Origin: a virus
Strand: one strand, 5' to 3'
DNA length: 64,000 nucleotides
Virus record (IMG/VR): IMGVR_UViG_3300044701_003269
Span: 110,187 to 174,186 of that record
Within the stretch, counting starts at the first letter, position 1. Every line of letters starts with the position of its first letter. Under the pieces are notes generated by a model. It was not told the DNA's origin, did no database searches, and saw nothing but the letters and a program-made list of their open reading frames with translations. A program made the translations under genes and the position numbers. Below are positions 1 through 64,000 of the stretch, in pieces.

Positions 1-1
1 A

Positions 2-385
2 AATATTGATGGTGAATCACTTCAATATACTGTGTATGGGGAAGGTGAGTATTATGGTTGGCATAATGATGCTGGACTTGCTTCTCACTACAAACCAGTT
101 TCTGCAGGTAATCGTGGAACTGGTGAAGAAATTGCTTCAGATTTCATTAATGAAAACTGTGAGAAAGTAAGAAAGTTGTCTTTCAGTTTGCTTCTTTCTG
201 ACCCAGAAACTTATGAAGGTGGAAACTTACAACTTCTTTCGGAGAATGGGAAATCTTATATTGCCCCAAGGCAAAGAGGAACGATTATTCTCTTTGATTC
301 TCGTACACAACACCGAGTTCAGAAAGTAACTAAAGGTGTTCGTAAGAGTTTGGTTGGTTGGACTGTTGGACCTCGTTGGAAGTGA
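2..385 (+). CDS. 2OG-Fe(II) oxygenase, C-terminal part (5' truncated by window edge)
   Basis: The frame is open from the first complete codon of the window, so the N-terminus lies outside. The fragment shows the prolyl-4-hydroxylase-like pattern: H-x-D in WHNDAG, the stretch GGNLQLL, and the distal QHRV followed by R-K-S-L-V-G-W, where the Arg normally binds 2-oxoglutarate. Such non-haem iron hydroxylases are common in T4-like cyanophages; their substrates are mostly unknown. It is followed 3 bases later by a second oxygenase, so the two are probably co-translated. Confidence 0.85.
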   Translation, partial: NIDGESLQYTVYGEGEYYGWHNDAGLASHYKPVSAGNRGTGEEIASDFINENCEKVRKLSFSLLLSDPETYEGGNLQLLSENGKSYIAPRQRGTIILFDSRTQHRVQKVTKGVRKSLVGWTVGPRWK

Positions 386-388
386 GTT

Positions 389-1108
389 ATGGCAGAAGAA
401 ATGACACAAGAACAGATTGACTGGCAAGAAAAAGTCAATTCTGGTACATCACCAACAAATAACGAAGAGTTTGATAAGAACGGATATCTGGTTCTAAGAA
501 ATCTTTGGGATCCGAAAGATCTTTATTCAGACCCACCAGTAATCAAAGGACAATACAATTACTTTGGAAAGGTTGATAAGTTCAATCACATCCCAGTAGA
601 AAATCAAGTAGAAGGTTCAACTTCAAGGTATTATTGGCCTCCTTATAAGTTTGCTCATTCTCAAATTCGTCTCAAACTTGAGGAAGCAATTGGTAAGAAA
701 CTTTATAATACTTACTATTACGATAGGTTTTATAATCCAGGACAAGCACTGACAAATCACGCAGACAGACCAGCTTGTGAGATTTCAGTAACAGTTCATA
801 TTGGTTCTAATATCAGTACTCCTTGGCCTATTTGGATTAAGACACCAGATACTTATGATGATGCCAAAAAGAGAACTTTGGTTATAAAAAAAGGTGAAAA
901 TCGTTCAGTGATCTTAAATCCTGGTGATGGTATGATTTACAAAGGGTGTGAGAGACCACACTGGAGAGATCCAATGCCAACTGAGTATCGTAGAACTTGG
1001 TATGGTAAGAAGGTGGAAAAAGAAGGTTTATATTATCATCAAGTCTTTTTCCATTATGTTCTTGCTGATGGTACAAGAGCCCATTGTGCTAATGATATGG
1101 CATCATAA
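389..1108 (+). CDS. 2OG-Fe(II) oxygenase-like protein
   Basis: 239 residues. A jelly-roll oxygenase signature is visible: H124-x-D126 in TNHADRP, and a distal H191 in RPHWRDP, the usual iron ligands. The basic residue close to H191 may bind 2-oxoglutarate. The C-terminal tail is rich in His and Tyr. ATG is preceded by GAGTT and lies just after the previous oxygenase stop. The family fits phage hydroxylases of unknown substrate; the neighbouring glycan enzymes make a surface-sugar or protein-modification role possible, but that is inference. Confidence 0.7.
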   Translation: MAEEMTQEQIDWQEKVNSGTSPTNNEEFDKNGYLVLRNLWDPKDLYSDPPVIKGQYNYFGKVDKFNHIPVENQVEGSTSRYYWPPYKFAHSQIRLKLEEAIGKKLYNTYYYDRFYNPGQALTNHADRPACEISVTVHIGSNISTPWPIWIKTPDTYDDAKKRTLVIKKGENRSVILNPGDGMIYKGCERPHWRDPMPTEYRRTWYGKKVEKEGLYYHQVFFHYVLADGTRAHCANDMAS

Positions 1109-1123
1109 AGTGACTAAAGTTTT

Positions 1124-1261
1124 GTGAATGAAAACATTACTGATATTTTGATTGAAGCAATTGAGGATCAGCAAGAGCAAATAAATAGTCTCAAGGAAGA
1201 AAATCAATCTTTAAAAAATAAACTTTATTATGAATTTTGTAAAACTTGCATTGGAAAGTAA
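1124..1261 (+). CDS. Small coiled-coil protein (45 aa, GTG start)
   Basis: A GTG-initiated frame of 45 residues, strongly heptad-like (EAIEDQQEQINSLKEENQSL). It overlaps the start of the next gene by 32 bases, which suggests translational coupling. No ATG is available in frame; a stop precedes the GTG by two codons. I do not recognise a family. It could be a short regulatory peptide or a spurious frame. Confidence 0.4.
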   Translation: MNENITDILIEAIEDQQEQINSLKEENQSLKNKLYYEFCKTCIGK

Positions 1262-2204
1262 AGGCAGCATAAAGCCTTTACTTATTAACCCAGAAGATCT
1301 TACAGGACCATCAATTACAAATCCTTCTGTCTTTGTTTATCAAAATAAGATATTAGTCAATCTTCGCAATGTAAATTACACTTTATATCACTCAGAACTC
1401 AATAGATTTGAGCATATGTGGGGTCCGTTGTCCTACATTCACCCTGAGAATGATATGCACCTGCGAACGACTAACTACATCGCAGAACTTGATGACAACT
1501 TGGATATAGTTCATTATTCAAAGATAGATACATCTAAGTTTGATACTTACAAACCACAATGGGACTTTGTGGGACTGGAAGATGTTCGTTTAGTAGAATG
1601 GAACGATAAGTTATATGGTATTGGTGTTCGCAGAGATTTAGACACCAAAGGAACTGGAAGAATGGAAATCAGTGAACTTGAGATTTCTGGTTCTGAAGTT
1701 AAGGAAGTGTTCCGATATAGAATTCCAGGACCACCACCTGATAACGAGTACTGTATGAAGAACTGTACTCCAATCTTAGATAAACCATTTCATCTTTTAA
1801 AGTGGACCAATCCAACTTGTTTGATGAAGTTTGATATTACTGGAAAAGAAACAGGGGTATTTGAAACAAATTCATATGCACCTACAAATAATGATTTGAG
1901 AGGTGGTTCTCAGGTCATTCCTTATAAAGGTGGTTACTTGTCAATTTTACACGAAACAGACCTTTATAAGAGTGAACAAGGAAGAAAAAACGCAACTTAT
2001 AGACACCGTTTTGTGATTTGGAATAAAGATTTTCAAATTATTAAAGTATCCAAACTCTTCTCATTTATGAATATGAAGATTGAGTTTTGTTGTGGTATGG
2101 CAGAGTATAAGAATGATTATCTCATTACCTTTGGAGCTCAAGATAATGCTGGGTATATTCTAAAAGTTTCTAAGAGTGTAGTGGAGGACTTTATCAATGA
2201 GTGA
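1230..2204 (+). CDS. GH130-like beta-propeller glycosidase/phosphorylase family protein
   Basis: 324 residues. The central GLEDVRLV (about residues 115-122) and the C-terminal stretch around EFCCGMAEY, then ITFGAQDNAGYI, match the five-bladed propeller of GH130 mannoside phosphorylases and related phage proteins, in which an Asp or Glu near the GxEDxR loop acts as catalytic acid. It overlaps the next gene by 8 bases and sits beside a methyltransferase, as in phage glycan-modification clusters. The exact reaction (phosphorolysis, hydrolysis or mannosyl transfer) cannot be read from the sequence. Confidence 0.65.
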   Translation: MNFVKLALESKGSIKPLLINPEDLTGPSITNPSVFVYQNKILVNLRNVNYTLYHSELNRFEHMWGPLSYIHPENDMHLRTTNYIAELDDNLDIVHYSKIDTSKFDTYKPQWDFVGLEDVRLVEWNDKLYGIGVRRDLDTKGTGRMEISELEISGSEVKEVFRYRIPGPPPDNEYCMKNCTPILDKPFHLLKWTNPTCLMKFDITGKETGVFETNSYAPTNNDLRGGSQVIPYKGGYLSILHETDLYKSEQGRKNATYRHRFVIWNKDFQIIKVSKLFSFMNMKIEFCCGMAEYKNDYLITFGAQDNAGYILKVSKSVVEDFINE

Positions 2205-3435
2205 ACTAATTCAATTTTCTTTAGATACAGAAAATGCAGAGAAGAATTATAATCTTGCCAAATGGTATGAAAATCAGGGACATACTGCACCTGCACTTAC
2301 ATACTATTTGAGAGCATCTGAAAGGACAGAAGATAAAACATTTGCATATAAGTGTCTAATAAAAGGATATTATTGTTATAATTCTCAAAAATCAAGGGAT
2401 AATTCTGAAAAAATATTCCTTCAAAATGCAATTTCCCTTCTACCAAAAAGACCTGAGGCATATTTTCTAATTTCTCAATTTTATGAGAGACAAAAGAATT
2501 GGCAAGAATCTTACATCTATGCATCATTAGGATTAGAATGTTGTGATTTAGATTTAGAACCATTGGAAGAGAGTAATTATCCAGGAAAGTATGGCCTAAT
2601 CTTTCAAAAAGCAGTGTGTGGATATTGGTGGGGTAAGGGACAAGAGGCAAGAATTCTTTTCCAAGATTTGATTGATAATTATCAAATGGAAAAACAGTAT
2701 TATGACCTTGTAGTATCTAATATCACTAAACTTGGTTCAGGTCCGAAAGAAATTGTATTCCGACAATATACTAAAGAAAATTTAGATAAACTCAGATTTA
2801 AATTTGATGGTTGCGAAAACATAAAAGAAAATTATTCACAAGTGTACCAAGATATGTTTACTCTTTTTATGCACGATGGAAAGAGAAATGGAACATACCT
2901 TGAAGTAGGAAGTGGAGACCCATTCTGGCTAAACAATACTTACTTACTTGAGTCACAATTTAACTGGAAAGGAGTTGGTATTGAGTATAACCAATCTCTA
3001 TGTGAAAAATATACCAAAAATCGTAAAAATCCAGTTATTTGTAAAGATGCTCACCAAGTTAATTTTAGAGAACTTCTGAACTCTTCTTTTGGCACTAAAG
3101 AAATTGATTACCTACAACTTGATTGCGAACCATCAGAATCAACTTATAGAATACTGACATCATTACCCTTAGATGAATATAAGTTTGCTGTGATTACATA
3201 CGAACACGATTATTATGTTGATGTCTCAAGGACATATAGAGATAAATCAAGGGAGTATTTGAAGTCCAAAGGATATAAACTTGTGGTTTCAAATGTTTCA
3301 CCAACAACTTGGAGTTCTTTTGAAGACTGGTGGGTTCATCCGGATTTAATTTCCAAGAAAAGAATTAAACAAATTAAAAACAAAGACAAATCTGTTAAAA
3401 AAATAGACGATTATATGCTTAGTGGACAGTCATAA
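2197..3435 (+). CDS. TPR-like plus FkbM-type SAM methyltransferase
   Basis: 412 residues. About residues 10-165 form helical repeats with TPR character (PALTYYLRA, PEAYFLISQFYERQ). A C-terminal methyltransferase domain follows: QVYQDMF, then YLEVGSGDP (SAM motif I, about 234-242), GVGIEYN, and DYLQLDCE near 295. This is the FkbM pattern, which O-methylates sugars. It overlaps the GH130-like gene, so both probably act on the same glycan. It is the last gene before a hairpin terminator. Confidence 0.75.
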   Translation: MSELIQFSLDTENAEKNYNLAKWYENQGHTAPALTYYLRASERTEDKTFAYKCLIKGYYCYNSQKSRDNSEKIFLQNAISLLPKRPEAYFLISQFYERQKNWQESYIYASLGLECCDLDLEPLEESNYPGKYGLIFQKAVCGYWWGKGQEARILFQDLIDNYQMEKQYYDLVVSNITKLGSGPKEIVFRQYTKENLDKLRFKFDGCENIKENYSQVYQDMFTLFMHDGKRNGTYLEVGSGDPFWLNNTYLLESQFNWKGVGIEYNQSLCEKYTKNRKNPVICKDAHQVNFRELLNSSFGTKEIDYLQLDCEPSESTYRILTSLPLDEYKFAVITYEHDYYVDVSRTYRDKSREYLKSKGYKLVVSNVSPTTWSSFEDWWVHPDLISKKRIKQIKNKDKSVKKIDDYMLSGQS

Positions 3436-3450
3436 AACTGTCACACCCTA

Positions 3451-3475
3451 CCCCTGAAAGACCTTCAGGGGTTTT
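3451..3475 (+). terminator. Rho-independent-type terminator
   Basis: Stem CCCCTGAA / TTCAGGGG (8 bp) with loop AGACC, followed by TTTT. It closes the glycan/oxygenase operon. The U-tract runs into a TATAGT hexamer at 3475-3480, and ACTGTCACA sits 29 bases upstream of that hexamer. The same layout recurs at 5972-6015 and 6849-6893. Confidence 0.8.
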
Positions 3476-3502
3476 ATAGTAGCCACAGTTCACCAGATAC
3501 CA

Positions 3503-3607
3503 ATGAGGTATTCCAACCTAGACCGACTGATTTTTGTTGGTAGTTTTATTTGGGTCGCACACTGGGCGACAAAAGTATCTGAAGTCGTCCTTAAGTCTTT
3601 GTTCTGA
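3503..3607 (+). CDS. Hydrophobic micro-protein (34 aa), coupled to the metalloprotease gene
   Basis: An ATG frame of 34 residues with one hydrophobic segment (LIFVGSFIWVAHW). Its TGA overlaps the ATG of the next gene as TGATG, a classic coupling junction. The region also holds short stems, for example ACCGAC/GTTGGT, so an RNA role is an alternative. No family recognised. Confidence 0.4.
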   Translation: MRYSNLDRLIFVGSFIWVAHWATKVSEVVLKSLF

Positions 3608-4035
3608 TGTATTCCCTTGATATTACGGGATATAATGCCCGTAAGAGACGTGTAGAAGACACTGTGGCTTGGTTTCTTGGGAAATACTTACCACGTCATC
3701 ACATTCACGTTGAAGTGCTACATAGAGGTCTTCGTAGGGAAGAATCTTATGGGTATTGTTCTGTCTCTGGAGACATTTACAGACCCCGTGAGTTTCTGAT
3801 TGAAATTGACCCTAAACTTGACCTTGAGCTTTATACAAAGACAATCATACACGAGTTAATTCATCTTCGTCAATGGGTTCAAGGAACTCTGAAAGAACGT
3901 AGAGGAAAGATGTATTACAAGGACATTAATTGTGATGACTTAGATTACTGGGAACAACCACACGAAGTAGAAGCTCACTCACTCGAACAGATGTATTACG
4001 AAGACTACTTGACGGATACCCATAAGAGTGTGTAG
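3607..4035 (+). CDS. SprT-like zinc metalloprotease
   Basis: 142 residues. HELIH (residues 82-86) is the HExxH zinc site, and the downstream EQPHEVEAH supplies the probable third ligand. Length and arrangement match the minimal catalytic domain of SprT-like/DUF45 phage proteins. Substrate unknown; a role in host protein or DNA-protein-crosslink cleavage would be speculation. Expression probably comes from the TATAGT-containing region after the upstream terminator. Confidence 0.75.
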   Translation: MYSLDITGYNARKRRVEDTVAWFLGKYLPRHHIHVEVLHRGLRREESYGYCSVSGDIYRPREFLIEIDPKLDLELYTKTIIHELIHLRQWVQGTLKERRGKMYYKDINCDDLDYWEQPHEVEAHSLEQMYYEDYLTDTHKSV

Positions 4036-4079
4036 AATACCTTTGTCGAGGTTGATAAAAATATAGGCTCATAAAGCTC

Positions 4080-4574
4080 ATGAAAACAGTAGAAAGACAC
4101 AAATACGATAAGAATACCATCGTAAAGACAAGAAGATTAATTTTTAATCCTTATGAATATACTGAAAAGAATATGTGTCTTGTTGTGGGGTTGGTTCGTA
4201 GGAACTTAACCCCAGATTTGTTGAAAGGTAGAAAGAAACTGATGTATCCTGATGATGTAAAGACTAATCCCTGTTACGGTCATTGCTATCATTCCAGTCA
4301 AGCATTATTTTATCTTATGAATACAGACCAGTTAGTTCCAATGAGTGCAGAAGACTACAGAGGAGAAAAGCACTGGTGGTTACAGAATGGTGAAAAGATT
4401 TATGATGTAACTGCAGAGCAATATTATACTGTAGGGAAACTACCTCCTTATGCTTCTGGTAAGAAAACGGCATGGTATGGATGGAAAGGAAGACCACAAC
4501 AGATTTCATTAGATTTGATGGTTAGAGTACTTGGTGAGCGATTAGTGAGTGATGAGACATTCAAGGTCAATTAA
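4080..4574 (+). CDS. Conserved phage protein with papain/transglutaminase-like C-H-D pattern
   Basis: 164 residues. CYGHCYHSSQALFYL, then HWWLQNG and YDVTAEQYY, give an ordered Cys...His...Asp arrangement like a cysteine-peptidase or transglutaminase fold. I know this only as a conserved cyanophage protein and assign the fold by pattern. Its stop codon TAA lies inside the first copy of the recurrent promoter-like repeat. Confidence 0.5.
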   Translation: MKTVERHKYDKNTIVKTRRLIFNPYEYTEKNMCLVVGLVRRNLTPDLLKGRKKLMYPDDVKTNPCYGHCYHSSQALFYLMNTDQLVPMSAEDYRGEKHWWLQNGEKIYDVTAEQYYTVGKLPPYASGKKTAWYGWKGRPQQISLDLMVRVLGERLVSDETFKVN

Positions 4575-4604
4575 AGTTACTTAGCTCTAAAGTGGATCTA
4601 TAGT
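4571..4604 (+). promoter_or_regulatory. Recurrent promoter-like repeat, copy 1
   Basis: TTAAAGTTACTTAGCTC... with TTACTT at 4577-4582, a 16-bp spacer and TATAGT at 4599-4604. The following bases are GTG, not ATG, and no gene starts within 100 bases; the next gene starts at 4748 behind a separate consensus promoter. Confidence 0.65.
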
Positions 4605-4646
4605 GTGAGGGACAAACGGTTCATACCACTTCCTTCACTGCCACAC

Positions 4647-4675
4647 TTGACAATGCTCTTCTGCTTTGTTATAGT
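4647..4675 (+). promoter_or_regulatory. Consensus sigma70-type promoter
   Basis: A perfect TTGACA, a 17-bp spacer and TATAGT. It drives the 403-residue gene at 4748 through a leader of about 65 bases. The expected start point falls on a 16-bp palindrome. This is one of five TTGACA-type promoters in the window, consistent with early transcription by host RNA polymerase. Confidence 0.85.
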
Positions 4676-4681
4676 AATCAC

Positions 4682-4697
4682 GTTGGAAATTTCCAAC
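4682..4697. repeat. Perfect 16-bp palindrome at predicted transcription start
   Basis: GTTGGAAATTTCCAAC reads the same on both strands. It starts 7 bases after the -10 box at 4670-4675, so it overlaps the predicted +1. It could be an operator or a 5' hairpin. There is no spacer for a loop, which fits DNA binding by a dimer better than an RNA stem. Confidence 0.55.
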
Positions 4698-4747
4698 ACA
4701 ATGGTTCCGCTGCCTTAAAGCGTGTTCTTTACTTACAATTGTCAATC

Positions 4748-5959
4748 ATGACCACCGTTTCATATTCCGACAACCAGGTCGGTTCTTTTGCGCAAAAAAT
4801 CCTTGGAATTAAACTTCTAGAGGATTCTAAATTTGCGAAACTTCGTAATATGGTTGAGGATAATCTTGACCAAGTTGAGGTCATTTATCCTGAAGGAGAA
4901 TGTTCTCTCGATGTTGAAAATTTTGTTGAAAAACAAAAAAATCAAACTAATGAAAAACAAACCTATTCTGTTTCAGTTCCTGTAAATCTTATTGAATATG
5001 CTCAAGGACAAATTCGTTTAATTCAACCTAGTTTTTGTGAAGAAAATTTCACAAACTATAAATTTAAAGTAAATTTCCAGGAGTCAGAAACTCCGGTGTT
5101 TATCTTTAATGAAAAAACTGGAAGGTTTCAAGTTACTAAAAAACAACATACTACAATGCAAGCTTTGGCAATTGCATCTGCAGTAAATCCTAACATGACG
5201 ATTAGGGGTCGTGTTGTTGCTTTTAACTCAGATGTTAATCAAGAAGTCCGCGATCTTGAAGCATCTAATATTTTTTACCGAGAGGTAAAATCTATCAATA
5301 CCACAAAAGATTGGGAAAAACTTGAGCACCGCTGTCAACTTCATGAAGAAAGTGCTCTTCGTACTCGCTCCTTTTATCTGAGTATTCCTGGACTTACTTG
5401 GCAACCAGTTTCTCACGCTTATCCATTGGTGCAAAATTCTAAATGCACCATCACAAAAGTTCGTGAAATGGAACGCCTTGTTGGATGGGCTATTAACGAT
5501 GACCGTCTAGATGTTCTGAAGGAGATTGTTGAATCTCTTTCCACAGAAATCAATTGGGACAAAGAATCAGAATCTAAAGAAATTTCTTCATATCTTGTCA
5601 AAGCACTTTATAATTTTGATAAGATTATGGTTCCAATCTATGAAGAAAAAACTGGTGAAACTTTCGATACAATTGAATTTATTCGCTGGTACTTTAAGAA
5701 CAAAGTCCGTAAACAATCCATGGTGATTGGTAGCACTAAAGATACTAAAGGTGCCTGGCTTCAAGTTCTTCAAGTGTGCAATCGTGTTAACAACTACATG
5801 ACGAGTGAAGGTTTCGTTGAAGAAGCTTTCTTCACTTCAAAGAACAAATCTTTTGTTCAGTCTGTAATTAACCTCTGCAATGCAAATCGTAAAAAGGGAA
5901 ACTTGACTCCAGAAAAAGAAATCAAAGGTCAAATTACCGCTCGCTGCGATAGTTTCTAA
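4748..5959 (+). CDS. Conserved hypothetical protein (403 aa)
   Basis: I chose the ATG at MTTVSYSD; an in-frame TTG nine bases upstream is less likely. The protein is soluble, mixed alpha/beta, with no signal or membrane segment. The N-terminal half contains NEKTGRFQVTKKQHTTMQAL, and the C-terminal part is helical and ends in a basic region (NANRKKGN). It has its own strong promoter upstream and a strong terminator downstream, so it is a single-gene unit, probably highly expressed early. I do not recognise a function. Confidence 0.85.
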   Translation: MTTVSYSDNQVGSFAQKILGIKLLEDSKFAKLRNMVEDNLDQVEVIYPEGECSLDVENFVEKQKNQTNEKQTYSVSVPVNLIEYAQGQIRLIQPSFCEENFTNYKFKVNFQESETPVFIFNEKTGRFQVTKKQHTTMQALAIASAVNPNMTIRGRVVAFNSDVNQEVRDLEASNIFYREVKSINTTKDWEKLEHRCQLHEESALRTRSFYLSIPGLTWQPVSHAYPLVQNSKCTITKVREMERLVGWAINDDRLDVLKEIVESLSTEINWDKESESKEISSYLVKALYNFDKIMVPIYEEKTGETFDTIEFIRWYFKNKVRKQSMVIGSTKDTKGAWLQVLQVCNRVNNYMTSEGFVEEAFFTSKNKSFVQSVINLCNANRKKGNLTPEKEIKGQITARCDSF

Positions 5960-5980
5960 TCCAGTAACCACACTGTCACA

Positions 5981-6005
5981 AGGGGTCGCTACTGACCCCT
6001 TTTTT
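5981..6005 (+). terminator. Rho-independent terminator
   Basis: AGGGGTC / GACCCCT stem (7 bp), 6-base loop, followed by a run of T. ACTGTCACA lies directly upstream (5972-5980). Confidence 0.9.
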
Positions 6006-6009
6006 GTTC

Positions 6010-6015
6010 TATAAT
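6010..6015 (+). promoter_or_regulatory. -10-like TATAAT box after terminator
   Basis: A consensus TATAAT follows the T-run of the terminator, 22 bases before the next ATG. No good -35 hexamer is seen at 17 bp. The ACTGTCACA element 29 bases upstream of the box is shared with two other terminator/TATAGT junctions and may replace it. Confidence 0.4.
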
Positions 6016-6036
6016 ACCTTCAGTTCTTAAAACACC

Positions 6037-6243
6037 ATGCCTACTAAGGTCAAAAAACAACTCATCAATGTTGCACCCAAGAGTTCGAAAGCGAAGAACC
6101 GCTTTTCAAATCTGATGGATAGACTTCACGCAATGGAAGTAGAGCAAGAGAATGAAACACAATTGTTTGTAGTTTCTATTAACCACCAATACTGCTTTTG
6201 GTTGAATAAGGAAAATGACCCACATTGGAACATTATTAAATAG
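6037..6243 (+). CDS. Hypothetical small protein (68 aa)
   Basis: The N-terminus is basic (PTKVKKQ, SSKAKNRF) and the C-terminus aromatic (YCFWLNKENDPHWN). It is the first gene of the train that runs to 6848, starting 22 bases after a TATAAT box. No family recognised. Confidence 0.7.
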   Translation: MPTKVKKQLINVAPKSSKAKNRFSNLMDRLHAMEVEQENETQLFVVSINHQYCFWLNKENDPHWNIIK

Positions 6244-6260
6244 CTGTTAGTTGGAAAGTT

Positions 6261-6446
6261 ATGGTTGCCTTACTTGCTACAACTGTAATCAGCTGCTCTG
6301 ATGCTTTTAGGATTATTAATCGCATTGGAAATGTAATCGGACTTTCATATCAACAAAAGATAGAAGTCGTTAAAGTAGTCAGCCAGCACGTTCCTTCCTG
6401 TCCTCTGAAAATTATTTCTGATGAAAGACCAAAATCCAGTGATTGA
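6261..6446 (+). CDS. Small protein with hydrophobic N-terminus (61 aa)
   Basis: The first 15 residues (VALLATTVISCSDA) resemble a lipoprotein or export signal with a Cys at position 12, but no Lys/Arg precedes the hydrophobic stretch, so export is uncertain. GGAAAG before the ATG serves as ribosome site. It overlaps the next gene by 26 bases. Confidence 0.6.
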   Translation: MVALLATTVISCSDAFRIINRIGNVIGLSYQQKIEVVKVVSQHVPSCPLKIISDERPKSSD

Positions 6447-6615
6447 TGAAGAATCCAAAGACATAAAGTGGAATCGTGGGTTAGATTTGTTTATTGAATC
6501 AGTGCATAAACCTGATAGTGAGTTGCGACAGTGTGCTCACAATCAAAAATGCTACAATGAGTTAATGGAAGTGCGTGCTACTGTGCTAGAATATCTAAAA
6601 ACAATAAGAAGATGA
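6421..6615 (+). CDS. Hypothetical small soluble protein (64 aa)
   Basis: A charged, helical protein with two cysteines (LRQCAHNQKCYNEL). It overlaps the preceding gene and shares ATGA with the following one, so it is co-translated. Family unknown. Confidence 0.6.
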   Translation: MKDQNPVIDEESKDIKWNRGLDLFIESVHKPDSELRQCAHNQKCYNELMEVRATVLEYLKTIRR

Positions 6616-6848
6616 CAGCACAATACATCTATCTCATCATCTTCTTTTGTGTTGGATATTTAATCGTTACAGATCAAAGTGTTGCAAGAGCAGTTGTATT
6701 TGTAACTCAAATCCTTAAGAATAAGTTTCTGGTGTTTAAGTGGTGGTTCATTCATAATCCCCGTCTTCCTTGGGCAAAGTATTCAATGTATAGAAACTCT
6801 ATGAAGATGGCAGAGGATCTAATGAAAGAACTTGAGGGCAGACAATAA
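6612..6848 (+). CDS. Small membrane protein (78 aa)
   Basis: An N-terminal hydrophobic helix (IYLIIFFCVGYLIV) is followed by a second weaker hydrophobic stretch and a charged C-terminus. ATGA overlap with the preceding gene. It is last in its operon, directly before a hairpin terminator. Confidence 0.65.
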   Translation: MTAQYIYLIIFFCVGYLIVTDQSVARAVVFVTQILKNKFLVFKWWFIHNPRLPWAKYSMYRNSMKMAEDLMKELEGRQ

Positions 6849-6858
6849 ACTGTCACAC

Positions 6859-6888
6859 GACCCATTGATTTTTCTGTCAATGGGTCTT
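6859..6888 (+). terminator. Hairpin terminator merging into a TATAGT box
   Basis: GACCCATTGA / TCAATGGGTC, a perfect 10-bp stem with an 8-base T-rich loop. The 3' tail is only TTATAGT, a weak U-tract but a good -10 hexamer (6888-6893). ACTGTCACA lies just upstream at 6849-6857. Confidence 0.7.
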
Positions 6889-6917
6889 ATAGTATAAACA
6901 TTGAAACACCTTTGAAA

Positions 6918-7343
6918 ATGTCTTATTCTGCCGAGGTCAAATTTTCTTTTGACGCCACATTCACGCCCTCTTATAGTTCTTCATTCTCTGATGATGACTT
7001 TATCCCAGAAGAACACTATTTGATTACTGCTCCTGCTGCAGATTTGAATGCAAAGCAGTATTTCAAACTGTTTGAGAAGTTTCTGCTGTGTGTTGGTATG
7101 AACCCTGCAAGTATTCGTAGTGGTGCTATGTCTCTGGTGTTTAATGAATGGGTTATTGAAGAAGAACAGCGTAAGGTCTGTGAGGAATATGAACTGACAA
7201 TGAATGAAGACCTCCACAATAGGTTCATTGAGTGGAAGAAGAATGAAGAAGAACTTGCAGAAAAGATTGCAAACTCTGTGATTGGTGCAATGGGAACTGT
7301 ACTGTCTGAAGAAGAACTAACCAACTTGGAGGAAGGTAAGTGA
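6918..7343 (+). CDS. Hypothetical protein (141 aa)
   Basis: I start at ATG 6918 (MSYSAEVKF) rather than the in-frame TTG two codons earlier. A Ser/Phe-rich N-terminus is followed by an acidic helical body (EEEQRKVCEEYELTMNEDLHNR). GTGA overlap with the next gene. First gene after a terminator/TATAGT junction. Function unknown. Confidence 0.7.
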   Translation: MSYSAEVKFSFDATFTPSYSSSFSDDDFIPEEHYLITAPAADLNAKQYFKLFEKFLLCVGMNPASIRSGAMSLVFNEWVIEEEQRKVCEEYELTMNEDLHNRFIEWKKNEEELAEKIANSVIGAMGTVLSEEELTNLEEGK

Positions 7344-7537
7344 GTGATAGGTCGCAAGAGTTTATGAGTTTCGTATGGGACCAACGAAACAATCAAGGTG
7401 CTGATACTGAAGAAAAACTGGTCGCAGCTATTCTTTCCATTGCTGCCGAATATGTAGTCTCATACAACGCACAGGATGGAAGAGTTGTATTGGATAAAAA
7501 TGACTTATTGCAACTTGCTGAGGAACTAAAGCAATGA
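7340..7537 (+). CDS. Hypothetical small protein (65 aa, GTG start)
   Basis: The GTG overlaps the upstream stop (GTGA) and its own stop overlaps the next ATG (ATGA), so it is locked into a coupled series. The protein is helical (KLVAAILSIAAEYVVSYN). No family recognised. Confidence 0.6.
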   Translation: MSDRSQEFMSFVWDQRNNQGADTEEKLVAAILSIAAEYVVSYNAQDGRVVLDKNDLLQLAEELKQ

Positions 7538-7806
7538 AACTGATTTCTTTTAAACACCGTGAAGATTACGGGCACGAATGGTACGTTCAAGTTCTTCATA
7601 ACAAATACTGGGCGCTTCTTCAAGCATCCGTTTCTTATAATGATTTTCCGTCGTGGCCCTATATCCAAATAAAATCGGGGATGGGGTCGTTATTAAGTCT
7701 TATGGTCTGTGTTTATAAACTGGGATTTGATATTGGTATCTGTGAGCACACTTGGAACTTTGAATACCTTAATGAACTTGATGGTGAGGAAGATGAAAAA
7801 ACTTGA
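7534..7806 (+). CDS. Conserved small protein, paralogue of the 26280 gene
   Basis: 90 residues beginning MKLISFKHREDYGHEW. The WALLQ...PSWPYIQIKSG...SLMVCVYKLGFDI layout parallels the protein at 26280 (SFLWVNYENPS...YPSGG...FGVDFQIG). I recognise it as a recurring small phage/bacterial protein of unknown function. Confidence 0.65.
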   Translation: MKLISFKHREDYGHEWYVQVLHNKYWALLQASVSYNDFPSWPYIQIKSGMGSLLSLMVCVYKLGFDIGICEHTWNFEYLNELDGEEDEKT

Positions 7807-8041
7807 ATTTCGTCCAGTCACAATCACTTATGTGAGGACTATGATGTTCACACCAACAGCAGAAACATTTGAAGACTGGGATGTAGAACCAACACAAGAG
7901 AGTGTTTATGACTGGGCAGTAGAAGAGTTTCTCACTACAATAGAAGAAGAAGCAAAGGATGGTGAGTGGAGAAACTTTACCATTATTACAGAAGACCAAC
8001 CACCAGTAGAAGTTGAATGGGGTGAAGAAGATTATGACTGA
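7793..8041 (+). CDS. Acidic small protein (82 aa)
   Basis: Start chosen at the ATG following GGTGAGGAAG, 14 bases inside the previous gene, giving MKKLEFRPVTI. It is strongly acidic (TTIEEEAKDGEW, VEWGEEDYD). A longer upstream frame runs inside the previous gene and lacks support. Function unknown. Confidence 0.6.
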   Translation: MKKLEFRPVTITYVRTMMFTPTAETFEDWDVEPTQESVYDWAVEEFLTTIEEEAKDGEWRNFTIITEDQPPVEVEWGEEDYD

Positions 8042-8252
8042 ACGAGCACAAAAAATCTGGGATACTTACATCAACGGATATTCTGAAGCACTAATGACCC
8101 CTGTGGAGAATTTTTCTACTTATTTGGATAATGATAGTAGAAAGATTATTGCTTCTGTTCTCCGTGAAGTCATCAACCAACTCCAACAAAGCCCTGGTGT
8201 GATTATGTGTGCTGATGTGTTAGAATTGTGTGAGGAGATTGAAAACTTATGA
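8034..8252 (+). CDS. Hypothetical helical small protein (72 aa)
   Basis: Starts at ATG 8034 (MTERAQKIWD), overlapping the upstream stop by 8 bases. Likely all-alpha. It ends in ATGA overlap with the next gene. Function unknown. Confidence 0.6.
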   Translation: MTERAQKIWDTYINGYSEALMTPVENFSTYLDNDSRKIIASVLREVINQLQQSPGVIMCADVLELCEEIENL

Positions 8253-8539
8253 ACTCCAACATCAAAGACAATCTATTCCAAATTCAAGAGGTTGCTAACA
8301 AAGCCCTGGAACTTCATAAGAACTCCACAGAACGATTTGGTGGTGTAAATTATGCTAACCTACGAGTGGTGGATGTATGGGTGAAGTATAGTATTCACGA
8401 AGAGGATTTGGAGTATGGTGTGCTGATTGAAGAGTGCTCACCAACTGCTTATGATTTACAGGATTATATGTTAGAATACTTGAAAGATAATCTACCTAAT
8501 AATTTGGGGTGGAGCATTTATGTGGAGTTGGATTGGTAA
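8249..8539 (+). CDS. Hypothetical protein (96 aa)
   Basis: Helix-rich N-terminus (IQEVANKALELHKNS) followed by a beta-containing segment (RVVDVWVKYSIHEED) and an acidic C-terminus. Coupled on both sides by overlaps. Function unknown. Confidence 0.6.
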   Translation: MNSNIKDNLFQIQEVANKALELHKNSTERFGGVNYANLRVVDVWVKYSIHEEDLEYGVLIEECSPTAYDLQDYMLEYLKDNLPNNLGWSIYVELDW

Positions 8540-8703
8540 TGACTAAAACACAATCAGCATTAGAACGAGTTATTATTGAACTTGATAGTTGGTGTGATAA
8601 TTGGACTCCCACATCTTATAATGACCCTCGCATTAGTTTGAGACAGATTGCTGACCGTGCCCGTAATGTTTTAGAACAGGAGAAAACGAATGAAAGCTGC
8701 TAA
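8539..8703 (+). CDS. Hypothetical small protein (54 aa)
   Basis: ATG shares an A with the upstream TAA (TAATG). The sequence is charged and helical (QSALERVIIELDSWCDNW). Overlaps the next gene by 14 bases. Function unknown. Confidence 0.55.
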   Translation: MTKTQSALERVIIELDSWCDNWTPTSYNDPRISLRQIADRARNVLEQEKTNESC

Positions 8704-8857
8704 TGTTATCTTTTACACTTTGGTGGGTGTTTGTGTAATGGGAATGATTTATAGTAATTCAAAACCAGACAAAACACCACAACATACTTCCACAGTTTCT
8801 GGTTCCTCTGGAGAACTTAACTGTGGTACATCTTGCACCACTAAAAATGACCCTTGA
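8690..8857 (+). CDS. Single-pass membrane micro-protein (55 aa)
   Basis: A hydrophobic N-terminal helix (ANVIFYTLVGVCVMGMIY) is followed by a Ser/Thr-rich tail with a Cys pair (LNCGTSCTT). ATG lies 6 bases after GGAGAAAA. It overlaps both neighbours. A short inner-membrane protein; role unknown. Confidence 0.55.
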   Translation: MKAANVIFYTLVGVCVMGMIYSNSKPDKTPQHTSTVSGSSGELNCGTSCTTKNDP

Positions 8858-9113
8858 AGAAATCCTAGAAGAATACGGACAGGAAGTATTAGATACTTAC
8901 TACGAACTCTTCCCAGATAAAAACCTATCAAAGTTCCCTGACCGTTTCTGTGGCCCTGTTGGTGATTATGCTGACTTTGTGTTAGACTGTTATCATTCAA
9001 CTGGTAGTGATGAGTTAGAAAGTATTGAAGACTTTGAGAACGGAGTCTTTCAAGAGTATTACTATTACTGCCACAATACCAACACTGGATTTGTATTTTA
9101 TAATGAACGATGA
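8847..9113 (+). CDS. Acidic protein with ArdA-like C-terminal pattern
   Basis: 88 residues from ATG 8847 (MTLEEILEEYG). Very acidic, with ETYY-type helices and a FPDRFCGPVGDYADFVLDC segment that resembles the repeated domain of ArdA antirestriction DNA mimics (F-x-D-x-x-x-G-x-x-x-x-Y-x-x-F). ArdA proteins are usually about twice this length, so this would be a single-domain relative. The match is by eye only. Confidence 0.5.
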   Translation: MTLEEILEEYGQEVLDTYYELFPDKNLSKFPDRFCGPVGDYADFVLDCYHSTGSDELESIEDFENGVFQEYYYYCHNTNTGFVFYNER

Positions 9114-9295
9114 CTGAACGCAACTTTACCAAAGAACTCTTATACACATATTATAATGATATGGAAGGTGGAGATGATGTTGAGAGTATTGACTATCGTT
9201 CTCTAATTCACATTATCACTGAACTTTGTGATAGAATAGAGCAGTTGGAGAAGGACAATGAACTACGGAAATCTTATGATTGGAGAGGGGTATGA
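9110..9295 (+). CDS. Hypothetical small protein (61 aa)
   Basis: ATGA overlaps on both sides. Helical C-terminus with heptads (ITELCDRIEQLEKDNEL), a likely short coiled coil. Function unknown. Confidence 0.6.
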   Translation: MTERNFTKELLYTYYNDMEGGDDVESIDYRSLIHIITELCDRIEQLEKDNELRKSYDWRGV

Positions 9296-9531
9296 CTGAA
9301 GAAGATAAGTATGCTCTCAAAGAGTTATTCCGTGGTTTTGGTGTATTTGCTGGTGCCTCTGCTGTCTTTATCGTTATTATTCTTGTGCTTTCTTACTTTG
9401 CCTCAGGTGGTGAGCCATTGAAACCATCTTTTGAAGTAGTTGATGAATACAAAGGATGTGATGTAGTAAGATATGCTCCACATCAGGCAGCAGAGTACAA
9501 GTATTTCCTCTATTGTGAGAAGAATAAATGA
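9292..9531 (+). CDS. Single-pass membrane protein (79 aa)
   Basis: Start at ATG 9292 after GGAGAGGGGT, giving MTEEDKYAL. One transmembrane helix (VFAGASAVFIVIILVLSYF, residues 17-35) and a soluble tail with two Cys (KGCDVV, LYCEK). Topology suggests a periplasmic C-terminal domain. Function unknown. Confidence 0.65.
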   Translation: MTEEDKYALKELFRGFGVFAGASAVFIVIILVLSYFASGGEPLKPSFEVVDEYKGCDVVRYAPHQAAEYKYFLYCEKNK

Positions 9532-10172
9532 ATGAAGATATGCCTTGGGTCAATCTCACTCAAGAAGAAATAAAAGAACTTCGTAACAAAAAACACGAAC
9601 TCACTGAATACGGCAAACAGAGATTGAAAGATCTTATGAATAATGACTTAACCTTTAAAACTAATGGGAAAGAAACATTCAGTATTCCTTCTCAAACTCT
9701 TGGAAATCTTACTCTTGGAACCAAAACACCTGAAACTAAACTTGAAGTAAAGGAAATGAGCCACGAAGAGATGTTAGAAGAGGCAGCACGAAGAGAAGCA
9801 GAAAATAAGGCACTTGCTGCTCTCGATGAACTCTATGAGAAGCACGGTGATGCTATGCTGAAACTTGCTGAGATTGAGAAGGAAGAATGGGAACGCAAAG
9901 AACGCAGTGACACTGTGCTGCGACGGTATAATCACTTCTACAATGAAGAATGTTCTGGTCTTCCTCACGGCACACCAATAACCCCAGAACATATGCAAGC
10001 AATGGCACTTGAATGTATGATTGATGCTCTCCTTTGTGAGAATATGAATGTAGAGTATAATGCTATTGCTATTGATGATATTAAGGATTTGATTGCACGA
10101 TTATATCAACAGAGTAATGAGTTTCTAAAGAGAGTACAAGAATTCAAAGATAGTGCTGATGGAGTAGCATAA
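9528..10172 (+). CDS. Hypothetical coiled-coil protein (214 aa)
   Basis: Long charged helices around residues 75-130 (EEMLEEAARREAENKALAAL, LAEIEKEEWERKERSD), then a globular helical C-terminus (PEHMQAMALECMIDALLCEN). No enzymatic motif seen. ATGA overlap with the membrane protein upstream. Confidence 0.7.
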   Translation: MNEDMPWVNLTQEEIKELRNKKHELTEYGKQRLKDLMNNDLTFKTNGKETFSIPSQTLGNLTLGTKTPETKLEVKEMSHEEMLEEAARREAENKALAALDELYEKHGDAMLKLAEIEKEEWERKERSDTVLRRYNHFYNEECSGLPHGTPITPEHMQAMALECMIDALLCENMNVEYNAIAIDDIKDLIARLYQQSNEFLKRVQEFKDSADGVA

Positions 10173-10327
10173 TGGACCTCACATTTAGACAACACATTTT
10201 GTTATTATCTGCAATCACGGTATTTTATGATGAGGTTGCAAAGACTGATAATTCTGAAATGAAACACGAAATTATGGAACTTGCTGATATTATCCAAGAG
10301 TCCGCAGAGAAGATGAAAAATGCCTGA
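10172..10327 (+). CDS. Hypothetical small helical protein (51 aa)
   Basis: Frame MDLTFRQHILLLSAI... starts within TAATG and overlaps the next ATG. Mostly amphipathic helix. Family unknown. Confidence 0.5.
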   Translation: MDLTFRQHILLLSAITVFYDEVAKTDNSEMKHEIMELADIIQESAEKMKNA

Positions 10328-10592
10328 AATAGACATATCAAAAGTTCTTATAGAAGGTGATACTGCAACCATTATGGGTGTAGAATATAAAAGAATGGAG
10401 AACAAAATGAGTCGCTTCACTGAAAATCCTGATGAGATTGTGTTGAAGAATATTGATCTATTTCACCTGGAAAGTATGAATGAAAGAACACTATGGATTG
10501 GTGTATATGGTAAGGATGGTAAAATCTATCACTTAAACATTTCTGCAGATGGTGATAAACTAAAATACTATTGGAGTCAAGAGGCACCATAA
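10320..10592 (+). CDS. Hypothetical protein (90 aa)
   Basis: Beta-rich pattern (GDTATIMGVEYKRM, TLWIGVYGKDGKIYHLNIS) and no membrane segment. It is the last gene before the first homing-endonuclease cassette. A CATAAATA late-type box lies across its stop (10588-10595). Function unknown. Confidence 0.6.
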   Translation: MPEIDISKVLIEGDTATIMGVEYKRMENKMSRFTENPDEIVLKNIDLFHLESMNERTLWIGVYGKDGKIYHLNISADGDKLKYYWSQEAP

Positions 10593-10602
10593 ATAACAAT
10601 AC

Positions 10603-10676
10603 CTGTAAGTCGCATTATAGGTGGAAAAGGTGCTTTCGGGCACCTTTTCTTATATAAATAGTATTGCGACTTACAG
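10603..10676 (+). promoter_or_regulatory. Late-gene latch 1: inverted repeat enclosing terminator and late promoter
   Basis: CTGTAAGTCGCA (10603-10614) pairs perfectly with TGCGACTTACAG (10665-10676). Between the arms, 50 bases apart, sit a hairpin terminator and TATAAATA (10653-10660). A late transcript starting about 6 bases after the box would lack the left arm. The right arm ends 9 bases before the start codon of the endonuclease-like gene. Confidence 0.7.
10625..10650. terminator. Strong hairpin terminator, possibly bidirectional
   Basis: AAAAGGTGC / GCACCTTTT (9-bp stem) with a 6-base loop TTTCGG and A/T runs on both sides. It stops early transcription before the endonuclease-like gene, leaving that gene to the late box just downstream. 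Confidence 0.85.
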
Positions 10677-10685
10677 AGTAGAACT

Positions 10686-11303
10686 ATGACTTCACAAAGT
10701 CCAAGAATATACACATATAAGATTACCTTTGAAGAAGTTCCTTACTATTACTATGGAGTTCATAAGGAAAAAAAGTTTGATGAGGAGTATTGGGGAACAC
10801 CAGTAACAAATAAATGGTGTTGGGAACTTTATACACCAAAGAAACAAATATTGGAAGTGTTTGATTATACTGATAATGGATGGGTGGAAGCAAATAGAAT
10901 TGAAAAAATAATAATCAAACAATTTTATAATACAGATAGATGGTGTTTGAATGAAAGTTGTGGTGGGGATATTTCGTTAGATATAAGAAGAAAAACTGGT
11001 AAAATAATCGGTAAAATGGTAGGCAAGAAAAATGCTAAAAGAAACAAAGAACTTGGTGTTGCTATTTTTTCACTCACACCAGAACAATTGAGTGAAAATG
11101 GTAAAAAAGGAGCAGCAAAAGTAAAAGAACTTGGTCTTGGGATATTTGGAATGACTATGGAGCAAAAATTAAATGCCGCAAAAACTACAAACTCTCAAAG
11201 GTGGATGTGTGTTGAAACTGGTTTTATTACATCTTCTGGACCACTTACCAGATATCAACAAAAAAGAAATATAGACACTTCTAAACGAGTTAGAATATCA
11301 TAA
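10686..11303 (+). CDS. GIY-YIG-like homing endonuclease with helical DNA-binding repeats
   Basis: 205 residues. The N-terminus has IYTYKITFEEVPYYYYGVH, a diverged GIY-YIG-type start, followed by EEYWGTP and EANRIEKIIIKQFYN (helix with the conserved Glu position). The second half has repeated SLTPEQLSENGKKGAAKVKE-type NUMOD3-like helices and a C-terminal W-M-C-V-E-T-G zinc/beta segment typical of homing enzymes. Predicted to nick or cut phage DNA at a cognate intergenic site. Flanked by a latch upstream and a terminator downstream. Confidence 0.65.
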   Translation: MTSQSPRIYTYKITFEEVPYYYYGVHKEKKFDEEYWGTPVTNKWCWELYTPKKQILEVFDYTDNGWVEANRIEKIIIKQFYNTDRWCLNESCGGDISLDIRRKTGKIIGKMVGKKNAKRNKELGVAIFSLTPEQLSENGKKGAAKVKELGLGIFGMTMEQKLNAAKTTNSQRWMCVETGFITSSGPLTRYQQKRNIDTSKRVRIS

Positions 11304-11327
11304 GGACACTTGAAGAACTGGCATAAA

Positions 11328-11350
11328 GGCACTTTACAGGTGCCCTTTTT
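11328..11350 (+). terminator. Rho-independent terminator after endonuclease gene
   Basis: GGCAC / GTGCC stem with a 7-base loop and a T-run (CCCTTTTT). It insulates the endonuclease-like gene from the next operon. Confidence 0.75.
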
Positions 11351-11383
11351 GATGATATTATACTTTTATAAGCAACCAAACTG

Positions 11384-11557
11384 ATGAACTACCTTTGTCT
11401 TGTTGATGGTCTTGTTGAGTATAGTAGCACCAGTTTGACTGATTTTGCTCATTACCAACTGATGTATGCCGAAGAACATCGTGATGCTAATGTAGAGTAT
11501 CTTACTCTGACCGATGAAGAGTTTGATGCTTTGTTCCCTGTGGAGGATGAAGAGTGA
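11384..11557 (+). CDS. Hypothetical acidic small protein (57 aa)
   Basis: Frame MNYLCLVDGLVEYSS..., acidic C-terminus (FPVEDEE). GTGA overlap with the next gene. Function unknown. Confidence 0.55.
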   Translation: MNYLCLVDGLVEYSSTSLTDFAHYQLMYAEEHRDANVEYLTLTDEEFDALFPVEDEE

Positions 11558-11892
11558 GACTTGAAGAACCAACAAAATGGGAATATTTCCTTGATGGTTT
11601 CCGCAACATTCTGTGTATTATTGATTGTTATAATGACGGTGATGAATGGGGTTATGATGAGTTCTGGGAAAGTTTAAGTATTGGTTGGTATAGAGAATAT
11701 ATCTTTCCTTATGATGACCCATACAATCTAACTATCAGCCCAGAACGTAAGTTGAGATTAGCACAAGAACTACCAACATTTTATGTTTCAGAAGAAGCAT
11801 ATGATGAACTGATAGAAGCAATTAATAGTCCTCCAAAACCATCACAGGGACTGATTAACCTTATGAACCGTAAAGTACCTTGGGAAGAATGA
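11554..11892 (+). CDS. Protein with DUF1778/TacA-like antitoxin tail (112 aa, GTG start)
   Basis: The C-terminus YVSEEAYDELIEAINSPPKP followed by a helix and K-V-P-W-E-E matches the neutralising C-terminal segment of DUF1778 antitoxins (SEE-W/Y-x-x-F/L...PP-x-P...PWE). The N-terminal ribbon-helix-helix DNA-binding domain of that family is absent; instead there is an aromatic acidic region (DGDEWGYDEFWESL). It could neutralise a host GNAT toxin, but no toxin gene is next to it. Confidence 0.55.
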   Translation: MRLEEPTKWEYFLDGFRNILCIIDCYNDGDEWGYDEFWESLSIGWYREYIFPYDDPYNLTISPERKLRLAQELPTFYVSEEAYDELIEAINSPPKPSQGLINLMNRKVPWEE

Positions 11893-12062
11893 CTGATAAA
11901 TCTAAAATGTTCTACAACATTTGGTGTTGTGCTTATAACCGACGAACACTATATAAAGGAACTGCAAGAGAACACAGAGAACACGAAACCGTGAGAATGT
12001 GTTTAGATATGAAAGACGTGAAGTTCTATCAGTTTGATACAGAAAGACCGCACTACATCTAA
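11889..12062 (+). CDS. Hypothetical small protein (57 aa)
   Basis: Start at ATG 11889 (MTDKSKMFYNIWCC). Basic, with HREHETVRMC. Overlaps both neighbours by 1-4 bases. Function unknown. Confidence 0.55.
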   Translation: MTDKSKMFYNIWCCAYNRRTLYKGTAREHREHETVRMCLDMKDVKFYQFDTERPHYI

Positions 12063-12361
12063 TGACCTGGCCTCAATACATCTTCCAACACCTTATACCA
12101 ACTTGGTTCTTTTCCTTTAAGCATAACTTTAGGATTTGGAGTGACTTGATGACTTCAAATTATGAGAGTTATGCACTAATGCGAGAAGATGACCCAGAGG
12201 AAGAATGTAAAGAATGGTTCTGGACTTCTCTGAATGAAGACGACACATATTCAAAAGATTTTCTTGAGTATCTACAGCAAATGGTAGATGATATTGAAAG
12301 TGGAAAGGTTAAGACTTATACTTTAGATGAGATAAGTGACCTTTTTAAGGAGGAAGACTGA
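12062..12361 (+). CDS. Hypothetical acidic protein (99 aa)
   Basis: Aromatic N-terminus (WPQYIFQHLIPTWFFSFKHNF) and acidic remainder. GGAGG lies directly before the next ATG. Function unknown. Confidence 0.6.
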   Translation: MTWPQYIFQHLIPTWFFSFKHNFRIWSDLMTSNYESYALMREDDPEEECKEWFWTSLNEDDTYSKDFLEYLQQMVDDIESGKVKTYTLDEISDLFKEED

Positions 12362-12756
12362 TGGGAATGTATGATACTATCCGTTCTTCATATGACTTGG
12401 GAGAACAATTTACAAATGTAGAGTTACAAACAAAGGATATTGAAGAATGTTATGGTGGCACAATGACTGACTACTGGATAGACCCAGCAGGTTATTTGTG
12501 GTGCGGTGATTATACTAACACTGCTGCTATGGAAATCTATGAGGAAGGACACCCAAAGTATAATGCTGATAAGTCGTGGTTGAACTTTGAGTGGATACCT
12601 ACAGGAATTCACGGTAAGTATAGAGTTCATCCAATTACAAAATACGTAGAGATTTACGCTGCTAAATGGGACGGTGAATGGGCTGACTGGCCCCGTTGCA
12701 GAATCCACTTCAAGTATGGTAGAGTGGTTGAGCACGAACATCTCCCCAGAAATTGA
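12361..12756 (+). CDS. Conserved phage/bacterial hypothetical (131 aa)
   Basis: The opening MGMYDTIRSSYDLGEQFTN and the W-I-D-P-A-G-Y-L-W segment belong to a widespread uncharacterised small-protein family found in phages and bacteria. Beta-rich, Trp-rich C-terminus (KWDGEWADWPRCRI). Excellent GGAGGA ribosome site. Confidence 0.7.
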   Translation: MGMYDTIRSSYDLGEQFTNVELQTKDIEECYGGTMTDYWIDPAGYLWCGDYTNTAAMEIYEEGHPKYNADKSWLNFEWIPTGIHGKYRVHPITKYVEIYAAKWDGEWADWPRCRIHFKYGRVVEHEHLPRN

Positions 12757-13070
12757 TTTCTACAGAACTATTCCCCTACGAAAATCACCCATACAGATTA
12801 GAGTTTGGTGAAAAGAAAAACCCTACAGTCTGTTTCTTTTCGTGTGAAGAACACTTGCAAAAATACCTCACACGGTATAAACTGGATGAGAGAACTATTA
12901 AACTTGATTACCGTGATGGAGAACCCGTTGAGTCTGGTAAAAAACAGCAGAACAGTATACAGAAAAGACCTAGAAAGACCAGTGACCGAAGTTCTGGTAC
13001 AAGTAAAGGACGAACCACCCTCGTGGATTCCCCTAGAAACACTACTAGCCCTACAAAGCGTAAGAAATGA
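12753..13070 (+). CDS. Hypothetical protein with basic disordered tail (105 aa, TTG start)
   Basis: TTG overlaps the preceding TGA (TTGA); no ATG is available at the N-terminus. Residues 1-55 look folded (FFSCEEHLQKYLTRY). The last 40 are Ser/Thr/Lys/Arg-rich and probably disordered. The start codon is inferred. Confidence 0.5.
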   Translation: MISTELFPYENHPYRLEFGEKKNPTVCFFSCEEHLQKYLTRYKLDERTIKLDYRDGEPVESGKKQQNSIQKRPRKTSDRSSGTSKGRTTLVDSPRNTTSPTKRKK

Positions 13071-13234
13071 CATCCAAAACTAATCTTATTCTTGCTCTGC
13101 AGCAAGTAGAAAACATTGGTAATCTTGTGCGAGAGAATAACTATGAAGCATTTTTTACTTCACATCTTTTGCCTATTAAATTTGAACTTGAACGACAACT
13201 AACACTACAAAAGAATGGAAAAGAAACTATATGA
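13067..13234 (+). CDS. Hypothetical helical protein (55 aa)
   Basis: MTSKTNLILALQQVENI..., one or two amphipathic helices, ATGA overlap upstream and 20-base overlap downstream. Function unknown. Confidence 0.5.
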   Translation: MTSKTNLILALQQVENIGNLVRENNYEAFFTSHLLPIKFELERQLTLQKNGKETI

Positions 13235-13421
13235 TGATGCCTTCTATGTGGAGGAAAAGAAGTATGGGCTTTGGACCTCATCAGATAAAGAAGGTAATGG
13301 TATTATCACATCACTAACTGAGGAGCAGTGTGTTAGGTCTACACGATGGTATTTGAAAGCAAAGCAGGAGGGATTTGAGGAAACGCAAACATACGATGGC
13401 GAAGTAGGAGGCAAACTCTAA
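13215..13421 (+). CDS. Hypothetical protein (68 aa)
   Basis: Start MEKKLYDDAFYVEEKKYGLW; conserved-looking WTSSDKEGNGI and TRWYLKAKQEGF segments. A CTAAATAT late-type box overlaps its stop. Function unknown. Confidence 0.6.
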   Translation: MEKKLYDDAFYVEEKKYGLWTSSDKEGNGIITSLTEEQCVRSTRWYLKAKQEGFEETQTYDGEVGGKL

Positions 13422-13431
13422 ATATCAGAAG

Positions 13432-13656
13432 ATGCCTATTCTTCGGATGGAAGAACTGCATAAAGGAGATACCGTTAAGTTTGTTGGTTGCTCCAAAGAA
13501 CAGATAAACTGGGGCAACAATGATGACCCAAATAAACTACTTTTCGTTGGTGATAAGTATATCATTGAAAAAGTAGAAGTCCATTCATACCACACAAAAT
13601 TGACACTTCGCGGTGTTTATGGTAGATTTAACTCAACTTGTTTTAAAAAAGTATGA
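13432..13656 (+). CDS. Small beta-rich protein (74 aa)
   Basis: KGDTVKFVG, then GDKYIIEKVEV and KLTLRGVYGRFNS suggest a small SH3-like or KOW-like barrel. No catalytic residues visible. Function unknown. Confidence 0.6.
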   Translation: MPILRMEELHKGDTVKFVGCSKEQINWGNNDDPNKLLFVGDKYIIEKVEVHSYHTKLTLRGVYGRFNSTCFKKV

Positions 13657-13787
13657 CTACAAGAACTTTTATTGACAAAAATGGAAACAGTTGGGAGTGG
13701 GAAGAAACTCCCGAAACTGTTGAAGCACTCAAACAATTACATAATACTGTGAAGCAAGTAAATGAACAGCAAACCACTAACGCCTGA
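13653..13787 (+). CDS. Hypothetical micro-protein (44 aa)
   Basis: Frame MTTRTFIDKNGNSWEWEETP..., ATGA overlap with the upstream gene and 26-base overlap with the next. The FIDKNGNSWEWEETPE opening looks like a short beta hairpin followed by a helix. Function unknown. Confidence 0.45.
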   Translation: MTTRTFIDKNGNSWEWEETPETVEALKQLHNTVKQVNEQQTTNA

Positions 13788-13992
13788 AGAAGTCCAGGTA
13801 GCAGCAGAGCAATTCTTTCCACTATTTGATATTGTTCGCAATCGTATGCCCGAAAGTGCTACTATAGAAGACACACTGAAAGTAATGGAAACTGTCTGTG
13901 GTCTCGCACACAAACTTCGAGCAGAGGAAGAGAAAATCAAGTTCGGATTTAATAAGAATGAAACTAACACCGAACCAGCAACTGTGGGCTGA
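13762..13992 (+). CDS. Hypothetical helical protein (76 aa)
   Basis: All-alpha prediction (EVQVAAEQFFPLFDIVRNR, TVCGLAHKLRAEEEKI). Overlaps both neighbours. Function unknown. Confidence 0.55.
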   Translation: MNSKPLTPEEVQVAAEQFFPLFDIVRNRMPESATIEDTLKVMETVCGLAHKLRAEEEKIKFGFNKNETNTEPATVG

Positions 13993-14125
13993 TGTGTTTA
14001 GATGTGCTGTCTATCGGTCTAATCTTTACTTTGAAGAGAAAGACCTTGATAGGCACGCAAGAGAGCACACAACAGCAATTTTAGCACTTCAAAAGGGTGA
14101 AAAATTTTGGATGAAATTTCTGTAG
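13958..14125 (+). CDS. Hypothetical small protein (55 aa)
   Basis: Start at ATG 13958 (MKLTPNQQLWADVFRC). Charged helix with DLDRHAREHTTA. Overlaps the previous gene by 35 bases. Function unknown. Confidence 0.5.
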   Translation: MKLTPNQQLWADVFRCAVYRSNLYFEEKDLDRHAREHTTAILALQKGEKFWMKFL

Positions 14126-14277
14126 AGTATCAATACCACGTTTTTGATGAAACAACTCCTTGGTATGAATGGTTAATGTATTGTGAAATCTGCCATCAAT
14201 TAGACGTTCCAGGTCAACCTTCCCTGGGACGTTTTATGGCATATCGTAGATATTTAAAATCTGTTGGATTATTATAA
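14107..14277 (+). CDS. Hypothetical small protein (56 aa, TTG start)
   Basis: Frame MDEISVEYQYHVFDETTPWY..., ending VGLL. Only a TTG is available near the expected start; the frame otherwise fills the gap between its neighbours exactly and ends in TAATG. Confidence 0.45.
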   Translation: MDEISVEYQYHVFDETTPWYEWLMYCEICHQLDVPGQPSLGRFMAYRRYLKSVGLL

Positions 14278-14501
14278 TGATTCGTAAATTTATCAAATGG
14301 TTTATCACACCTTCACCTAAGCCTATTGTTGAAGATGTTGACTTGTATGCTAAAATTGTAGAACTTGAGAATCGGATTGCAGACCTAGAATGTGAAAATG
14401 TGGAGACATCAAATTGTCTTTATGAACTATCAAATCATATTGAGGCAGTTGATGCTCGTATAGATATTTTGTCCGTTGAAGCATTTACAAAAAATGTATG
14501 A
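14277..14501 (+). CDS. Coiled-coil small protein (74 aa)
   Basis: Basic aromatic N-terminus (IRKFIKWFITP), then about 45 residues of heptad repeats (IVELENRIADLECENVETSN). Overlaps the next ATG by 8 bases. Confidence 0.6.
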   Translation: MIRKFIKWFITPSPKPIVEDVDLYAKIVELENRIADLECENVETSNCLYELSNHIEAVDARIDILSVEAFTKNV

Positions 14502-14667
14502 ACTCGACGATTTTGAAAAAGCACTGTCACATTTTGGAAAAAGAGTTGAAATCATTATTGCACTTGAAATGGGTGGAAAGTTAAATGCTGAAGCTGCTTA
14601 CAAGAATATTAAATATGAACTCAGAGAACTCAAAAAACTTAGAAAGAAGCACAACAAGGAGATGTAG
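14494..14667 (+). CDS. Small basic helical protein (57 aa)
   Basis: Start at ATG 14494 (MYELDDFEKAL). C-terminus strongly basic (LRELKKLRKKHNKEM). A longer frame starting upstream is out of keeping with the preceding gene. Function unknown. Confidence 0.55.
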   Translation: MYELDDFEKALSHFGKRVEIIIALEMGGKLNAEAAYKNIKYELRELKKLRKKHNKEM

Positions 14668-14785
14668 TAATTGTGGTGAAGTAAAACCACTTGATGAAAA
14701 TCACTACCAACCTCTAAAACATTTCAAAGAACACTTTTCGTTCTATTGCAACGAGTGTAACAAACCCAAACCCAAAGAAGATTGA
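14615..14785 (+). CDS. Small zinc-ribbon protein (56 aa)
   Basis: Two CxxC pairs (CSNCGEVKPLDE and FYCNECNKP) make a four-Cys zinc ribbon, a common stand-alone module in cyanophages. The ATG lies inside the previous gene (53-base overlap); a start closer to the ribbon is possible. Confidence 0.6.
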   Translation: MNSENSKNLERSTTRRCSNCGEVKPLDENHYQPLKHFKEHFSFYCNECNKPKPKED

Positions 14786-14787
14786 TT

Positions 14788-15579
14788 ATGACTGACTTTG
14801 ATTATAAAAAGTATTCACTTGAAAAACTTGAAACTTGGGTGAGAGATGCTGTGTCTTCTGCAGAAGCATCTCCGCACGAAATTTATGAAACCATCACAAA
14901 AGTTGTGAAGGACGAATACTATTACTTCAAAAACCAAACAAGTCGTCTTTATGAACTTCTTAGTTTATTGAATGGTTTTGGTAAGAGTCAATATGAATCT
15001 ATTTCTGACCCTGACTTGTGGGATACTATTAAAGATAGAGAATATTATGAAGGATGGGATTATAAATTAACTTGTGATAAAGATGATAAGTCTCCCGAGT
15101 GTCAAAAAGCCTGGAATGATTTCTGGGAAGAGAACTATTATCCTGAAGAACATTCGCAATACTCTAAAGAAACAGTAGATGATGGTATGCGTCCTTGGGG
15201 TCATAGTGATTTGGAATATCTTGCCAACTCTGTTCTAACTGAAGACCGCATTAGTAATTTTCCTGGAGAACAATACTCTGAAGAAGAACTAAACGCGATG
15301 TGTGATAGAGCAGCATCGCAACAAGAGAAAGAAAAGTGCCGTGAATATAACCTACGGGAAGCAGAGTATTATGATAAGAGAGCAAAGCTTGACGCAGAGC
15401 AAGATAAAGTGGTAAAATGGCAACTACCTGTTGAAGTTGACGGATTAACTGGTGATTGTTTTATTCAATTCCCAGATGATTTGTTGGAAGCAGCGAATCT
15501 AAAAGAAGGCGACCAAGTAGAATGGGTTGACCTTAAAAATGGTAATTATGAATTGAGGAAAGTAAATGGCACTAAGTGA
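14788..15579 (+). CDS. Hypothetical protein with SpoVT/AbrB-like C-terminal domain (263 aa)
   Basis: Start at ATG 14788 (MTDFDYKKYSL). The first 200 residues are acidic and Tyr/Trp-rich. The C-terminus (WQLPVEVDGLTGDCFIQFPD, then LKEGDQVEWVD and YELRKV) has the swapped-hairpin pattern of AbrB-type DNA-binding domains. The family is usual in antitoxins and transition regulators; here it may make the protein a DNA-binding regulator. Confidence 0.65.
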   Translation: MTDFDYKKYSLEKLETWVRDAVSSAEASPHEIYETITKVVKDEYYYFKNQTSRLYELLSLLNGFGKSQYESISDPDLWDTIKDREYYEGWDYKLTCDKDDKSPECQKAWNDFWEENYYPEEHSQYSKETVDDGMRPWGHSDLEYLANSVLTEDRISNFPGEQYSEEELNAMCDRAASQQEKEKCREYNLREAEYYDKRAKLDAEQDKVVKWQLPVEVDGLTGDCFIQFPDDLLEAANLKEGDQVEWVDLKNGNYELRKVNGTK

Positions 15580-15796
15580 ATCCGTAGAACAAAGCTTAAA
15601 AGAAGCAGAATCAAATTTGAGAAATGCTCTTGCATATTCTGCAAGACAAGAAAAACCTTTTGTAAGTCGTGAGATTTCGGAGATGATTTGTCGAATTGAT
15701 AGTCTAATCAAAACCGACCAACTCCTAGATACACTTGAAAATAGAATGAAAGGATTGGGTGATGATAAAGGTTCTTTTGGAACTTTCTTTAGTTAA
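15566..15796 (+). CDS. Hypothetical helical protein (76 aa)
   Basis: MALSESVEQSLKEAESNLRN..., two helices, no Cys-rich motif. Overlaps the AbrB-like gene by 14 bases, so the two are co-translated. Confidence 0.6.
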   Translation: MALSESVEQSLKEAESNLRNALAYSARQEKPFVSREISEMICRIDSLIKTDQLLDTLENRMKGLGDDKGSFGTFFS

Positions 15797-15890
15797 GAAC
15801 TGTTAATACACTCTAAAGACAATATTAAGAAACCGCACATCTTGCTTAAATACTGTTAGGATATGAAGACAAACGCGGGAGCAAAACAGT

Positions 15891-16055
15891 ATGACTCTTC
15901 CATCAAGGGGACAAGAGAATCTAACAGAAGATGAATGGTATAGAATGACCGCACTTAAAAATGTAATCAATCAAAGACCAGCAGCAGTTGTCCCAGAAAA
16001 AATGGAAGAGTTTACTGAGTATTTGGTGAGAAGTTTAAAAGAAAAGGGTGGTTGA
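15891..16055 (+). CDS. Hypothetical small protein (54 aa)
   Basis: MTLPSRGQENLTEDEWYRMT..., helical C-terminus. A competing 23-codon frame begins at 15863 but is shorter. It follows a 94-base gap containing TTAAATACT, a weak late-type box. Function unknown. Confidence 0.5.
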   Translation: MTLPSRGQENLTEDEWYRMTALKNVINQRPAAVVPEKMEEFTEYLVRSLKEKGG

Positions 16056-16056
16056 A

Positions 16057-16090
16057 TTAAAGTTACTTAGCTCCAAAGTGGACCTATAGT
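16057..16090 (+). promoter_or_regulatory. Recurrent promoter-like repeat, copy 2
   Basis: TTACTT (16063-16068), 16-bp spacer, TATAGT (16085-16090). The box is followed by GTA, and the first ATG is 17 bases on, a normal short leader for a sigma70-type start. This copy argues for promoter function. Confidence 0.75.
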
Positions 16091-16107
16091 GTAAGCACAT
16101 CATTGAA

Positions 16108-16518
16108 ATGGCAACTCGCGGACGAATCGGACTGGAACTGAAAGACGGTTCTATTCTTTCGGTTTATCATCATTGGGACTCTTATGAATCCTGGTTGGGT
16201 CGTATTCTCACCACTCACTACAACTCTTATGAGAAAGCTGCAGAGTTGATTGATGGTGGAGATATGAGTTCTGCGTGGACTAATGCAGGTTTCAACAATG
16301 AAACTGTCGCACAAGGTCCGCTGTATTATTCTCAACGCGGTGATGATTGCCCCCCTCGCCTTGATGCTGACCTCTGTGAGTTTCTGCTGCCTGATAATAG
16401 CGAAGAGTATGCCTATGTCTTCCGCAATAGTGAGTGGGTATGCTATAATATGAATCAGTTTGACGACAGCAAACTGCCTGAAGTTGTTGAAATCCCTAGT
16501 GGAGCACTTGCAGTATGA
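16108..16518 (+). CDS. Conserved phage hypothetical (136 aa)
   Basis: MATRGRIGLELKDGSILSVY followed by HHWDSYESWLGRIL and LIDGGDMSS: a family I recognise as widespread in cyanophages and other phages, without known function. Beta-rich with several Trp. First gene behind repeat copy 2; ATGA overlap downstream. Confidence 0.75.
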   Translation: MATRGRIGLELKDGSILSVYHHWDSYESWLGRILTTHYNSYEKAAELIDGGDMSSAWTNAGFNNETVAQGPLYYSQRGDDCPPRLDADLCEFLLPDNSEEYAYVFRNSEWVCYNMNQFDDSKLPEVVEIPSGALAV

Positions 16519-16664
16519 ATACTTATGAGTTTTGGAATGAATCTGCAGACGAAACTATTGAGATTGAAGCTGATGGATTTGAGGAAGCATCGACCATTAT
16601 GTTTGGCGATGGAGAATACGATTCCAAAGATTGGACCCTTCTAACTGTAAACGGTCAGTATTGA
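16515..16664 (+). CDS. Acidic micro-protein (49 aa)
   Basis: MNTYEFWNESADETIEIEAD..., strongly acidic, beta/alpha pattern ending LLTVNGQY. ATGA overlap upstream. Function unknown. Confidence 0.55.
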   Translation: MNTYEFWNESADETIEIEADGFEEASTIMFGDGEYDSKDWTLLTVNGQY

Positions 16665-16667
16665 ACT

Positions 16668-16859
16668 ATGAAAACTTCTACTGCTATTGGCGTTATTATT
16701 GGTGCTATTGCTATTGTAACTGCCAGCATCTTATTTGAAGCAGCATTGCTTGGATTGATTTTGTCTTGGTTCAACGTATCCTTGACCTTCTGGCAGAACC
16801 TTGCTATTGTGGTTCTTGCTAATATGATTTTCAAAAACACTGGGAGTTCTTCTAAGTGA
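16668..16859 (+). CDS. Two-helix membrane protein (63 aa)
   Basis: Two hydrophobic helices (TAIGVIIGAIAIVTASIL and LTFWQNLAIVVLANMIF). GTG overlap with the next gene, which is also a membrane protein. Starts a run of tiny membrane proteins to 17341. Confidence 0.65.
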   Translation: MKTSTAIGVIIGAIAIVTASILFEAALLGLILSWFNVSLTFWQNLAIVVLANMIFKNTGSSSK

Positions 16860-17014
16860 ATCGCAAATACATTATCACTTTTGCATTGGGATTCCTTGCA
16901 ATCATTGGATGGAATGTGTTTCTAATCCAACGTGATGAGAAACTCTATGATTCATACTATCGCGCAAAAGCGATGGAGAATCTAAAGAAACCACCTTCTG
17001 CTGAAATACGGTGA
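16856..17014 (+). CDS. Single-pass membrane micro-protein (52 aa, GTG start)
   Basis: GTGA overlap with the previous stop. Membrane helix YIITFALGFLAIIGWNVFLI, then a charged tail (DEKLYDSYYRAKAM). GTGA overlap again at its end. Confidence 0.55.
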   Translation: MNRKYIITFALGFLAIIGWNVFLIQRDEKLYDSYYRAKAMENLKKPPSAEIR

Positions 17015-17109
17015 TTTACTTTCTTCTTATTTCTGCAGCATTTGGGTGGTTCTTTTATGTCCTATTCTCCAAACATTTTGATTACTTAGACGAGAGAAAA
17101 AACAAATGA
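17011..17109 (+). CDS. Membrane micro-protein (32 aa, GTG start)
   Basis: MIYFLLISAAFGWFFYVLF is a single membrane helix, followed by a charged tail (DYLDERKNK). Both ends overlap neighbours by 4 bases, which is the main support for so short a gene. Confidence 0.5.
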   Translation: MIYFLLISAAFGWFFYVLFSKHFDYLDERKNK

Positions 17110-17243
17110 TTCCTAAACTACTTCGAGAGCTGATTATGAACGCCGAACGCGAAAAAGTTGCCCGTGATTTTTGGGACGAGATTGAGCGTCTTGCTGCCGA
17201 AAAAGAAGTGACTGTCGATTATTTCTTAGCTGAGTTTTACTGA
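17106..17243 (+). CDS. Hypothetical small protein (45 aa)
   Basis: MIPKLLRELIMNAEREKVAR..., amphipathic helices with acidic and basic faces, ending in FLAEFY. ATGA and TGATG junctions on either side. Confidence 0.5.
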   Translation: MIPKLLRELIMNAEREKVARDFWDEIERLAAEKEVTVDYFLAEFY

Positions 17244-17341
17244 TGATTTTTATTGCTGGATTTGGTCTTGGTATTCTAGTCACAATCGGAGTTGCACTTA
17301 TTGTCTCTGGTGATATTGACAACAACACTGATTTTCGTTAA
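17243..17341 (+). CDS. Membrane micro-protein (32 aa)
   Basis: MIFIAGFGLGILVTIGVALI is one glycine-rich membrane helix, then a short acidic tail. TGATG junction with the upstream gene. Confidence 0.45.
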   Translation: MIFIAGFGLGILVTIGVALIVSGDIDNNTDFR

Positions 17342-17367
17342 ACTTAAGGAGTAATTTACAAACAACA

Positions 17368-17610
17368 ATGGCACAAAAGTTTCTCTACATTGTAGACCAC
17401 TACATTCCTTTTCCTTCTAGTGAATATGGCGGACTTTGGAATGTAATTGCAGAAGATGATAACGAATGTTTTGATTTGATTTCTGCAGAAGATGATGGTA
17501 ATTTCTACGAACAGCACTATACTGTTCTTCGTGAAAACATCTTAAATGCAAGAACTTATGCACTTGCCGAAGACTTGCAATCCACTGTTGTTGAAAGCTT
17601 TACGACCTGA
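17368..17610 (+). CDS. Hypothetical acidic protein (80 aa)
   Basis: MAQKFLYIVDHYIPFPSSEYGGLWNVIAEDD..., beta-rich N-terminus, acidic body. AAGGAGT lies about 18 bases before the ATG, rather distant. TGATG junction with the next gene. Function unknown. Confidence 0.6.
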   Translation: MAQKFLYIVDHYIPFPSSEYGGLWNVIAEDDNECFDLISAEDDGNFYEQHYTVLRENILNARTYALAEDLQSTVVESFTT

Positions 17611-17771
17611 TGATTAATACTACAATCAACCGCCTGGAATTCGATTTGAAAGAACAGTACCAGGCACAAATTAATCGTCTTCAAAATAAGATTAGCGAGC
17701 AGGAACAAGAGATTGCCAAACTCAAAACACTGATTTCTCTTCTTACTATTGAACGAGAGTATGATTGCTGA
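17610..17771 (+). CDS. Coiled-coil micro-protein (53 aa)
   Basis: Nearly the whole length is heptad repeat (EQYQAQINRLQNKISEQEQE, IAKLKTLISLL). Overlaps the next gene by 11 bases. Probably oligomeric; role unknown. Confidence 0.55.
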   Translation: MINTTINRLEFDLKEQYQAQINRLQNKISEQEQEIAKLKTLISLLTIEREYDC

Positions 17772-18042
17772 ATTTCCGCACAAAGCCCCAAAAGATTATA
17801 GTTATGAGTTCGAAGAGTTTAAACGTGGCGTGGTCTCTATTTGGTTGCGTTGTCATCGCAAGTTTGATTACAATAATGGTGCCTCAACCAGAACCATCTG
17901 GGGGTTTTGGTCAAAAAAAGATAGGAAGTTCTATTCTCCTGTAAATAGCAAAACTATTGGAAAAGAAATTGCGATTGATAAAACAACCCCATATACATCT
18001 ATGCCATTAAAACTTACTCCTTTGGAAGCAGCATTTTTTTAG
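17761..18042 (+). CDS. Hypothetical protein (93 aa)
   Basis: Start at ATG 17761 (MIAEFPHKAPKDYSY). Segments IWLRCHRKFDYNNG and IWGFWSKKDRKFYSPV look conserved and nucleic-acid-binding-like (aromatic plus basic), but this is a guess. Last gene before latch 2. Confidence 0.6.
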   Translation: MIAEFPHKAPKDYSYEFEEFKRGVVSIWLRCHRKFDYNNGASTRTIWGFWSKKDRKFYSPVNSKTIGKEIAIDKTTPYTSMPLKLTPLEAAFF

Positions 18043-18046
18043 GTGT

Positions 18047-18135
18047 GGGGCATCAACTTGTGTCTTGGCGGATTATAGTTGTGTAAGACCCCTTAAGTAT
18101 GGTATAATAAATACATATGTCTCGCCAAGGCACAA
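18047..18135 (+). promoter_or_regulatory. Late-gene latch 2 (inverted repeat around a late promoter)
   Basis: The left arm TTGTGTCTTGGCG (18058-18070) pairs with CGCCAAGGCACAA (18123-18135), which ends at the base before the ATG. The one DNA mismatch becomes a G-U pair in RNA. Between them are TATAAT (18103-18108) and AATAAATA (18106-18113). An alternative hairpin, GGGG/CCCC plus CAACT/AGTTG, holds the left arm in its loop. Confidence 0.75.
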
Positions 18136-18633
18136 ATGTATTACACTTACGCATATCTACGAGAAGATGGAACTCCTTACTACATCGGTAAAGGAACTGG
18201 TTATAGAATAAACGACAAAAAAAGAAAAAACATTAGTGTTCCACCAAGAAATAGAAGATTAATTCTCAAAACATTTTCTAATGAAAAAGATGCCTTCAAA
18301 CACGAAATCTATATGATAAGTGTTTATGGTCGCAAAGATAAGAAAACAGGTATTTTGAGAAACCTGACAGATGGTGGTGAAGGAACTACAAATGTTATTC
18401 GCAGTAAAGAACATTTAAATGCCTTAAGTGAAGGTAGAAAACACATTTACACTGAAGAACATTCTAAAAAAATTAGCAAAACTCTAAAAGAAAAAAATAT
18501 CAAACCACCCATACAAACAGGTAAAAAATGGTGGTATAATGGTGAAAAAACTACATTATCAAAAGAATGTCCAGGTCTCGGTTGGAAGCTTGGAAGACCC
18601 TCTGTAAATAATTGGAGTGTTTTGAACAAATGA
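18136..18633 (+). CDS. GIY-YIG homing endonuclease
   Basis: 165 residues. MYYTYAYLREDGTPYYIGKG is a textbook GIY-YIG opening (Y...YIG), followed by Arg after YGR and a Glu in the KHEIYMIS helix (metal ligand). NLTDGGEGTTN, SKEHLNALSEGRK and HSKKISKTLKEKN are NUMOD3-type DNA-binding helices. A W-W-Y-N-G segment with G-W-K-L-G-R-P forms the C-terminal target-recognition part. It is a free-standing gene between two small genes; its TGA overlaps the next ATG. Confidence 0.9.
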   Translation: MYYTYAYLREDGTPYYIGKGTGYRINDKKRKNISVPPRNRRLILKTFSNEKDAFKHEIYMISVYGRKDKKTGILRNLTDGGEGTTNVIRSKEHLNALSEGRKHIYTEEHSKKISKTLKEKNIKPPIQTGKKWWYNGEKTTLSKECPGLGWKLGRPSVNNWSVLNK

Positions 18634-18893
18634 CATATGAACCACAAGTTAATGACTACGTTGTATGGTCGAAAGGTGTGGAAGGATGGGTTTATTTCAA
18701 AGACAGAGAATACATTACCATTGAGTATATTGTTCGACCAAAGGATGAAGTAAACCTTGAATGTTGCCCCATTCACAAAAATGAAAGATTACTTGTGATT
18801 TGTTATGCCCAGCAATGGAAAGAATTAAAATATATCAAGTCTCGTCAATCAATACATGAAAAAACAGAAAACTGCTTGGCGATTGCTTGCTAA
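18630..18893 (+). CDS. Hypothetical protein (87 aa)
   Basis: Start at ATG 18630 (MTYEPQVNDYVVWSKGVEGW), overlapping the endonuclease stop. An SH3-like beta pattern (DYVVWS...GWVYFKDREYITIEYIV) plus CCPIHKNERLLVICY. A similar protein probably directly followed the 17761 gene before the endonuclease entered. Confidence 0.6.
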   Translation: MTYEPQVNDYVVWSKGVEGWVYFKDREYITIEYIVRPKDEVNLECCPIHKNERLLVICYAQQWKELKYIKSRQSIHEKTENCLAIAC

Positions 18894-19134
18894 AGCACTT
18901 GGAGAGAAAGCAAGTAAATGTGATAAGGAAGCAGATAAAGTAGCACTCATCCGTCTACTGATTACCATACAAATTCTTGTCACTAACTTCTTTATCATCT
19001 ATGGTGTAATTCGTGTTAATCACTTCCCAATAGATAGACAACAAAAAGTTGAAGTTGTAATTGATGGTTCTGTGCTCCCAGAGTATCAACCTCCGCCAAG
19101 GAGAGGACTAAACAAACCACTTGAATTTGAATGA
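18856..19134 (+). CDS. Single-pass membrane protein (92 aa)
   Basis: Basic N-terminus, one membrane helix (IRLLITIQILVTNFFIIYGV), then a Pro-rich tail (PEYQPPPRRG). Overlaps the preceding gene by 38 bases. Its stop is directly followed by repeat copy 3. Confidence 0.6.
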   Translation: MKKQKTAWRLLAKALGEKASKCDKEADKVALIRLLITIQILVTNFFIIYGVIRVNHFPIDRQQKVEVVIDGSVLPEYQPPPRRGLNKPLEFE

Positions 19135-19135
19135 A

Positions 19136-19169
19136 TTAAAGTTACTTAGCTCTAAACTGGACCTATAGT
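19136..19169 (+). promoter_or_regulatory. Recurrent promoter-like repeat, copy 3
   Basis: TTACTT (19142-19147), 16-bp spacer with one change (AAACTGG), TATAGT (19164-19169). The first ATG is 6 bases after the box, so the start point would be at or just after it, as in most copies. Confidence 0.65.
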
Positions 19170-19175
19170 GTAAGG

Positions 19176-19322
19176 ATGAATGATTCTATGGACTGCTTTG
19201 ATGACATCCAAATTGAAGAAACTTCAGGTTTTGATTTCATCGAACAAGATTTGTCGGACCTCATTGAAGAGGAAAACAATTTCAATATGAATGATTACCT
19301 CAACGGAAACTACGATTACTGA
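19176..19322 (+). CDS. Highly acidic micro-protein (48 aa)
   Basis: MNDSMDCFDDIQIEETSGFD..., net charge strongly negative (EQDLSDLIEEENN). A second in-frame Met is at codon 5. Possibly a DNA mimic or protein inhibitor, but nothing specific is recognised. Confidence 0.5.
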   Translation: MNDSMDCFDDIQIEETSGFDFIEQDLSDLIEEENNFNMNDYLNGNYDY

Positions 19323-19324
19323 TT

Positions 19325-19480
19325 ATGACTGAAACAAGCAACTATTGGACTCCCAAACTCAACAATGCAACAAATCGTCGTATTGAGAAACTTGAAAGTG
19401 AGGGTGTAAAGATTAACACAAGCACACACGAAGGACGCAAGGTTATTGGTTACAATTACCTAGAACTTGCAAAAGACTGA
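19325..19480 (+). CDS. Hypothetical small protein (51 aa)
   Basis: MTETSNYWTPKLNNATNRRI..., basic N-terminal half, beta hairpin-like end (GRKVIGYNYLEL). Two bases after the previous stop. Function unknown. Confidence 0.5.
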   Translation: MTETSNYWTPKLNNATNRRIEKLESEGVKINTSTHEGRKVIGYNYLELAKD

Positions 19481-19499
19481 ACCTTAACTTATCAAAACA

Positions 19500-19709
19500 A
19501 TGACCGAACACATCCCTAACGTCCTGCCCTACATCCGAGAACTGAAAGATACTTGGCGTCGTCAAGATTTCTCCTTCACTAAACAACAGCAAGAAGAATA
19601 TGACATTCTAATTGCTACTCGCCGCGAACGTGTTAAGTATTTCTATGACAATGATATGGTCTGCAAGATTAGTAAATCGGCACAAGATAAACTGAAAGAA
19701 GATAATTAG
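19500..19709 (+). CDS. Hypothetical helical protein (69 aa)
   Basis: MTEHIPNVLPYIRELKDTWR..., helical and charged (ATRRERVKYFYDND). Last gene before a strong terminator. Function unknown. Confidence 0.6.
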   Translation: MTEHIPNVLPYIRELKDTWRRQDFSFTKQQQEEYDILIATRRERVKYFYDNDMVCKISKSAQDKLKEDN

Positions 19710-19716
19710 TAAGGTT

Positions 19717-19745
19717 GGGTCCAGTTGAGAGGCTGGACCCTTTCT
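19717..19745 (+). terminator. Rho-independent terminator
   Basis: GGGTCCAG / CTGGACCC (8-bp stem), 8-base loop, tail TTTCT. It separates the early small genes from the basic protein gene, which then depends on a late box. Confidence 0.85.
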
Positions 19746-19781
19746 ATTGACTAAATACCTGAAAAGGGTTTATAGTCAATA
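19745..19781 (+). promoter_or_regulatory. Late-gene latch 4: inverted repeat overlapping a late box
   Basis: TATTGACTA (19745-19753) and TAGTCAATA (19773-19781) are perfect inverted arms, the right one ending 3 bases before the ATG. The late-type box CTAAATAC (19751-19758) overlaps the left arm. A transcript starting about 6 bases after the box would lack that arm, as in the three endonuclease cassettes. Confidence 0.6.
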
Positions 19782-19784
19782 AAG

Positions 19785-20468
19785 ATGAGAAGTTTTCAGC
19801 AGTTCATGTCTATTTGTGAGGAAGTTGAAGACAAGTCAAAGAGACTTGGATTTGCTGCTACAATTAAGACTGCACAAGCAGGTGGTAGGGTTCGCCCAGA
19901 ACGTAAGAAAACACCTGCCGAAATACGCAGAATGAAAGCTGTGGGTGGTGGTAAGATGGAACCTGTTGGTCCATACAAACCCCGCAAAGATATTGGAACT
20001 CAAAAGACTGCTGCTCAACGTCAGCAACAACCAGAGAAAGAGCGTGGAAGTAAGGAAGTCGCACAATCTTATGCTGAAAAAGTAAAAGCAGAACGTAGAG
20101 CAGCAGCACAAGCAAGAGCAGCAGCTAAGAAAGGTGGTTCTGCAACAACCACAGCAAAAGCAAAACCCAAAGACTTATCAAAACAAGCATCTCAACTTCT
20201 TTCAACAAAGAAAGCAGAAGAGAAACCAGCAACCCGCACAAATAGAAAGTGGAGAACTGAAACTGGTGCTGGTATGACAAAGAGCGAAAGAGCTAGTGCA
20301 AGAGGTAAAGAGAAAACTGCAAAAGCACAAGAAACTAAGAAATCTTCTAGTGAAATTCTTGCCAAGATGCGTAAAGAGTATGAAGAAGGTGGTGGTAAGT
20401 GGAGCAATGCTGTTGCAGTTAGAATGAGAGCAAAGGCAAAAGCAGCAGCACAAGCATCAGGAAGCTGA
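19785..20468 (+). CDS. Basic Ala/Lys-rich protein with capsid-targeting-like N-terminus
   Basis: 227 residues. The opening MRSFQQFMSICEEVED resembles the capsid-targeting sequence of T4 internal head proteins (MKTYQEF.. type), and I-C-E could be a prohead-protease site ([LI]-x-E). RPERKKTPAEIRRMKAVGGG followed by PYKPRKDIG is a motif I know from other cyanophage proteins. The rest is Lys/Ala/Arg-rich and histone-H1-like (AERRAAAQARAAAKKGG). I infer a DNA-binding protein packaged in the head. The late box fits late expression. Confidence 0.6.
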   Translation: MRSFQQFMSICEEVEDKSKRLGFAATIKTAQAGGRVRPERKKTPAEIRRMKAVGGGKMEPVGPYKPRKDIGTQKTAAQRQQQPEKERGSKEVAQSYAEKVKAERRAAAQARAAAKKGGSATTTAKAKPKDLSKQASQLLSTKKAEEKPATRTNRKWRTETGAGMTKSERASARGKEKTAKAQETKKSSSEILAKMRKEYEEGGGKWSNAVAVRMRAKAKAAAQASGS

Positions 20469-20475
20469 GGGGCAA

Positions 20476-20509
20476 TTAAAGTTACTTAGCTCCAAAGTGG
20501 ACCTATAGT
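20476..20509 (+). promoter_or_regulatory. Recurrent promoter-like repeat, copy 4
   Basis: TTACTT (20482-20487), 16-bp spacer, TATAGT (20504-20509) abutting ATG. The downstream 14 bases (ATGACCGACAACAT) are the same as after copy 5, so the duplicated unit extends into the coding region. Confidence 0.7.
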
Positions 20510-20752
20510 ATGACCGACAACATTATGAAAGTTTCTGAAAAACCCCAAATCATTAACGGTATGGAACATATGGTTACTACTGTTAATGGTTTGGACCGAG
20601 TGGAAATTAACAACAAACTTCATCATCTTGGCGACCAACTTATGAAACTCAAGTTGGAACAAGACCAACTTATTCAAATGCGGAATATGATTGACCGCCA
20701 GAATGAATTGAGTGAGATGAATAACTTATTCGACGAAATGTTCGGCGGTTGA
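20510..20752 (+). CDS. Coiled-coil small protein (80 aa)
   Basis: MTDNIMKVSEKPQIING..., with a C-terminal helix of heptads (LGDQLMKLKLEQDQLIQMRN). If the TATAGT upstream is a real -10, translation must start at Met6 (20525). Function unknown. Confidence 0.6.
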   Translation: MTDNIMKVSEKPQIINGMEHMVTTVNGLDRVEINNKLHHLGDQLMKLKLEQDQLIQMRNMIDRQNELSEMNNLFDEMFGG

Positions 20753-20764
20753 TTAAATAAAAAT

Positions 20765-20857
20765 GTGGGCAGCAACTGTAGGTCTTGGCGGAAATATAGT
20801 TGCGTAAGTCCCACTTTTATTGTATAATAAATAGATATAGTCTCGCCAAGACCTACA
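20765..20857 (+). promoter_or_regulatory. Late-gene latch 3 (inverted repeat around a late promoter)
   Basis: TGTAGGTCTTGGCG (20777-20790) pairs perfectly with CGCCAAGACCTACA (20844-20857), which abuts the ATG. TATAAT (20823-20828) and AATAAATA (20826-20833) lie between. An alternative outer hairpin, GTGGG/CCCAC plus GCAACT/AGTTGC, carries the left arm in its loop. It is closely similar to latch 2, with matched changes in both arms. Confidence 0.75.
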
Positions 20858-21274
20858 ATGAATAATAAAGAAGCGCAATGTGTGATGTGTGGTCGCACAT
20901 ATAAAAAGTATAGAAATAATCAGTTATATTGTTCTAGGATTTGTTGTGGTAAATCCGATAGAATAAAAAATGGTTATCAACATTCTTTAGAACATTTAAC
21001 AAAAGGCAAAATGGGTTCCATATCTGAACTTGAAGTTTGTACTTATTATCTAAAGCAAGGTTATGAAGTTTTTAGAAATGTAACCCAAGATGGTCTTGTT
21101 GATATCGTTATTTGGAAAAAGGAAACTAATGAAATCCATTTAATAGATGTCAAAACTTATCTTAAGAAAACTGACCCACAAAACTACATAAAGCAAATAG
21201 AGGAAAAAAATGATTTTGGTGTAAAAGTTGTTCCATACAATCATATAACTAAAGAAGTTTTAAGAGACCTCTAA
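20858..21274 (+). CDS. PD-(D/E)XK-type homing-endonuclease-like protein with zinc ribbon
   Basis: 138 residues. The N-terminus has a CxxC...CSRICC zinc-finger (CVMCGRTYKKYRNNQLYCSR). The nuclease part shows GSISELEVCTYYLKQGYEVF (helix with Glu), then GLVDIVIW and HLIDVKTY, i.e. E...D...DxK, the PD-(D/E)XK core. The layout fits Holliday-resolvase-like or I-Ssp6803I-like homing enzymes. It uses the same latch as the unrelated GIY-YIG gene, which supports a mobile-endonuclease identity. Confidence 0.7.
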   Translation: MNNKEAQCVMCGRTYKKYRNNQLYCSRICCGKSDRIKNGYQHSLEHLTKGKMGSISELEVCTYYLKQGYEVFRNVTQDGLVDIVIWKKETNEIHLIDVKTYLKKTDPQNYIKQIEEKNDFGVKVVPYNHITKEVLRDL

Positions 21275-21337
21275 ACACTTCTACAAGCGCCTCTAACACC
21301 ATTCTTCTTGTCTTTAGATACCAAACCACTGAGAACT

Positions 21338-21535
21338 ATGAATTATATTCAAATCCCTGATTTTGTGCTGGATAGTATCATCAACTCTCTTCAGCAAGGT
21401 TATGATGTTTGTGCTGGAGTTGATTATTCTTCCGATGAAACTGAGAAGAGACCAGAGTATGCAACTGGATACAGTCGTCCTACAATGTGGGATGTAATTG
21501 TGCGATTGAAGCAATACCAAGAGAAGACCAATTAA
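21338..21535 (+). CDS. Hypothetical small protein (65 aa)
   Basis: Start at ATG 21338 (MNYIQIPDFVLDSIINSL). Acidic middle (YSSDETEKRPEYATGYS). The frame ends EKTN-stop with the TAA inside repeat copy 5. Function unknown. Confidence 0.6.
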   Translation: MNYIQIPDFVLDSIINSLQQGYDVCAGVDYSSDETEKRPEYATGYSRPTMWDVIVRLKQYQEKTN

Positions 21536-21565
21536 AGTTACTTAGCTCCAAAGTGACCCTATAGT
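21532..21565 (+). promoter_or_regulatory. Recurrent promoter-like repeat, copy 5
   Basis: TTACTT (21538-21543), 16-bp spacer, TATAGT (21560-21565) abutting the ATG of the helicase. It supplies the stop codon of the upstream gene. Confidence 0.7.
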
Positions 21566-22813
21566 ATGACCGACAACATTATGCAAATCCAACTCCGTCC
21601 TCACCAAGAACGTGGCGTTGCTGCTATGCAAAAGCACGCCAAAGGTCAAATCATTGTTCCTACTGGTGGTGGAAAAACGCTGAAGATGATTTACGATGCT
21701 CTGCGCGAGTTGCAGTCTAAAACTCCTCAGACCATTGTTGTTGTTGCTCCTCGCATCTTGCTTGCAGAGCAGCTGTCTTCTGAGTTCCTAGAGTTTATCA
21801 CCAATGCCGAAGTGATGCACGTTCACAGTGGCGAAACTCACCACTTCAGTTCCACTCGTCCTGGTGAAATTCGCAACTGGGTTGAGAGCAATGCCGACAA
21901 TCATCGCCTGATTGTAACCACCTACAACTCCCTGTCGCGTCTTCAAGTGGCAGAGATTGATGTGGATACCATCTACTTTGATGAGGCACATAACTCAGTT
22001 CAGCGTCACTTTTTCCCTGCAACAGAGCACTTTGCTGCTAATGCACGTCGCTGCTATTTCTTCACTGCTACACCCAAGCACAGTCTAGCTGTAGGCAAAG
22101 CAGGTATGAATGATGCTGCAGTCTACGGTCAAGTAATCTGCAAAGTTCCTGCTCCTGAGTTGGTTGAAGGTGGTTACATTGTGCCTCCTAAAGTGGTTGT
22201 CAAGCAACTGGAGATGGTACAGGGCAAGCAGACCAACTTCGACCGCGACGCTGAGAATCTGCTGGAAACGATTGATGACAACAAGGTTGGCAAGATTCTG
22301 ATTTGTGCTAAGGCAACCAAGCAAATCGTCTCTCTGGTGACTGAAACTGATTTCTGCTTCCAGTTGGAATGTCGCGGTTATTCTTGGATGTATATTACTG
22401 CCAAGACTGGTGCAGTTATTGACGGTCAGAAGGTCAACCGTGAGGTATTCTTTGACACCCTAAGTGCCTGGGGCAAGGATAACTCTAAGAAGTTTGTGGT
22501 TCTTCACCACAGCATCCTAGCTGAAGGTATCAACGTCAGCGGTTTGGAAGCAGTGCTTTTCCTCCGCAATATGGACTTCATTGGTATCTCTCAGACCATC
22601 GGACGTTGCATCCGTTTGCACCACGATGATGCCCAAGGTATGCGCGATGGACGTATCGAACCTGGCAACCTCAGTCAGTATAGCAAATCGTTCGGTCTTG
22701 TGTGTATCCCTGTCTACAGCAGGGTTGGTATCACTACCGCCAAAGCTGTGCAGTCGGTTGTTGATACCATCTTTCAGAAGGGAGAACCTGCCATCTCGGT
22801 GGTTCGCAGGTAA
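21566..22813 (+). CDS. SF2 DNA/RNA helicase (DEAH-type)
   Basis: 415 residues. RPHQERG is a Q-like motif, VPTGGGKT (31-38) Walker A, VVAPRILLAEQ motif Ia, DEAH (139-142) motif II, FTATP (166-170) motif III, and QTIGRCIRLH motif VI. ATP-driven translocase of the UvsW/XPB-like class by pattern. Codon choice looks more GC-rich than in neighbours. Met6 (21581) is the alternative start. It opens a cluster with a nuclease, a methyltransferase and a ligase-like enzyme. Confidence 0.9.
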   Translation: MTDNIMQIQLRPHQERGVAAMQKHAKGQIIVPTGGGKTLKMIYDALRELQSKTPQTIVVVAPRILLAEQLSSEFLEFITNAEVMHVHSGETHHFSSTRPGEIRNWVESNADNHRLIVTTYNSLSRLQVAEIDVDTIYFDEAHNSVQRHFFPATEHFAANARRCYFFTATPKHSLAVGKAGMNDAAVYGQVICKVPAPELVEGGYIVPPKVVVKQLEMVQGKQTNFDRDAENLLETIDDNKVGKILICAKATKQIVSLVTETDFCFQLECRGYSWMYITAKTGAVIDGQKVNREVFFDTLSAWGKDNSKKFVVLHHSILAEGINVSGLEAVLFLRNMDFIGISQTIGRCIRLHHDDAQGMRDGRIEPGNLSQYSKSFGLVCIPVYSRVGITTAKAVQSVVDTIFQKGEPAISVVRR

Positions 22814-22823
22814 GTCTCACTGA

Positions 22824-22846
22824 GACCCCAGGCCACCACTGGGGTC
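22824..22846 (+). terminator. Hairpin after the helicase gene
   Basis: GACCCCAG / CTGGGGTC (8 bp), 7-base loop, followed by AAAACCGG and then TTTTT. The missing immediate T-run makes it an imperfect terminator. A second hairpin GACCC-TAT-GGGTC follows at 22879-22891. Confidence 0.55.
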
Positions 22847-22925
22847 AAAACCGGATTTTTCTGCAATTTTACGTCACAGACCCTATGGGTCATCCACCGC
22901 AACCAAATTCACGATTTTTCTCAAA

Positions 22926-23456
22926 GTGAACCCAAAGAACTGGAAAGCTTACTGCCAAACTACATTCAACTCATTGGCAGCAAATGTAGACAACTGGGGA
23001 GACCCTGATTTCTTCCGACCCATCACACGTTTGTTCTACATTGGCGTGTTCGATTGTGGGCAAGTGAATCATCTTGGTCTGATAAGTGAAGAAGCAAAAG
23101 ATAATGCTAAGGAGCGCACACACGACCATTGTTTGTCACCACAATTTATCGGTCGGATGATTATGGATAACCCAGACAAATACCTGTCTGATTATGATGT
23201 ATTTGAGAACCTGTTTTGGTTATCTTGCTCTACGATTACAGTGACCAAGGATGAGAATAGGAGACTAAGTATGCTGACAGAGAATGATGGCACAAACTAC
23301 AAAGTTCACGTTCCAACTAATCTCAAGTATCAGCATCTTGGCATCAAACTATATCAGAAGAATGGTGCAAGATGGGATAATGCTGTAGAATATGATGACA
23401 ACATTATTCCAGCACCTGTAGATTTGTTGGAATATGAGAAGAGGTTTCTAGTATGA
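22926..23456 (+). CDS. Conserved cyanophage hypothetical (176 aa, GTG start)
   Basis: MNPKNWKAYCQTTFNSLAAN..., with HDHCLSPQFIGRMIMDNPDK and the KVHVPTNLKYQHLGIKLYQK segments. The H-D-H-C cluster could bind metal. No family function known to me. It lies 112 bases after the helicase with two hairpins between; ATGA overlap with the next gene. Confidence 0.65.
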   Translation: MNPKNWKAYCQTTFNSLAANVDNWGDPDFFRPITRLFYIGVFDCGQVNHLGLISEEAKDNAKERTHDHCLSPQFIGRMIMDNPDKYLSDYDVFENLFWLSCSTITVTKDENRRLSMLTENDGTNYKVHVPTNLKYQHLGIKLYQKNGARWDNAVEYDDNIIPAPVDLLEYEKRFLV

Positions 23457-23629
23457 AAGAAGGATTTATTGTTGGCAAAGGTAACTATGCAGCCGTGCCC
23501 TATGGTAATCAACTGATGATCATTCACAACGGAGAGCAACTCAAAGTGTGTAGGACCGAAGCATCAGCACGAAAATTTATTGACGACCACAAAAAGGGTA
23601 AATCACAGGCAAAGCTTCCTGTCGATTAA
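23453..23629 (+). CDS. Hypothetical small protein (58 aa)
   Basis: MKEGFIVGKGNYAAVPYGNQ..., beta-rich then a basic helix (EASARKFIDDHKKGKS). The stop TAA is inside repeat copy 6. Function unknown. Confidence 0.6.
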   Translation: MKEGFIVGKGNYAAVPYGNQLMIIHNGEQLKVCRTEASARKFIDDHKKGKSQAKLPVD

Positions 23630-23659
23630 AGTTACTTAGCTCCAAAGCGGACCTATTGC
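23626..23659 (+). promoter_or_regulatory. Recurrent promoter-like repeat, copy 6 (altered -10)
   Basis: TTACTT (23632-23637), 16-bp spacer, then TATTGC where others have TATAGT. The ATG that abuts it is out of frame (six codons, then stop), and the true downstream gene starts 17 bases after the box. Confidence 0.6.
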
Positions 23660-23676
23660 ATGATCACCCAATTTCA

Positions 23677-24282
23677 ATGACTTTCCCACAACAACTCATT
23701 GATGCCGTTAATTATCTTTCTGGCATTGTAACAATCAGTGAGAATCACGAGGATGGTCGTGTGAATAGTATCACAGATGAAGATACTGTAATTGATCTCC
23801 TCATTGAAAAATATGGTGAAGAAAATGTACAAAAACCAGCAGCACGTTGCTGGTGGGATGTAAAATTATTTGGTTATCCTCTCAACATTAAGTCTTCCGA
23901 CTTTGCTAAGGGTGCATCAGACAACTTTTCATCTAAAGCAGCAATTCTTTATGCTTTGACTGATCTTCCCGAGGATAAAGTGATTGTTTCCTCCTGGGGT
24001 AAGTTTCAGGATGCCCTGAAGAATCATGGCGGAAAAGAAAATGACCGCGATTATTATATCATTGCAGTTGATAAGGGGACTCGCGAAGTTTATTTGCAGA
24101 GTCTTAAATCTCTGAACAAGCTAACTCCTAACGGCAACAATCTTCCATTCCAAATCAAGTGGAAAGATAACATTCAACCTGTTCAACGTGACTATGGACA
24201 ATCGTATGAGTTTCTGATAGAATGTTACAAGGAATCAGTACGCCGTAAGATTAACGCACACGATGGTTTTGAACAACTTTGA
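23677..24282 (+). CDS. PD-(D/E)XK-like nuclease, probable type II restriction-enzyme relative
   Basis: 201 residues from ATG 23677 (MTFPQQLIDAVNYL). The core WWDVKLFGYPLNIKSSDF (about residues 59-76) has Asp, then N-I-K in the position of (D/E)-x-K, a pattern I associate with some type II restriction endonucleases; the acidic residue is replaced by Asn. A helix with E/D (DEDTVIDLLIEKYGEEN) precedes it. It overlaps a DNA methyltransferase by 20 bases, which supports a restriction-modification-like pair. Alternative: a helper or degraded nuclease. Confidence 0.55.
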   Translation: MTFPQQLIDAVNYLSGIVTISENHEDGRVNSITDEDTVIDLLIEKYGEENVQKPAARCWWDVKLFGYPLNIKSSDFAKGASDNFSSKAAILYALTDLPEDKVIVSSWGKFQDALKNHGGKENDRDYYIIAVDKGTREVYLQSLKSLNKLTPNGNNLPFQIKWKDNIQPVQRDYGQSYEFLIECYKESVRRKINAHDGFEQL

Positions 24283-25033
24283 TCTGCAATTTGGGGATTG
24301 TTTGGAGTTGATGCAATCAATTCCAGACGAATCTATTGATTTTATTTGTTGCGATCCTCCTTATGGAACTACTAGCATTAAGTGGGATTCTGTTCTCGAT
24401 TTCAACGAGATGTGGGAACAGTATGGTAGAATCATTAAACCGAAAGGTATAATTTGTCTGTTTGGTTCTCAACCTTTCTCTGCACAACTTATCTGCTCAA
24501 AGATTAACTGGTTCAGGTACGAATTAGTATGGAACAAAAACAAATGTGGGTCGCCTGGACTTGCCAAATACAGACCAATGAAGACCCACGAGAATATAAT
24601 GATCTTCTCCAAAGAATCAGGTGGAACTTACAACCCACAGATGGAAAAAGGAGAACCATACTCAAGAACAAGTAAAAATCCTGAGGGTTACGTTGGGAGA
24701 AAAAATGATCACGGTTATGGTATGAAACCTCGCAAATCATTCTCCAATGATGGTACTAGGTATCCAAAGTCAGTTCTCAACATTTCTAGAGATTTCAGTG
24801 CTCAGCAACAAGTTCATCCAACACAAAAACCTGTTCCTCTGATGGAATGGTTGATCAAGACTTATTCTAACGAAGGTGAAACTGTACTTGACAATTGTAT
24901 GGGATCTGGATCAACTGGTGTAGCAGCTGTTAAACTTGGTCGCAAGTTTATTGGAATGGATAGTGATCCTGGATACTTTGAAATTGCTCAAGATAGAATC
25001 ACTCAGATTCCCGTGGATGTTACCTCATTCTAG
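24263..25033 (+). CDS. DNA amino-methyltransferase, beta class
   Basis: 256 residues. DPPY (31-34) comes first and the SAM-binding NCMGSGSTGVAA with KLGRKFIGMD comes at the C-terminus (about 211-234), the motif order of beta-class N6-adenine/N4-cytosine methyltransferases such as CcrM or HindIII. HPTQKPVPLMEWLIKTYS is the typical segment just before motif I. The target site cannot be read. Its ATG lies inside the nuclease gene. Confidence 0.9.
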   Translation: MVLNNFDLQFGDCLELMQSIPDESIDFICCDPPYGTTSIKWDSVLDFNEMWEQYGRIIKPKGIICLFGSQPFSAQLICSKINWFRYELVWNKNKCGSPGLAKYRPMKTHENIMIFSKESGGTYNPQMEKGEPYSRTSKNPEGYVGRKNDHGYGMKPRKSFSNDGTRYPKSVLNISRDFSAQQQVHPTQKPVPLMEWLIKTYSNEGETVLDNCMGSGSTGVAAVKLGRKFIGMDSDPGYFEIAQDRITQIPVDVTSF

Positions 25034-25048
25034 CAAACTTTTATCAAA

Positions 25049-25082
25049 TTAAAGTTACTTAGCTCCAAAGCGGACCTGTAGT
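25049..25082 (+). promoter_or_regulatory. Recurrent promoter-like repeat, copy 7
   Basis: TTACTT (25055-25060), 16-bp spacer, TGTAGT (25077-25082) abutting the ATG. The -10 differs at its second base, so this copy may be weaker. Confidence 0.65.
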
Positions 25083-26006
25083 ATGAAGACCAAACCGATG
25101 CAAAACAAGCACCTAGAGCACCCAGAAGATGAGATTTTGACTGGCAATCTGTCAGTGCTTGATTGGTTCTCTGAGGTAGAATCTACTATCAGTGTGAAGA
25201 TGGATGGTGCCCCAGCTATTGTGTGGGGAACTAATCCTCAGAATGGTAAGTTCTTTGTCTGCACCAAAGCAGCATTTAACAAGAAAAAGATTCGCCTTTG
25301 CTATAACGAAGATGACATCTTCACCCATTTCGGTGGACAACCAAGGGTAACACAGATTCTCATTTTCTGCCTAGATTTCCTGCCTCGCACTCAACAAGTG
25401 ATGCAAGGTGATTGGATTGGTTTTGGTGGTGGGTTGGATACATTTACTCCCAATACGATTACTTACAAGTTCCCTGCGCCAGTTCGCCAGGATATTGTTA
25501 TCGCTCCACATACAATCTACAGCGGTTCCGATGACATTCGTGAGATGACTGCTGCTCCTCTGACTAGCAAACTCATCAGCACTAAGCATTGCTTGTTCGT
25601 GCAGCCTGAAGTCGAACTTAACCCTTTCCGTGAGGATTTGGAGGATGTGTGTAAGTTTGCCAAGCAAATGTCTACTCTGTGTGAGTTTGTGAGCGATAAG
25701 AAAGCATCACAAATCAAAAAAGAGATTAACGCTTGCATCCGTGAGGAAAAGGTCGTGGATGAAAATGAAATTGCAGAAAAATGTGATTGTGACAAGTATC
25801 TCATCTCTTTGTGGAAACTGGTGAAGTCTATCAAGGATGATTTGTTCCTTTTCATTCACGAACTGGATGAGATTGAGTGCTCTATTGGTGATGAGGTAAG
25901 TTTCCACGAAGGTTATGTCATTCGCAACAAGTTTGGTACTTACAAAGTCGTTGACCGTGAAACATTCTCTCACGCAAACTTTACCATCGCCAAGAATTGG
26001 GGGTGA
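25083..26006 (+). CDS. Nucleotidyltransferase (DNA/RNA-ligase-like, KxDG family)
   Basis: 307 residues. SVKMDGAPAIVWG carries K39-x-D-G, the nucleotidyl-lysine motif I of ATP-dependent ligases and capping enzymes. EGYVIRNKFG (about 276-285) is motif IV-like, and YKVVDR motif V-like. I recognise it as a phage ligase-like family of unknown substrate. No OB-fold domain is obvious, so it may be a minimal ligase or an adenylyltransferase. Met6 is an alternative start. Confidence 0.7.
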   Translation: MKTKPMQNKHLEHPEDEILTGNLSVLDWFSEVESTISVKMDGAPAIVWGTNPQNGKFFVCTKAAFNKKKIRLCYNEDDIFTHFGGQPRVTQILIFCLDFLPRTQQVMQGDWIGFGGGLDTFTPNTITYKFPAPVRQDIVIAPHTIYSGSDDIREMTAAPLTSKLISTKHCLFVQPEVELNPFREDLEDVCKFAKQMSTLCEFVSDKKASQIKKEINACIREEKVVDENEIAEKCDCDKYLISLWKLVKSIKDDLFLFIHELDEIECSIGDEVSFHEGYVIRNKFGTYKVVDRETFSHANFTIAKNWG

Positions 26007-26040
26007 TTAAAGTTGCTTAGCTTCAAAGTGGACTTATAGT
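26007..26040 (+). promoter_or_regulatory. Recurrent promoter-like repeat, copy 8 (TTGCTT variant)
   Basis: TTGCTT (26013-26018), 16-bp spacer (AGCTTCAAAGTGGACT), TATAGT (26035-26040) abutting ATG. The TGCTT core makes this copy look like a T4 MotA-box promoter. Confidence 0.7.
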
Positions 26041-26283
26041 ATGACAACCACTGAAATGACCGACACTATTAACGACCTTACAGTAACACGTTCCCTGCGC
26101 CTGCTGCGTGATGGTTTCAAAAGTGATTTTGCGACCTTTGCTTACAATGACGAAAGGATGACAGAACTTATAGCACAACTTGCAAGTGAGTTTGTAGAAT
26201 CAAACATTCCTGTGATTGATGAAGACAACCAGATGGAACTTTCTATGATGCTGTTGGAATCCCTGGAGATTATTGTACGATGA
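26041..26283 (+). CDS. Hypothetical acidic helical protein (80 aa)
   Basis: MTTTEMTDTINDLTVTRSLR..., second Met at codon 6. Helix-rich, acidic C-terminal half (VESNIPVIDEDNQMELS). ATGA overlap downstream. Confidence 0.6.
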   Translation: MTTTEMTDTINDLTVTRSLRLLRDGFKSDFATFAYNDERMTELIAQLASEFVESNIPVIDEDNQMELSMMLLESLEIIVR

Positions 26284-26537
26284 AACTCTTTCAATACGAT
26301 AAAAAAGTTTGGGAAGGTGGTGAAACTTCACGCACTTGGCAGTTTGGTATCTTCAAAAATCATTCATTTCTGTGGGTGAATTATGAGAACCCCAGTTGTC
26401 AAGTTTATCCTTCTGGTGGTCTTCATATCCTACTCTCATTTTTTACCAGTTCTTTATTTGGAGTAGATTTTCAGATTGGTAAATATGATTTGAGTTTTAA
26501 CTTTTTTACTGAATACTTTGAGGGGTGGAATGAATGA
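26280..26537 (+). CDS. Conserved small protein, paralogue of the 7534 gene
   Basis: 85 residues beginning MKLFQYDKKVWEGG; SFLWVNYENPSCQVYPSGG and LFGVDFQIGKYD mirror the 7534 protein. ATGA overlaps at both ends. Function unknown. Confidence 0.65.
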   Translation: MKLFQYDKKVWEGGETSRTWQFGIFKNHSFLWVNYENPSCQVYPSGGLHILLSFFTSSLFGVDFQIGKYDLSFNFFTEYFEGWNE

Positions 26538-26788
26538 CTTACTCTAATCTCTCAAAGATTCGTCCTAAACTTCGTACTGAAGGTCGCATAACTGGAAATT
26601 GGGGAAAACCAAAGGTTTCTGCGGGTTCTACACTCAACGACATCGGTGGTGATGGTAACATAGGAGCAACACAAGACGAATACTTAAATCGTCTGTATTA
26701 TGCTTTTGATAACACTACCGACCCCAAACTTCAACGCTTCATTTACTCTGAAATCCGTAAAATTCACATTCAAAGAGGTACTTGGTAA
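26534..26788 (+). CDS. Hypothetical protein (84 aa)
   Basis: MTYSNLSKIRPKLRTEGRIT..., basic, Gly-rich middle (NDIGGDGNIGATQDEY), helical C-terminus. The stop overlaps the next ATG (TAATG). Confidence 0.6.
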   Translation: MTYSNLSKIRPKLRTEGRITGNWGKPKVSAGSTLNDIGGDGNIGATQDEYLNRLYYAFDNTTDPKLQRFIYSEIRKIHIQRGTW

Positions 26789-27273
26789 TGGCAACTTGGC
26801 GAGCAGATGTATTCGTAAACTCCCGCGTCGGACGTATCACGACTGAGGTTCAAGCTTCGACATTCTCTGGTGCAAAAGAGCAAATCTATGCAAAGCACGG
26901 TGACGTTCAACAAATTGCTAATCTGAGAGAGGTTAGAAATAGTGGCAGTTCTTCAGGTTCTGATTTTGGTAGTATTGGTGGAACTGTAGGACTCATCGGA
27001 TTGGTTGCAGCTGCATGGGCATTTGTATCATTCACTCCCTGGATTTTGATGGGTTTAGGTGGTGCTTTCGGAACTTGGGTTGGTGAGAAAGTAACAGGAC
27101 AAAGCATCGAAGAATATAACGAACGTGATGATGATTTGGGACACTCAAAGGCAGCAATCGTTCTTGCACTTGCACTTATTCTAGGTGGACTTGGTTTCGT
27201 CAAAGGTGATGAAATCAAAAAAGGATTTGATGTCCCTGATGCACCTGCAGAAGTGAAAAGTACGCAGAATTAA
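26788..27273 (+). CDS. Membrane protein with Gly-zipper helices (161 aa)
   Basis: N-terminal soluble domain (WRADVFVNSRVGRITTEVQA), then hydrophobic segments at about 65-100 (GGTVGLIGLVAAAWAFVS, LMGLGGAFGTWVGEKV) and 120-140 (AAIVLALALILGGLGFV). Gly-rich pairs suggest tight helix packing. I start at ATG 26788 rather than the TTG at 26782. The stop lies inside repeat copy 9. Confidence 0.7.
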   Translation: MATWRADVFVNSRVGRITTEVQASTFSGAKEQIYAKHGDVQQIANLREVRNSGSSSGSDFGSIGGTVGLIGLVAAAWAFVSFTPWILMGLGGAFGTWVGEKVTGQSIEEYNERDDDLGHSKAAIVLALALILGGLGFVKGDEIKKGFDVPDAPAEVKSTQN

Positions 27274-27303
27274 AGTTACTTAGCTCCAAAGTGGACCTAT
27301 AGT
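27270..27303 (+). promoter_or_regulatory. Recurrent promoter-like repeat, copy 9
   Basis: TTACTT (27276-27281), 16-bp spacer, TATAGT (27298-27303) abutting ATG; provides the upstream stop codon. Confidence 0.7.
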
Positions 27304-27528
27304 ATGAACATCACTGAAATGCCCGAAGTCTACCACTATCACACCAACTGGAAAGAAGGTAAAGTGAATCAAATGTGGATTCAGCAAGTGAATGACAAGT
27401 TCGTTGCTATTGCATACAACCCCGAAAAGAATGTTTCGATGCCTATGTCGAAACCCCGCACTTCCTACGATGAAACTCTACAATGGGTTCGCAAATGGTG
27501 CGGCACTTTCTGTATCCTTCCTGCCTGA
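27304..27528 (+). CDS. Hypothetical protein (74 aa)
   Basis: MNITEMPEVYHYHTNWKEGK..., Met at codon 6. Beta-rich (NQMWIQQVNDKFVAIAYN), Cys pair at the end (WCGTFC). Function unknown. Confidence 0.6.
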   Translation: MNITEMPEVYHYHTNWKEGKVNQMWIQQVNDKFVAIAYNPEKNVSMPMSKPRTSYDETLQWVRKWCGTFCILPA

Positions 27529-27534
27529 TTGATG

Positions 27535-27693
27535 ATGACTAACATAACCGAACTTGAGGATTTTTTGCGCGAAAAGTGTATGGAAAGTCCTGCACTTCTT
27601 GCTGTAGTGATTGGTGAATACATTAAGAGTTTGAATAAATCTCAAATCACTCAGCTTGAGGACTTCCTTATCGACAACTTCGGTGACAATTAA
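27535..27693 (+). CDS. Hypothetical helical protein (52 aa)
   Basis: MTNITELEDFLREKCMESPA..., two similar halves (ITELEDFL and ITQLEDFL), suggesting an internal repeat. ATGATG start; the second ATG is used here. The stop lies inside repeat copy 10. Confidence 0.55.
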   Translation: MTNITELEDFLREKCMESPALLAVVIGEYIKSLNKSQITQLEDFLIDNFGDN

Positions 27694-27723
27694 AGTTACT
27701 TAGCTCTAAAGTGGACCTATAGT
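27690..27723 (+). promoter_or_regulatory. Recurrent promoter-like repeat, copy 10
   Basis: TTACTT (27696-27701), 16-bp spacer (AGCTCTAAAGTGGACC), TATAGT (27718-27723) abutting ATG. Here no second in-frame ATG follows until codon 14. Confidence 0.7.
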
Positions 27724-27906
27724 ATGACAAACACCAATCCCTACGTTCAAAACCTCATCGAAATGGGTTACGATGAGAAAGACTGCCAAATGGTTGCTGA
27801 TGCTGGGCGTCAGAAAGTTACCTACCCTCGTACCATTCACGGTCGCACTTTTGCTACTGAAACTGAGTACAAAGAAGCACTCGCAGACTTCATCAACGGT
27901 CTGTGA
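27724..27906 (+). CDS. Hypothetical small protein (60 aa)
   Basis: MTNTNPYVQNLIEMGYDEKD..., the LIEMGYDEKDCQMVADAG stretch resembles a UBA/CUE-like helix turn but is probably chance similarity. Monocistronic between two repeat copies. Function unknown. Confidence 0.55.
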   Translation: MTNTNPYVQNLIEMGYDEKDCQMVADAGRQKVTYPRTIHGRTFATETEYKEALADFINGL

Positions 27907-27907
27907 A

Positions 27908-27941
27908 TTAAAGTTACTTAGCTCCAAAGCGGACCTATAGT
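27908..27941 (+). promoter_or_regulatory. Recurrent promoter-like repeat, copy 11
   Basis: TTACTT (27914-27919), 16-bp spacer (AGCTCCAAAGCGGACC), TATAGT (27936-27941) abutting ATG. Confidence 0.7.
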
Positions 27942-28109
27942 ATGACTAACACTTTCACCGTCCGTTTCGAGTCTCCTTCACTCAACTCTCCCGAGTATAT
28001 TGGACCTTTCTACTCTGAAGATGATGCACAAGATTATGCTGATGACCGCAACAGTTCGTTAGCATTATCGGGTATTCCTTCCTCTGTTGCTTGTTACTCT
28101 GTTGTTTGA
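27942..28109 (+). CDS. Hypothetical small protein (55 aa)
   Basis: MTNTFTVRFESPSLNSPEYI..., looks like a short beta protein with an acidic loop (SEDDAQDYADDRN). The only Met is the one abutting the repeat. Function unknown. Confidence 0.5.
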   Translation: MTNTFTVRFESPSLNSPEYIGPFYSEDDAQDYADDRNSSLALSGIPSSVACYSVV

Positions 28110-28115
28110 TTGATT

Positions 28116-28280
28116 ATGACACAAACCACTCTCACTTTTGAGGAGATTGATGCTCTTCTGGTACTCATTGAACATCACACAAAAGAAAGTTGGCATGAAA
28201 TGGTTGAGATTACTGGTTACGATGTAGGCATCTGCAGAGATCTTTATGACAAACTCACTGAAATGCAGGATGAAGTCTGA
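28116..28280 (+). CDS. Hypothetical helical protein (54 aa)
   Basis: MTQTTLTFEEIDALLVLIEH..., all-alpha, amphipathic, with ICRDLYDKLTEM. ATGA-type junction with the next gene. Function unknown. Confidence 0.55.
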   Translation: MTQTTLTFEEIDALLVLIEHHTKESWHEMVEITGYDVGICRDLYDKLTEMQDEV

Positions 28281-28414
28281 TGAGAATTGCTTTTCTGATT
28301 GCAACTTTAGCACTGGGACTTCGCCTTGGTTTGAGTGCTCATGCTACAGTGAATGAGTATCAAGAACAGCAAGCAGATCGCTTCTGTCAGATAGATCCAA
28401 GCTACTGCAATTAA
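28280..28414 (+). CDS. Exported micro-protein with signal peptide (44 aa)
   Basis: MRIAFLIATLALGLRLGLSA then H-A is a short signal peptide with an A-x-A-like site; the mature part is about 22 residues with two Cys (RFCQIDPSYCN) that could form a disulfide. A similar design is seen at 30586. The stop lies in repeat copy 12. Confidence 0.55.
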   Translation: MRIAFLIATLALGLRLGLSAHATVNEYQEQQADRFCQIDPSYCN

Positions 28415-28434
28415 AGTTACTTAGGACTCACATT
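28411..28434 (+). promoter_or_regulatory. Recurrent promoter-like repeat, copy 12 (internally deleted)
   Basis: TTAAAGTTACTTAG is intact, but the spacer and -10 are replaced by GACTCACATT before the ATG: about 10 bases are missing and TATAGT is lost. Probably a non-functional remnant. Confidence 0.6.
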
Positions 28435-28611
28435 ATGACTAACAATGCTTTCATTCTCAACGACACTGCAAAGAATGATGCTGCAGTGCAACTTGCAATG
28501 GCAAATTATGTCAAACAGTTGGAGCGTGAAGAAGCACGTAGGCAAGCAATTCTCTCTGGGAAGTATATTCCTTGCCCCGAAACTGTTTGGAACATCTCTG
28601 ACCGCGATTGA
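28435..28611 (+). CDS. Hypothetical helical protein (58 aa)
   Basis: MTNNAFILNDTAKNDAAVQL..., one long basic helix (YVKQLEREEARRQAIL), ending PCPETVWNISDRD. TGATG junction downstream. Function unknown. Confidence 0.5.
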   Translation: MTNNAFILNDTAKNDAAVQLAMANYVKQLEREEARRQAILSGKYIPCPETVWNISDRD

Positions 28612-28760
28612 TGGCAAGGAGACTAACACTTAGGAATCCATCGAAAGTGAAAACGATTGCACTTGTCTTCATCGTTGCAATGATACTCTCACCAGGAGTT
28701 CGCAACACAACATCCAACACACTACACACATTAGCAGACATTATTTCGACCAATGATTGA
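28611..28760 (+). CDS. Membrane-anchored micro-protein (49 aa)
   Basis: Basic N-terminus (ARRLTLRNPSKVK) and one hydrophobic stretch (TIALVFIVAMILSPG), like a signal anchor. Overlaps the next gene by 8 bases. Function unknown. Confidence 0.5.
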   Translation: MARRLTLRNPSKVKTIALVFIVAMILSPGVRNTTSNTLHTLADIISTND

Positions 28761-28893
28761 GACTGAGTTCTTTCTTCTGAATGAGGAACAATTCAATGAG
28801 TATAGCACACTTGCAGATGAAGCTGGTGTGAATATTGACTATTACTTGTCAGAGTTTTGTGATGTGATTGGACCTGATGTTATCGTCAATTAA
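28753..28893 (+). CDS. Acidic micro-protein (46 aa)
   Basis: MIETEFFLLNEEQFNEYSTL..., acidic helices, with VNIDYYLSEFCD. It resembles in length and charge the 45-aa protein at 17106 (VTVDYFLAEFY), possibly related. Stop inside repeat copy 13. Confidence 0.5.
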   Translation: MIETEFFLLNEEQFNEYSTLADEAGVNIDYYLSEFCDVIGPDVIVN

Positions 28894-28923
28894 AGTTACT
28901 TAGCTCCAAAGCGGACCTATAGT
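28890..28923 (+). promoter_or_regulatory. Recurrent promoter-like repeat, copy 13
   Basis: TTACTT (28896-28901), 16-bp spacer, TATAGT (28918-28923) abutting ATG. Confidence 0.7.
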
Positions 28924-29211
28924 ATGAACATCACTGACCTCTTCGACTCCATCAAACTCAGCGAGCAGATTGCTCTCGAACACTATCAACAACTCAACGG
29001 TGTTGTTGATTATCGGTTGCCCGGAGTTTGTAACCACTACTTCGCAAAGTATGATTTGCAAGGTACACGAGATGGCGAAATCTGCCTGACCTGTAAAGTT
29101 GCCAAGACTGTAAAAGGTCAGTTGCGTTATACCTTCCAAATCAACGGTAAGCGTATCGCAGAAAAGCAAATTGCTGCTGAGTTTAATGCTCTCGGTGCTT
29201 TCACTCACTGA
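28924..29211 (+). CDS. Hypothetical protein (95 aa)
   Basis: MNITDLFDSIKLSEQIALEH..., with CNHYFAKYD, ICLTCKVAKTVKGQLRYTF: alternating beta strands with Cys pairs. The first four residues equal those of the 27304 protein. Function unknown. Confidence 0.6.
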   Translation: MNITDLFDSIKLSEQIALEHYQQLNGVVDYRLPGVCNHYFAKYDLQGTRDGEICLTCKVAKTVKGQLRYTFQINGKRIAEKQIAAEFNALGAFTH

Positions 29212-29217
29212 CATCAA

Positions 29218-29403
29218 ATGAACAATCAAACTAACATTGAAGCAACAGTATTTGCAGCAGTTGTAGGCATTATCATCATCGCACTTGCCTTTGCTATTTT
29301 ACACTTTCGCAATCCACAAATCGAAGCAAAGTGTATTGCAAAAGGAGGACAAGTTCTTGTTACTCCAGGTCGCATCAGTTCTTGTCTTTATCCGAGCAGG
29401 TAA
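29218..29403 (+). CDS. Single-pass membrane protein (61 aa)
   Basis: One strong helix (VFAAVVGIIIIALAFAIL), then a basic tail with two Cys (AKCIAKGG, SSCLYPSR). Six bases after the previous gene. Confidence 0.6.
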   Translation: MNNQTNIEATVFAAVVGIIIIALAFAILHFRNPQIEAKCIAKGGQVLVTPGRISSCLYPSR

Positions 29404-29437
29404 TTAAAGTTACTTAGCTCCAAAGCGGACCTATAGT
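29404..29437 (+). promoter_or_regulatory. Recurrent promoter-like repeat, copy 14
   Basis: TTACTT (29410-29415), 16-bp spacer, TATAGT (29432-29437) followed by ATC rather than ATG. The gene starts 24 bases further on, giving a normal leader. This copy supports promoter function independent of the abutting ATG. Confidence 0.75.
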
Positions 29438-29461
29438 ATCACCACACATAACCAAAACCAA

Positions 29462-29773
29462 ATGCGAGTTATCGAACGCCAAATGAATAAAGCAATCAGC
29501 ACTGAGACTGATTGGAAGAAAGACAACACACAAGTTGTCAACATCGAAGGTGTCAGCTTTGTCTATCTGTATAACAATCTGATTGCAATGGTAGGTGATA
29601 CTTGGTTGGAATTGTTTGATGGTGGATATAAGTCTGCCACGACTAAATCGCGTCTCAATGCTATTCTTGCAGAGCACGGGAATAGCGAGTATGTCTATCA
29701 GAAAAACTTTGAATGGTTTGTGTCTACTAAGTATGGAGATGTTCCTTTCTACAATACCATCAAGTTGAACTGA
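29462..29773 (+). CDS. Conserved phage hypothetical (103 aa)
   Basis: MRVIERQMNKAISTETDWKK..., with VVNIEGVSFVYLYNNLIAMV and SATTKSRLNAILAEHG, a pattern I recognise from a recurring small phage family without known role. Alpha/beta fold likely. Confidence 0.65.
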   Translation: MRVIERQMNKAISTETDWKKDNTQVVNIEGVSFVYLYNNLIAMVGDTWLELFDGGYKSATTKSRLNAILAEHGNSEYVYQKNFEWFVSTKYGDVPFYNTIKLN

Positions 29774-29774
29774 A

Positions 29775-29808
29775 TTAAAGTTACTTAGCTCCAAAGCGGA
29801 CCTATAGT
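29775..29808 (+). promoter_or_regulatory. Recurrent promoter-like repeat, copy 15
   Basis: TTACTT (29781-29786), 16-bp spacer, TATAGT (29803-29808) abutting ATG. Confidence 0.7.
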
Positions 29809-29979
29809 ATGACTGACACTCAAATGACTACCAAGCAAAAGGAAACCTTCCGCGATCTCTTCACTGAAGACCAGTGGGATATGATCTACAACTTCGTCGG
29901 AAATGCACTCGATGATGATGATTTTGATGCAGAAGATGTGTATAGCATCCGCAACAAGATTCACGCACTGTTTAACTGA
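29809..29979 (+). CDS. Hypothetical acidic protein (56 aa)
   Basis: MTDTQMTTKQKETFRDLFTE..., second Met at codon 6. Acidic (GNALDDDDFDAEDVYS). Function unknown. Confidence 0.55.
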   Translation: MTDTQMTTKQKETFRDLFTEDQWDMIYNFVGNALDDDDFDAEDVYSIRNKIHALFN

Positions 29980-29990
29980 AACTCACTGAA

Positions 29991-30182
29991 ATGACAATGA
30001 CATTTACTGAAGCACTTATCGCATCTGGTTATTACTTCCAACCTGAATGTGGTGCATTTCATAAAGCAGATGCCAATGGAAATGAGCACTCTTATGTAGA
30101 GCAAGATGAGAACACTTGGTCCTATGAAAAGTATAACCAAGACGGTCAACTTGTGTCTTCTAAAGTATTCTCACTGGACTGA
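29991..30182 (+). CDS. Hypothetical small protein (63 aa)
   Basis: MTMTFTEALIASGYYFQPEC..., beta-rich with NEHSYVEQDENTWSYEKYN. Met3 is an alternative start. Eleven bases after the previous stop. Function unknown. Confidence 0.55.
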   Translation: MTMTFTEALIASGYYFQPECGAFHKADANGNEHSYVEQDENTWSYEKYNQDGQLVSSKVFSLD

Positions 30183-30183
30183 A

Positions 30184-30217
30184 TTAAAGTTACTTAGCTC
30201 CAAAGTGGACCTATAGT
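30184..30217 (+). promoter_or_regulatory. Recurrent promoter-like repeat, copy 16
   Basis: TTACTT (30190-30195), 16-bp spacer, TATAGT (30212-30217) abutting ATG. Confidence 0.7.
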
Positions 30218-30397
30218 ATGAGCAACCAACTTCAGCAAATCTGCCTAGACAAAGCACAACAAATTGCCAATGAAATCAACGGTGATTTGTATTATGTCCC
30301 ACAAGAAGACATCGACCAACTGTTATCTCAACTCACCGAAGATAATGTAGATGATGTTGCTGAAGAACTTGCCGAATTAGCACACTGGTTTAACTAA
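30218..30397 (+). CDS. Hypothetical acidic helical protein (59 aa)
   Basis: MSNQLQQICLDKAQQIANEI..., acidic C-terminal helix (NVDDVAEELAELAHWF). The only Met is the one abutting the repeat. TAAATG junction downstream. Confidence 0.55.
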   Translation: MSNQLQQICLDKAQQIANEINGDLYYVPQEDIDQLLSQLTEDNVDDVAEELAELAHWFN

Positions 30398-30589
30398 ATG
30401 ACCGAACAACAAAAGGATACAATGCTCGCAAACATCCTAGAGCAAGTCCAATCTCAAATCGAACATTTAGTCGATCAAGATTTAATCGAAGAGTCTTATG
30501 CTCTGTATAAAGAATGGGAAGAACATTTCGATCCTAATGTTAAACAACTAGAAATCATTACTGTTATCGATCTCACTACTATTCAATGA
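30398..30589 (+). CDS. Hypothetical acidic helical protein (63 aa)
   Basis: MTEQQKDTMLANILEQVQSQ..., mostly helix, with WEEHFDPNVKQLEI. Overlaps the next gene by 4 bases. Confidence 0.55.
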   Translation: MTEQQKDTMLANILEQVQSQIEHLVDQDLIEESYALYKEWEEHFDPNVKQLEIITVIDLTTIQ

Positions 30590-30792
30590 AACCTTTTCTA
30601 AACATCACGTTTGCTGTTGAACTTCTAGTCCTCACTTGTCTTGCTACAGTAGCAGTCAATGCACAATCAAACAATAACGAAAACGTCAACAAGTTCTGTG
30701 CCTATGTTGTAGGAATACCATATGCATCAGATAACTTTACTGATGAAGAATGGGAGAGGTTCAAGTATTGTAGAGACACACTCAATCAGTAA
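30586..30792 (+). CDS. Exported small protein with signal peptide (68 aa)
   Basis: MKPFLNITFAVELLVLTCLA then VAVNAQS is a convincing signal peptide with A-x-A cleavage after VNA. The mature 40-odd residues contain two Cys (KFCAYVVG, KYCRDTL), fitting a disulfide-bonded periplasmic peptide. Last gene before the noncoding region. Confidence 0.65.
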   Translation: MKPFLNITFAVELLVLTCLATVAVNAQSNNNENVNKFCAYVVGIPYASDNFTDEEWERFKYCRDTLNQ

Positions 30793-30906
30793 CACATAGT
30801 GAGGAAGGAGTTTGCCTCATCTACAAAAGAAAGTGACTCTGTAAAGTGATAGATAATTCCTATTCATTTGGTGGCGCTTGCGCTCCCCCTTCGGGAGTTG
30901 GATTAT

Positions 30907-30938
30907 AGAGAGAGGGAGTGGTTACCCTCTCTTTTTTA
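30907..30938 (+). terminator. Strong rho-independent terminator
   Basis: AGAGAGGG / CCCTCTCT (8-bp stem), 8-base loop, then six T. It ends the small-gene series. Confidence 0.9.
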
Positions 30939-31022
30939 TTGCCAAAAAACGTTATTTTAATGCTTAAATGTTATGAAATCAATAAAAAAGCCTTTTTTAA
31001 TTATAGCTAAGCGGTTTATTTG

Positions 31023-31077
31023 TTCTCAATAAGATGTTAGTTATTGAGAATCAATAAGGGTTCTAATTGAGAATTAG
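31023..31077. repeat. Cluster of inverted repeats (TCAATAA / TTATTGA, CTAATT / AATTAG)
   Basis: TTCTCAATAA (31023-31032) and TTATTGAGAA (31041-31050) are a perfect 10-bp inverted repeat with an 8-base gap. TTATTGA-GAA-TCAATAA (31041-31057) forms a second, overlapping one. CTAATT-GAG-AATTAG (31063-31077) forms a third. Another TCAATAA lies about 45 bases upstream of the first arm. Confidence 0.65.
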
Positions 31078-31263
31078 TGACCTTTTATACCCTATTAAAC
31101 CCTTCTAGACCTGACACTTATACCCTTTTAAATGTGCTGAGACCTTGTGATCTTTGCCTGCAAGCTATCACACACGCGCACAAATGTCAAGCACCCCCGC
31201 GTTATCAAATCCCCACACATACCTCATAAAATCTCCACGCCCCGAATAAATACCCCCAAGGAC

Positions 31264-31292
31264 TTGACAACAATTCCCAGGCATCTTACAAT
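31264..31292 (+). promoter_or_regulatory. Consensus sigma70-type promoter
   Basis: TTGACA, 17-bp spacer, TACAAT. The downstream gene starts about 30 bases later behind AAGGAG. Confidence 0.9.
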
Positions 31293-31321
31293 ACCTACAG
31301 TAACACTCAAGGAGCACACTT

Positions 31322-31495
31322 ATGTCGGTTGCGTATCAGAAAGCTCAGAAGCAGCGTTATAGAGTCACCCTAGAACTTGAGGTCTTCGAAGACTTCGACC
31401 CGCACCAACTTGACTGGGAGAAAGTATTTAAGTTGGAACCAGCTGAGAAGGTAGAAGCATACGTAGAAGACCTAAGTAGACCTGATAGGTGGTAA
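31322..31495 (+). CDS. Conserved small protein (57 aa), early
   Basis: MSVAYQKAQKQRYRVTLELE..., acidic helical second half (VEAYVEDLSRPDRW). It has a near-ideal promoter, an AAGGAG ribosome site at good spacing and its own terminator, so it is a strongly expressed monocistronic early gene. Such units often encode host-takeover factors. Function unknown. Confidence 0.8.
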   Translation: MSVAYQKAQKQRYRVTLELEVFEDFDPHQLDWEKVFKLEPAEKVEAYVEDLSRPDRW

Positions 31496-31523
31496 CTTAT
31501 AAAACCTCATATACACTCCTTGA

Positions 31524-31547
31524 AAGACTCCTAGTGGGGTCTTTTTT
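31524..31547 (+). terminator. Rho-independent terminator
   Basis: AAGACTCC / GGGGTCTT (8 bp with one T-G pair), loop TAGT, then T-run. Confidence 0.9.
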
Positions 31548-31553
31548 AATGCC

Positions 31554-31582
31554 TTGACATACCTTACTGTTTCTGATACAAT
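31554..31582 (+). promoter_or_regulatory. Consensus sigma70-type promoter
   Basis: TTGACA, 17-bp spacer, TACAAT, only 7 bases after the terminator of the previous unit. Confidence 0.9.
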
Positions 31583-31610
31583 TACCTTTGTGGAGGTTAA
31601 TAAGGGAACT

Positions 31611-31661
31611 ATGAGTAAGCTTAAGCCACCAGTCTTATTATACACCAGAGAACACCGTTAG
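31611..31661 (+). CDS. Possible 16-aa leader peptide
   Basis: MSKLKPPVLLYTREHR then stop, with TAAGGGAAC as ribosome site and a strong promoter upstream. Very short, with two Pro and basic residues. It could be a true micro-peptide or a leader for the region that follows, which contains an AATCAC/GTGATT stem. Confidence 0.35.
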   Translation: MSKLKPPVLLYTREHR

Positions 31662-31732
31662 GTAATCACGAACGTAGTGAGTGATTGAGTAGAGAACTGT
31701 AAGGACCTAAGTGATACGTAGAGATGCACCAA

Positions 31733-31766
31733 ATAAAGTTGCTTAGCTGCAAAGTGGACTTATAGT
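31733..31766 (+). promoter_or_regulatory. Recurrent promoter-like repeat, copy 17 (TTGCTT variant)
   Basis: TTGCTT (31739-31744), 16-bp spacer, TATAGT (31761-31766) abutting an ATG that opens only a 16-codon frame ending in CAATGA over the true start at 31814. It shares TTGCTT with copy 8. Confidence 0.7.
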
Positions 31767-31813
31767 ATGAGGGGCACACAACTCACCCCGAAAGATTCAC
31801 TAACTAACCACCA

Positions 31814-32068
31814 ATGACTGTTACTTACCAACGCAATCTCCTCTCCACTGAGTATAATGGTTGGGAGAATTATGAGACCTGGAATGTTGCTCTGTGGATC
31901 AACAATGATGAGGGTTTGTATCACCTTGCTGCTGAGTGTGGTGATTATGAGTCATTCATCACCACACTGTTTCTGATGGGTTATCCCGAACATAACCCCG
32001 ATGGCGTATCTTGGGGATCCCCTAAAGTTAACAGGATTCAGATTAACTCAGACGTGTTCGATTTCTAG
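31814..32068 (+). CDS. Conserved phage hypothetical (84 aa)
   Basis: MTVTYQRNLLSTEYNGWENY with the hallmark GWENYETWNVALWI, a small family frequent in phages and of unknown function. It starts 47 bases after the -10 of copy 17. Confidence 0.7.
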   Translation: MTVTYQRNLLSTEYNGWENYETWNVALWINNDEGLYHLAAECGDYESFITTLFLMGYPEHNPDGVSWGSPKVNRIQINSDVFDF

Positions 32069-32088
32069 TCTTAAGTATCACTCACTCC

Positions 32089-32271
32089 ATGTTCGTTTCT
32101 AACACTCAAATGACACAATCACGCACCGTCACCTTCACTAACGTACAAGACAATGTGGAGCGTACTGTAGAGTTTCCCACTATCAATCAAGCAATGCAAT
32201 TTGTCAACACTTTGCATATCGCTGGAGTGCAAGCAGTAGTTAATCTTCTCCCTGAAGATATCGCTGCCTGA
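32089..32271 (+). CDS. Hypothetical small protein (60 aa)
   Basis: MFVSNTQMTQSRTVTFTNVQ..., with a beta then helix layout (INQAMQFVNTLHIAGVQAVV). Met8 (32110) is an alternative start. Function unknown. Confidence 0.6.
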   Translation: MFVSNTQMTQSRTVTFTNVQDNVERTVEFPTINQAMQFVNTLHIAGVQAVVNLLPEDIAA

Positions 32272-32339
32272 TATAACTTACTCCTGTCACAAGAGTATAA
32301 ACTAGGCACCTCACAGTTACTAACACACAACAACACAAA

Positions 32340-32480
32340 ATGTCTAAGCAAGTTCTCCTTTCCCTTCTGGCTCAAGGTAACACTGGCACTGAGATTCTTT
32401 CGATTCTTGATGCACTCGTTGCAGACCAAGCTTCGGAGGGTTATGATAACGAACCCACTGCAGATATGATCGAGTTCTGA
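32340..32480 (+). CDS. Hypothetical small protein (46 aa)
   Basis: MSKQVLLSLLAQGNTGTEIL..., an amphipathic helix pair with an acidic end. I have seen this opening in other cyanophage proteins but know no function. Confidence 0.6.
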   Translation: MSKQVLLSLLAQGNTGTEILSILDALVADQASEGYDNEPTADMIEF

Positions 32481-32501
32481 TACTAACTGTGCGTGCTCTG
32501 G

Positions 32502-32530
32502 TTGACACTGGGGCACGCATATGTTATGAT
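32502..32530 (+). promoter_or_regulatory. Consensus sigma70-type promoter
   Basis: TTGACA, 17-bp spacer, TATGAT. It reads into a 140-base leader with a GC-rich palindrome before the 32677 gene. Confidence 0.85.
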
Positions 32531-32576
32531 GTATTCGTGTCAGTATTCGGCAGTTATATTGGCGCGTTGTTTATAT

Positions 32577-32588
32577 CGCCGCGCGGCG
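32577..32588. repeat. GC-only 12-bp palindrome in an AT-rich leader
   Basis: CGCCGCGCGGCG is self-complementary and lies within a GC-rich patch (also GGCGCG at 32561) about 50 bases after the promoter at 32502-32530. No gene overlaps it. Confidence 0.6.
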
Positions 32589-32676
32589 TTGCGTTATAAA
32601 AATGCCTAACTACCCTAACCTACAGAGGTGACAAATCGACCTCGAAGTATCACATTCATAAAAATTTTCCGGAAGT

Positions 32677-32835
32677 ATGAGAGCACTTAAAAACCGCCGC
32701 ACAACGCCCTACTGGAATTTCTGGAGAGTGATACTCGCAGGTTGGATAATCAGATATCCAAAGAGTATGGGAAGAATTGTATTCATCCCCCTCGGATTTT
32801 TGATTGTGATGATATATAATGCGTTAGTAAATTAA
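32677..32835 (+). CDS. Membrane protein (52 aa)
   Basis: MRALKNRRTTPYWNFWRVIL..., very basic N-terminus and a C-terminal membrane helix (RIVFIPLGFLIVMIYNAL). GGAAG before the ATG. The stop sits in AATTAAAGTTTACT, which matches the first ten bases of the recurrent repeat but lacks the rest. Confidence 0.6.
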   Translation: MRALKNRRTTPYWNFWRVILAGWIIRYPKSMGRIVFIPLGFLIVMIYNALVN

Positions 32836-32870
32836 AGTTTACTAAAAAAATTCCCGGGTATATTTTTTAT

Positions 32871-33062
32871 ATGGAAAAGGTTTATCACATATACGCAAAG
32901 GATAAGTGTTTATTTCACTCTATCAAAGAAGAAGATTTTCATACAACATGGAATACTCTCAATAATATGGTAGGCTTAATGAAGACTGACTATAATGTTG
33001 ATGATTTGACATATGAAGAGTTATATGTGAATAAAGATACTATTTTGAATTCTTCACATTAA
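32871..33062 (+). CDS. Conserved small cyanophage protein (63 aa)
   Basis: MEKVYHIYAKDKCLFHSIKE followed by TWNTLNNMVGLM and DLTYEELYVN. The family (YHIYAKDKCLFHS) is familiar from T4-like cyanophages; function unknown. Confidence 0.65.
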   Translation: MEKVYHIYAKDKCLFHSIKEEDFHTTWNTLNNMVGLMKTDYNVDDLTYEELYVNKDTILNSSH

Positions 33063-33076
33063 CTCTAAGGGGGGCA

Positions 33077-33106
33077 TTGACAAAGGCATATATAGACTGA
33101 TAAAAT
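33077..33106 (+). promoter_or_regulatory. Sigma70-type promoter
   Basis: TTGACA, 18-bp spacer, TAAAAT, 24 bases before the glycosyltransferase-like gene. Confidence 0.8.
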
Positions 33107-33130
33107 TTGAACTGAAGGTTTAATTTTCTT

Positions 33131-33898
33131 ATGGCAAAAGGATTTACAGTAAAAGCAAATGCACCTGCACCCAAAGAACAAGAATGGGATATTGCAGCAA
33201 TTAAAGAACGTATGCGAGGGAAGAGTATTGTATTCTGTCTTCCTGGACGTGGATGTTCTTTTACTTTTCTGAAGAATTTCGTACAACTATGTTTTGACAT
33301 GGTTCAGAATGGAATGAGTATTCAGATTTCACAAGATTATTCTTCTATGGTAAACTTTGCACGTTGTAAAGTTTTGGGTGCAAATGTACTTCGTGGTCCG
33401 AAGCAAATTCCTTGGGATGGTAGATTGGAGTATGATTATCAACTTTGGATTGACTCGGATATTGTCTTTGACACGAACAAGTTCTGGCAGCTCTGTGATC
33501 TTGCTCTGAACGAAGAAGGTGAAGAGAAGGAAATTGTTGCTGGTTGGTATGCAACAGAAGATGGTCACACAACCTCTGTCGCACACTGGTTAGAAGAAGA
33601 TGATTTCCGCAAGAATGGTGGAGTCATGAATCATGAAACCGTAGAGTCTATTTCAAAGCGTAGAAAGCCTTTCACAGTTGATTACACTGGATTTGGTTGG
33701 GTATTGATTAAGAAGGGAGTCTTTGAGAATCTCGAATATCCTTGGTTTGCTCCTAAGATGCAAGTCTTTGAATCTGGCAATGTTCAGGATATGTGTGGTG
33801 AGGATGTTTCATTCTGTCTTGATGCTAAAGAGGAAGGTTTTGAAATCTGGTGCGATCCTCGTATTAGAGTGGGGCATGAAAAAACTCGCGTAATCTAA
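33131..33898 (+). CDS. Glycosyltransferase-like protein (GT-A fold, family 2-like)
   Basis: 255 residues. SIVFCLPGRGCSFTFLKNF begins a Rossmann-like GT-A domain. WIDSDIVF carries the D-x-D metal motif (108-110), and a CGEDVSFC segment near the end matches the conserved E-D of these enzymes. Conserved in T4-like cyanophages next to the baseplate operon. Donor and acceptor unknown. TAATG junction downstream. Confidence 0.75.
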   Translation: MAKGFTVKANAPAPKEQEWDIAAIKERMRGKSIVFCLPGRGCSFTFLKNFVQLCFDMVQNGMSIQISQDYSSMVNFARCKVLGANVLRGPKQIPWDGRLEYDYQLWIDSDIVFDTNKFWQLCDLALNEEGEEKEIVAGWYATEDGHTTSVAHWLEEDDFRKNGGVMNHETVESISKRRKPFTVDYTGFGWVLIKKGVFENLEYPWFAPKMQVFESGNVQDMCGEDVSFCLDAKEEGFEIWCDPRIRVGHEKTRVI

Positions 33899-34050
33899 TG
33901 GAAAAGAGATACAATCTTTTGTATAACGGTAGAAAACTTTATACTGACCTCAGTGCAGAAGAATGTACTGAGGTTCTTCAAGAACTTTCAGAAGATTATT
34001 TTTCTGAAATTGATATTGATCCTAATTTAATCGAACTGGAGGAAATCTAA
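33898..34050 (+). CDS. Acidic small protein (50 aa)
   Basis: MEKRYNLLYNGRKLYTDLSA..., strongly acidic C-terminus (IDPNLIELEEI). TAATG junctions on both sides place it in one operon with the glycosyltransferase. Confidence 0.65.
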   Translation: MEKRYNLLYNGRKLYTDLSAEECTEVLQELSEDYFSEIDIDPNLIELEEI

Positions 34051-34181
34051 TGGCACTTAATAAAACTATTTTTGAACCCGGAGCACCAAAGAAGACTCGC
34101 CAAGGCCGTTCTCCTCGCACATTACTTAGTGCAACCTCTCGCAATGGTAAGAAGAAAAAGTATCGCGGCCAAGGTAAATAG
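34050..34181 (+). CDS. Conserved basic micro-protein (43 aa)
   Basis: MALNKTIFEPGAPKKTRQGR..., ends in KKKKYRGQGK; likely nucleic-acid or ribosome binding by charge. I recognise the sequence type from other T4-like cyanophages at the same position. GGAGGAAAT ribosome site. Confidence 0.7.
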   Translation: MALNKTIFEPGAPKKTRQGRSPRTLLSATSRNGKKKKYRGQGK

Positions 34182-34202
34182 ATAACAGATGTAAGTTTAC
34201 AT

Positions 34203-34802
34203 ATGTACCACTTAGATTGTTTGGATGAGTGGAATTCAATTCATTCAGATGATTTGTGGGTATATAGTAAGTTAATTCTAAATCATCGTCTAGGGCATCT
34301 CTGTGGACCTACAGGGGTGCCTGTTCCATATCCAGGGTATTATATCGTCCGACCAAGTATTAATTTACTTGGTATGGGACGATTTTCTCGTATAGAATGG
34401 ATTGATGAAGACACAGAATACTTTCATCCTTCTGAGTTTTGGTGTGAAATATTCAAAGGAGATCATCTAAGTGTTGATTATCAAAATAGAGAGACGAAAT
34501 TGGTTGTATTGGGTGAAAAAGATGATGAAGATCCTTTCTATAGATGGAAAAAATGGACTAAAATTGACTGTAAGGTAGATTTTCCTCTTATATTAAATAG
34601 TCTAAAGGGTGATTATGAGTGGATTAACTGCGAATTTATTGGAAATCACCTTATAGAAGTGCATTTTAGAAGAAATCCGGACTTTAGATATGGAAATTCA
34701 GTAGCAATACCTGTCTGGAATGATGAAAAAGTAGAAAATATTAAAAATTTGGAGTTTATTGAGGATAAAGATTACTTAAGAAGAGGTTTTTATATTGATT
34801 AA
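34203..34802 (+). CDS. Conserved cyanophage hypothetical (199 aa)
   Basis: MYHLDCLDEWNSIHSDDLWV..., then GPTGVPVPYPGYYIVRPSIN and FRYGNSVAIPVW; beta-rich. The PYPGYYIVRPSINLLGMG stretch is characteristic of a family found in T4-like cyanophages. Function unknown. Confidence 0.7.
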   Translation: MYHLDCLDEWNSIHSDDLWVYSKLILNHRLGHLCGPTGVPVPYPGYYIVRPSINLLGMGRFSRIEWIDEDTEYFHPSEFWCEIFKGDHLSVDYQNRETKLVVLGEKDDEDPFYRWKKWTKIDCKVDFPLILNSLKGDYEWINCEFIGNHLIEVHFRRNPDFRYGNSVAIPVWNDEKVENIKNLEFIEDKDYLRRGFYID

Positions 34803-34827
34803 CGGGATAGCAACCCCGTAAAAAGTT

Positions 34828-34849
34828 CTGATTTAACAAATCAGGAGGG
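34828..34849 (+). promoter_or_regulatory. Hairpin immediately 5' of ribosome binding site
   Basis: CTGATTT-AAC-AAATCAG (7-bp perfect stem, 3-base loop) directly followed by GAGGG and an ATG 5 bases on. The hairpin presents, rather than hides, the ribosome site; it may shield mRNA from 5' decay or mark a processing site. A second stem ACGGG/CCCGT lies just upstream. Confidence 0.55.
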
Positions 34850-34853
34850 CAAA

Positions 34854-35015
34854 ATGGACCAAAAAATGCTTCGAGAGATCAATAATGACGATTTGACTCC
34901 CAAAAAACATGATTTTCACACTCAAAACGAAATCCATGAGAAAATTCGCAATGATGAGGATTATGATGACTGGGAATATGGCACTGAACCCCTTTATGAA
35001 TCAAAAAAACCGTAA
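34854..35015 (+). CDS. Hypothetical charged micro-protein (53 aa)
   Basis: MDQKMLREINNDDLTPKKHD..., acidic, probably disordered (NDEDYDDWEYGTEP). Strong GGAGGG site. Its stop overlaps the late box that precedes gp25. Confidence 0.65.
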   Translation: MDQKMLREINNDDLTPKKHDFHTQNEIHEKIRNDEDYDDWEYGTEPLYESKKP

Positions 35016-35021
35016 TAAATA
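35013..35021 (+). promoter_or_regulatory. Late promoter box before gp25
   Basis: TAATAAATA, close to the gp55-type late consensus TATAAATA, 31 bases upstream of the gp25 start. It heads the late structural run. Confidence 0.7.
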
Positions 35022-35051
35022 ACAATATATTATAGTCTTACCAGTCTAAAA

Positions 35052-35453
35052 ATGCCTATTGAAAGGATAAGCAAAGAATTTAAAGATATTAGTTTATCCT
35101 TTCAGGTGAATCCCCTGAATTTTGACTTGATTGCGATAAAAAATGAAACTGCAATTGCAAGATCAGTAAGAAATCTTGTATTAACTCAACCTGGAGAAAG
35201 ATTTTTTAATCCAATTTTGGGTTCTAAAGTGAATAGATCTCTTTTTGAGAATATTGATGAGATAAGTGCTTCTATTATTAAAGATGAGATTGAGAATACG
35301 ATAAGAAATTATGAGCCAAGAGTGAGTTTGATTGATGTAACAGTTACACCAAAATTTGATGATTATGAGTTTGACGTTAGAGTAAGGTATAACATAATTG
35401 GCGCAGATTTATTGCCTCAGCAGTTATCATTTGCATTACAACCGACACGATAA
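35052..35453 (+). CDS. 25: Baseplate wedge subunit gp25 (GPW/gp25 family)
   Basis: 133 residues, the usual length. The N-terminal DISLSFQVNP, the RSVRNLVLTQPGERFFNP segment (gp25 signature) and NYEPRVSL are all present. gp25 joins gp6 and gp53 in the wedge core and initiates sheath polymerisation. It abuts the gp6 gene (TAAATGA). Confidence 0.95.
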   Translation: MPIERISKEFKDISLSFQVNPLNFDLIAIKNETAIARSVRNLVLTQPGERFFNPILGSKVNRSLFENIDEISASIIKDEIENTIRNYEPRVSLIDVTVTPKFDDYEFDVRVRYNIIGADLLPQQLSFALQPTR

Positions 35454-37364
35454 ATGACACTAGTAAATTTTACAAATCTAGATTTTAATCAGATAAAAAC
35501 TTCAATTAGGGATTATCTGAGATCAAACTCAAATTTTACTGATTATGATTTTGAGGGGTCAAACCTTTCGACAATCATTGATGTTCTTGCATACAATACA
35601 TACATCTCTTCATATAATGCTAACATGGTTAGCAATGAGGTATTCATTGACAGTGCAACATTGAGAGAAAATGTTGTTTCTATCGCAAGAAGTATTGGAT
35701 ACACACCTAAATCTAGAATTGCATCGAAAGCTAATATTTCTTTTTTCGTAGATACTTCTCTAACGCCACTTCCAAGAAAACCACTTACTCTGACGCTTAA
35801 AAAAGGTATTATTGCGACTTCTTCAGGTTCTTTTGGAAATCAAAATTTTGTTTATTCTATTCCCGATGATATAACAGTTCCCGTTGTAAACGGAATTGCA
35901 GAATTTAATAATATTGTAATATATGAAGGCACATATATTACAAATAAATTTACAGTAGATTCCCTAAATCCAAATCAGAAGTATATTCTGGATAATGCAA
36001 ATATCGATAGTTCTTTAATTAGAGTTGAAGTTAGAGATGGCCAACTTGGAATAAGAAAAAAATATATTCAGGCAAATAATATTTTAGATATAGATTCTGA
36101 ATCTAGAATATTTTTTATTCAAGAAATAGAAGATCAAAGATATGAATTAATATTTGGTGATGGTGTATTTGGTAAAAGATTGATTAACGAAAATATTGTC
36201 GAAGCTTCTTATATTGTTACTAGTGGGGAAAGCGCAAATGGCGTATCTTCATTCTTGTTTAATGGGACTATAGTTGATAATACCAATCTAGATGTTTCGG
36301 GAGGAATTTCACTCCTAACAACAAATATTGCTTCAGGTGGAGGAAAAGAAATTGAATCGGTAGATTCTATCAAAAAATATGCAACAAGAATATATGCAGC
36401 TCAGAATAGAGCAGTTACTGCAAACGATTATGAAGCGATAATACCAATAATATATCCAGAGGCAGAATCAGTTTCTGCATTTGGTGGAGAAGATTTAGAT
36501 CCCCCTCAATTTGGAAAAGTTTTTATTAGTATCAAGCCAGAAGGTGGATTTTTTATATCAAACGGAGTTAAGGATAATATTAAAAGAGAATTGAAGAAAT
36601 ATGCAGTTGGTGGAATATTGCCCGAAATAATAGATCTAAAATATCTCTCGATTGAAATTCAAAGTAAAATTTATTATGATAACAATCTTGCACCTTCTTC
36701 AAGTTTTGTTTCGGATACTGTTTATAAAAATATACAAAAATATGCAAATTCTTCAGAACTGAACAAATATGGTGCAAGATTTAAGTATAGTAAGTTTTTA
36801 AAAATAATCGATGACAGTGACGAATCAATAACTTCAAACATAACTACGGTTCAAATCAGACGTAATTTAAAACCATTGTTAAATAGTTTAGCGACATATG
36901 AAATATGCTTTGGTAACAAATTTTACATAAAAAATTCTGGTGGTTTTAATATAAAATCTTCTGGATTTTTTATTGGGGGTATTCAAGATCCTGTTTACTT
37001 TACAGATTTCCCCAATCAAGGTGAAAAGACAGGAATTATAAGTATCTTCAGAAAAGATTCACTTGATGGTTTTAAAATTATTATTGAAAATGCGGGAACA
37101 ATTGATTATGAAAAGGGCGAAATAAATATAGATTCTATTGAAATTTTAAATACATCTAAAGAAGACGGTGAACCAATTATTGAAATTTCAGCCATTCCAG
37201 ATTCTAATGATATTATTGGATTGCAAGATCTTTATTTAAATCTGAGTATAAATGATGTAAAACTTGAAGTAATACAAGATAAAATATCTTCTGGAGAAGA
37301 TAGATCTGGTTCAACCTACATAAAAACAACAAGTTACAGTAATGGTTCTATCATAAGAGAATAA
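35454..37364 (+). CDS. 6: Baseplate wedge subunit gp6
   Basis: 636 residues, near T4 gp6 (660). SNLSTIIDVLAYNTYISSYN, FIDSATLRENVVSIARSIGY and TPKSRIASKANI are characteristic of the gp6/gpJ-like N-terminal domain; NRAVTANDYEAIIPIIYPEA is the conserved J-like core. gp6 forms the inner baseplate ring with gp25. The next gene starts one base after its stop. Confidence 0.95.
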   Translation: MTLVNFTNLDFNQIKTSIRDYLRSNSNFTDYDFEGSNLSTIIDVLAYNTYISSYNANMVSNEVFIDSATLRENVVSIARSIGYTPKSRIASKANISFFVDTSLTPLPRKPLTLTLKKGIIATSSGSFGNQNFVYSIPDDITVPVVNGIAEFNNIVIYEGTYITNKFTVDSLNPNQKYILDNANIDSSLIRVEVRDGQLGIRKKYIQANNILDIDSESRIFFIQEIEDQRYELIFGDGVFGKRLINENIVEASYIVTSGESANGVSSFLFNGTIVDNTNLDVSGGISLLTTNIASGGGKEIESVDSIKKYATRIYAAQNRAVTANDYEAIIPIIYPEAESVSAFGGEDLDPPQFGKVFISIKPEGGFFISNGVKDNIKRELKKYAVGGILPEIIDLKYLSIEIQSKIYYDNNLAPSSSFVSDTVYKNIQKYANSSELNKYGARFKYSKFLKIIDDSDESITSNITTVQIRRNLKPLLNSLATYEICFGNKFYIKNSGGFNIKSSGFFIGGIQDPVYFTDFPNQGEKTGIISIFRKDSLDGFKIIIENAGTIDYEKGEINIDSIEILNTSKEDGEPIIEISAIPDSNDIIGLQDLYLNLSINDVKLEVIQDKISSGEDRSGSTYIKTTSYSNGSIIRE

Positions 37365-37365
37365 T

Positions 37366-40300
37366 ATGTCAAATACGAGAGTTAAAATTGCTTCAATTGT
37401 ACAAAGTCAACTTCCCGATTTTGTTAGAGAGGAATATCCACTTGTAAGTGAATTTTTAAAAGAATATTACAATTCTCTTGAAGTATCGGGAGGAACCTTG
37501 GATGTTCTTCAGAATATTGACAGATATGTTAAAATTGACGAATTAACAAAATCTCTTTCTGGTAGAATAATTACTGTAAGAATACAGGATCCGCAATCAT
37601 TCTTTACTATAAGTGGTGGATTTTCGGTTAATGAATTGATCGTATTTAAAAACGGAACCAGACTACTTTTAAATACTGACTACTTTGTATTTTCAAGTAC
37701 TGAACTGTCATTAGTAGAAGAATGTATTAATGGAGATATTTTGGAGTTTTATATCCAAACTCCATCCACAACATTTTTGAAAAGTGAAGTTGGTTTTACT
37801 GATGATGTGATAAATGTTGAATCAACTTACGGGTTCCCAGAATCGAATGGAATAATAAAAATTGATTCTGAAATTATTTTATATAAAAGCAAAACGGAAA
37901 CTTCTTTTGTAGATTGTAAAAGAGGTTTTAGTGGAATAACATCATATAGGACAGAAAATACGACAGATCAATTAACTTTTTCAACTTCTCAAGTAGAGAA
38001 TCATGAAAATAATTCTTCTGTAGAAAATTTAAGCCTTTTGCTGCTAAAGGAATTTTTATTAAAAATTAAAAAACAACTAACTCCGGGATTTGAAAACAAA
38101 ACTTTTGTTGATGGAGTAAATCAAAGTACTTTTATAAAGCAAGTAAAGGATTTTTATAGTTCAAAAGGAACTGAAGATTCCTATCAGGTTATATTTAAAG
38201 CACTTTTTGGTGAAAATATTGAAATTTTAAGACCAAGAGATTATTTGTTTAAACCTTCTGATGCAAACTATAGAATAACAAGAGATTTGGTAGTAGAATC
38301 TGTATCAGGGGATCCAATGTCTCTCCTTAACAGAACTCTATATCAAGATGAATCTGGATCAGAAGAATCTCAGTTTTTCTCTAAAGCATATGGGACTATT
38401 ACAAGAGTAGAAAAAATACAAAGATTAAATAAAAATTATTATGTACTGAGTTTGGATGCAGACTATTCTAAAGATCTGACAGTTGATGGAACTGTTTACG
38501 GAAATTTTAAGATACATCCAAGTACAAAATTAACTACAAATGCTGACTTAAATTCTGCAGTCTTGACTGTAGATTCTACAATCGGATTTCCAAAAACTGG
38601 TGAATTGACGTATTCTGTTAATGGTCAAGAATACATCAATTCATATATAATAGAAAATATTACACAATTTTCTTTATTTGGTACAACTGATGTAGAAATA
38701 CCAAAAGGAACTGATATAAAAATAAACAATTTTGCTTACTCTGAATTTGGTGGGAATATTGTAAAAGTAAGAATCACCGGAGTTATCTCCGATGTTTCTT
38801 TTGATAAAAATAACTATTTGATGTCAAAGGGAGAGACTTTTAAAGTCAATACACTAGGATATCCTGCAAAAGGTGTTCTTGCTAACAATTGGATATTCAA
38901 TATTGCCAATAAGTTTAAAGTAAAACAAATTATAGGACCAAAATCCTCTAACGCATCTTTAAATTTATTTTCATATGAAGTTATAACCATAGATAAAAAT
39001 AATTTTTATATTGGTGATATTGTTAAACTAATTTCATCTGATGGAAATATTAATGATTATACCATAAGGGGAATTAACAATGAAAATTCTGTAAGTATAG
39101 AAGGTCCTTCAATAGGAAATTTAAATTTAAAATTTTTGATAGAGAGGAGCATAGTAAAACCAAAATTTACTAACTTTGATTACATAAATCAATACTCTGC
39201 TAATGTCCAAAATGTTTATATACCAAATTCCAATGAGAATGCAGGAATTTTTGTCGCTTCAAATTCACTGCCAAATTATTTAAATGAAAATATTGATATA
39301 AAAAACCCCGATATTGTTTTTTCCGGCACTTTCGGTGGAGAAATTTTAGACCTTAGCTCAGGAAATCCAAATAATTATCATGGACTTTATACTGGAGACT
39401 CCGTAATTTACAAAGATACAAATACTTCTGACCTACGAAATAATCTGGGAATTCTGAGTAAAGTATATTATGTTGAAAAAGTCGATAATACGAGAATAAA
39501 ACTTGCCAATAGCAAATTAGATCTTTTCAAAAAAAGATATGTTTCTATCGAAAATAATGTATCAGTAACTAATAATATATTCTCAAAAAATAAAATAAAA
39601 TTTTCTACCTTTTCTTCGCAAAATTTTATAAAAAATATATCAAAACCCGTAAATGGGAAAAAATTTGAAACTCCTGTTGGTCCTGTTGGAATATTTGTTA
39701 ATGGTGTTGAAGCTTTTAGTTATAAATCAGAAGATAAAGTTTATTATGGTGGAATTGATAAAATCAATGTAATAGATGGTGGAGATGACTATGATGTAAT
39801 CAATCCTCCAAATATTGAAATATTGGATGAAAACGGTTCAAATGCAACTGCATATGTTCAAGTTACTGGTGAATTAAATTCTATTGATATTATTGATCCT
39901 GGATTTGATTATATTTCAGATCCAATAGTAACCATCTCTGGAGGAAATGGTTCTGGAGCGGTTGCAAAAGTAAATCTAACTAGTTTCAGGCATAAAGTTT
40001 CATTTAATTCTATTGAGTCTTCACTATTCGTCAATTTATCTACAAATACAATAGGATTTTCCACTTATCACAAATTTAGAGATAATGAACAAGTGATATA
40101 TTTGCCAAATGGACAAACTCCTGTTGGTGGATTGACATCCAAAGCACAATATTATGTAAACGTTCAGGATTCTTTTAATATTAGATTGCATAAAACTTTA
40201 AATGATTCTGTTTCCGGAATTAACACGATAAATTTAACTTCATATGGAGTAGGTGTTCATGAATTTGAAGCAACTTCTATTAAGAGAAAAATTTCTAGTT

Positions 40301-43300
40301 TTTCTATAATTGATAGAGGTTCTAACTATTCGAATAAAAAGACTTCATGTTTTTCTTCCGGAGTAAGCACTACTTCTAATATAATAAACATTCCAGAACA
40401 CGGGTATAAAACTGGTGAAATATTGAAATATACTTCAACCAGTCTACCGATAGGTGGACTGGAGAATGGTAAGTCTTATTATGCAATAAAAGTAAATGAT
40501 AATCAATTTAGGTTATCTGAGGTTGGAATTGGATCAACATCTAAAGATTTTTATTTTAGAACAAATCAAACTGTAAATTTGACATCAATAGGATCTTCAG
40601 AACACATTTTTAATTATGAAGATATTGTGGTATCTGTTGATGGAATTGTGGGAGTTTCCACGAGGACTGGTCAAGATTTTAATGCAGTAATTCAACCAAT
40701 TTTTAGGGGTTCAATCAGTAAAGTATTTGTTAACAATTCTGGTGTTGGGTATGGTTCATCCGAAATTATAAATTATGAAAGACAACCTAATGTTGTATTG
40801 GGAATTGGAACGGGGGCTCAACTTTCTCCGATAGTTAATAATGGAAGAATAACTCAAGTTTTAGTTTTGAATGGTGGAAGTAATTATAATTCACCGCCAG
40901 ATATTAGTATTTTTGGAAATAGTACAACAGCAAGTTTGGTTCCGGTAATTAGTAATGGTAGAATAGTTGATGTTAAAGTTCAAAATTCTGGAGTTGGATT
41001 TAGTACAATTGGAACATCGCTTGAAGTTTTTACTCCCGGAAATGGGTTTAAATATGATTGTAAGATAAAATCTTGGACTATTAATAAAGTTGAGAAAAAT
41101 TTAAATTCCAATAAAATATTAGAAGATGATGGAGTCCTCGATAGATATCAAGGAACACAAAAAGGACTGCAATATTGTCATTTTTATGCACCAAGAAAAT
41201 TAAGGAGAAGCGTTTTTGGTACAGATTTTGTAAATGGTAAGAAAGTTTTAATACAAGATTTAAATATTGTTAGAAATGTTGAGGTAAGGTCAAAAGCCCA
41301 TTCTCCAATAATAGGTTGGGCTTATGATGGAAATCCGATATATGGACCATACGGATTCTCGTCTCCTTCGGGTGGCGTTGTTAGAGAGATGAAACCTGGA
41401 TATATACAAAAAATTTCTGAAGATAGACCAGATCCAATATCGGAGTCTGCTGGAAGAATTTACCCTCCTGGATTTTTTGTAGAAGATTATCAATTTAATA
41501 ATTCGAGTGATAGTGATCTGGATGAACATAATGGAAGATTTTGTATAACACCCGAATTTCCAGAAGGAACTTATGCCTATTTTGCAACAATTAGTGATGG
41601 TTCCACAGAAACTTCTGGAATATTTAAAAATTATAAAAAACCAGTATTCCCATATCTTGTGGGTAATACTTTTAATTCTATCCCAAATACACAAAATTAT
41701 CAAATAAATTTTACATCACAACAAAATTCATCTATATTCTCCGAGTTTAGTCTACTTAGAAATACTTCTCCATATAACCTTTCTAGTGAAAATTCACAAT
41801 ACGATTTTGTATTTAATCCTTTAAAAATAAAGGAACCTTTGATTAAAATAGAATCAACTTTATTATCCGGAATTGATGATGTTGAAATAACTTCTGGTGG
41901 AACCGGTTATAAAGTTGGCGATAAAGCAATATTTGATAATACAAATACAAGTGGTTCAGATGCTTATGCCAGAGTTTCTTTCTTAGAAGGAAAAGAAGTA
42001 ACTTCTATAAGTTGTGCATCTACAACTTATAATGATGTGGAATTTTATCCAATAAATTCTGGATCTTTTGTAGCTTTCAGTACAATACCACATAATTTCC
42101 TCAATAATGATATTGTATCGATTGGTGGATTAAGTACAAGTACTCAATTTCTTAATGCAGTATTGCAAATAGGTGTTCGCTCAGATACTCTCACTCTATC
42201 TAAAAATGTTGATGCTCCGTCTGCAACTGGCATTGTTACATATTTTGATGTAAATGGTTCTCTAGATTTTCCCAAAATTAGAGAAAATGATATTTATGAA
42301 TTGGATACAGAAAAAATTAAAATCTTATCAGTTGATAAATTATCATCTAGAATTAAAGTACTAAGAGAGTTTGATTCTTCCGTAGGTACTTCACATACAA
42401 TATCTACTGTTTTATTTGAAAAAACAAGAAAATTTACATTTAGCATAGAAAAAGATCCGAAGATAAATTTTAACCTTAATAAAGAAATATATTTTAATCC
42501 AAAGGAATCGGTTTCTTTGGGAACTGGATCGACTTTATCTTTTTCAAATCCTGGAGCGGGAATAACAATTATTTCTACACCAGCTAAAACAATTTATCTA
42601 CCAAATCATAAGTTAGAAACTGGAAATGAATTAATTTATTCAACCAATGGAGGATCTCCAATATTTGTTTCTGATGATAATATAACTAGTTTCCAATTAT
42701 TAGATAATCAAATTGTTTATGCAGCGAAAGTCTCAGAAGATTTAATTGGCATCTCAACTAATCTAGTTGGACTCGGTTCAACAGGATCTTTTGTTGGTAT
42801 TGATAGTAGCATTACAACTTCCATCTTATTCTTTACTAATGTTGGATCTGGTGATAATCATAGTTTTAAAACAAATTATTCAAACAGTTTAACAGGAGAA
42901 GTTACTAAAAATGTTGTTACTGTATCAACAGCAGAAACTCATGGACTAAAAGTGAATGACATAGTTTTCTTTGAAGCCCTTCCTGGCATTACTACTACTG
43001 TAGTGGTAAAATATAATGATAAGAATAGTAGATTACTAATTAATCCAAAATCTTTTACCTCTTCTGATGTTGATATTACAAATAATATCATCTTTATAAA
43101 AAATCACGGTTATTCTACCGGAGAAAAAGTAGTATATACTGCAGAAAGTTCTCCAATTGGTGGGGTATCAAATAATGAAATATATTATATTGTCAGATTT
43201 AGTAAAGATAAAATTAAACTGTCTTCAAGTTATTACAATTCAATTAAGAATATTCCGGAAGTAATTGATTTTACTAGTGCTTCTGATGGAACTTTGTCTT

Positions 43301-46300
43301 TAGTAAATCCAAGAATTTTTGCAGTTTCCAATCAATTTATAAAGTTTGATCTTTCAGATGAATCTCTTTCTTATAGTATAGAATCGGTCCCATATCCAGC
43401 TTTTGAATTTGTATTATATAAAGATTCTAATTTTACTGAAGAGTTTATCAAGGTAGAAGATTCTGAAATTTCCAGATTAAATGTTACTAAAGTTGGAAGG
43501 ATAGGAGTTGATGAAAATGCATCTGTTACTCTAAGAACAGAAAATTTAGATTTTGATTTGTATTATAGACTAGTTCCAGTTGATTTGGAAAATAACTCTT
43601 TTCTTAAAAAGAATATCATAGTAGATGATCAGAATATTATAGAAAATAATAAAATACTTTTGGGAAAAAGCGGTTATTTTGGATTCCACTTATTATCTTC
43701 AGTCCAAGATAGTTCGTTTAACTTTAACATATTCAGTTTTCCTGAAATTGATTCATATTCTAAGTTTGACGGAAATTTTGTTTATTCTACCAATTCCAAA
43801 AATGCAGTTGGTGGAATAAAAGAATTAGAAATAACATCTAGAGGTAGATATTATGATACTTCTCCGGGTATAAGTTCAGTATTTTCTGAAAATGGAAAAA
43901 ATGCTATTTTGGATCCCATTTCCTCAAGTATTGGTAAAATTACAAATTTTGAGATTGAAGATATTGGATTTAATTATCCTGCCGACCAAACTTTATACCC
44001 ATCAGCTAAATTACCCCAGATAATAAAGGTAAATCCTCTCTCAAGATTTAAAAATATTGGAGTATCTTCTGTAGGTATTGATTATAGTATATCTCCAGAC
44101 CTCATAGTGATAGATTCAACAACAAATAACGTTGTCAATGACGTTGAATTAAATTATGATGTAGAAACAAATACTGTAAAAATTATAAGAAATACTGAGG
44201 GAATTTTTAATTCAAAACCAACAATATTGCCAGTAAATAACTCAAATGGAGTTCCAATTAAAGAAATAACTTTTGATGAAATTTCTAAAAATGTTACTAT
44301 TGAACTTGATAAATCTTATAGTTTTGGCCAGGTTTTCCCATTCAACGTTGGTGATAAAGTATTAGTTGAGAATGTAAATATTGATATTGATTCTGGAAAA
44401 GGTTTCAATTCAAAAGAATATGGATATAAGTTATTTACCTTAACTTCAGTTAATCCACTATTTGGAGGAACTGGAGCAAATATTGTTTATAATCTCAGTC
44501 AAGATTTGTTAGACTCGGAAGTTCCTGGAAGTTTTGATTCTAATAATTCTGCAGGAATTGTTACTCCGGAAAAATATTTTCCAATATTTGATCCGGTTTT
44601 GGAAAAGTTTAGTTTCTTAAGAGGAGAAGTTGCGAAAACTCAATCTCAAAGAGGTATAGTCTTAAATTGGAATAAAAATGTAGAACTATTGAAATTATCT
44701 ACTTCTGATGACTTTGAATTGAATTCAATTATAGTTGGCGAATCTTCTAATGCGAAGGGAATTATTACTCGTATAGATTCAAACTTTGATGCAGTTTATA
44801 ATATTGAATCATCAGCAATAGTTAAAAAAGGATGGGAACTAGAAACCGGATTTTTAAATAATCAATTCCAGGTCATAGCTGATAATGATTACTATCAAAA
44901 TTTCTCATATTCAATAAAATCTAAAGTAGATTATGATACTTGGAACGACTCTATAGGAAATTTAAATCATACATCTGGATTTAAAAAGTTTGGAGATTTG
45001 GTAGTAGAATCTATCGATTCAATTTCAAGCGGAATATCTACAGACCAAAATGAAGGTGATTTTTCTGGCTTAGTAGAGTTTGTAAGGGAAATTGATTTAA
45101 ATTGTGTAAACGATTTTGATCTTGTAAGGGAAAGAACTTTAAATATTAATTCGCAATTATTTTCTAAAGAATTTGTATTTAATTCCCGTTCTTTACAAGA
45201 TGAATTTATATCAATTGGAAATAGAGTTCTTTCTATAGATGATATTGGCAATAGATTCTCCAGCGAACAGTCATCTCAAATTTTTTCAATTGTAGATACA
45301 TTTAGATTAACTGATTTTAGATCGAAAAAATATATAACTTATGTTAAAGATAAAAACTCTACGGAGCTGAGAGAGTCGTCATTAGTTACACTAATACATG
45401 ACAACAATGAAGTATTTCTGAATGAATACTCGGGTCTTAATACCGGAACTGATTTAGGATCATTTGAATTTTCTATCTTTAGTGTTGAGGGAACATTAAG
45501 ATATTTTCCAAATAATTTTACATCAGATGATTATACTATTAATGTTATATCATATGGAATAAAAGATGACAATACTGGTATCGGAAGTACATCGATAGGA
45601 AATTTGGTAGATTTAAGATCTTCGACTACAATAATTCCTTCAGGAACTTCTTCTCAAACAAATATTGTTGGTATTGGCTCAACATATTCTACTTCAAAAG
45701 TTTTAGTTCAGTTTACATCTTCCGACGAAACTTATTATCAGTTTGAAGAAATAACTTTATTAAGTGATGGTAATAACGTCAGTATTTTGGAATACGGACA
45801 ACTTTCAAATGCAACAAGAGTTGGATATTCTACGGGTGGAATAGGAACATATAGTGCTTATATATCCGGATCAACGATAAATCTAGATTTTACTCCAAAT
45901 GTAAGTTTGGCAACAACGTATATTGTCAATACTTTAAGAGTTTCTATTGCAAGCACTAATGTTGGAATTACCACTTCTTCATTGGAGTTTAATACTTGCG
46001 AAATAAGTTCGAATTTTGTAGCAATATCATCCTCACCTTCGCCAACACAAATAGGAATATCAACTTTCTCTACAGATTATGAAAGTTCATATTATATTGT
46101 GTCTGTTGAGGATGTTACAAATGGAGATTATCAAGCATCAGAAATTCTAGTTATTAATGATGGATCAAACGCATATATCTCTGAGTTTGGTGGAATAGGA
46201 ACTTCTTCTGGTTTGGGAACTTTTGGTGCAAATTATGATGTAATTTCTGGAACTACATTAAACTTTACTCCAATTGCTGATGCTTCTATAAATGTAAAAA

Positions 46301-49300
46301 TTTATAGAAATGCATTAAGAGTAGTTGATACTGGTAATGATTTTACATCCTTAAACCTAACAAATGCAAATATTGAATCTGATTTTTCAGAATTTGATGG
46401 TGTTTCAAATTCTATTAGAAAATCATTTGACCTACTTCACAGAGGAGTACCAATCTTCCAAAGATCATTCCAATCTTCAGACCCAAACATCGTCAATATT
46501 GAAAATAATAGAATTAAAATTACAAATAATTTTTATGTAGGGGGTGAAGAACTTAAATATGATTTTGGTCAAGGGGATCCTGTTGGAATAGAAACAACAA
46601 CGATAGCTGGCATTGGTTTAACGGATAAATTACCATCGACGGTTTATGTTATAAAATTAAATGATGTGAGCATCAGACTTGCATCATCTCCAGAAAATAG
46701 TCTCAAACCAGTTCCAGAACCGTTAATTATTAATTCTGTTGGTGTTGGAATACATACATTTACTTCAACAAGACAAAATGCAAGATGTCTAATAACAATA
46801 GATAACCATATTCAATCACCAATAGTTTCGACTGCAGTAACCACAACTTTAGCATCAGGTTCCTCATCCAGTGAAGAGCAAATAACAATATCTGACATAA
46901 CTTCCATTTTTAGTGGAGATTTGTTGAAGATAAATGATGAAATTATTAGAGTAAACTCTGTTGGAGTTGGATCTACAAATTCTCTATTAGTTGATCGTGG
47001 TTTTGTTGGAACAAATGCGGAAAGTCATTCTATAGGAAGTACAGTTACAAAAGTACTAGGAAACTATAATATAGTAAACAACACAATTAATTTTGCAGAT
47101 GCTCCATACGGAAACACTCCAACAAGTGACGAAACAAATAGACCTGACCAAAGAGATTATATTGGCATTACAACAAGGTCCACTTTTGGTGGAAGAGTAT
47201 TTTTGAGATCTGGTATTAATACAACCTCAGGTGTATTTGTAGACACATATTCTACTAACTACGTTTTAGATAGTTTATCCGATCAATTTGATGGAGTTAC
47301 CAAAGAATTTGTTCTAAAGTCTTCTGGACAAGATGTTACGGGTATTTCTACTAGCAACGCAATTGTTTTAATTAATAATGTATTCCAAGAGCCAAAAAGA
47401 ACAGGTTCTGTAAGTATTGTAGGAAATTATGAAATATCGGAAAATGCAGGTATTAGTACGATAGAATTCATTGGTGGAATATCATCTGCATCTTATGATA
47501 TTAATAATTCAAGTATTCCTAGAGGTGGTGTTATAGTTTCTGTAGCGTCAACAACAGGATTTGGATATCAACCATTAATTTCTGCTGGTGGAACTTCTAT
47601 AGTTTCTAGTGCAGGAACGATTTCTAATATTAGTGTGGGATATTCTGGTTCAGGTTATAGATCTCTAGAAAAATATGAAATAATTACAAAAACTTCTTCA
47701 ACTATTAGTTCTGGAAGTACAATAATTTACATAGACAATCAAAATGGAATATTTGAGAAATTGGCGTATTCAAGTTCAAATTCCATAGGAATAGGTTCAC
47801 AAAATGTTCCTATTTTGGGAATTGGAAATAGCTATGTTTTGATAGGATCTGGAAGCACTATTTCCCAATCTATAGAATCCGAAAAGTCTGTTTTGGTATC
47901 TCTAAACTCTCCTTATGTTGGATTAGTTGATGTTGGCGTCAAAACATCTAGTAATGGAATATTAAATTATGAATTTATAGGATTTGCAACAGTAATTCCA
48001 GGAACTGGTAACATTTCATCAAATATTAATATCACAAATCCCGGTTCTGGATATACATCAGCAAATCCTCCAATAGTTGTTTTTGATGGTCCAAATAATT
48101 ACGATAATATTCCACTAATATATTCTTCTGGATCTTCTGGATTAGGAACCGAAGCAACTGTTAATATTATAGTTGGACAAAATTCCAGTGTAATTGATTT
48201 TGAATTGGAAAATTTGGGATATGGATACAATACCTCACAAATTTTGACAGTACCTACTGGTGGATTAACTGGAATACCAACTGATGCATCAAAACCATTT
48301 ATTAATTTTGAATTAACTATAGATGAAATATTCTCTGATATTTTCTACGGGTGGTCTATAGGGGATCTTCAAGTTATTGACAAAATTGAAAATCTATTTG
48401 ATGGTGTAAGGAGGAATTTCCCAATAAAAATTAATGGAATTCAATCATCAATTAGATCTAGAACAGGATCAAATGTTGAGATTCAATATACACTATTAAT
48501 ATTTTTGAATGATATACTACAAGTTCCGGATGTTTCTTATACATTTAATGGAGGAAGTACTTTTACTTTCTTAGATGCTCCAAATGTTGGCGATACTTGC
48601 AAAATACTATTCTATAAAGGAACGGGTAACGTTGATGTTTTAAGTGAAGATGTTTTGCAGACTATTAAGATTGGAGATCTTGTTAGGGTAACTAGTGATA
48701 TTGCAGAGCAAAACCAAAATAATAGGTTAATTACAGATATTATATCTTCTGATCTTTTGATAACAAATCCATATACTGGTGCAGGATTATTTGAAGATGA
48801 AACTATATTAAGACCACTACTTTGGTGTAGGCAAACAGAAGACTTGATAATAAGTGGACAGGAAATTGGTAAAGATAGAGAAATATATGAGCCATTAATT
48901 CAACCTGCAACAAATATTATACAAAATGTTGGATCTGCTTCAACTGAAATTTTTGTCCAGAGTGTCAAAATATTCTTTGACGATTTTAGAGAAAATACTA
49001 GCCAAACACTCAAATCAGAAATTATCTTGATATCACAAGATCCACAGGAAGGTTCTTACGCAACCGCTAATGTTTCCACATCTGGCACAATTTCTTCTCT
49101 AAATTTAGTTGAAGGTGGAATAGGATTTACAACAGATCCAGTCGTCAAAATTAGCAATCCTGTTGGATTTGGATCAACGTCTACTGCCATTGCTTCTATT
49201 TCTTCGGGAATTGTTACCTCACTTACTATTATAAATCCAGGATCTGGGTACACAACTTCAAATCCTCCACAAGTTTTAATTGAATATCCAAAGGTTATCG

Positions 49301-49875
49301 TAGAGGAAATTGTAGATGTTGATTATGAAGGAGATTTTGGAATAGTTGTTGGAGTTTCAACAACATCAGTTGGAGTGGCATCTACAGCTGTAGTTTTTGA
49401 TTTGTTTATCCCAACAGAGTCTTATTTGAGAAATACTAATATCAATGTTGGAATTGCAACTACAGGGATTAGCGGGATAAAAACAGATTATTACTTTACA
49501 ATTTTCAATTCAAATATTGGTTTTGGTCTAACATCTTTAGATTCTACAAATAATATCGTTGGAGTTGGAACTTCATGCCTTGATAATGTTTATAAAGCCT
49601 CTAGTGTTTCTATAGCACAAACTAGCGTCCTTGGAATCGGAATAACAGATGTGACCCGAGTTGTTGTAAGTGTTTTAGATTATAATGGTTTGGTTGGTTA
49701 TGGATACAGCGGTTTTTATGGAGAATTCAGTTGGGGTAGATTAAGTAATTTCATTAGAAAAAATCCGTTAAACTTTAATTCTTACAATACCAACGGAATT
49801 TCGGGATTAAATACATCAACTCTAGTACAAAGATTAAATCCACTAAGTTATATTGGATACTCAACAACTTTATAA
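37366..49875 (+). CDS. 7: Giant gp7-like baseplate wedge / virion structural protein (4169 aa)
   Basis: The N-terminal 320 residues (PDFVREEYPLVSEFLKEYY, FYSSKGTEDSYQVIFKALFG, PRDYLFKPSDANYRITRDL) match the gp7 wedge-initiator type found after gp6. The rest is a modular beta-rich extension about four times T4 gp7. At least 14 GxGY/GxxY repeats occur from about residue 800 to 3955, e.g. NPGSGYTTSNPPQVLIE. A YHYH-like domain spans about 1310-1415 (GWAYDGNPIYGPYG, LDEHNGRFC, YAYF), and DEII-type modules lie near 140-190 and 3170-3240. Presumed host-contacting tail structure. The gp7 assignment rests on position and N-terminal pattern. Confidence 0.85.
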   Translation: MSNTRVKIASIVQSQLPDFVREEYPLVSEFLKEYYNSLEVSGGTLDVLQNIDRYVKIDELTKSLSGRIITVRIQDPQSFFTISGGFSVNELIVFKNGTRLLLNTDYFVFSSTELSLVEECINGDILEFYIQTPSTTFLKSEVGFTDDVINVESTYGFPESNGIIKIDSEIILYKSKTETSFVDCKRGFSGITSYRTENTTDQLTFSTSQVENHENNSSVENLSLLLLKEFLLKIKKQLTPGFENKTFVDGVNQSTFIKQVKDFYSSKGTEDSYQVIFKALFGENIEILRPRDYLFKPSDANYRITRDLVVESVSGDPMSLLNRTLYQDESGSEESQFFSKAYGTITRVEKIQRLNKNYYVLSLDADYSKDLTVDGTVYGNFKIHPSTKLTTNADLNSAVLTVDSTIGFPKTGELTYSVNGQEYINSYIIENITQFSLFGTTDVEIPKGTDIKINNFAYSEFGGNIVKVRITGVISDVSFDKNNYLMSKGETFKVNTLGYPAKGVLANNWIFNIANKFKVKQIIGPKSSNASLNLFSYEVITIDKNNFYIGDIVKLISSDGNINDYTIRGINNENSVSIEGPSIGNLNLKFLIERSIVKPKFTNFDYINQYSANVQNVYIPNSNENAGIFVASNSLPNYLNENIDIKNPDIVFSGTFGGEILDLSSGNPNNYHGLYTGDSVIYKDTNTSDLRNNLGILSKVYYVEKVDNTRIKLANSKLDLFKKRYVSIENNVSVTNNIFSKNKIKFSTFSSQNFIKNISKPVNGKKFETPVGPVGIFVNGVEAFSYKSEDKVYYGGIDKINVIDGGDDYDVINPPNIEILDENGSNATAYVQVTGELNSIDIIDPGFDYISDPIVTISGGNGSGAVAKVNLTSFRHKVSFNSIESSLFVNLSTNTIGFSTYHKFRDNEQVIYLPNGQTPVGGLTSKAQYYVNVQDSFNIRLHKTLNDSVSGINTINLTSYGVGVHEFEATSIKRKISSFSIIDRGSNYSNKKTSCFSSGVSTTSNIINIPEHGYKTGEILKYTSTSLPIGGLENGKSYYAIKVNDNQFRLSEVGIGSTSKDFYFRTNQTVNLTSIGSSEHIFNYEDIVVSVDGIVGVSTRTGQDFNAVIQPIFRGSISKVFVNNSGVGYGSSEIINYERQPNVVLGIGTGAQLSPIVNNGRITQVLVLNGGSNYNSPPDISIFGNSTTASLVPVISNGRIVDVKVQNSGVGFSTIGTSLEVFTPGNGFKYDCKIKSWTINKVEKNLNSNKILEDDGVLDRYQGTQKGLQYCHFYAPRKLRRSVFGTDFVNGKKVLIQDLNIVRNVEVRSKAHSPIIGWAYDGNPIYGPYGFSSPSGGVVREMKPGYIQKISEDRPDPISESAGRIYPPGFFVEDYQFNNSSDSDLDEHNGRFCITPEFPEGTYAYFATISDGSTETSGIFKNYKKPVFPYLVGNTFNSIPNTQNYQINFTSQQNSSIFSEFSLLRNTSPYNLSSENSQYDFVFNPLKIKEPLIKIESTLLSGIDDVEITSGGTGYKVGDKAIFDNTNTSGSDAYARVSFLEGKEVTSISCASTTYNDVEFYPINSGSFVAFSTIPHNFLNNDIVSIGGLSTSTQFLNAVLQIGVRSDTLTLSKNVDAPSATGIVTYFDVNGSLDFPKIRENDIYELDTEKIKILSVDKLSSRIKVLREFDSSVGTSHTISTVLFEKTRKFTFSIEKDPKINFNLNKEIYFNPKESVSLGTGSTLSFSNPGAGITIISTPAKTIYLPNHKLETGNELIYSTNGGSPIFVSDDNITSFQLLDNQIVYAAKVSEDLIGISTNLVGLGSTGSFVGIDSSITTSILFFTNVGSGDNHSFKTNYSNSLTGEVTKNVVTVSTAETHGLKVNDIVFFEALPGITTTVVVKYNDKNSRLLINPKSFTSSDVDITNNIIFIKNHGYSTGEKVVYTAESSPIGGVSNNEIYYIVRFSKDKIKLSSSYYNSIKNIPEVIDFTSASDGTLSLVNPRIFAVSNQFIKFDLSDESLSYSIESVPYPAFEFVLYKDSNFTEEFIKVEDSEISRLNVTKVGRIGVDENASVTLRTENLDFDLYYRLVPVDLENNSFLKKNIIVDDQNIIENNKILLGKSGYFGFHLLSSVQDSSFNFNIFSFPEIDSYSKFDGNFVYSTNSKNAVGGIKELEITSRGRYYDTSPGISSVFSENGKNAILDPISSSIGKITNFEIEDIGFNYPADQTLYPSAKLPQIIKVNPLSRFKNIGVSSVGIDYSISPDLIVIDSTTNNVVNDVELNYDVETNTVKIIRNTEGIFNSKPTILPVNNSNGVPIKEITFDEISKNVTIELDKSYSFGQVFPFNVGDKVLVENVNIDIDSGKGFNSKEYGYKLFTLTSVNPLFGGTGANIVYNLSQDLLDSEVPGSFDSNNSAGIVTPEKYFPIFDPVLEKFSFLRGEVAKTQSQRGIVLNWNKNVELLKLSTSDDFELNSIIVGESSNAKGIITRIDSNFDAVYNIESSAIVKKGWELETGFLNNQFQVIADNDYYQNFSYSIKSKVDYDTWNDSIGNLNHTSGFKKFGDLVVESIDSISSGISTDQNEGDFSGLVEFVREIDLNCVNDFDLVRERTLNINSQLFSKEFVFNSRSLQDEFISIGNRVLSIDDIGNRFSSEQSSQIFSIVDTFRLTDFRSKKYITYVKDKNSTELRESSLVTLIHDNNEVFLNEYSGLNTGTDLGSFEFSIFSVEGTLRYFPNNFTSDDYTINVISYGIKDDNTGIGSTSIGNLVDLRSSTTIIPSGTSSQTNIVGIGSTYSTSKVLVQFTSSDETYYQFEEITLLSDGNNVSILEYGQLSNATRVGYSTGGIGTYSAYISGSTINLDFTPNVSLATTYIVNTLRVSIASTNVGITTSSLEFNTCEISSNFVAISSSPSPTQIGISTFSTDYESSYYIVSVEDVTNGDYQASEILVINDGSNAYISEFGGIGTSSGLGTFGANYDVISGTTLNFTPIADASINVKIYRNALRVVDTGNDFTSLNLTNANIESDFSEFDGVSNSIRKSFDLLHRGVPIFQRSFQSSDPNIVNIENNRIKITNNFYVGGEELKYDFGQGDPVGIETTTIAGIGLTDKLPSTVYVIKLNDVSIRLASSPENSLKPVPEPLIINSVGVGIHTFTSTRQNARCLITIDNHIQSPIVSTAVTTTLASGSSSSEEQITISDITSIFSGDLLKINDEIIRVNSVGVGSTNSLLVDRGFVGTNAESHSIGSTVTKVLGNYNIVNNTINFADAPYGNTPTSDETNRPDQRDYIGITTRSTFGGRVFLRSGINTTSGVFVDTYSTNYVLDSLSDQFDGVTKEFVLKSSGQDVTGISTSNAIVLINNVFQEPKRTGSVSIVGNYEISENAGISTIEFIGGISSASYDINNSSIPRGGVIVSVASTTGFGYQPLISAGGTSIVSSAGTISNISVGYSGSGYRSLEKYEIITKTSSTISSGSTIIYIDNQNGIFEKLAYSSSNSIGIGSQNVPILGIGNSYVLIGSGSTISQSIESEKSVLVSLNSPYVGLVDVGVKTSSNGILNYEFIGFATVIPGTGNISSNINITNPGSGYTSANPPIVVFDGPNNYDNIPLIYSSGSSGLGTEATVNIIVGQNSSVIDFELENLGYGYNTSQILTVPTGGLTGIPTDASKPFINFELTIDEIFSDIFYGWSIGDLQVIDKIENLFDGVRRNFPIKINGIQSSIRSRTGSNVEIQYTLLIFLNDILQVPDVSYTFNGGSTFTFLDAPNVGDTCKILFYKGTGNVDVLSEDVLQTIKIGDLVRVTSDIAEQNQNNRLITDIISSDLLITNPYTGAGLFEDETILRPLLWCRQTEDLIISGQEIGKDREIYEPLIQPATNIIQNVGSASTEIFVQSVKIFFDDFRENTSQTLKSEIILISQDPQEGSYATANVSTSGTISSLNLVEGGIGFTTDPVVKISNPVGFGSTSTAIASISSGIVTSLTIINPGSGYTTSNPPQVLIEYPKVIVEEIVDVDYEGDFGIVVGVSTTSVGVASTAVVFDLFIPTESYLRNTNINVGIATTGISGIKTDYYFTIFNSNIGFGLTSLDSTNNIVGVGTSCLDNVYKASSVSIAQTSVLGIGITDVTRVVVSVLDYNGLVGYGYSGFYGEFSWGRLSNFIRKNPLNFNSYNTNGISGLNTSTLVQRLNPLSYIGYSTTL

Positions 49876-49882
49876 AAACAAC

Positions 49883-49890
49883 TATAAATA
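49883..49890 (+). promoter_or_regulatory. Late promoter box
   Basis: TATAAATA, exact T4-type late consensus, 20 bases before the gp8-like gene. Confidence 0.8.
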
Positions 49891-49910
49891 GATAAAAAAA
49901 TGACAAAAAA

Positions 49911-51467
49911 ATGTCTGCGATTATAACTGATCAACTTAGAATATTAAATGCCAAAAACTTTGTTTCGGCAGCAACGTCAACTACAAATAATTATTATACT
50001 TTTGTTGGATTAACAAATGCAACAGATTATGATTCCAATTGGGACTCATTACCTCCTGCGCCAAAAGATAATTTTGACCAGGAAAATGAATATTGGGATA
50101 CAATGATTGCATTGAAAAAAATTACAAGTGGGGACGTTAGGCAGGTAGTTAGAAAGAATATTTGGAAGACTGGAACTACTTATGATATGTATAGCAATGA
50201 TATTAGCAGAACTAATTTAGCTATCCCATCAAACTCCACAAGTTTATATTCTTCTAACTTTTACGTTGTAAATAGTGATTTTAGAGTTTATATTTGCTTG
50301 TATAATGGTATTGATCCGGAAAATCCATCGGGTAGACCTTCTTTAGATGAACCAAGATTCACAGATTTGGAACCTAGGCCTGCAGGAGATAGTGAAGACG
50401 GTTATATTTGGAAATACTTATATACTATTAAACCAAGTGAATTGATAAAATTTGATTCTACTAATTTTATTCCTGTTCCTATAGATTGGGAAACAAACTC
50501 AGACTATGCTCCAATAAGGGATAATGCAATAAATGGTGGGCAGATTAAAATCATAAGAGTTTTGGATAGAGGTATTGGTATTGGAACTGCAAATAGGACA
50601 TACACAAATGTTCCAATATATGGGGATGGTTCTGGTGCAGAGTGTACTATAGTTGTTAACAGCGATTCTGTAGTAGAATCTGCAATTGTAACTAGTGGTG
50701 GGTCAGGATATACATATGGAACTGTTGATTTAGTTTCTGGTGGAGTTCCTTCTGGTTCATCTTCTCCATCTTTTAAAGTTATTATACCACCGCAGAGAGG
50801 TCACGGATATGACATTTATAGAGAATTGGGAGCGTATAGAGTACTGATCTATTCAAGATTAGAAAATGATGTAGAAAATCCAGACTTTATCATTGGAAAT
50901 AAAGTAGCAAGAGTTGGAATTGTAGAAAATCCCCTATCGTTTAATTCTGATGATGCTTTAGCACTAAGCAAAGCAAGTGCCTTATCAGCTCTTAAATTGG
51001 TTGGAGTTGGATATAGTTCTGCAAATTTTCCAGAAAATTCTTACTTCACTCAGACAGTTGGATTAGGTTCAACTGCATTTGGGAGAGTAGTATCTTATGA
51101 TAAAAACACAGGTGTTTTAAAATATTGGCAGGATAGAACACTAGTTGGTTTTAATAGTAATGGTACATCGAATGCAAATCCACTTTATGGTTTTAATCGT
51201 AACTTATTTACCGCAAATCCGGGTGATGGTGGTTCAATAATTATTGAATCTCCTAATGTAAGTGGACTCGGAATAGATACATCTTTTACTGGTGTAACTA
51301 CTACAATAAATAATAGAAAATATTTTCTTGGCCAAAATTTTGTTGATGGTGTTGCTAATCCCGAAGTGGAAAAGCACTCAGGAAATATAATTTATGTTGA
51401 TAATAGACCTTCAATAACAAGGTCATCAAATCAAAAAGAAGATATCAAAGTCATCTTGCAGTTTTAG
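49911..51467 (+). CDS. 8: Baseplate wedge subunit gp8-like
   Basis: 518 residues (T4 gp8 is 334). The opening MSAIITDQLRILNAKNFVSA, then WDTMIALKKITSGDVRQVVR and YDMYSNDISRTNL, then YVCLYNG-type ...RVYICLYNG, are the conserved gp8 core in T4-like cyanophages. The extra length is in the middle and contains the GxGYT module (SGGSGYTYGTVDLVSGG). gp8 links gp7 and gp10 in the wedge. Confidence 0.85.
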   Translation: MSAIITDQLRILNAKNFVSAATSTTNNYYTFVGLTNATDYDSNWDSLPPAPKDNFDQENEYWDTMIALKKITSGDVRQVVRKNIWKTGTTYDMYSNDISRTNLAIPSNSTSLYSSNFYVVNSDFRVYICLYNGIDPENPSGRPSLDEPRFTDLEPRPAGDSEDGYIWKYLYTIKPSELIKFDSTNFIPVPIDWETNSDYAPIRDNAINGGQIKIIRVLDRGIGIGTANRTYTNVPIYGDGSGAECTIVVNSDSVVESAIVTSGGSGYTYGTVDLVSGGVPSGSSSPSFKVIIPPQRGHGYDIYRELGAYRVLIYSRLENDVENPDFIIGNKVARVGIVENPLSFNSDDALALSKASALSALKLVGVGYSSANFPENSYFTQTVGLGSTAFGRVVSYDKNTGVLKYWQDRTLVGFNSNGTSNANPLYGFNRNLFTANPGDGGSIIIESPNVSGLGIDTSFTGVTTTINNRKYFLGQNFVDGVANPEVEKHSGNIIYVDNRPSITRSSNQKEDIKVILQF

Positions 51468-51472
51468 AAATT

Positions 51473-54400
51473 ATGCCACAGCAAACTAATCTAGACGTAT
51501 CGCCATATTTTGACGACTTTGATAAGGAAAATCAATACTACAGGGTTCTTTTTAAACCTGGACAACCCGTTCAAGCAAGAGAGCTAACAACCCTACAGTC
51601 AATTCTCCAAAACCAAATTGAACAATTTGGAGATCACTTCTTTAAAGAAGGTTCTATTATAATTCCAGGAAATATAAATTATATCGATAATTATTATGCA
51701 GTAGAGATTCAAGAAAGTTATCTTGGGTCTCTGGTACTATCTTATCTTCCATATTTAATCGGAAAGACTATTAGAGGATCGAATAGTGGAGTAAGAGCTA
51801 TTGTAGTTGGAGTTATTACTGCAGATAATTCAGTAAGAGGAACTGATACTTTATATGTCAATTTTTTAAATTCAGATACTTCTACTAATAGTTTTCAGGG
51901 ATTTTCTTCAGCAGAAACTTTGATTTTAGAGCAATCATTAATTGAAAATAGTACAATTGAAGATGATTTGGAAATTATTATTCCAGCAAATCAAGGTTTT
52001 GCTTTAACTATTGAAGGCAATCCAAACTCAATTGGTTCTGCTGTTAGTTTATCGGAGGGTGTCTATTACTTAAGGGGGCATTTTGTCACTGTTGAAGATC
52101 AAGTAATTATACTTGATCAGTATTCAAACACTCCAAGTTATAGAATAGGATTTGAAATTTTTGAAACTATAGAATCTTCATCTGATAATTTTGATCTTAA
52201 TGATAATGCTAGTGGATTTACTAATTTTTCTGCACCCGGTGCTGATCGTTTAGTAATAGATGCAGTATTAACAAAAATTCCATTAAATGAACCTATAAAG
52301 ACTTCATCTGTAAATTTTGTACAGATTTTGGAAGTTAGAAATGGAGTTTTACAAAGACAAATTAATAATCCAGATTATAATGAAATAGAAAAGGAATTTG
52401 CAAGAAGAACATTTGATGAATCCGGAAATTATTATGTAAAATCTCCTTCAGTTTTTGTAAAAGAGACTTTAGACAATCTAAAAGGAAACAATGGAGTATT
52501 TAAAGAAAATCAATTAACTTACAATAGCAATGCAGCATCGGAAGATTTGGGAACATATGTTATTTCCCCACTTAAAGCATTTGTTAGTGGTTTTGAAATT
52601 GATGTTTTGGGGACTACATATCTTGACTTTGAAAAACCAAGACAAACAAAACTTTTGCAGGGTCAGAGTTTAAATTATGTGACTGGCCCAACATATACTC
52701 TCAATAGAGTTCACGGGTCTCCTTCATTGGGAATTTCTACCTCATATTCTTTGAGTCTAAGAAATTCTAGAGTTGGGACAAGTTCTATAAATGCCGCAGG
52801 AAAAGAAATTGGACTTGCTAGAGTTTATGATTTCGCACTAGAATCTGGTTCATATAATACTTCAGTACCAGATGCAAATGAATGGGATATTTCTTTATAT
52901 GATATTCAAACTTATACTGAAATTTCACTCAATGAACCAATAACACTAACTGCACCGACATATATTAAAGGAAAATCTAGTGGAGCTGTAGGATTTTTAA
53001 GATTTAATGCATCCAATTCGGGTATTATTACTGCATATAATACAAAGGGTACTTTTGTTGTTGGTGAAAGATTTATATTTGATGGAATAGAAAACAGTAG
53101 AGTTTCTACGGCAATAACTGCATATTCAACAAATGACGTAAAATCTCTTTATGGAATTGTTGGTGGAGCATCAACATTTACTGCAGATGTTAAGCAATCT
53201 ACTTTAAGAAATGTTGGCCCTGTAGAAATTACTGCAGGTGCAGGTGGAATAAGTACAGTAACTTCATCAGATTTTATTTTCACTGGAATTGCAACCTCCG
53301 GAAATACTGTCGCATTTTCAAATCCGGGACTATCTGTTGTTTCTTTTGCAAAAATTGAAACAGTATCTGATAGCGAACTAACAATTTCTGGAATAGCAAC
53401 TGTATCTGGCGTATGTGATGGTGGTTTGCCTACCACAGATATTACACCAAGTGATTTTAGAATCCTATTTTCCAATTTTCAATCTTCATCTGATAATACA
53501 TTATATACAACTCTACCTAGTAGAAATATTGCATCGGTAGATCTAACAAGTTCTACATTAACTATAAGAAAGCAATATGATGTTACTATTAGTAGTAATG
53601 CAACCAATACAATTATTGCAGAATCAGATGAGACATTTTTACCATATGATGAAGAAAGATATGTTTTAATTTCAACTGACGGAACTACTGAAAGACTAAG
53701 TTCAGATAAACTTATATTCTCCAGTGGTGGGAGAGAATTGACAGTATTTGGACTAGAAACTTCTTCTGGAACAGGTAAATTAATTGCCACACTAAGAAAG
53801 ACTGATATTGACTCTAAAGTCAAAAACAAAAACAGAGTTCAATCTATCATTGTTGACAAATCTAAGTATGGTTATTCTGGAACTGGTTCAACCACAAACA
53901 ATGACGGATTAGTCTTTGGTACATATCCATATGGTACTAGAGTTCAGGACGAGGAAATTTGTTTATTGCAACCAGATGTAACATTCGTTTATGGAATTTA
54001 TGAGTCAAATGATACTTCGGATCCAGAACTTCCAAATCTAATATTAACATCTATAAATGGTCCAACAGCAAAAACCGATGATTTATTAATTGGTGAAGAG
54101 TTTGTTGGTTCTTTTAGTGGTGCAGTTGGAGTATATGCAGAAAGATTAAATTCTTTGAAAATTTCATATGTATCCAGAAATTCCAATACATTTAGAATAA
54201 ATGAACCTATAACATTTAAAGAGTCTGGTATAACAGCCACAATTACTGGTATTGATGCTGGAGATAACAATATTATTTCAAATTATACCTTTGATAACGG
54301 ACAGAGAGAAACAATTTATGATTATTCTAGGATAATCAGAAAATCAACTTCAAAAGAACCAACTAGAAAAATAAAAGTCGTATTTGAATCTGCTAGTTTT

Positions 54401-57199
54401 TCTTCATCAGATACAGGAGATCTAACTACAGCAAGTTCATACAATCAATTTGATTATTGCGATATTTCTGCGGTTAATGGAATAAGAAATACTGATATAA
54501 TTGATATTAGACCAAGGGTTTCTAACTTTACAGTTACAGACTCTTCACTATCTCCTTTCGAATTTAGTGCAAGAAACTTCACAAGCAGTGGTTCTTCTTC
54601 AAGCATTTTAGCATCAGATGAGTCTATTCTTCTAGACTATTCATATTACTTACCAAGGGTTGATAAAATTTATCTAACAAAAGATGGAGTTTTCCAATTA
54701 AATAAAGGAGAACCTGCGGATAATCCGCAACCACCTGCAGATATTGATGACGCTTTAAATATAGCAACTATCACATTACCAGCTTATCTTTGCAATGTTA
54801 GTGAGGCAACTTTGAATCTTGCCGAACATAAAAGATATAGAATGAAAGATATTAAAGTTCTTGAGGATAGGATTAAAAATCTAGAGTACTATACTTCTTT
54901 ATCATTACTAGAATCTGATACTTCAAATCTCTTTATCAGAGATACGAATGGACTGAATAGGTTTAAGTCTGGATTTTTTGTAGATGATTTTTCTACCACT
55001 TCTTCTCAGAAAAAAGTAACTATAGTAAAAAATAGTATTGATGTAGTTAATTCAGAATTAAGACCAGCTCCATATACGACGCAAGTTGATTTAATTTTGG
55101 GGTCAAATTCTCTCATCAGATTGGGAAATAACTTAGATGCAAATCCCGATGCAAATTTTGTAAATGATTTAATTGGTACAAATGTTTCAAAAACTGGAAG
55201 TTTAATAACATTAGATTATTTTGAAGTTGAGGAAATAAATCAACCTTTTGCAACAAGAACAGAATCTGTATCTCCATTTAGAGTTGGATTCTATGGCGGA
55301 ACAATTAAACTTACACCTTCATCAGATATTTGGGTGGACGTTATTAGATTAGAAGCCAATAGTACTGAAGTTGCTACTAATTACATTCAATCAGAATCTC
55401 AAATTTTAGCTTCCGAATTAGATAACCAAAGTGGATTTGGGCCCGTAACTTGGGGTTCTTGGGAAACTGTTTGGACTGGTTCTTCTACAGTAAAAGACTC
55501 CAGAACAGTTAATGTTGGATATTATATTATTAAAGAAGATTTAGAAACAGTAACTAGAACTGGTACTTCTACAAGAAATGGAATTCGAAAAATAACCAAA
55601 GATGAATTTAAAAATGTTTCTCTTGGTGATACTGTATTAAGCACCGAAATAAGTGCTTTTATGAGATCTAGAAATGTCGAATTTGTCGCTCAGAGACTAA
55701 AACCATTTACCAGAGTTTATTCATTCTTTAATGGCATAGACGTAAATAATTTTATTGTACCCAAACTTCTTGAAATTCAAATGTCAACAGGGGTATTTGA
55801 AGTTGGAGAGACCGTAGAGGGTATTGTTGATATACCTGCTAACTTCTCTTCCTTAACTATATCTCCAGTTAGACCATATCCAAAAATAACTTTTAGAGTC
55901 GCTAATTCGAATCATAAGTATGGTCCATTTAATGCACCAACTCAAGTGTTTAGTGCAAATCCATATGAGGTAGGTCAACCAATTCCGGAAGCGTATTCTT
56001 CAACATCAACTATTCTGAATGTAGATACATTTAGTCTCTCACTCCAAGCACAGGGAGATTATTTTGGATATGTTGATGTGGGAATGAAATTGAGAGGATT
56101 GACTAGTGGATCTGAAGCTGTAGTAACAAATCTAAGATTAATCACTGATAAGATTGGTGTTGTAATAGGATCTTTCTATATTCCAAATCCAAATATATTT
56201 GGCAACCCAAGATTTGAAACTGGTCCAAAATTATTCCGAATTACAAATAGTTCCACAAATTCTACTATTGAACCTGCGTTAACCAGTGCCGAAGAAAGGT
56301 ATTTCTCTGAAGGAAAGGTTAATAAGGTTCAGGAAAATATTCTCTCAGTAAGAACTGTGAGAACAGAAACACAAACTGTAATAGAAAGTAGACCAGAAAG
56401 CATAACCGGACCAACAGCAGTTGTGGCAACTACAATTGTTGGAAATACTTTACCGCCAATTGTTCCATTAAGCCCACCACCTCCTGTTGTTCCTGAAGAT
56501 CCACAAGAAGAAATAGACTTCGAACAAGAAATTCCAGAACCTACATTCCCAGAACCAATTGAGACTCCATCCTTTGACTTCCCATCACCAGAACCATTTA
56601 TTCCTGATTTTGGTGGTGGTGACGATTTCCCAATATCTCCACTACCTGAACCTGAACCTGAACCTGATCCTGAACCTATAGGAGAAGATAATGACACGCA
56701 GAGAATTGATGAACCAAGGGGAGGCCGAAAAAATAAGCCTAAAAATACTGGTAAGAGATTTATCAATATTGTAGGTCTTGATGGTAAACCTGGAAATTCT
56801 AAAGGTCCTGCGAAAACCTTTAGGCGGTCAGTTGCAGTTAACACAGTTAATGGTAAGACTTACCTTGAGACTAAATCCAAAGTTGGAGCCAAAAAAGCTA
56901 ACAAGATATTTAAAAATGCAGAGGTTAAAGTAACAAAATCTGATAGGGGAAGGAATGTACCAATAGGACGCGGATTTTCAGTTATTGCGAGTACAACCAA
57001 GGCGCCGAAATTTAATTTACCTAATGTAGGTGTACAATCTCAAAGAAAACTTGCCGTACAACAAGTAAGGGATAAACTTCTAACACCAAGACAGGTGGGA
57101 GGAGTAGGCAACTTGATAACAAATAATAGGCGAACACCAACCCAACCTCAAGCAAATAGAGGTCAAAGTAATAATACTAGGAATAGGAATAGGAGATAA
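51473..57199 (+). CDS. DUF4815-type baseplate/tail structural protein (1908 aa)
   Basis: The N-terminus (SPYFDDFDKENQYYRVLFKP, GQPVQARELTTLQSILQNQI, FGDHFFKEGS) is DUF4815, a domain of large tail proteins in T4-like cyanophages. Residues about 1660-1745 are Pro/Glu-rich (PLSPPPPVVPEDPQEE, PEPEPEPDPEPI). The last 160 are basic (RRGGRKNKPKN-like, QANRGQSNNTRNRNRR). Likely a gp9/gp10-region baseplate component. The gene ends 55 bases before a protein that looks like its usual C-terminal half. Confidence 0.8.
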   Translation: MPQQTNLDVSPYFDDFDKENQYYRVLFKPGQPVQARELTTLQSILQNQIEQFGDHFFKEGSIIIPGNINYIDNYYAVEIQESYLGSLVLSYLPYLIGKTIRGSNSGVRAIVVGVITADNSVRGTDTLYVNFLNSDTSTNSFQGFSSAETLILEQSLIENSTIEDDLEIIIPANQGFALTIEGNPNSIGSAVSLSEGVYYLRGHFVTVEDQVIILDQYSNTPSYRIGFEIFETIESSSDNFDLNDNASGFTNFSAPGADRLVIDAVLTKIPLNEPIKTSSVNFVQILEVRNGVLQRQINNPDYNEIEKEFARRTFDESGNYYVKSPSVFVKETLDNLKGNNGVFKENQLTYNSNAASEDLGTYVISPLKAFVSGFEIDVLGTTYLDFEKPRQTKLLQGQSLNYVTGPTYTLNRVHGSPSLGISTSYSLSLRNSRVGTSSINAAGKEIGLARVYDFALESGSYNTSVPDANEWDISLYDIQTYTEISLNEPITLTAPTYIKGKSSGAVGFLRFNASNSGIITAYNTKGTFVVGERFIFDGIENSRVSTAITAYSTNDVKSLYGIVGGASTFTADVKQSTLRNVGPVEITAGAGGISTVTSSDFIFTGIATSGNTVAFSNPGLSVVSFAKIETVSDSELTISGIATVSGVCDGGLPTTDITPSDFRILFSNFQSSSDNTLYTTLPSRNIASVDLTSSTLTIRKQYDVTISSNATNTIIAESDETFLPYDEERYVLISTDGTTERLSSDKLIFSSGGRELTVFGLETSSGTGKLIATLRKTDIDSKVKNKNRVQSIIVDKSKYGYSGTGSTTNNDGLVFGTYPYGTRVQDEEICLLQPDVTFVYGIYESNDTSDPELPNLILTSINGPTAKTDDLLIGEEFVGSFSGAVGVYAERLNSLKISYVSRNSNTFRINEPITFKESGITATITGIDAGDNNIISNYTFDNGQRETIYDYSRIIRKSTSKEPTRKIKVVFESASFSSSDTGDLTTASSYNQFDYCDISAVNGIRNTDIIDIRPRVSNFTVTDSSLSPFEFSARNFTSSGSSSSILASDESILLDYSYYLPRVDKIYLTKDGVFQLNKGEPADNPQPPADIDDALNIATITLPAYLCNVSEATLNLAEHKRYRMKDIKVLEDRIKNLEYYTSLSLLESDTSNLFIRDTNGLNRFKSGFFVDDFSTTSSQKKVTIVKNSIDVVNSELRPAPYTTQVDLILGSNSLIRLGNNLDANPDANFVNDLIGTNVSKTGSLITLDYFEVEEINQPFATRTESVSPFRVGFYGGTIKLTPSSDIWVDVIRLEANSTEVATNYIQSESQILASELDNQSGFGPVTWGSWETVWTGSSTVKDSRTVNVGYYIIKEDLETVTRTGTSTRNGIRKITKDEFKNVSLGDTVLSTEISAFMRSRNVEFVAQRLKPFTRVYSFFNGIDVNNFIVPKLLEIQMSTGVFEVGETVEGIVDIPANFSSLTISPVRPYPKITFRVANSNHKYGPFNAPTQVFSANPYEVGQPIPEAYSSTSTILNVDTFSLSLQAQGDYFGYVDVGMKLRGLTSGSEAVVTNLRLITDKIGVVIGSFYIPNPNIFGNPRFETGPKLFRITNSSTNSTIEPALTSAEERYFSEGKVNKVQENILSVRTVRTETQTVIESRPESITGPTAVVATTIVGNTLPPIVPLSPPPPVVPEDPQEEIDFEQEIPEPTFPEPIETPSFDFPSPEPFIPDFGGGDDFPISPLPEPEPEPDPEPIGEDNDTQRIDEPRGGRKNKPKNTGKRFINIVGLDGKPGNSKGPAKTFRRSVAVNTVNGKTYLETKSKVGAKKANKIFKNAEVKVTKSDRGRNVPIGRGFSVIASTTKAPKFNLPNVGVQSQRKLAVQQVRDKLLTPRQVGGVGNLITNNRRTPTQPQANRGQSNNTRNRNRR

Positions 57200-57207
57200 A
57201 AGTGTAC

Positions 57208-57215
57208 TATAAATA
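57208..57215 (+). promoter_or_regulatory. Late promoter box
   Basis: TATAAATA 40 bases before the next gene, within the short gap that separates the two tail-protein genes. A second TATAAAT-like run follows at once. Confidence 0.75.
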
Positions 57216-57254
57216 TAATATAAATGGGTCAGAAAAATAGGATAAAGAAATAAA

Positions 57255-59759
57255 ATGAAACTAGTAGATCCTTTAGCACAGTCTTTTTATGTTGAACCGG
57301 AAAGTGGCATTTTTGCCACTTCGGTAGACTTATATTTTTTCTCCAGAGACCCAGAGTTGCCAGTTACCGTTCAATTAAGACCTATGCAATTAGGTCTTCC
57401 AACTAATGAAGTTTACCCATTCAGTGAGGTAGTAATTGATCCTAAGGATATTCAAATCTCTTCTGATGCATCCTTACCAACTAGAGTTACTTTTGAGTCG
57501 CCGGTTTATCTTGCAGGAAAACAATTTCACGCATTAGCTATATTATCTGCATCAAATATCTATAATGTATGGATATCTAGACTGACGGAAATTGATGTTA
57601 GCACAAATAATTTGGAAGATGAGGAGCAAGTTTTAGTTTCAAAGCAACCATTAACAGGTTCTTTATTCAAATCACAAAATGGTGTTACTTGGAATCCAAG
57701 TCAACTTGAAGATCTAAAATTCAAATTAAACAGAGCTAATTTTGTCGGTAGTGGTAATATAAACTTCTATAACCCAGATCTTAGTCTTGGAAATAATCAA
57801 ATAGCAACCTTAGTCAAAGATTCTTTGGAATTAAATTCCAAAAAAATAAAGGTGGGTATAGGAACAACTATTGCAAATTCAAAATTACCTTCTTTGGGAA
57901 ATACGATTATTCAAGCAAATAGTAATGGAACGGGCAATTTTGTAGGTTCAGCGGGATCTGCATTTGGGGATCTTGGTATAATTAATTCCGGTATAGGATA
58001 TACACCATCATCTGGAGCTTTTGTCTTTAATAATGTTTCTCTAAGATCTATAACAGGTAGTGGAAGAGATGCAAAAGCAAATATTACAATTGAAAATGGA
58101 GTTGCTATTGCCGCGACTATTTCTAATGGGGGAATGGGATATTCTGCCGGAGATGTTGTTGGCATAACTAGCATAGGATCTCAAAATTTGGGAACAAATC
58201 TAAGACTATCTGTTTCTGAAATTTCCGGAGTTAACGAATTAATTATAGATCAAGTTCAGGGAGAATATATAACAGGAGTAGGAAATACTTTAAGATTTAT
58301 TAATAATGCCGGAGTAACTACAGATTTAAATGGTACTGGAGCAAATGTTATTATTCCTGCCGATGGAATTGAAGTTATAAATGATGGATTGAACATTAAG
58401 GTATATCATAAAAATCATGGAATGAACTCAACTCAAAATTTGGTATCAATAAGTAATGTTGCTTCTGATTTAAAACCTACTAAACTATCTTTTGATTATA
58501 GTTCTACATCAACAGACTCTATCTCAATAGAAAGTGTCGAAATCGCAAGTTTTGATATTTTTGAAAATGTATCTGTGGCAGCAACAAATCCTGGATATAT
58601 TAGAATAGAAAATGAAATTATTTCGTATACTGGAGTTAATACTTCAGTATCTCCACCAGTCCTAACAGGAATTACTAGAGCAGTAGATCAAACAAATTCG
58701 TTTAACTACACTGCAGGAACTCCTGTATACAAATACGAACTTTCATCAGTATCTTTACGCAGAATTAATAAAACTCACAACTTTGAGGACGTTACTATTG
58801 CTGATCCATATGATTTGGATTTTTACAATATAAAATTGGATATGAGTGATCAAGATGGTAGAATGGCAAATAGGACTTTATCTGTTGGACTTCCCAAATT
58901 ATTTTTAAACGAATCAAAATCTGCAGGTGGTTCTGAAATCAATGCCACACAAAATATACCATTTGAATTGGTAAGACCAGTAGTTCAAACACTAACATTA
59001 AGAGGTACAAATATAAATGCTTCTTTGAGAACGGTTAGCGGAAGTAGTATATCTGGTAATGAAATACCTTTTATTGATCAAGGATTTGAACCTATTAGTT
59101 TGGACGCAACTAATTATTTTTCAACACCAAGATTGGTTGGAGCAAAGATAAATGAAAATCTAAGAAATACAAATTTACCAGCTAATAAATCACTAACATT
59201 AAATTTAAATCTATCAACAACCAACTCTTATATTTCTCCGGTTATTGATTTGGATAGGGTTGGTATGATCTTTACTTCAAACAGAGTCAATAGTCCAATA
59301 TTAGACTATGCTACAGATGATAGAGTTTCTACTTTGAAAGATGATCCAACTGCTTTTGTTTATGCAACTAAACCAATTTCCCTAGAAACACCAGCATCTT
59401 CTATTAAGATAATTCTGACAGCATATATCAATACCTATAGTGATTTAAGATGCTTCTACTCAATAACGCAAGAACCAAATTCAGAATTAATTTATTTCCC
59501 ATTCCCAGGGCATACAAATTTAACTCCAAGCGGAGATGTAATTAATGTAGCGGACAGTAATGGTTTATCGGATAGAAGAGTTTCGAAGACAGATCAAGTT
59601 GGATTTGACAACGATTCTCTAACAGACTTTAAAGAATATGAATTTACCGTAGAAAATTTACCTTCCTTTAGATATTTTGGTATTAAGTTAATTGGAACTT
59701 CAACAAATCAGGCTTATCCACCAAGAGTAAAAGATTTAAGGGTAATTGCATTAGCATGA
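57255..59759 (+). CDS. Tail/baseplate structural protein (834 aa), DPLAQSF type
   Basis: The opening MKLVDPLAQSFYVEPESGIF followed by VDLYFFSRDPELPVTVQLRP is the signature I know from the second half of large DUF4815 proteins in other cyanophages. It contains GIGYTP and GGMGYSAGD modules and a NPGYIRIENEIISYTG module. C-terminal FRYFGIKLIGTSTNQAYPPR with VKDLRVIALA is typical. It probably assembles with the preceding protein. Confidence 0.8.
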   Translation: MKLVDPLAQSFYVEPESGIFATSVDLYFFSRDPELPVTVQLRPMQLGLPTNEVYPFSEVVIDPKDIQISSDASLPTRVTFESPVYLAGKQFHALAILSASNIYNVWISRLTEIDVSTNNLEDEEQVLVSKQPLTGSLFKSQNGVTWNPSQLEDLKFKLNRANFVGSGNINFYNPDLSLGNNQIATLVKDSLELNSKKIKVGIGTTIANSKLPSLGNTIIQANSNGTGNFVGSAGSAFGDLGIINSGIGYTPSSGAFVFNNVSLRSITGSGRDAKANITIENGVAIAATISNGGMGYSAGDVVGITSIGSQNLGTNLRLSVSEISGVNELIIDQVQGEYITGVGNTLRFINNAGVTTDLNGTGANVIIPADGIEVINDGLNIKVYHKNHGMNSTQNLVSISNVASDLKPTKLSFDYSSTSTDSISIESVEIASFDIFENVSVAATNPGYIRIENEIISYTGVNTSVSPPVLTGITRAVDQTNSFNYTAGTPVYKYELSSVSLRRINKTHNFEDVTIADPYDLDFYNIKLDMSDQDGRMANRTLSVGLPKLFLNESKSAGGSEINATQNIPFELVRPVVQTLTLRGTNINASLRTVSGSSISGNEIPFIDQGFEPISLDATNYFSTPRLVGAKINENLRNTNLPANKSLTLNLNLSTTNSYISPVIDLDRVGMIFTSNRVNSPILDYATDDRVSTLKDDPTAFVYATKPISLETPASSIKIILTAYINTYSDLRCFYSITQEPNSELIYFPFPGHTNLTPSGDVINVADSNGLSDRRVSKTDQVGFDNDSLTDFKEYEFTVENLPSFRYFGIKLIGTSTNQAYPPRVKDLRVIALA

Positions 59760-59765
59760 TAAATC

Positions 59766-59990
59766 ATGAACAAATCAAAAGTAGAAGGACACTCAAATCT
59801 AATTAGAGATGGTGAAACTAAAGCAATTATTAATACGAGCATGACGGACTATAACAACTATATTATGCAAAAAAAGTTAAAGGAAAAGGAAACTCAAAAA
59901 ATAAATTCAATTGAAAAAGAAGTTTCAAATATAAAAGATGACTTAAATGAAATTAAAAATCTTCTAAGGAGACTGGCAAATGAATCCTGA
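59766..59990 (+). CDS. Small conserved virion-region protein with coiled coil (74 aa)
   Basis: N-terminus EGHSNLIRDGETKAIINTSM is a pattern conserved at this place in T4-like cyanophages; the C-terminus is a coiled coil (INSIEKEVSNIKDDLNEIKN). Overlaps the next gene by 11 bases. Exact role unknown. Confidence 0.7.
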   Translation: MNKSKVEGHSNLIRDGETKAIINTSMTDYNNYIMQKKLKEKETQKINSIEKEVSNIKDDLNEIKNLLRRLANES

Positions 59991-60144
59991 GCAACTTGTA
60001 TTGGAAGATTTAAGTAAAAATTTTGAATATTTTAAAATGGCAGCGGAAATAGATTCTCTAGAAAATATTGAGGATGTTAAAAATGTTGCAAAATGTTATT
60101 TCAAATTGTACTTAAAGCAACAAGAAATTATTTCCAAATTTTAA
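59980..60144 (+). CDS. Hypothetical small protein (54 aa)
   Basis: MNPEQLVLEDLSKNFEYFKM..., all-alpha, with CYFKLYLKQQEIISKF. The ATG overlaps the preceding coiled-coil gene. Function unknown. Confidence 0.6.
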   Translation: MNPEQLVLEDLSKNFEYFKMAAEIDSLENIEDVKNVAKCYFKLYLKQQEIISKF

Positions 60145-60166
60145 GTCATACTATATGATATTTTTA

Positions 60167-60173
60167 CTAAATA
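60167..60173 (+). promoter_or_regulatory. Late promoter box before gp13
   Basis: CTAAATA, 19 bases before the gp13 start. A short inverted repeat TTCTA-AAAG-TAGAA follows directly, so the predicted start would fall inside it. Confidence 0.6.
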
Positions 60174-60192
60174 CTTCTAAAAGTAGAAATAA

Positions 60193-61041
60193 ATGGCTCA
60201 ACCATCTACCAGACAAGAATTAATTGATTATTGTAAGAGAAAACTAGGTGCTCCCGTTCTGGAAATTAATGTGGCAGACGAGCAAATAGAAGACTTGGTA
60301 GATGATGCTATTCAATTTTTCCAAGAGAGGCATTTTGATGGAGTTTACCCTACTTTTTTTAAATACAAATTAACTCAAAATGATATTGAAAGAGGAAGAG
60401 CAAGGGGAATAAATTCTTCTACTATTGGTATAACAACTACTAGTGTTTCAACATCGATTGCTGGTATTTCTACTACATTTAATTATGAAGAAAATGGAAA
60501 TTATTTACAAATGCCACCTTCAGTGATAGGAGTAAATAAGATTTTCCTTTTTGATGGTGCAAATAATATTACCAATAATATGTTCAGTGTTAAGTATCAA
60601 TTATTTTTAAATGATATTTATTATTGGGGGACGACTGAACTTCTGACTTATGCAATGGTAAAAACTTACCTCGAAGATTTAGATTTTCTCCTTAATACAC
60701 AAAAACAAATCAGATTTAATAAAAGGCAAGATAGATTATACTTAGATATTGATTGGTCTTCAGTAAGAAATGACCAGTATATTATAATAGACTGTTATGC
60801 AACTTTGGATCCAAATAGTTACAGTCAAGTTTGGAATGATTCTTTTATTAAACCATATCTAACTTCTCTGATTAAAAGACAGTGGGGACAAAATATGATG
60901 AAATTTAATGGAGTTAGACTTCCAGGTGGAGTGGAATTGAATGGAAGACAGATGTATGATGATGCTCAGAGAGAAATTGATATGTTGATGGAAAGAATGT
61001 CTAATACTTATGAATTACCACCTTATGATATGATAGGTTAA
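60193..61041 (+). CDS. 13: Neck protein gp13 (head completion)
   Basis: 282 residues (T4 gp13 309). STRQELIDYCKRKLGAPVLE then VADEQIEDLVDDAIQFFQER is the diagnostic N-terminus; MKFNGVRLPGGVELNGRQMY near the end is equally conserved. gp13 and gp14 close the DNA-filled head at the portal for tail attachment. Confidence 0.95.
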   Translation: MAQPSTRQELIDYCKRKLGAPVLEINVADEQIEDLVDDAIQFFQERHFDGVYPTFFKYKLTQNDIERGRARGINSSTIGITTTSVSTSIAGISTTFNYEENGNYLQMPPSVIGVNKIFLFDGANNITNNMFSVKYQLFLNDIYYWGTTELLTYAMVKTYLEDLDFLLNTQKQIRFNKRQDRLYLDIDWSSVRNDQYIIIDCYATLDPNSYSQVWNDSFIKPYLTSLIKRQWGQNMMKFNGVRLPGGVELNGRQMYDDAQREIDMLMERMSNTYELPPYDMIG

Positions 61042-61045
61042 TCAT

Positions 61046-62428
61046 ATGCTTAATCCATTTTTTCAACAAGGTTCTTTTGGTGAACAAAGTTTAATTCAGG
61101 ATTTAATTAACGAACAACTTAAAATATATGGCGTAGATGTATACTATCTTCCAAGAAAGTATATAACGGAAAAAACTGTAATTAAAGAAGTAATAGAATC
61201 AAAATTTGATATATCGCACCCCATTGAGGCTTACATCGATAATTATGAAGGTTACGGTGGCAATGGAACAATTTTATCTAAGTTTGGAATTCAAGATGTT
61301 GATGACTTGACCTTGATTATTTCTAAAGATAGATTTGACACTTATATTGCCCCTTTAATTAGAAATAATCCTAATATAAAGTTAGGAAATAGACCAAAGG
61401 AGGGTGACTTAATTTATTTTCCTCTTGGCGATAGACTATTTGAGATAAAATATGTAGAACACGAAAAACCATTTTATCAACTTCAAAAAAATTATGTTTA
61501 TGAATTGAGATGCGAACTATTCAGATATGAAGATGAAGATTTAGATACTAGCATTGATTTTATAGATGATAATGTAGTAAATGAAGGCTATATTCAAACT
61601 TTAACTTTAATTGGAGCTGGAGTAACTGCAACTGCCATAACCTCAGTAGTTAATGGTGGAGTAAGATCTATTAGAGTTACTAATAGAGGAAATGGATATA
61701 CATCCACACCACAAGTAGCAATATCTTCAGCACCTTTCGGTGGCAGGAATGCTGTTGGGGTTGCAACTATGATTAATAGTTTAGTTGATTGTGTTGGAAT
61801 AAAATCTTCAAGAGTTCAAGGTGTAGAACTTATAAATCCTGGAATTGGATATACTTTAGCTCCAAATGTAGTTTTTGTTGGTGGCGGCGGATCTGGAGCT
61901 GCAGCAACATCTGTGATAGGAAATGGATTGGTTGGAATTGTAACAATAACAAATGGTGGTTCTGGATATACTAATATTTCACCACCAACTGTTACTTTTA
62001 GCGGTCCAGGAATAGGGACAACAGCTATTGGATATGCGGTAGTAAATTCTTCGGGTTCTATATCGCAGATTAGAATTTTAGATGCTGGGGTTGGATATAC
62101 GACAGCACCTACTATAACAATCGAATCTCCATATTCATCTGGTATTGGCACATATAAATTTAATGAAGAAATTATTGGATCCATAAGTGGTTCTTCTGCA
62201 AAAGTTAAGTCGTGGAACGTTGTCAGTAGAGAATTAAAAGTTTCAATAATTACTGGAACTTTTGTTCCGGGAGAAATAATAACTGGACAAGATAGTGGTG
62301 CTACTTATGAATTGCGTGTATTAAATACTGATAATATTGTTGATCCATATGCCGATAATGATAATATAGAGGAACTTGCTGACACTATAATAGATTTCAG
62401 TGAAAATAACCCATTTGGAATGCCATAA
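61046..62428 (+). CDS. 14: Neck protein gp14, enlarged by GxGYT repeats
   Basis: 460 residues against 256 in T4. Residues 1-190 (NEQLKIYGVDVYYLPRKYIT, FGIQDVDDLTLIISKDRF, EGDLIYFPLGDRLFEIKYVE) are a clear gp14 core. About residues 200-365 contain four GxGYT..P repeats (NRGNGYTSTPQVAISS, NPGIGYTLAPNVVF, NGGSGYTNISPPTVTF, DAGVGYTTAPTITIES). The last part (LADTIIDFSENNPFGMP) is the usual gp14 C-terminus. So the repeats were inserted internally. Confidence 0.95.
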   Translation: MLNPFFQQGSFGEQSLIQDLINEQLKIYGVDVYYLPRKYITEKTVIKEVIESKFDISHPIEAYIDNYEGYGGNGTILSKFGIQDVDDLTLIISKDRFDTYIAPLIRNNPNIKLGNRPKEGDLIYFPLGDRLFEIKYVEHEKPFYQLQKNYVYELRCELFRYEDEDLDTSIDFIDDNVVNEGYIQTLTLIGAGVTATAITSVVNGGVRSIRVTNRGNGYTSTPQVAISSAPFGGRNAVGVATMINSLVDCVGIKSSRVQGVELINPGIGYTLAPNVVFVGGGGSGAAATSVIGNGLVGIVTITNGGSGYTNISPPTVTFSGPGIGTTAIGYAVVNSSGSISQIRILDAGVGYTTAPTITIESPYSSGIGTYKFNEEIIGSISGSSAKVKSWNVVSRELKVSIITGTFVPGEIITGQDSGATYELRVLNTDNIVDPYADNDNIEELADTIIDFSENNPFGMP

Positions 62429-62431
62429 ATA
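62424..62431 (+). promoter_or_regulatory. Late promoter box before gp15
   Basis: CATAAATA over the gp14 stop codon, 44 bases upstream of gp15. Confidence 0.6.
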
Positions 62432-62475
62432 TATTTTATTATAACTAAATTATAGTATTAACGAAGGATATAAAA

Positions 62476-63477
62476 ATGTTTGAATACTTTTACTACGAAA
62501 TCTTAAGAAGAACTGTTGTTTCCTTCGGTTCTTTGTTTAATAACATAACAATTAAACACGCAGATAATAGTGGTAATACTACTAGTATTATGAAGGTTCC
62601 TTTAGCTTATGGACCAACTCAAAAGTTTTTAGCTAGATTAGAACAGTCACCAAATTTAAATAAACCAGTTCAAATGAGTTTGCCTAGAATGTCATTTGAA
62701 CTTATTGGTTTATCATATGACTCTGCTAGAAAATCTACAACTACTCAAACTTTTATAACTTCACCAACATCAAATAAAAAACAAGAGAAAAAAGCATATT
62801 TACCTGTTCCATATAATTTGGATTTTGAACTAAGTGTGATGACCAAACTAAATGACGATATGCTACAAATAGTAGAACAGATTTTGCCATATTTTCAACC
62901 CTCATACACTATTACAATTGATCTAGTAAAGGAAATTGGTGAGAAAAGGGATGTTCCTGTTGTTTTGAATAGCATTAGTATGTCAGATGATTATGAAGGT
63001 GATTTTTCAACCAGAAGAGCACTAATTTATACACTAAGATTTACAGCAAAAACTTATCTCTTTGGACCAATTTCTACTGCATCTTCCGATATCATCAAAA
63101 AAGTATCTGTTGGATTTGTTGCTGGACACAAAACAGATACTCCATCTAGAGATCTTGTTTATAGTGTTGAAAAGAGAGCAATAAAAGACTATACGGGAGA
63201 AGTTACAACTACTCTATCCACAAATATTTCAGAAATTGATACCATCATTGAAGTTACTGATGCAACAAATATTCCTGAGAATAGTTATATTTACATCGAT
63301 GAGGAAGAAATTTTTGTAGATTCAAAAACAGGAAATAAACTAACGGTAATTAGAGGTGCAGACAATACGACAGCTGCAGAACATGTATCTGGAACTGGAG
63401 TTAAAAAGATAACTCAAGAAGATAATCAATTAATAGAAGTTGGTGACGATTTTGGATTTAGTGGTTCGCTATCATGA
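62476..63477 (+). CDS. 15: Tail sheath stabiliser and completion protein gp15
   Basis: 333 residues (T4 gp15 272). MFEYFYYEILRRTVVSFGSL, KVPLAYGPTQKFLARLEQSP and LPRMSFELIGLSYDSARK identify gp15. About 80 extra C-terminal residues carry NSYIYIDEEEIFVDSKTGNK and RGADNTTAAEHVSG, a module also found in the neighbouring tail proteins. gp15 caps the tail tube and joins the neck. Overlaps gp16 by 4 bases. Confidence 0.95.
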   Translation: MFEYFYYEILRRTVVSFGSLFNNITIKHADNSGNTTSIMKVPLAYGPTQKFLARLEQSPNLNKPVQMSLPRMSFELIGLSYDSARKSTTTQTFITSPTSNKKQEKKAYLPVPYNLDFELSVMTKLNDDMLQIVEQILPYFQPSYTITIDLVKEIGEKRDVPVVLNSISMSDDYEGDFSTRRALIYTLRFTAKTYLFGPISTASSDIIKKVSVGFVAGHKTDTPSRDLVYSVEKRAIKDYTGEVTTTLSTNISEIDTIIEVTDATNIPENSYIYIDEEEIFVDSKTGNKLTVIRGADNTTAAEHVSGTGVKKITQEDNQLIEVGDDFGFSGSLS

Positions 63478-63905
63478 AAATGACTAAAAAATTTGAAGAT
63501 TTAAACGAAACTTTTAATGTTTCCGGAGAAATAGTAGAAACAGAAAAAGTTTCTGAAATAAGCGTTCAAGAAAATAAAAATCCAGTTGATGATGTAAAAA
63601 AAGATTATGAGTATACAAGAGGAAATCTTTATTCCCTAATAGAGAAAGGTCAAGAGGCTATAAATGGAATTCTAGAACTAGCACAAGAAAGTGAAATGCC
63701 TAGAGCATATGAAGTTGCGGGTCAATTAATTAAAAATGTTGCAGATGCCACAGATAAATTGATGGACCTTCAAAAGAAATTAAAAGATGTTGAAGAAGAA
63801 AAAGTATCAAGGGGCCCAACTACAGTAAATAATGCACTGTTTGTTGGTTCGACTGCAGATTTGGCAAAGTTTCTAAAACAACAAACTGAAAATGAAAACA
63901 TTTAG
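63474..63905 (+). CDS. 16: Terminase small subunit gp16
   Basis: 143 residues. EYTRGNLYSLIEKGQEAING, the RAYEVAGQLIKNVADATDKL helix and NNALFVGSTADLAKFLKQ are the conserved gp16 features. It regulates and loads the gp17 packaging motor. Met3 is an equally good start. It overlaps the next frame by 14 bases. Confidence 0.95.
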   Translation: MKMTKKFEDLNETFNVSGEIVETEKVSEISVQENKNPVDDVKKDYEYTRGNLYSLIEKGQEAINGILELAQESEMPRAYEVAGQLIKNVADATDKLMDLQKKLKDVEEEKVSRGPTTVNNALFVGSTADLAKFLKQQTENENI

Positions 63906-64000
63906 GCAGTTTAAAGAAGAGTGGACTAATAAATATAAAAAGAGTATTGATTGCTCAAACCCAAAAGGTTTTTCTCAACGTGCTCACTGTGCGGCAAGAA
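63892..64000 (+). CDS. Protein with capsid-targeting-like start (cut by window end)
   Basis: MKTFRQFKEEWTNKYKKSID followed by CSNPKGFSQRAHCAARK. The MKTFRQF opening resembles T4 capsid-targeting sequences, and the C-x-N-P-K-G-F-S-Q-x-A-H-C motif recurs in cyanophage proteins. It begins where gp17 would be expected but does not look like a terminase start, so a small gene seems to sit between gp16 and gp17. The end is not visible. Confidence 0.6.
   Translation, partial: MKTFRQFKEEWTNKYKKSIDCSNPKGFSQRAHCAAR

Follow-up and report, generated by a model that had tools for sequence, protein, structure and literature searches.

Late-expressed genes of T4-type phages can be controlled by a latch whose two complementary arms, both within the leader, flank a late promoter; published work has demonstrated or suggested this logic for I-TevI, segB and mobE (PMC2988022, PMC3014915). 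The known members of this class are I-TevI, I-TevII, I-TevIII, T4 segB, Aeh1 mobE and the T4 genes e and soc. Another related system is RNA-OUT/RNA-IN of IS10, in which a hairpin presents an antisense stretch, encoded on the opposite strand, that can pair with the 5' end and start region of the mRNA for the enzyme of the mobile element. For cyanophages, an antisense RNA that connects psbA with the F-CphI endonuclease has been described in S-PM2 (Millard 2010, as cited in PMC5931967). The window analysed here, a stretch of 64,000 nucleotides of viral DNA, contains leaders that are best read as T4-type late latches, as for I-TevI, segB and mobE, and since they are so read the kind of control is already known. 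What appears to be new, judging from the sequences, is the presentation of one arm by a hairpin, the missing Shine-Dalgarno sequence, the scale, and a predicted antisense RNA of about 60 nt that would run from a promoter to a terminator in a sister type of leader. Like the S-PM2 RNA, these would be cyanophage RNAs associated with a homing endonuclease gene. The S-PM2 RNA, unlike these leaders, is reportedly an antisense transcript from the opposite strand.

Two leaders of the first type, one before a GIY-YIG gene (GIY leader, 18047-18135) and one before a PD-(D/E)XK-like gene (PD leader, 20765-20857), consist of complementary arms around a late promoter motif, the right arm extending up to the AUG; all features given here lie on the plus strand. 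An upstream gene in the same direction as the GIY leader ends at 18042. The 5' hairpin of the GIY leader (18047-18092) is formed by helices P1 (GGGG, 18047-18050, with CCCC, 18089-18092) and P2 (CAACT, 18054-18058, with AGTTG, 18077-18081), and its left, antisense arm TTGTGTCTTGGCGG (18058-18071), located within the P2 loop, is complementary to the right arm TCGCCAAGGCACAA (18122-18135), which is supported by sequence and covariation. Between the arms lies a predicted T4-type late promoter motif, TATAATAAATA (18103-18113). The PD leader repeats this arrangement, with a 5' hairpin (20765-20814, from sequence and covariation) made of P1 (GTGGG, 20765-20769, with CCCAC, 20810-20814) and P2 (GCAACT, 20772-20777, with AGTTGC, 20798-20803), a left arm TGTAGGTCTTGGCGG (20777-20791) that is complementary over 15 positions to the likewise covarying right arm TCGCCAAGACCTACA (20843-20857), and the same predicted promoter motif TATAATAAATA at 20823-20833. 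Both right arms reach the base that immediately precedes the AUG, which lies at 18136 and at 20858, respectively, and TATAATAAATA occurs twice in the 64 kb against 0.17 occurrences expected. Every element that an earlier sequence-only reading had quoted for the two leaders was found in place, as was its single non-Watson-Crick arm pair in the GIY leader (T18063/G18130, a G-U pair in RNA). That reading had reported two leaders, and both are real; a further one at 10589-10688, which belongs to the sister type, had escaped it. The internal loop between P1 and P2 carries a conserved GTAAG (18083-18087 in the GIY leader, 20804-20808 in the PD leader), to which the latch assigns no role, a point against it.

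The gene behind the GIY leader (18136-18633, 165 aa) encodes a free-standing homing endonuclease of the GIY-YIG family, as indicated by matches to PHROG 15526 (2e-29) and to PHROG 314 (9e-8), the latter a homing endonuclease family. The gene at 20858-21274 (138 aa) is tentatively assigned, by its motif residues, to a zinc-finger-like plus PD-(D/E)XK-like nuclease: D82 and D97-V-K99 are invariant in its product and one relative (two sequences), the relative gave a weak Pfam match to PDDEXK_5 under the cut-off, and a low-confidence model of the product (pLDDT 45) shows an alpha-beta-beta-beta-alpha order. A sequence search of this product against solved structures returned nothing useful, and the model was too poor to serve as a query. 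Downstream of the sister-type leader, a GIY-YIG-like endonuclease ORF of 205 aa (10686-11303) gave no Pfam match and groups with GIY-YIG ORFs by single-linkage BLASTP. Leaders were found before GIY-YIG, HNH-like and PD-(D/E)XK-like ORFs, which bears out the view that unrelated nuclease families have the latch in common.

First-type leaders gathered from cyanophage DNA, with genomes scanned as 20-kb stretches, numbered 56 unique sequences with 35 arm variants, all counts in this work being of sequences and not of independent events. In 39 aligned first-type leaders, two-sided compensatory changes preserve 11 of the 14 arm pairs as well as both hairpin helices, P1 and P2, and 88.5% of cells pair, versus 74.8% in shuffled alignments and at most 52% when the partners were slid. 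For a protein-anchored control, 50 unique GIY relatives were picked by protein and not by pairing, a late promoter near the start being required, and 39 of them exceeded the 99th percentile of shuffled controls. An arm swap test on 55 clusters of the sister type gave 15.2 for own arms versus 7.4 for swapped ones. Covariation, swap test and protein-anchored control thus support the earlier proposal that arm pairing is under selection. Of the 76 GIY relatives that could be analysed, 19 lack such arms, which shows that a latch is not obligatory. Each leader that was kept has a forward late-promoter motif between its arms, and the motif was reversed in none of 214 leaders, in agreement, at the level of the motif, with a late promoter that faces the gene. 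The left arm is located in the loop of the covarying P2 hairpin in both types alike.

Known RNAs do not account for these leaders. No family of Rfam 15 matches them at gathering score and the weak matches were chance hits of eukaryotic miRNA and snoRNA models, so that a riboswitch or other known RNA was rejected; one leader, that of L106, has an abiF RNA and a group I intron about 1.4 kb away, both unrelated to it. The type (i) hairpin had no match in cellular genomes.

We hypothesize that both first-type leaders are RNA latches that probably silence the inserted homing endonuclease genes until late infection. Read-through RNA from upstream genes would hold both arms, and these would form a duplex of 13-15 bp reaching the AUG. 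Because a Shine-Dalgarno sequence is usually absent (an SD-like tetramer occurs in only 18 of 214 leaders), initiation would be stopped by the loss of single-strandedness at the start, whereas RNA from the late promoter would lack the left arm and be translated. As in the T4-type latch, complementary arms enclose a late promoter motif before what is mostly a homing endonuclease gene, the read-through form of the RNA would be closed and the late form open, and the right arm covers the translation start region, its pairing being conserved through compensatory change. Unlike I-TevI, in which the Shine-Dalgarno sequence is sequestered, the cyanophage leaders usually have none to hide; this is a variant and not an exclusion, since T4 e, soc and others hide the Shine-Dalgarno sequence and/or the AUG. 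The cyanophage leaders further differ from the T4-type latch in that a covarying P1/P2 hairpin carries the left arm in its loop, and in that one leader design serves several nuclease families with many arm sequences. P2 may show the left arm as an open loop for a quick meeting with the right arm and then open. Nevertheless, P2 is a competitor of the latch, and a purely intramolecular lock would have no need of it, which counts against a latch. The latch model of the sequence-only reading stands as regards selected pairing, the late promoter between the arms and the T4 precedent, but it gives no role to P2 and leaves unexplained the sister type, whose promoter motif and terminator enclose the left arm alone.

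The sister architecture is commoner than the first type, and it differs from T4-type latches by this promoter motif and terminator. Its copy in the window begins with a late-promoter-like motif, LP1 (ATAAATA, 10589-10595), whose TAA doubles as the stop codon of an upstream ORF (10320-10592), followed by the P2 hairpin (ACCTGT/ATAGGT, 10601-10622; from sequence and the P2 swap test) with the left arm CTGTAAGTCGCATTAT within it (10603-10618), a predicted intrinsic terminator between the arms (GGTGCTTTCGGGCACC-TTTTCT, 10629-10650), a predicted late promoter motif LP2 (TATAAATA, 10653-10660) and the right arm GTATTGCGACTTACAG (10661-10676). The closed form of the sister type is predicted to be on average 13.6 kcal/mol more stable than the open form. 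Since a late-promoter-like motif precedes the left arm and a terminator follows it, RNA carrying this arm should for the most part stop short of the right arm, and the lock would mostly act between molecules.

An antisense RNA acting between molecules, which is compatible with a latch, must be weighed as well, and we give it somewhat less than an even chance. LP1 of the sister type would make an RNA of about 60 nt, comprising the P2 hairpin, whose loop holds the left arm, and the terminator. This RNA would pair, in the manner of IS10 RNA-OUT/RNA-IN, with the 5' end of the LP2 mRNA, which would begin with its complement; for the first type, the same hairpin would come from upstream RNA. In favor of this, [A/C]TAAATA precedes the left arm in 158 of 159 sister-type leaders, which have the terminator, versus 1 of 56 of the first type, P2 starts at a near-constant 4 nt past TAAATA and pairs better with its own flank than with swapped ones (p < 2e-4), and the predicted RNA measures 59.7 +/- 2.9 nt, folding with P2 in 51 of 55 cases and with the terminator in 55 of 55. 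On the other hand, the A of TATAAATA is frequently missing from LP1 (C in 18 of 55), TAAATA in many cases also provides the stop codon of the upstream gene, and the first type has neither LP1 nor a conserved terminator. Arm orthogonality within a genome, considered as support for action in trans, gave no signal, arms being no more distinct within than between genomes (cross-pairing 2.7% versus 3.1%). The likeness to IS10 lies in the hairpin-presented antisense stretch and its complementarity to the mRNA start region, but here the stretch is a tandem, inverted copy on the same strand; the sister type has a promoter motif and a terminator that might give the RNA its own promoter and end, and both are as a rule absent from the first type.

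Three further explanations fit the data poorly. Since I-TevI has a known operator overlying its late promoter (PMC2988022), the inverted arms might be DNA operators for autorepression by the endonuclease, but this is very unlikely: proteins up to 93% identical have unrelated arms, their whole leaders being different, unrelated proteins occur with near-identical arms, and P1 and P2 covary as RNA helices. Inverted repeats on both sides of a promoter motif would also suit recombination sites that flip the promoter, an idea that retains almost no probability and is refuted for the sequences sampled by the constant orientation of the motif. Equally negligible is the view that the arms are a mere by-product of a terminator or of chance in AT-rich DNA. 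A terminator is indeed present in the sister type, and U-rich tracts follow P1 in many first-type leaders; arm complementarity, however, is separate from the terminator and persists through dozens of sequence changes, and the shuffled and swapped controls refute this origin for the arms. P1 itself was rejected as a general terminator in the first type because its U-tracts vary, with between 1 and 6 T in 7 nt.

With regard to mobility, the genes flanking the GIY cassette adjoin each other in S-SM2, so this empty site indicates that leader and GIY gene are one insertion. Wherever an empty site was available for comparison (S-SM2, S-B68), the leader belongs to the inserted cassette; for the PD cassette, an empty site was looked for and not found. 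The suggestion of a mobile regulatory cassette thus holds in a restricted sense, the leader lying within the inserted unit and near-identical ORFs having different leaders, while nothing shows a leader moving by itself.

Our findings suggest that a mode of control first established for a few T4 endonucleases exists in cyanophage DNA as a widespread, exchangeable module that is under strong selection at the RNA level and can serve several nuclease families. With roughly one hundred distinct arm pairs, it offers an unusually clear natural experiment on RNA pairing, and the presence of leaders in the cultured phages S-SRM01 (seven cassettes, with leaders of both types), B23, S-B68 and Sf-CH5 makes both the latch and the antisense RNA directly testable. 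That sister-type cassettes encode their own antisense RNA of about 60 nt is a possibility we hold at a little under even. If they do, this RNA would damp endonuclease output as the copy number of the phage genome rises, since genome copies multiply late, a same-strand counterpart of IS10 multicopy inhibition, and matching cassettes carried by a co-infecting phage could likewise be silenced; such an RNA, if real, would represent a new means by which a selfish gene limits itself.

Both leaders lie where the sequence-only reading had placed them, at 18047-18135 before the GIY-YIG gene (18136) and at 20765-20857 before the PD-(D/E)XK-like gene (20858). In each, a 5' hairpin of two helices, P1 and P2, starts directly 3' of the upstream gene and carries the left arm in its loop; the late-promoter motif TATAATAAATA follows, and after it the right arm, which is the complement of the left one and whose last base directly precedes the AUG. 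The single non-Watson-Crick arm pair of the GIY leader is indeed a G-U. The first relative, in the cultured freshwater cyanophage S-SRM01, carried an entirely unlike inner arm, TTGTGTCAGGGGTGAT, whose complement precedes the start codon. Searches of viral contigs with the hairpin pattern and with a second pattern gave 42 and 65 stretches, respectively, and a scan of genomes from 84,980 prokaryotic species gave no match to the hairpin pattern. Filtering left 56 unique leaders of this terminator-less first type, with 35 arm variants. In a MAFFT alignment of 39 of them, two-sided changes, counted as sequences and not as events, occurred in 11 of 14 latch (arm duplex) pairs and, within the hairpin, in 2 of 5 pairs of P1 and 2 of 4 of P2. 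Pairing cells reached 88.5%, against 74.8% when shuffled and 31-52% when slid, and the covariation score, lowered by a few misaligned rows, was 0.324 against 0.118.

A collection independent of pairing came from a protein search, in which the best 80 of 573 relatives were retained. Arms flanked the late promoter motif in 57 of their 76 analysable loci, and 39 of the 50 unique loci with the motif near the start exceeded the 99th percentile of shuffles. Most of these loci carry another design, the sister type: TAAATA comes first, then a short P2 hairpin whose loop contains the left arm, then an intrinsic terminator, TATAAATA, the right arm and the AUG. We gathered 159 unique leaders of this type; one, equipped with a promoter motif and a terminator of its own, forms a third latched cassette in the window (10589-11303, leader 10589-10688) before a 205-aa GIY-YIG-like ORF. 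Across 55 sister-type clusters, arms matched their own partner at 15.2, versus 7.4 +/- 1.8 for another leader's, and 80% of own P2 flanks versus 33% of swapped ones reached the threshold, a value attained in 0 of 5000 permutations.

The motif [A/C]TAAATA stands 5' of the left arm in 158 of 159 terminator-type leaders versus 1 of 56 first-type ones (Fisher 4e-49, leaders counted regardless of relatedness). Its near-constant distance of 4 nt to P2 fits a T4-type start site, and the RNA predicted from there to the terminator measures 59.7 +/- 2.9 nt, with P2 in 51 and the terminator in all 55 of 55 minimum-energy folds. Among 135 cases with an upstream reading frame, however, the TAA is that gene's stop in 50, and stops at +4 or -3 add 37, which weakens a pure promoter reading; TAAATA may be both promoter motif and stop codon supplier.

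For both reported leaders, a late latch, in which the arms would close read-through RNA and leave open a late-promoter RNA lacking the left arm, is best supported and in our judgment quite probable, its promoter role being read from the motif and its starts predicted. The known T4 latch accounts for arms, promoter and position (PMC2988022, PMC3014915), but leaves unexplained P2 in both leader types and, in the sister type, the promoter motif and terminator bracketing the left arm. P2 and the full arm duplex would be sterically incompatible, since the linker is almost absent and would have to bridge over a full turn of helix. An antisense RNA whose loop is offered to the 5' end of the mRNA, on the model of IS10 RNA-OUT (PMC5006887), would explain both P2 and this bracketing; we entertain it tentatively for the sister type, at somewhat less than even likelihood, although arm orthogonality within one genome, a possible sign of trans action, proved negative.

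Simple T4-like latches of a third design, with no P2, terminator or first promoter motif, precede classical GIY-YIG genes of the same phage kind (stretches L064, ~216, reverse strand; L038:2707; L194, ~786, reverse strand; L240:4158), and no obvious latch was seen upstream of the GIY homologues L049, L051, L054, L055 and L057 of cultured phages. Two of the family's GIY-YIG endonucleases (MN695335.1 gp45, PV340852.1 SfCH5_200) are publicly labelled 'translation initiation factor 2', probably a misannotation. In L106 (3880-4141), a cyanophage-like contig, an abiF RNA (RF03085) lies 30 bases 5' of a group I intron apparently within a tRNA gene. Within the window, a near-identical stretch (AATTAAAGTTACTTAGCTCyAAAsTGGACCTATAGT) stands before genes in three places, 19134-19180, 20474-20530 and 21530-21590, and looks like a repeated early-type promoter or leader; the last two copies share the first codons (MTDNIM).

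The genes flanking the GIY cassette are adjacent in S-SM2, with an ATGA overlap; in the window the leader and GIY-YIG gene are inserted between them, and the endonuclease stop overlaps the next gene's start. In S-B68 a cassette lies directly 3' of the gene 43 stop, where S-H34, S-N03 and S-CREM2 have neither cassette nor ATAAATA. These empty-site comparisons show the leader, including the first promoter motif, to be part of the insertion at both sites; an empty site was also sought for the PD cassette, and none was found. Most cassette ORFs are GIY-YIG (single-linkage cluster, n=203), the remainder being HNH-like, PD-(D/E)XK-like or unassigned. Seven GIY relatives (L059, L060, L061, L065, L070, L072, L074) have the terminator and late promoter motif and no complementary left arm, and these latch-less cassettes are natural controls. 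The PD family has the first leader type in the window; elsewhere it has the second, both in L146/L365 and, with different arms, in L364. Of 94 pairs of cassette ORFs that share 75% identity or more, 19 have non-interchangeable arms, at up to 93% identity, which means that the leader is swapped or replaced as one unit, both arms together.
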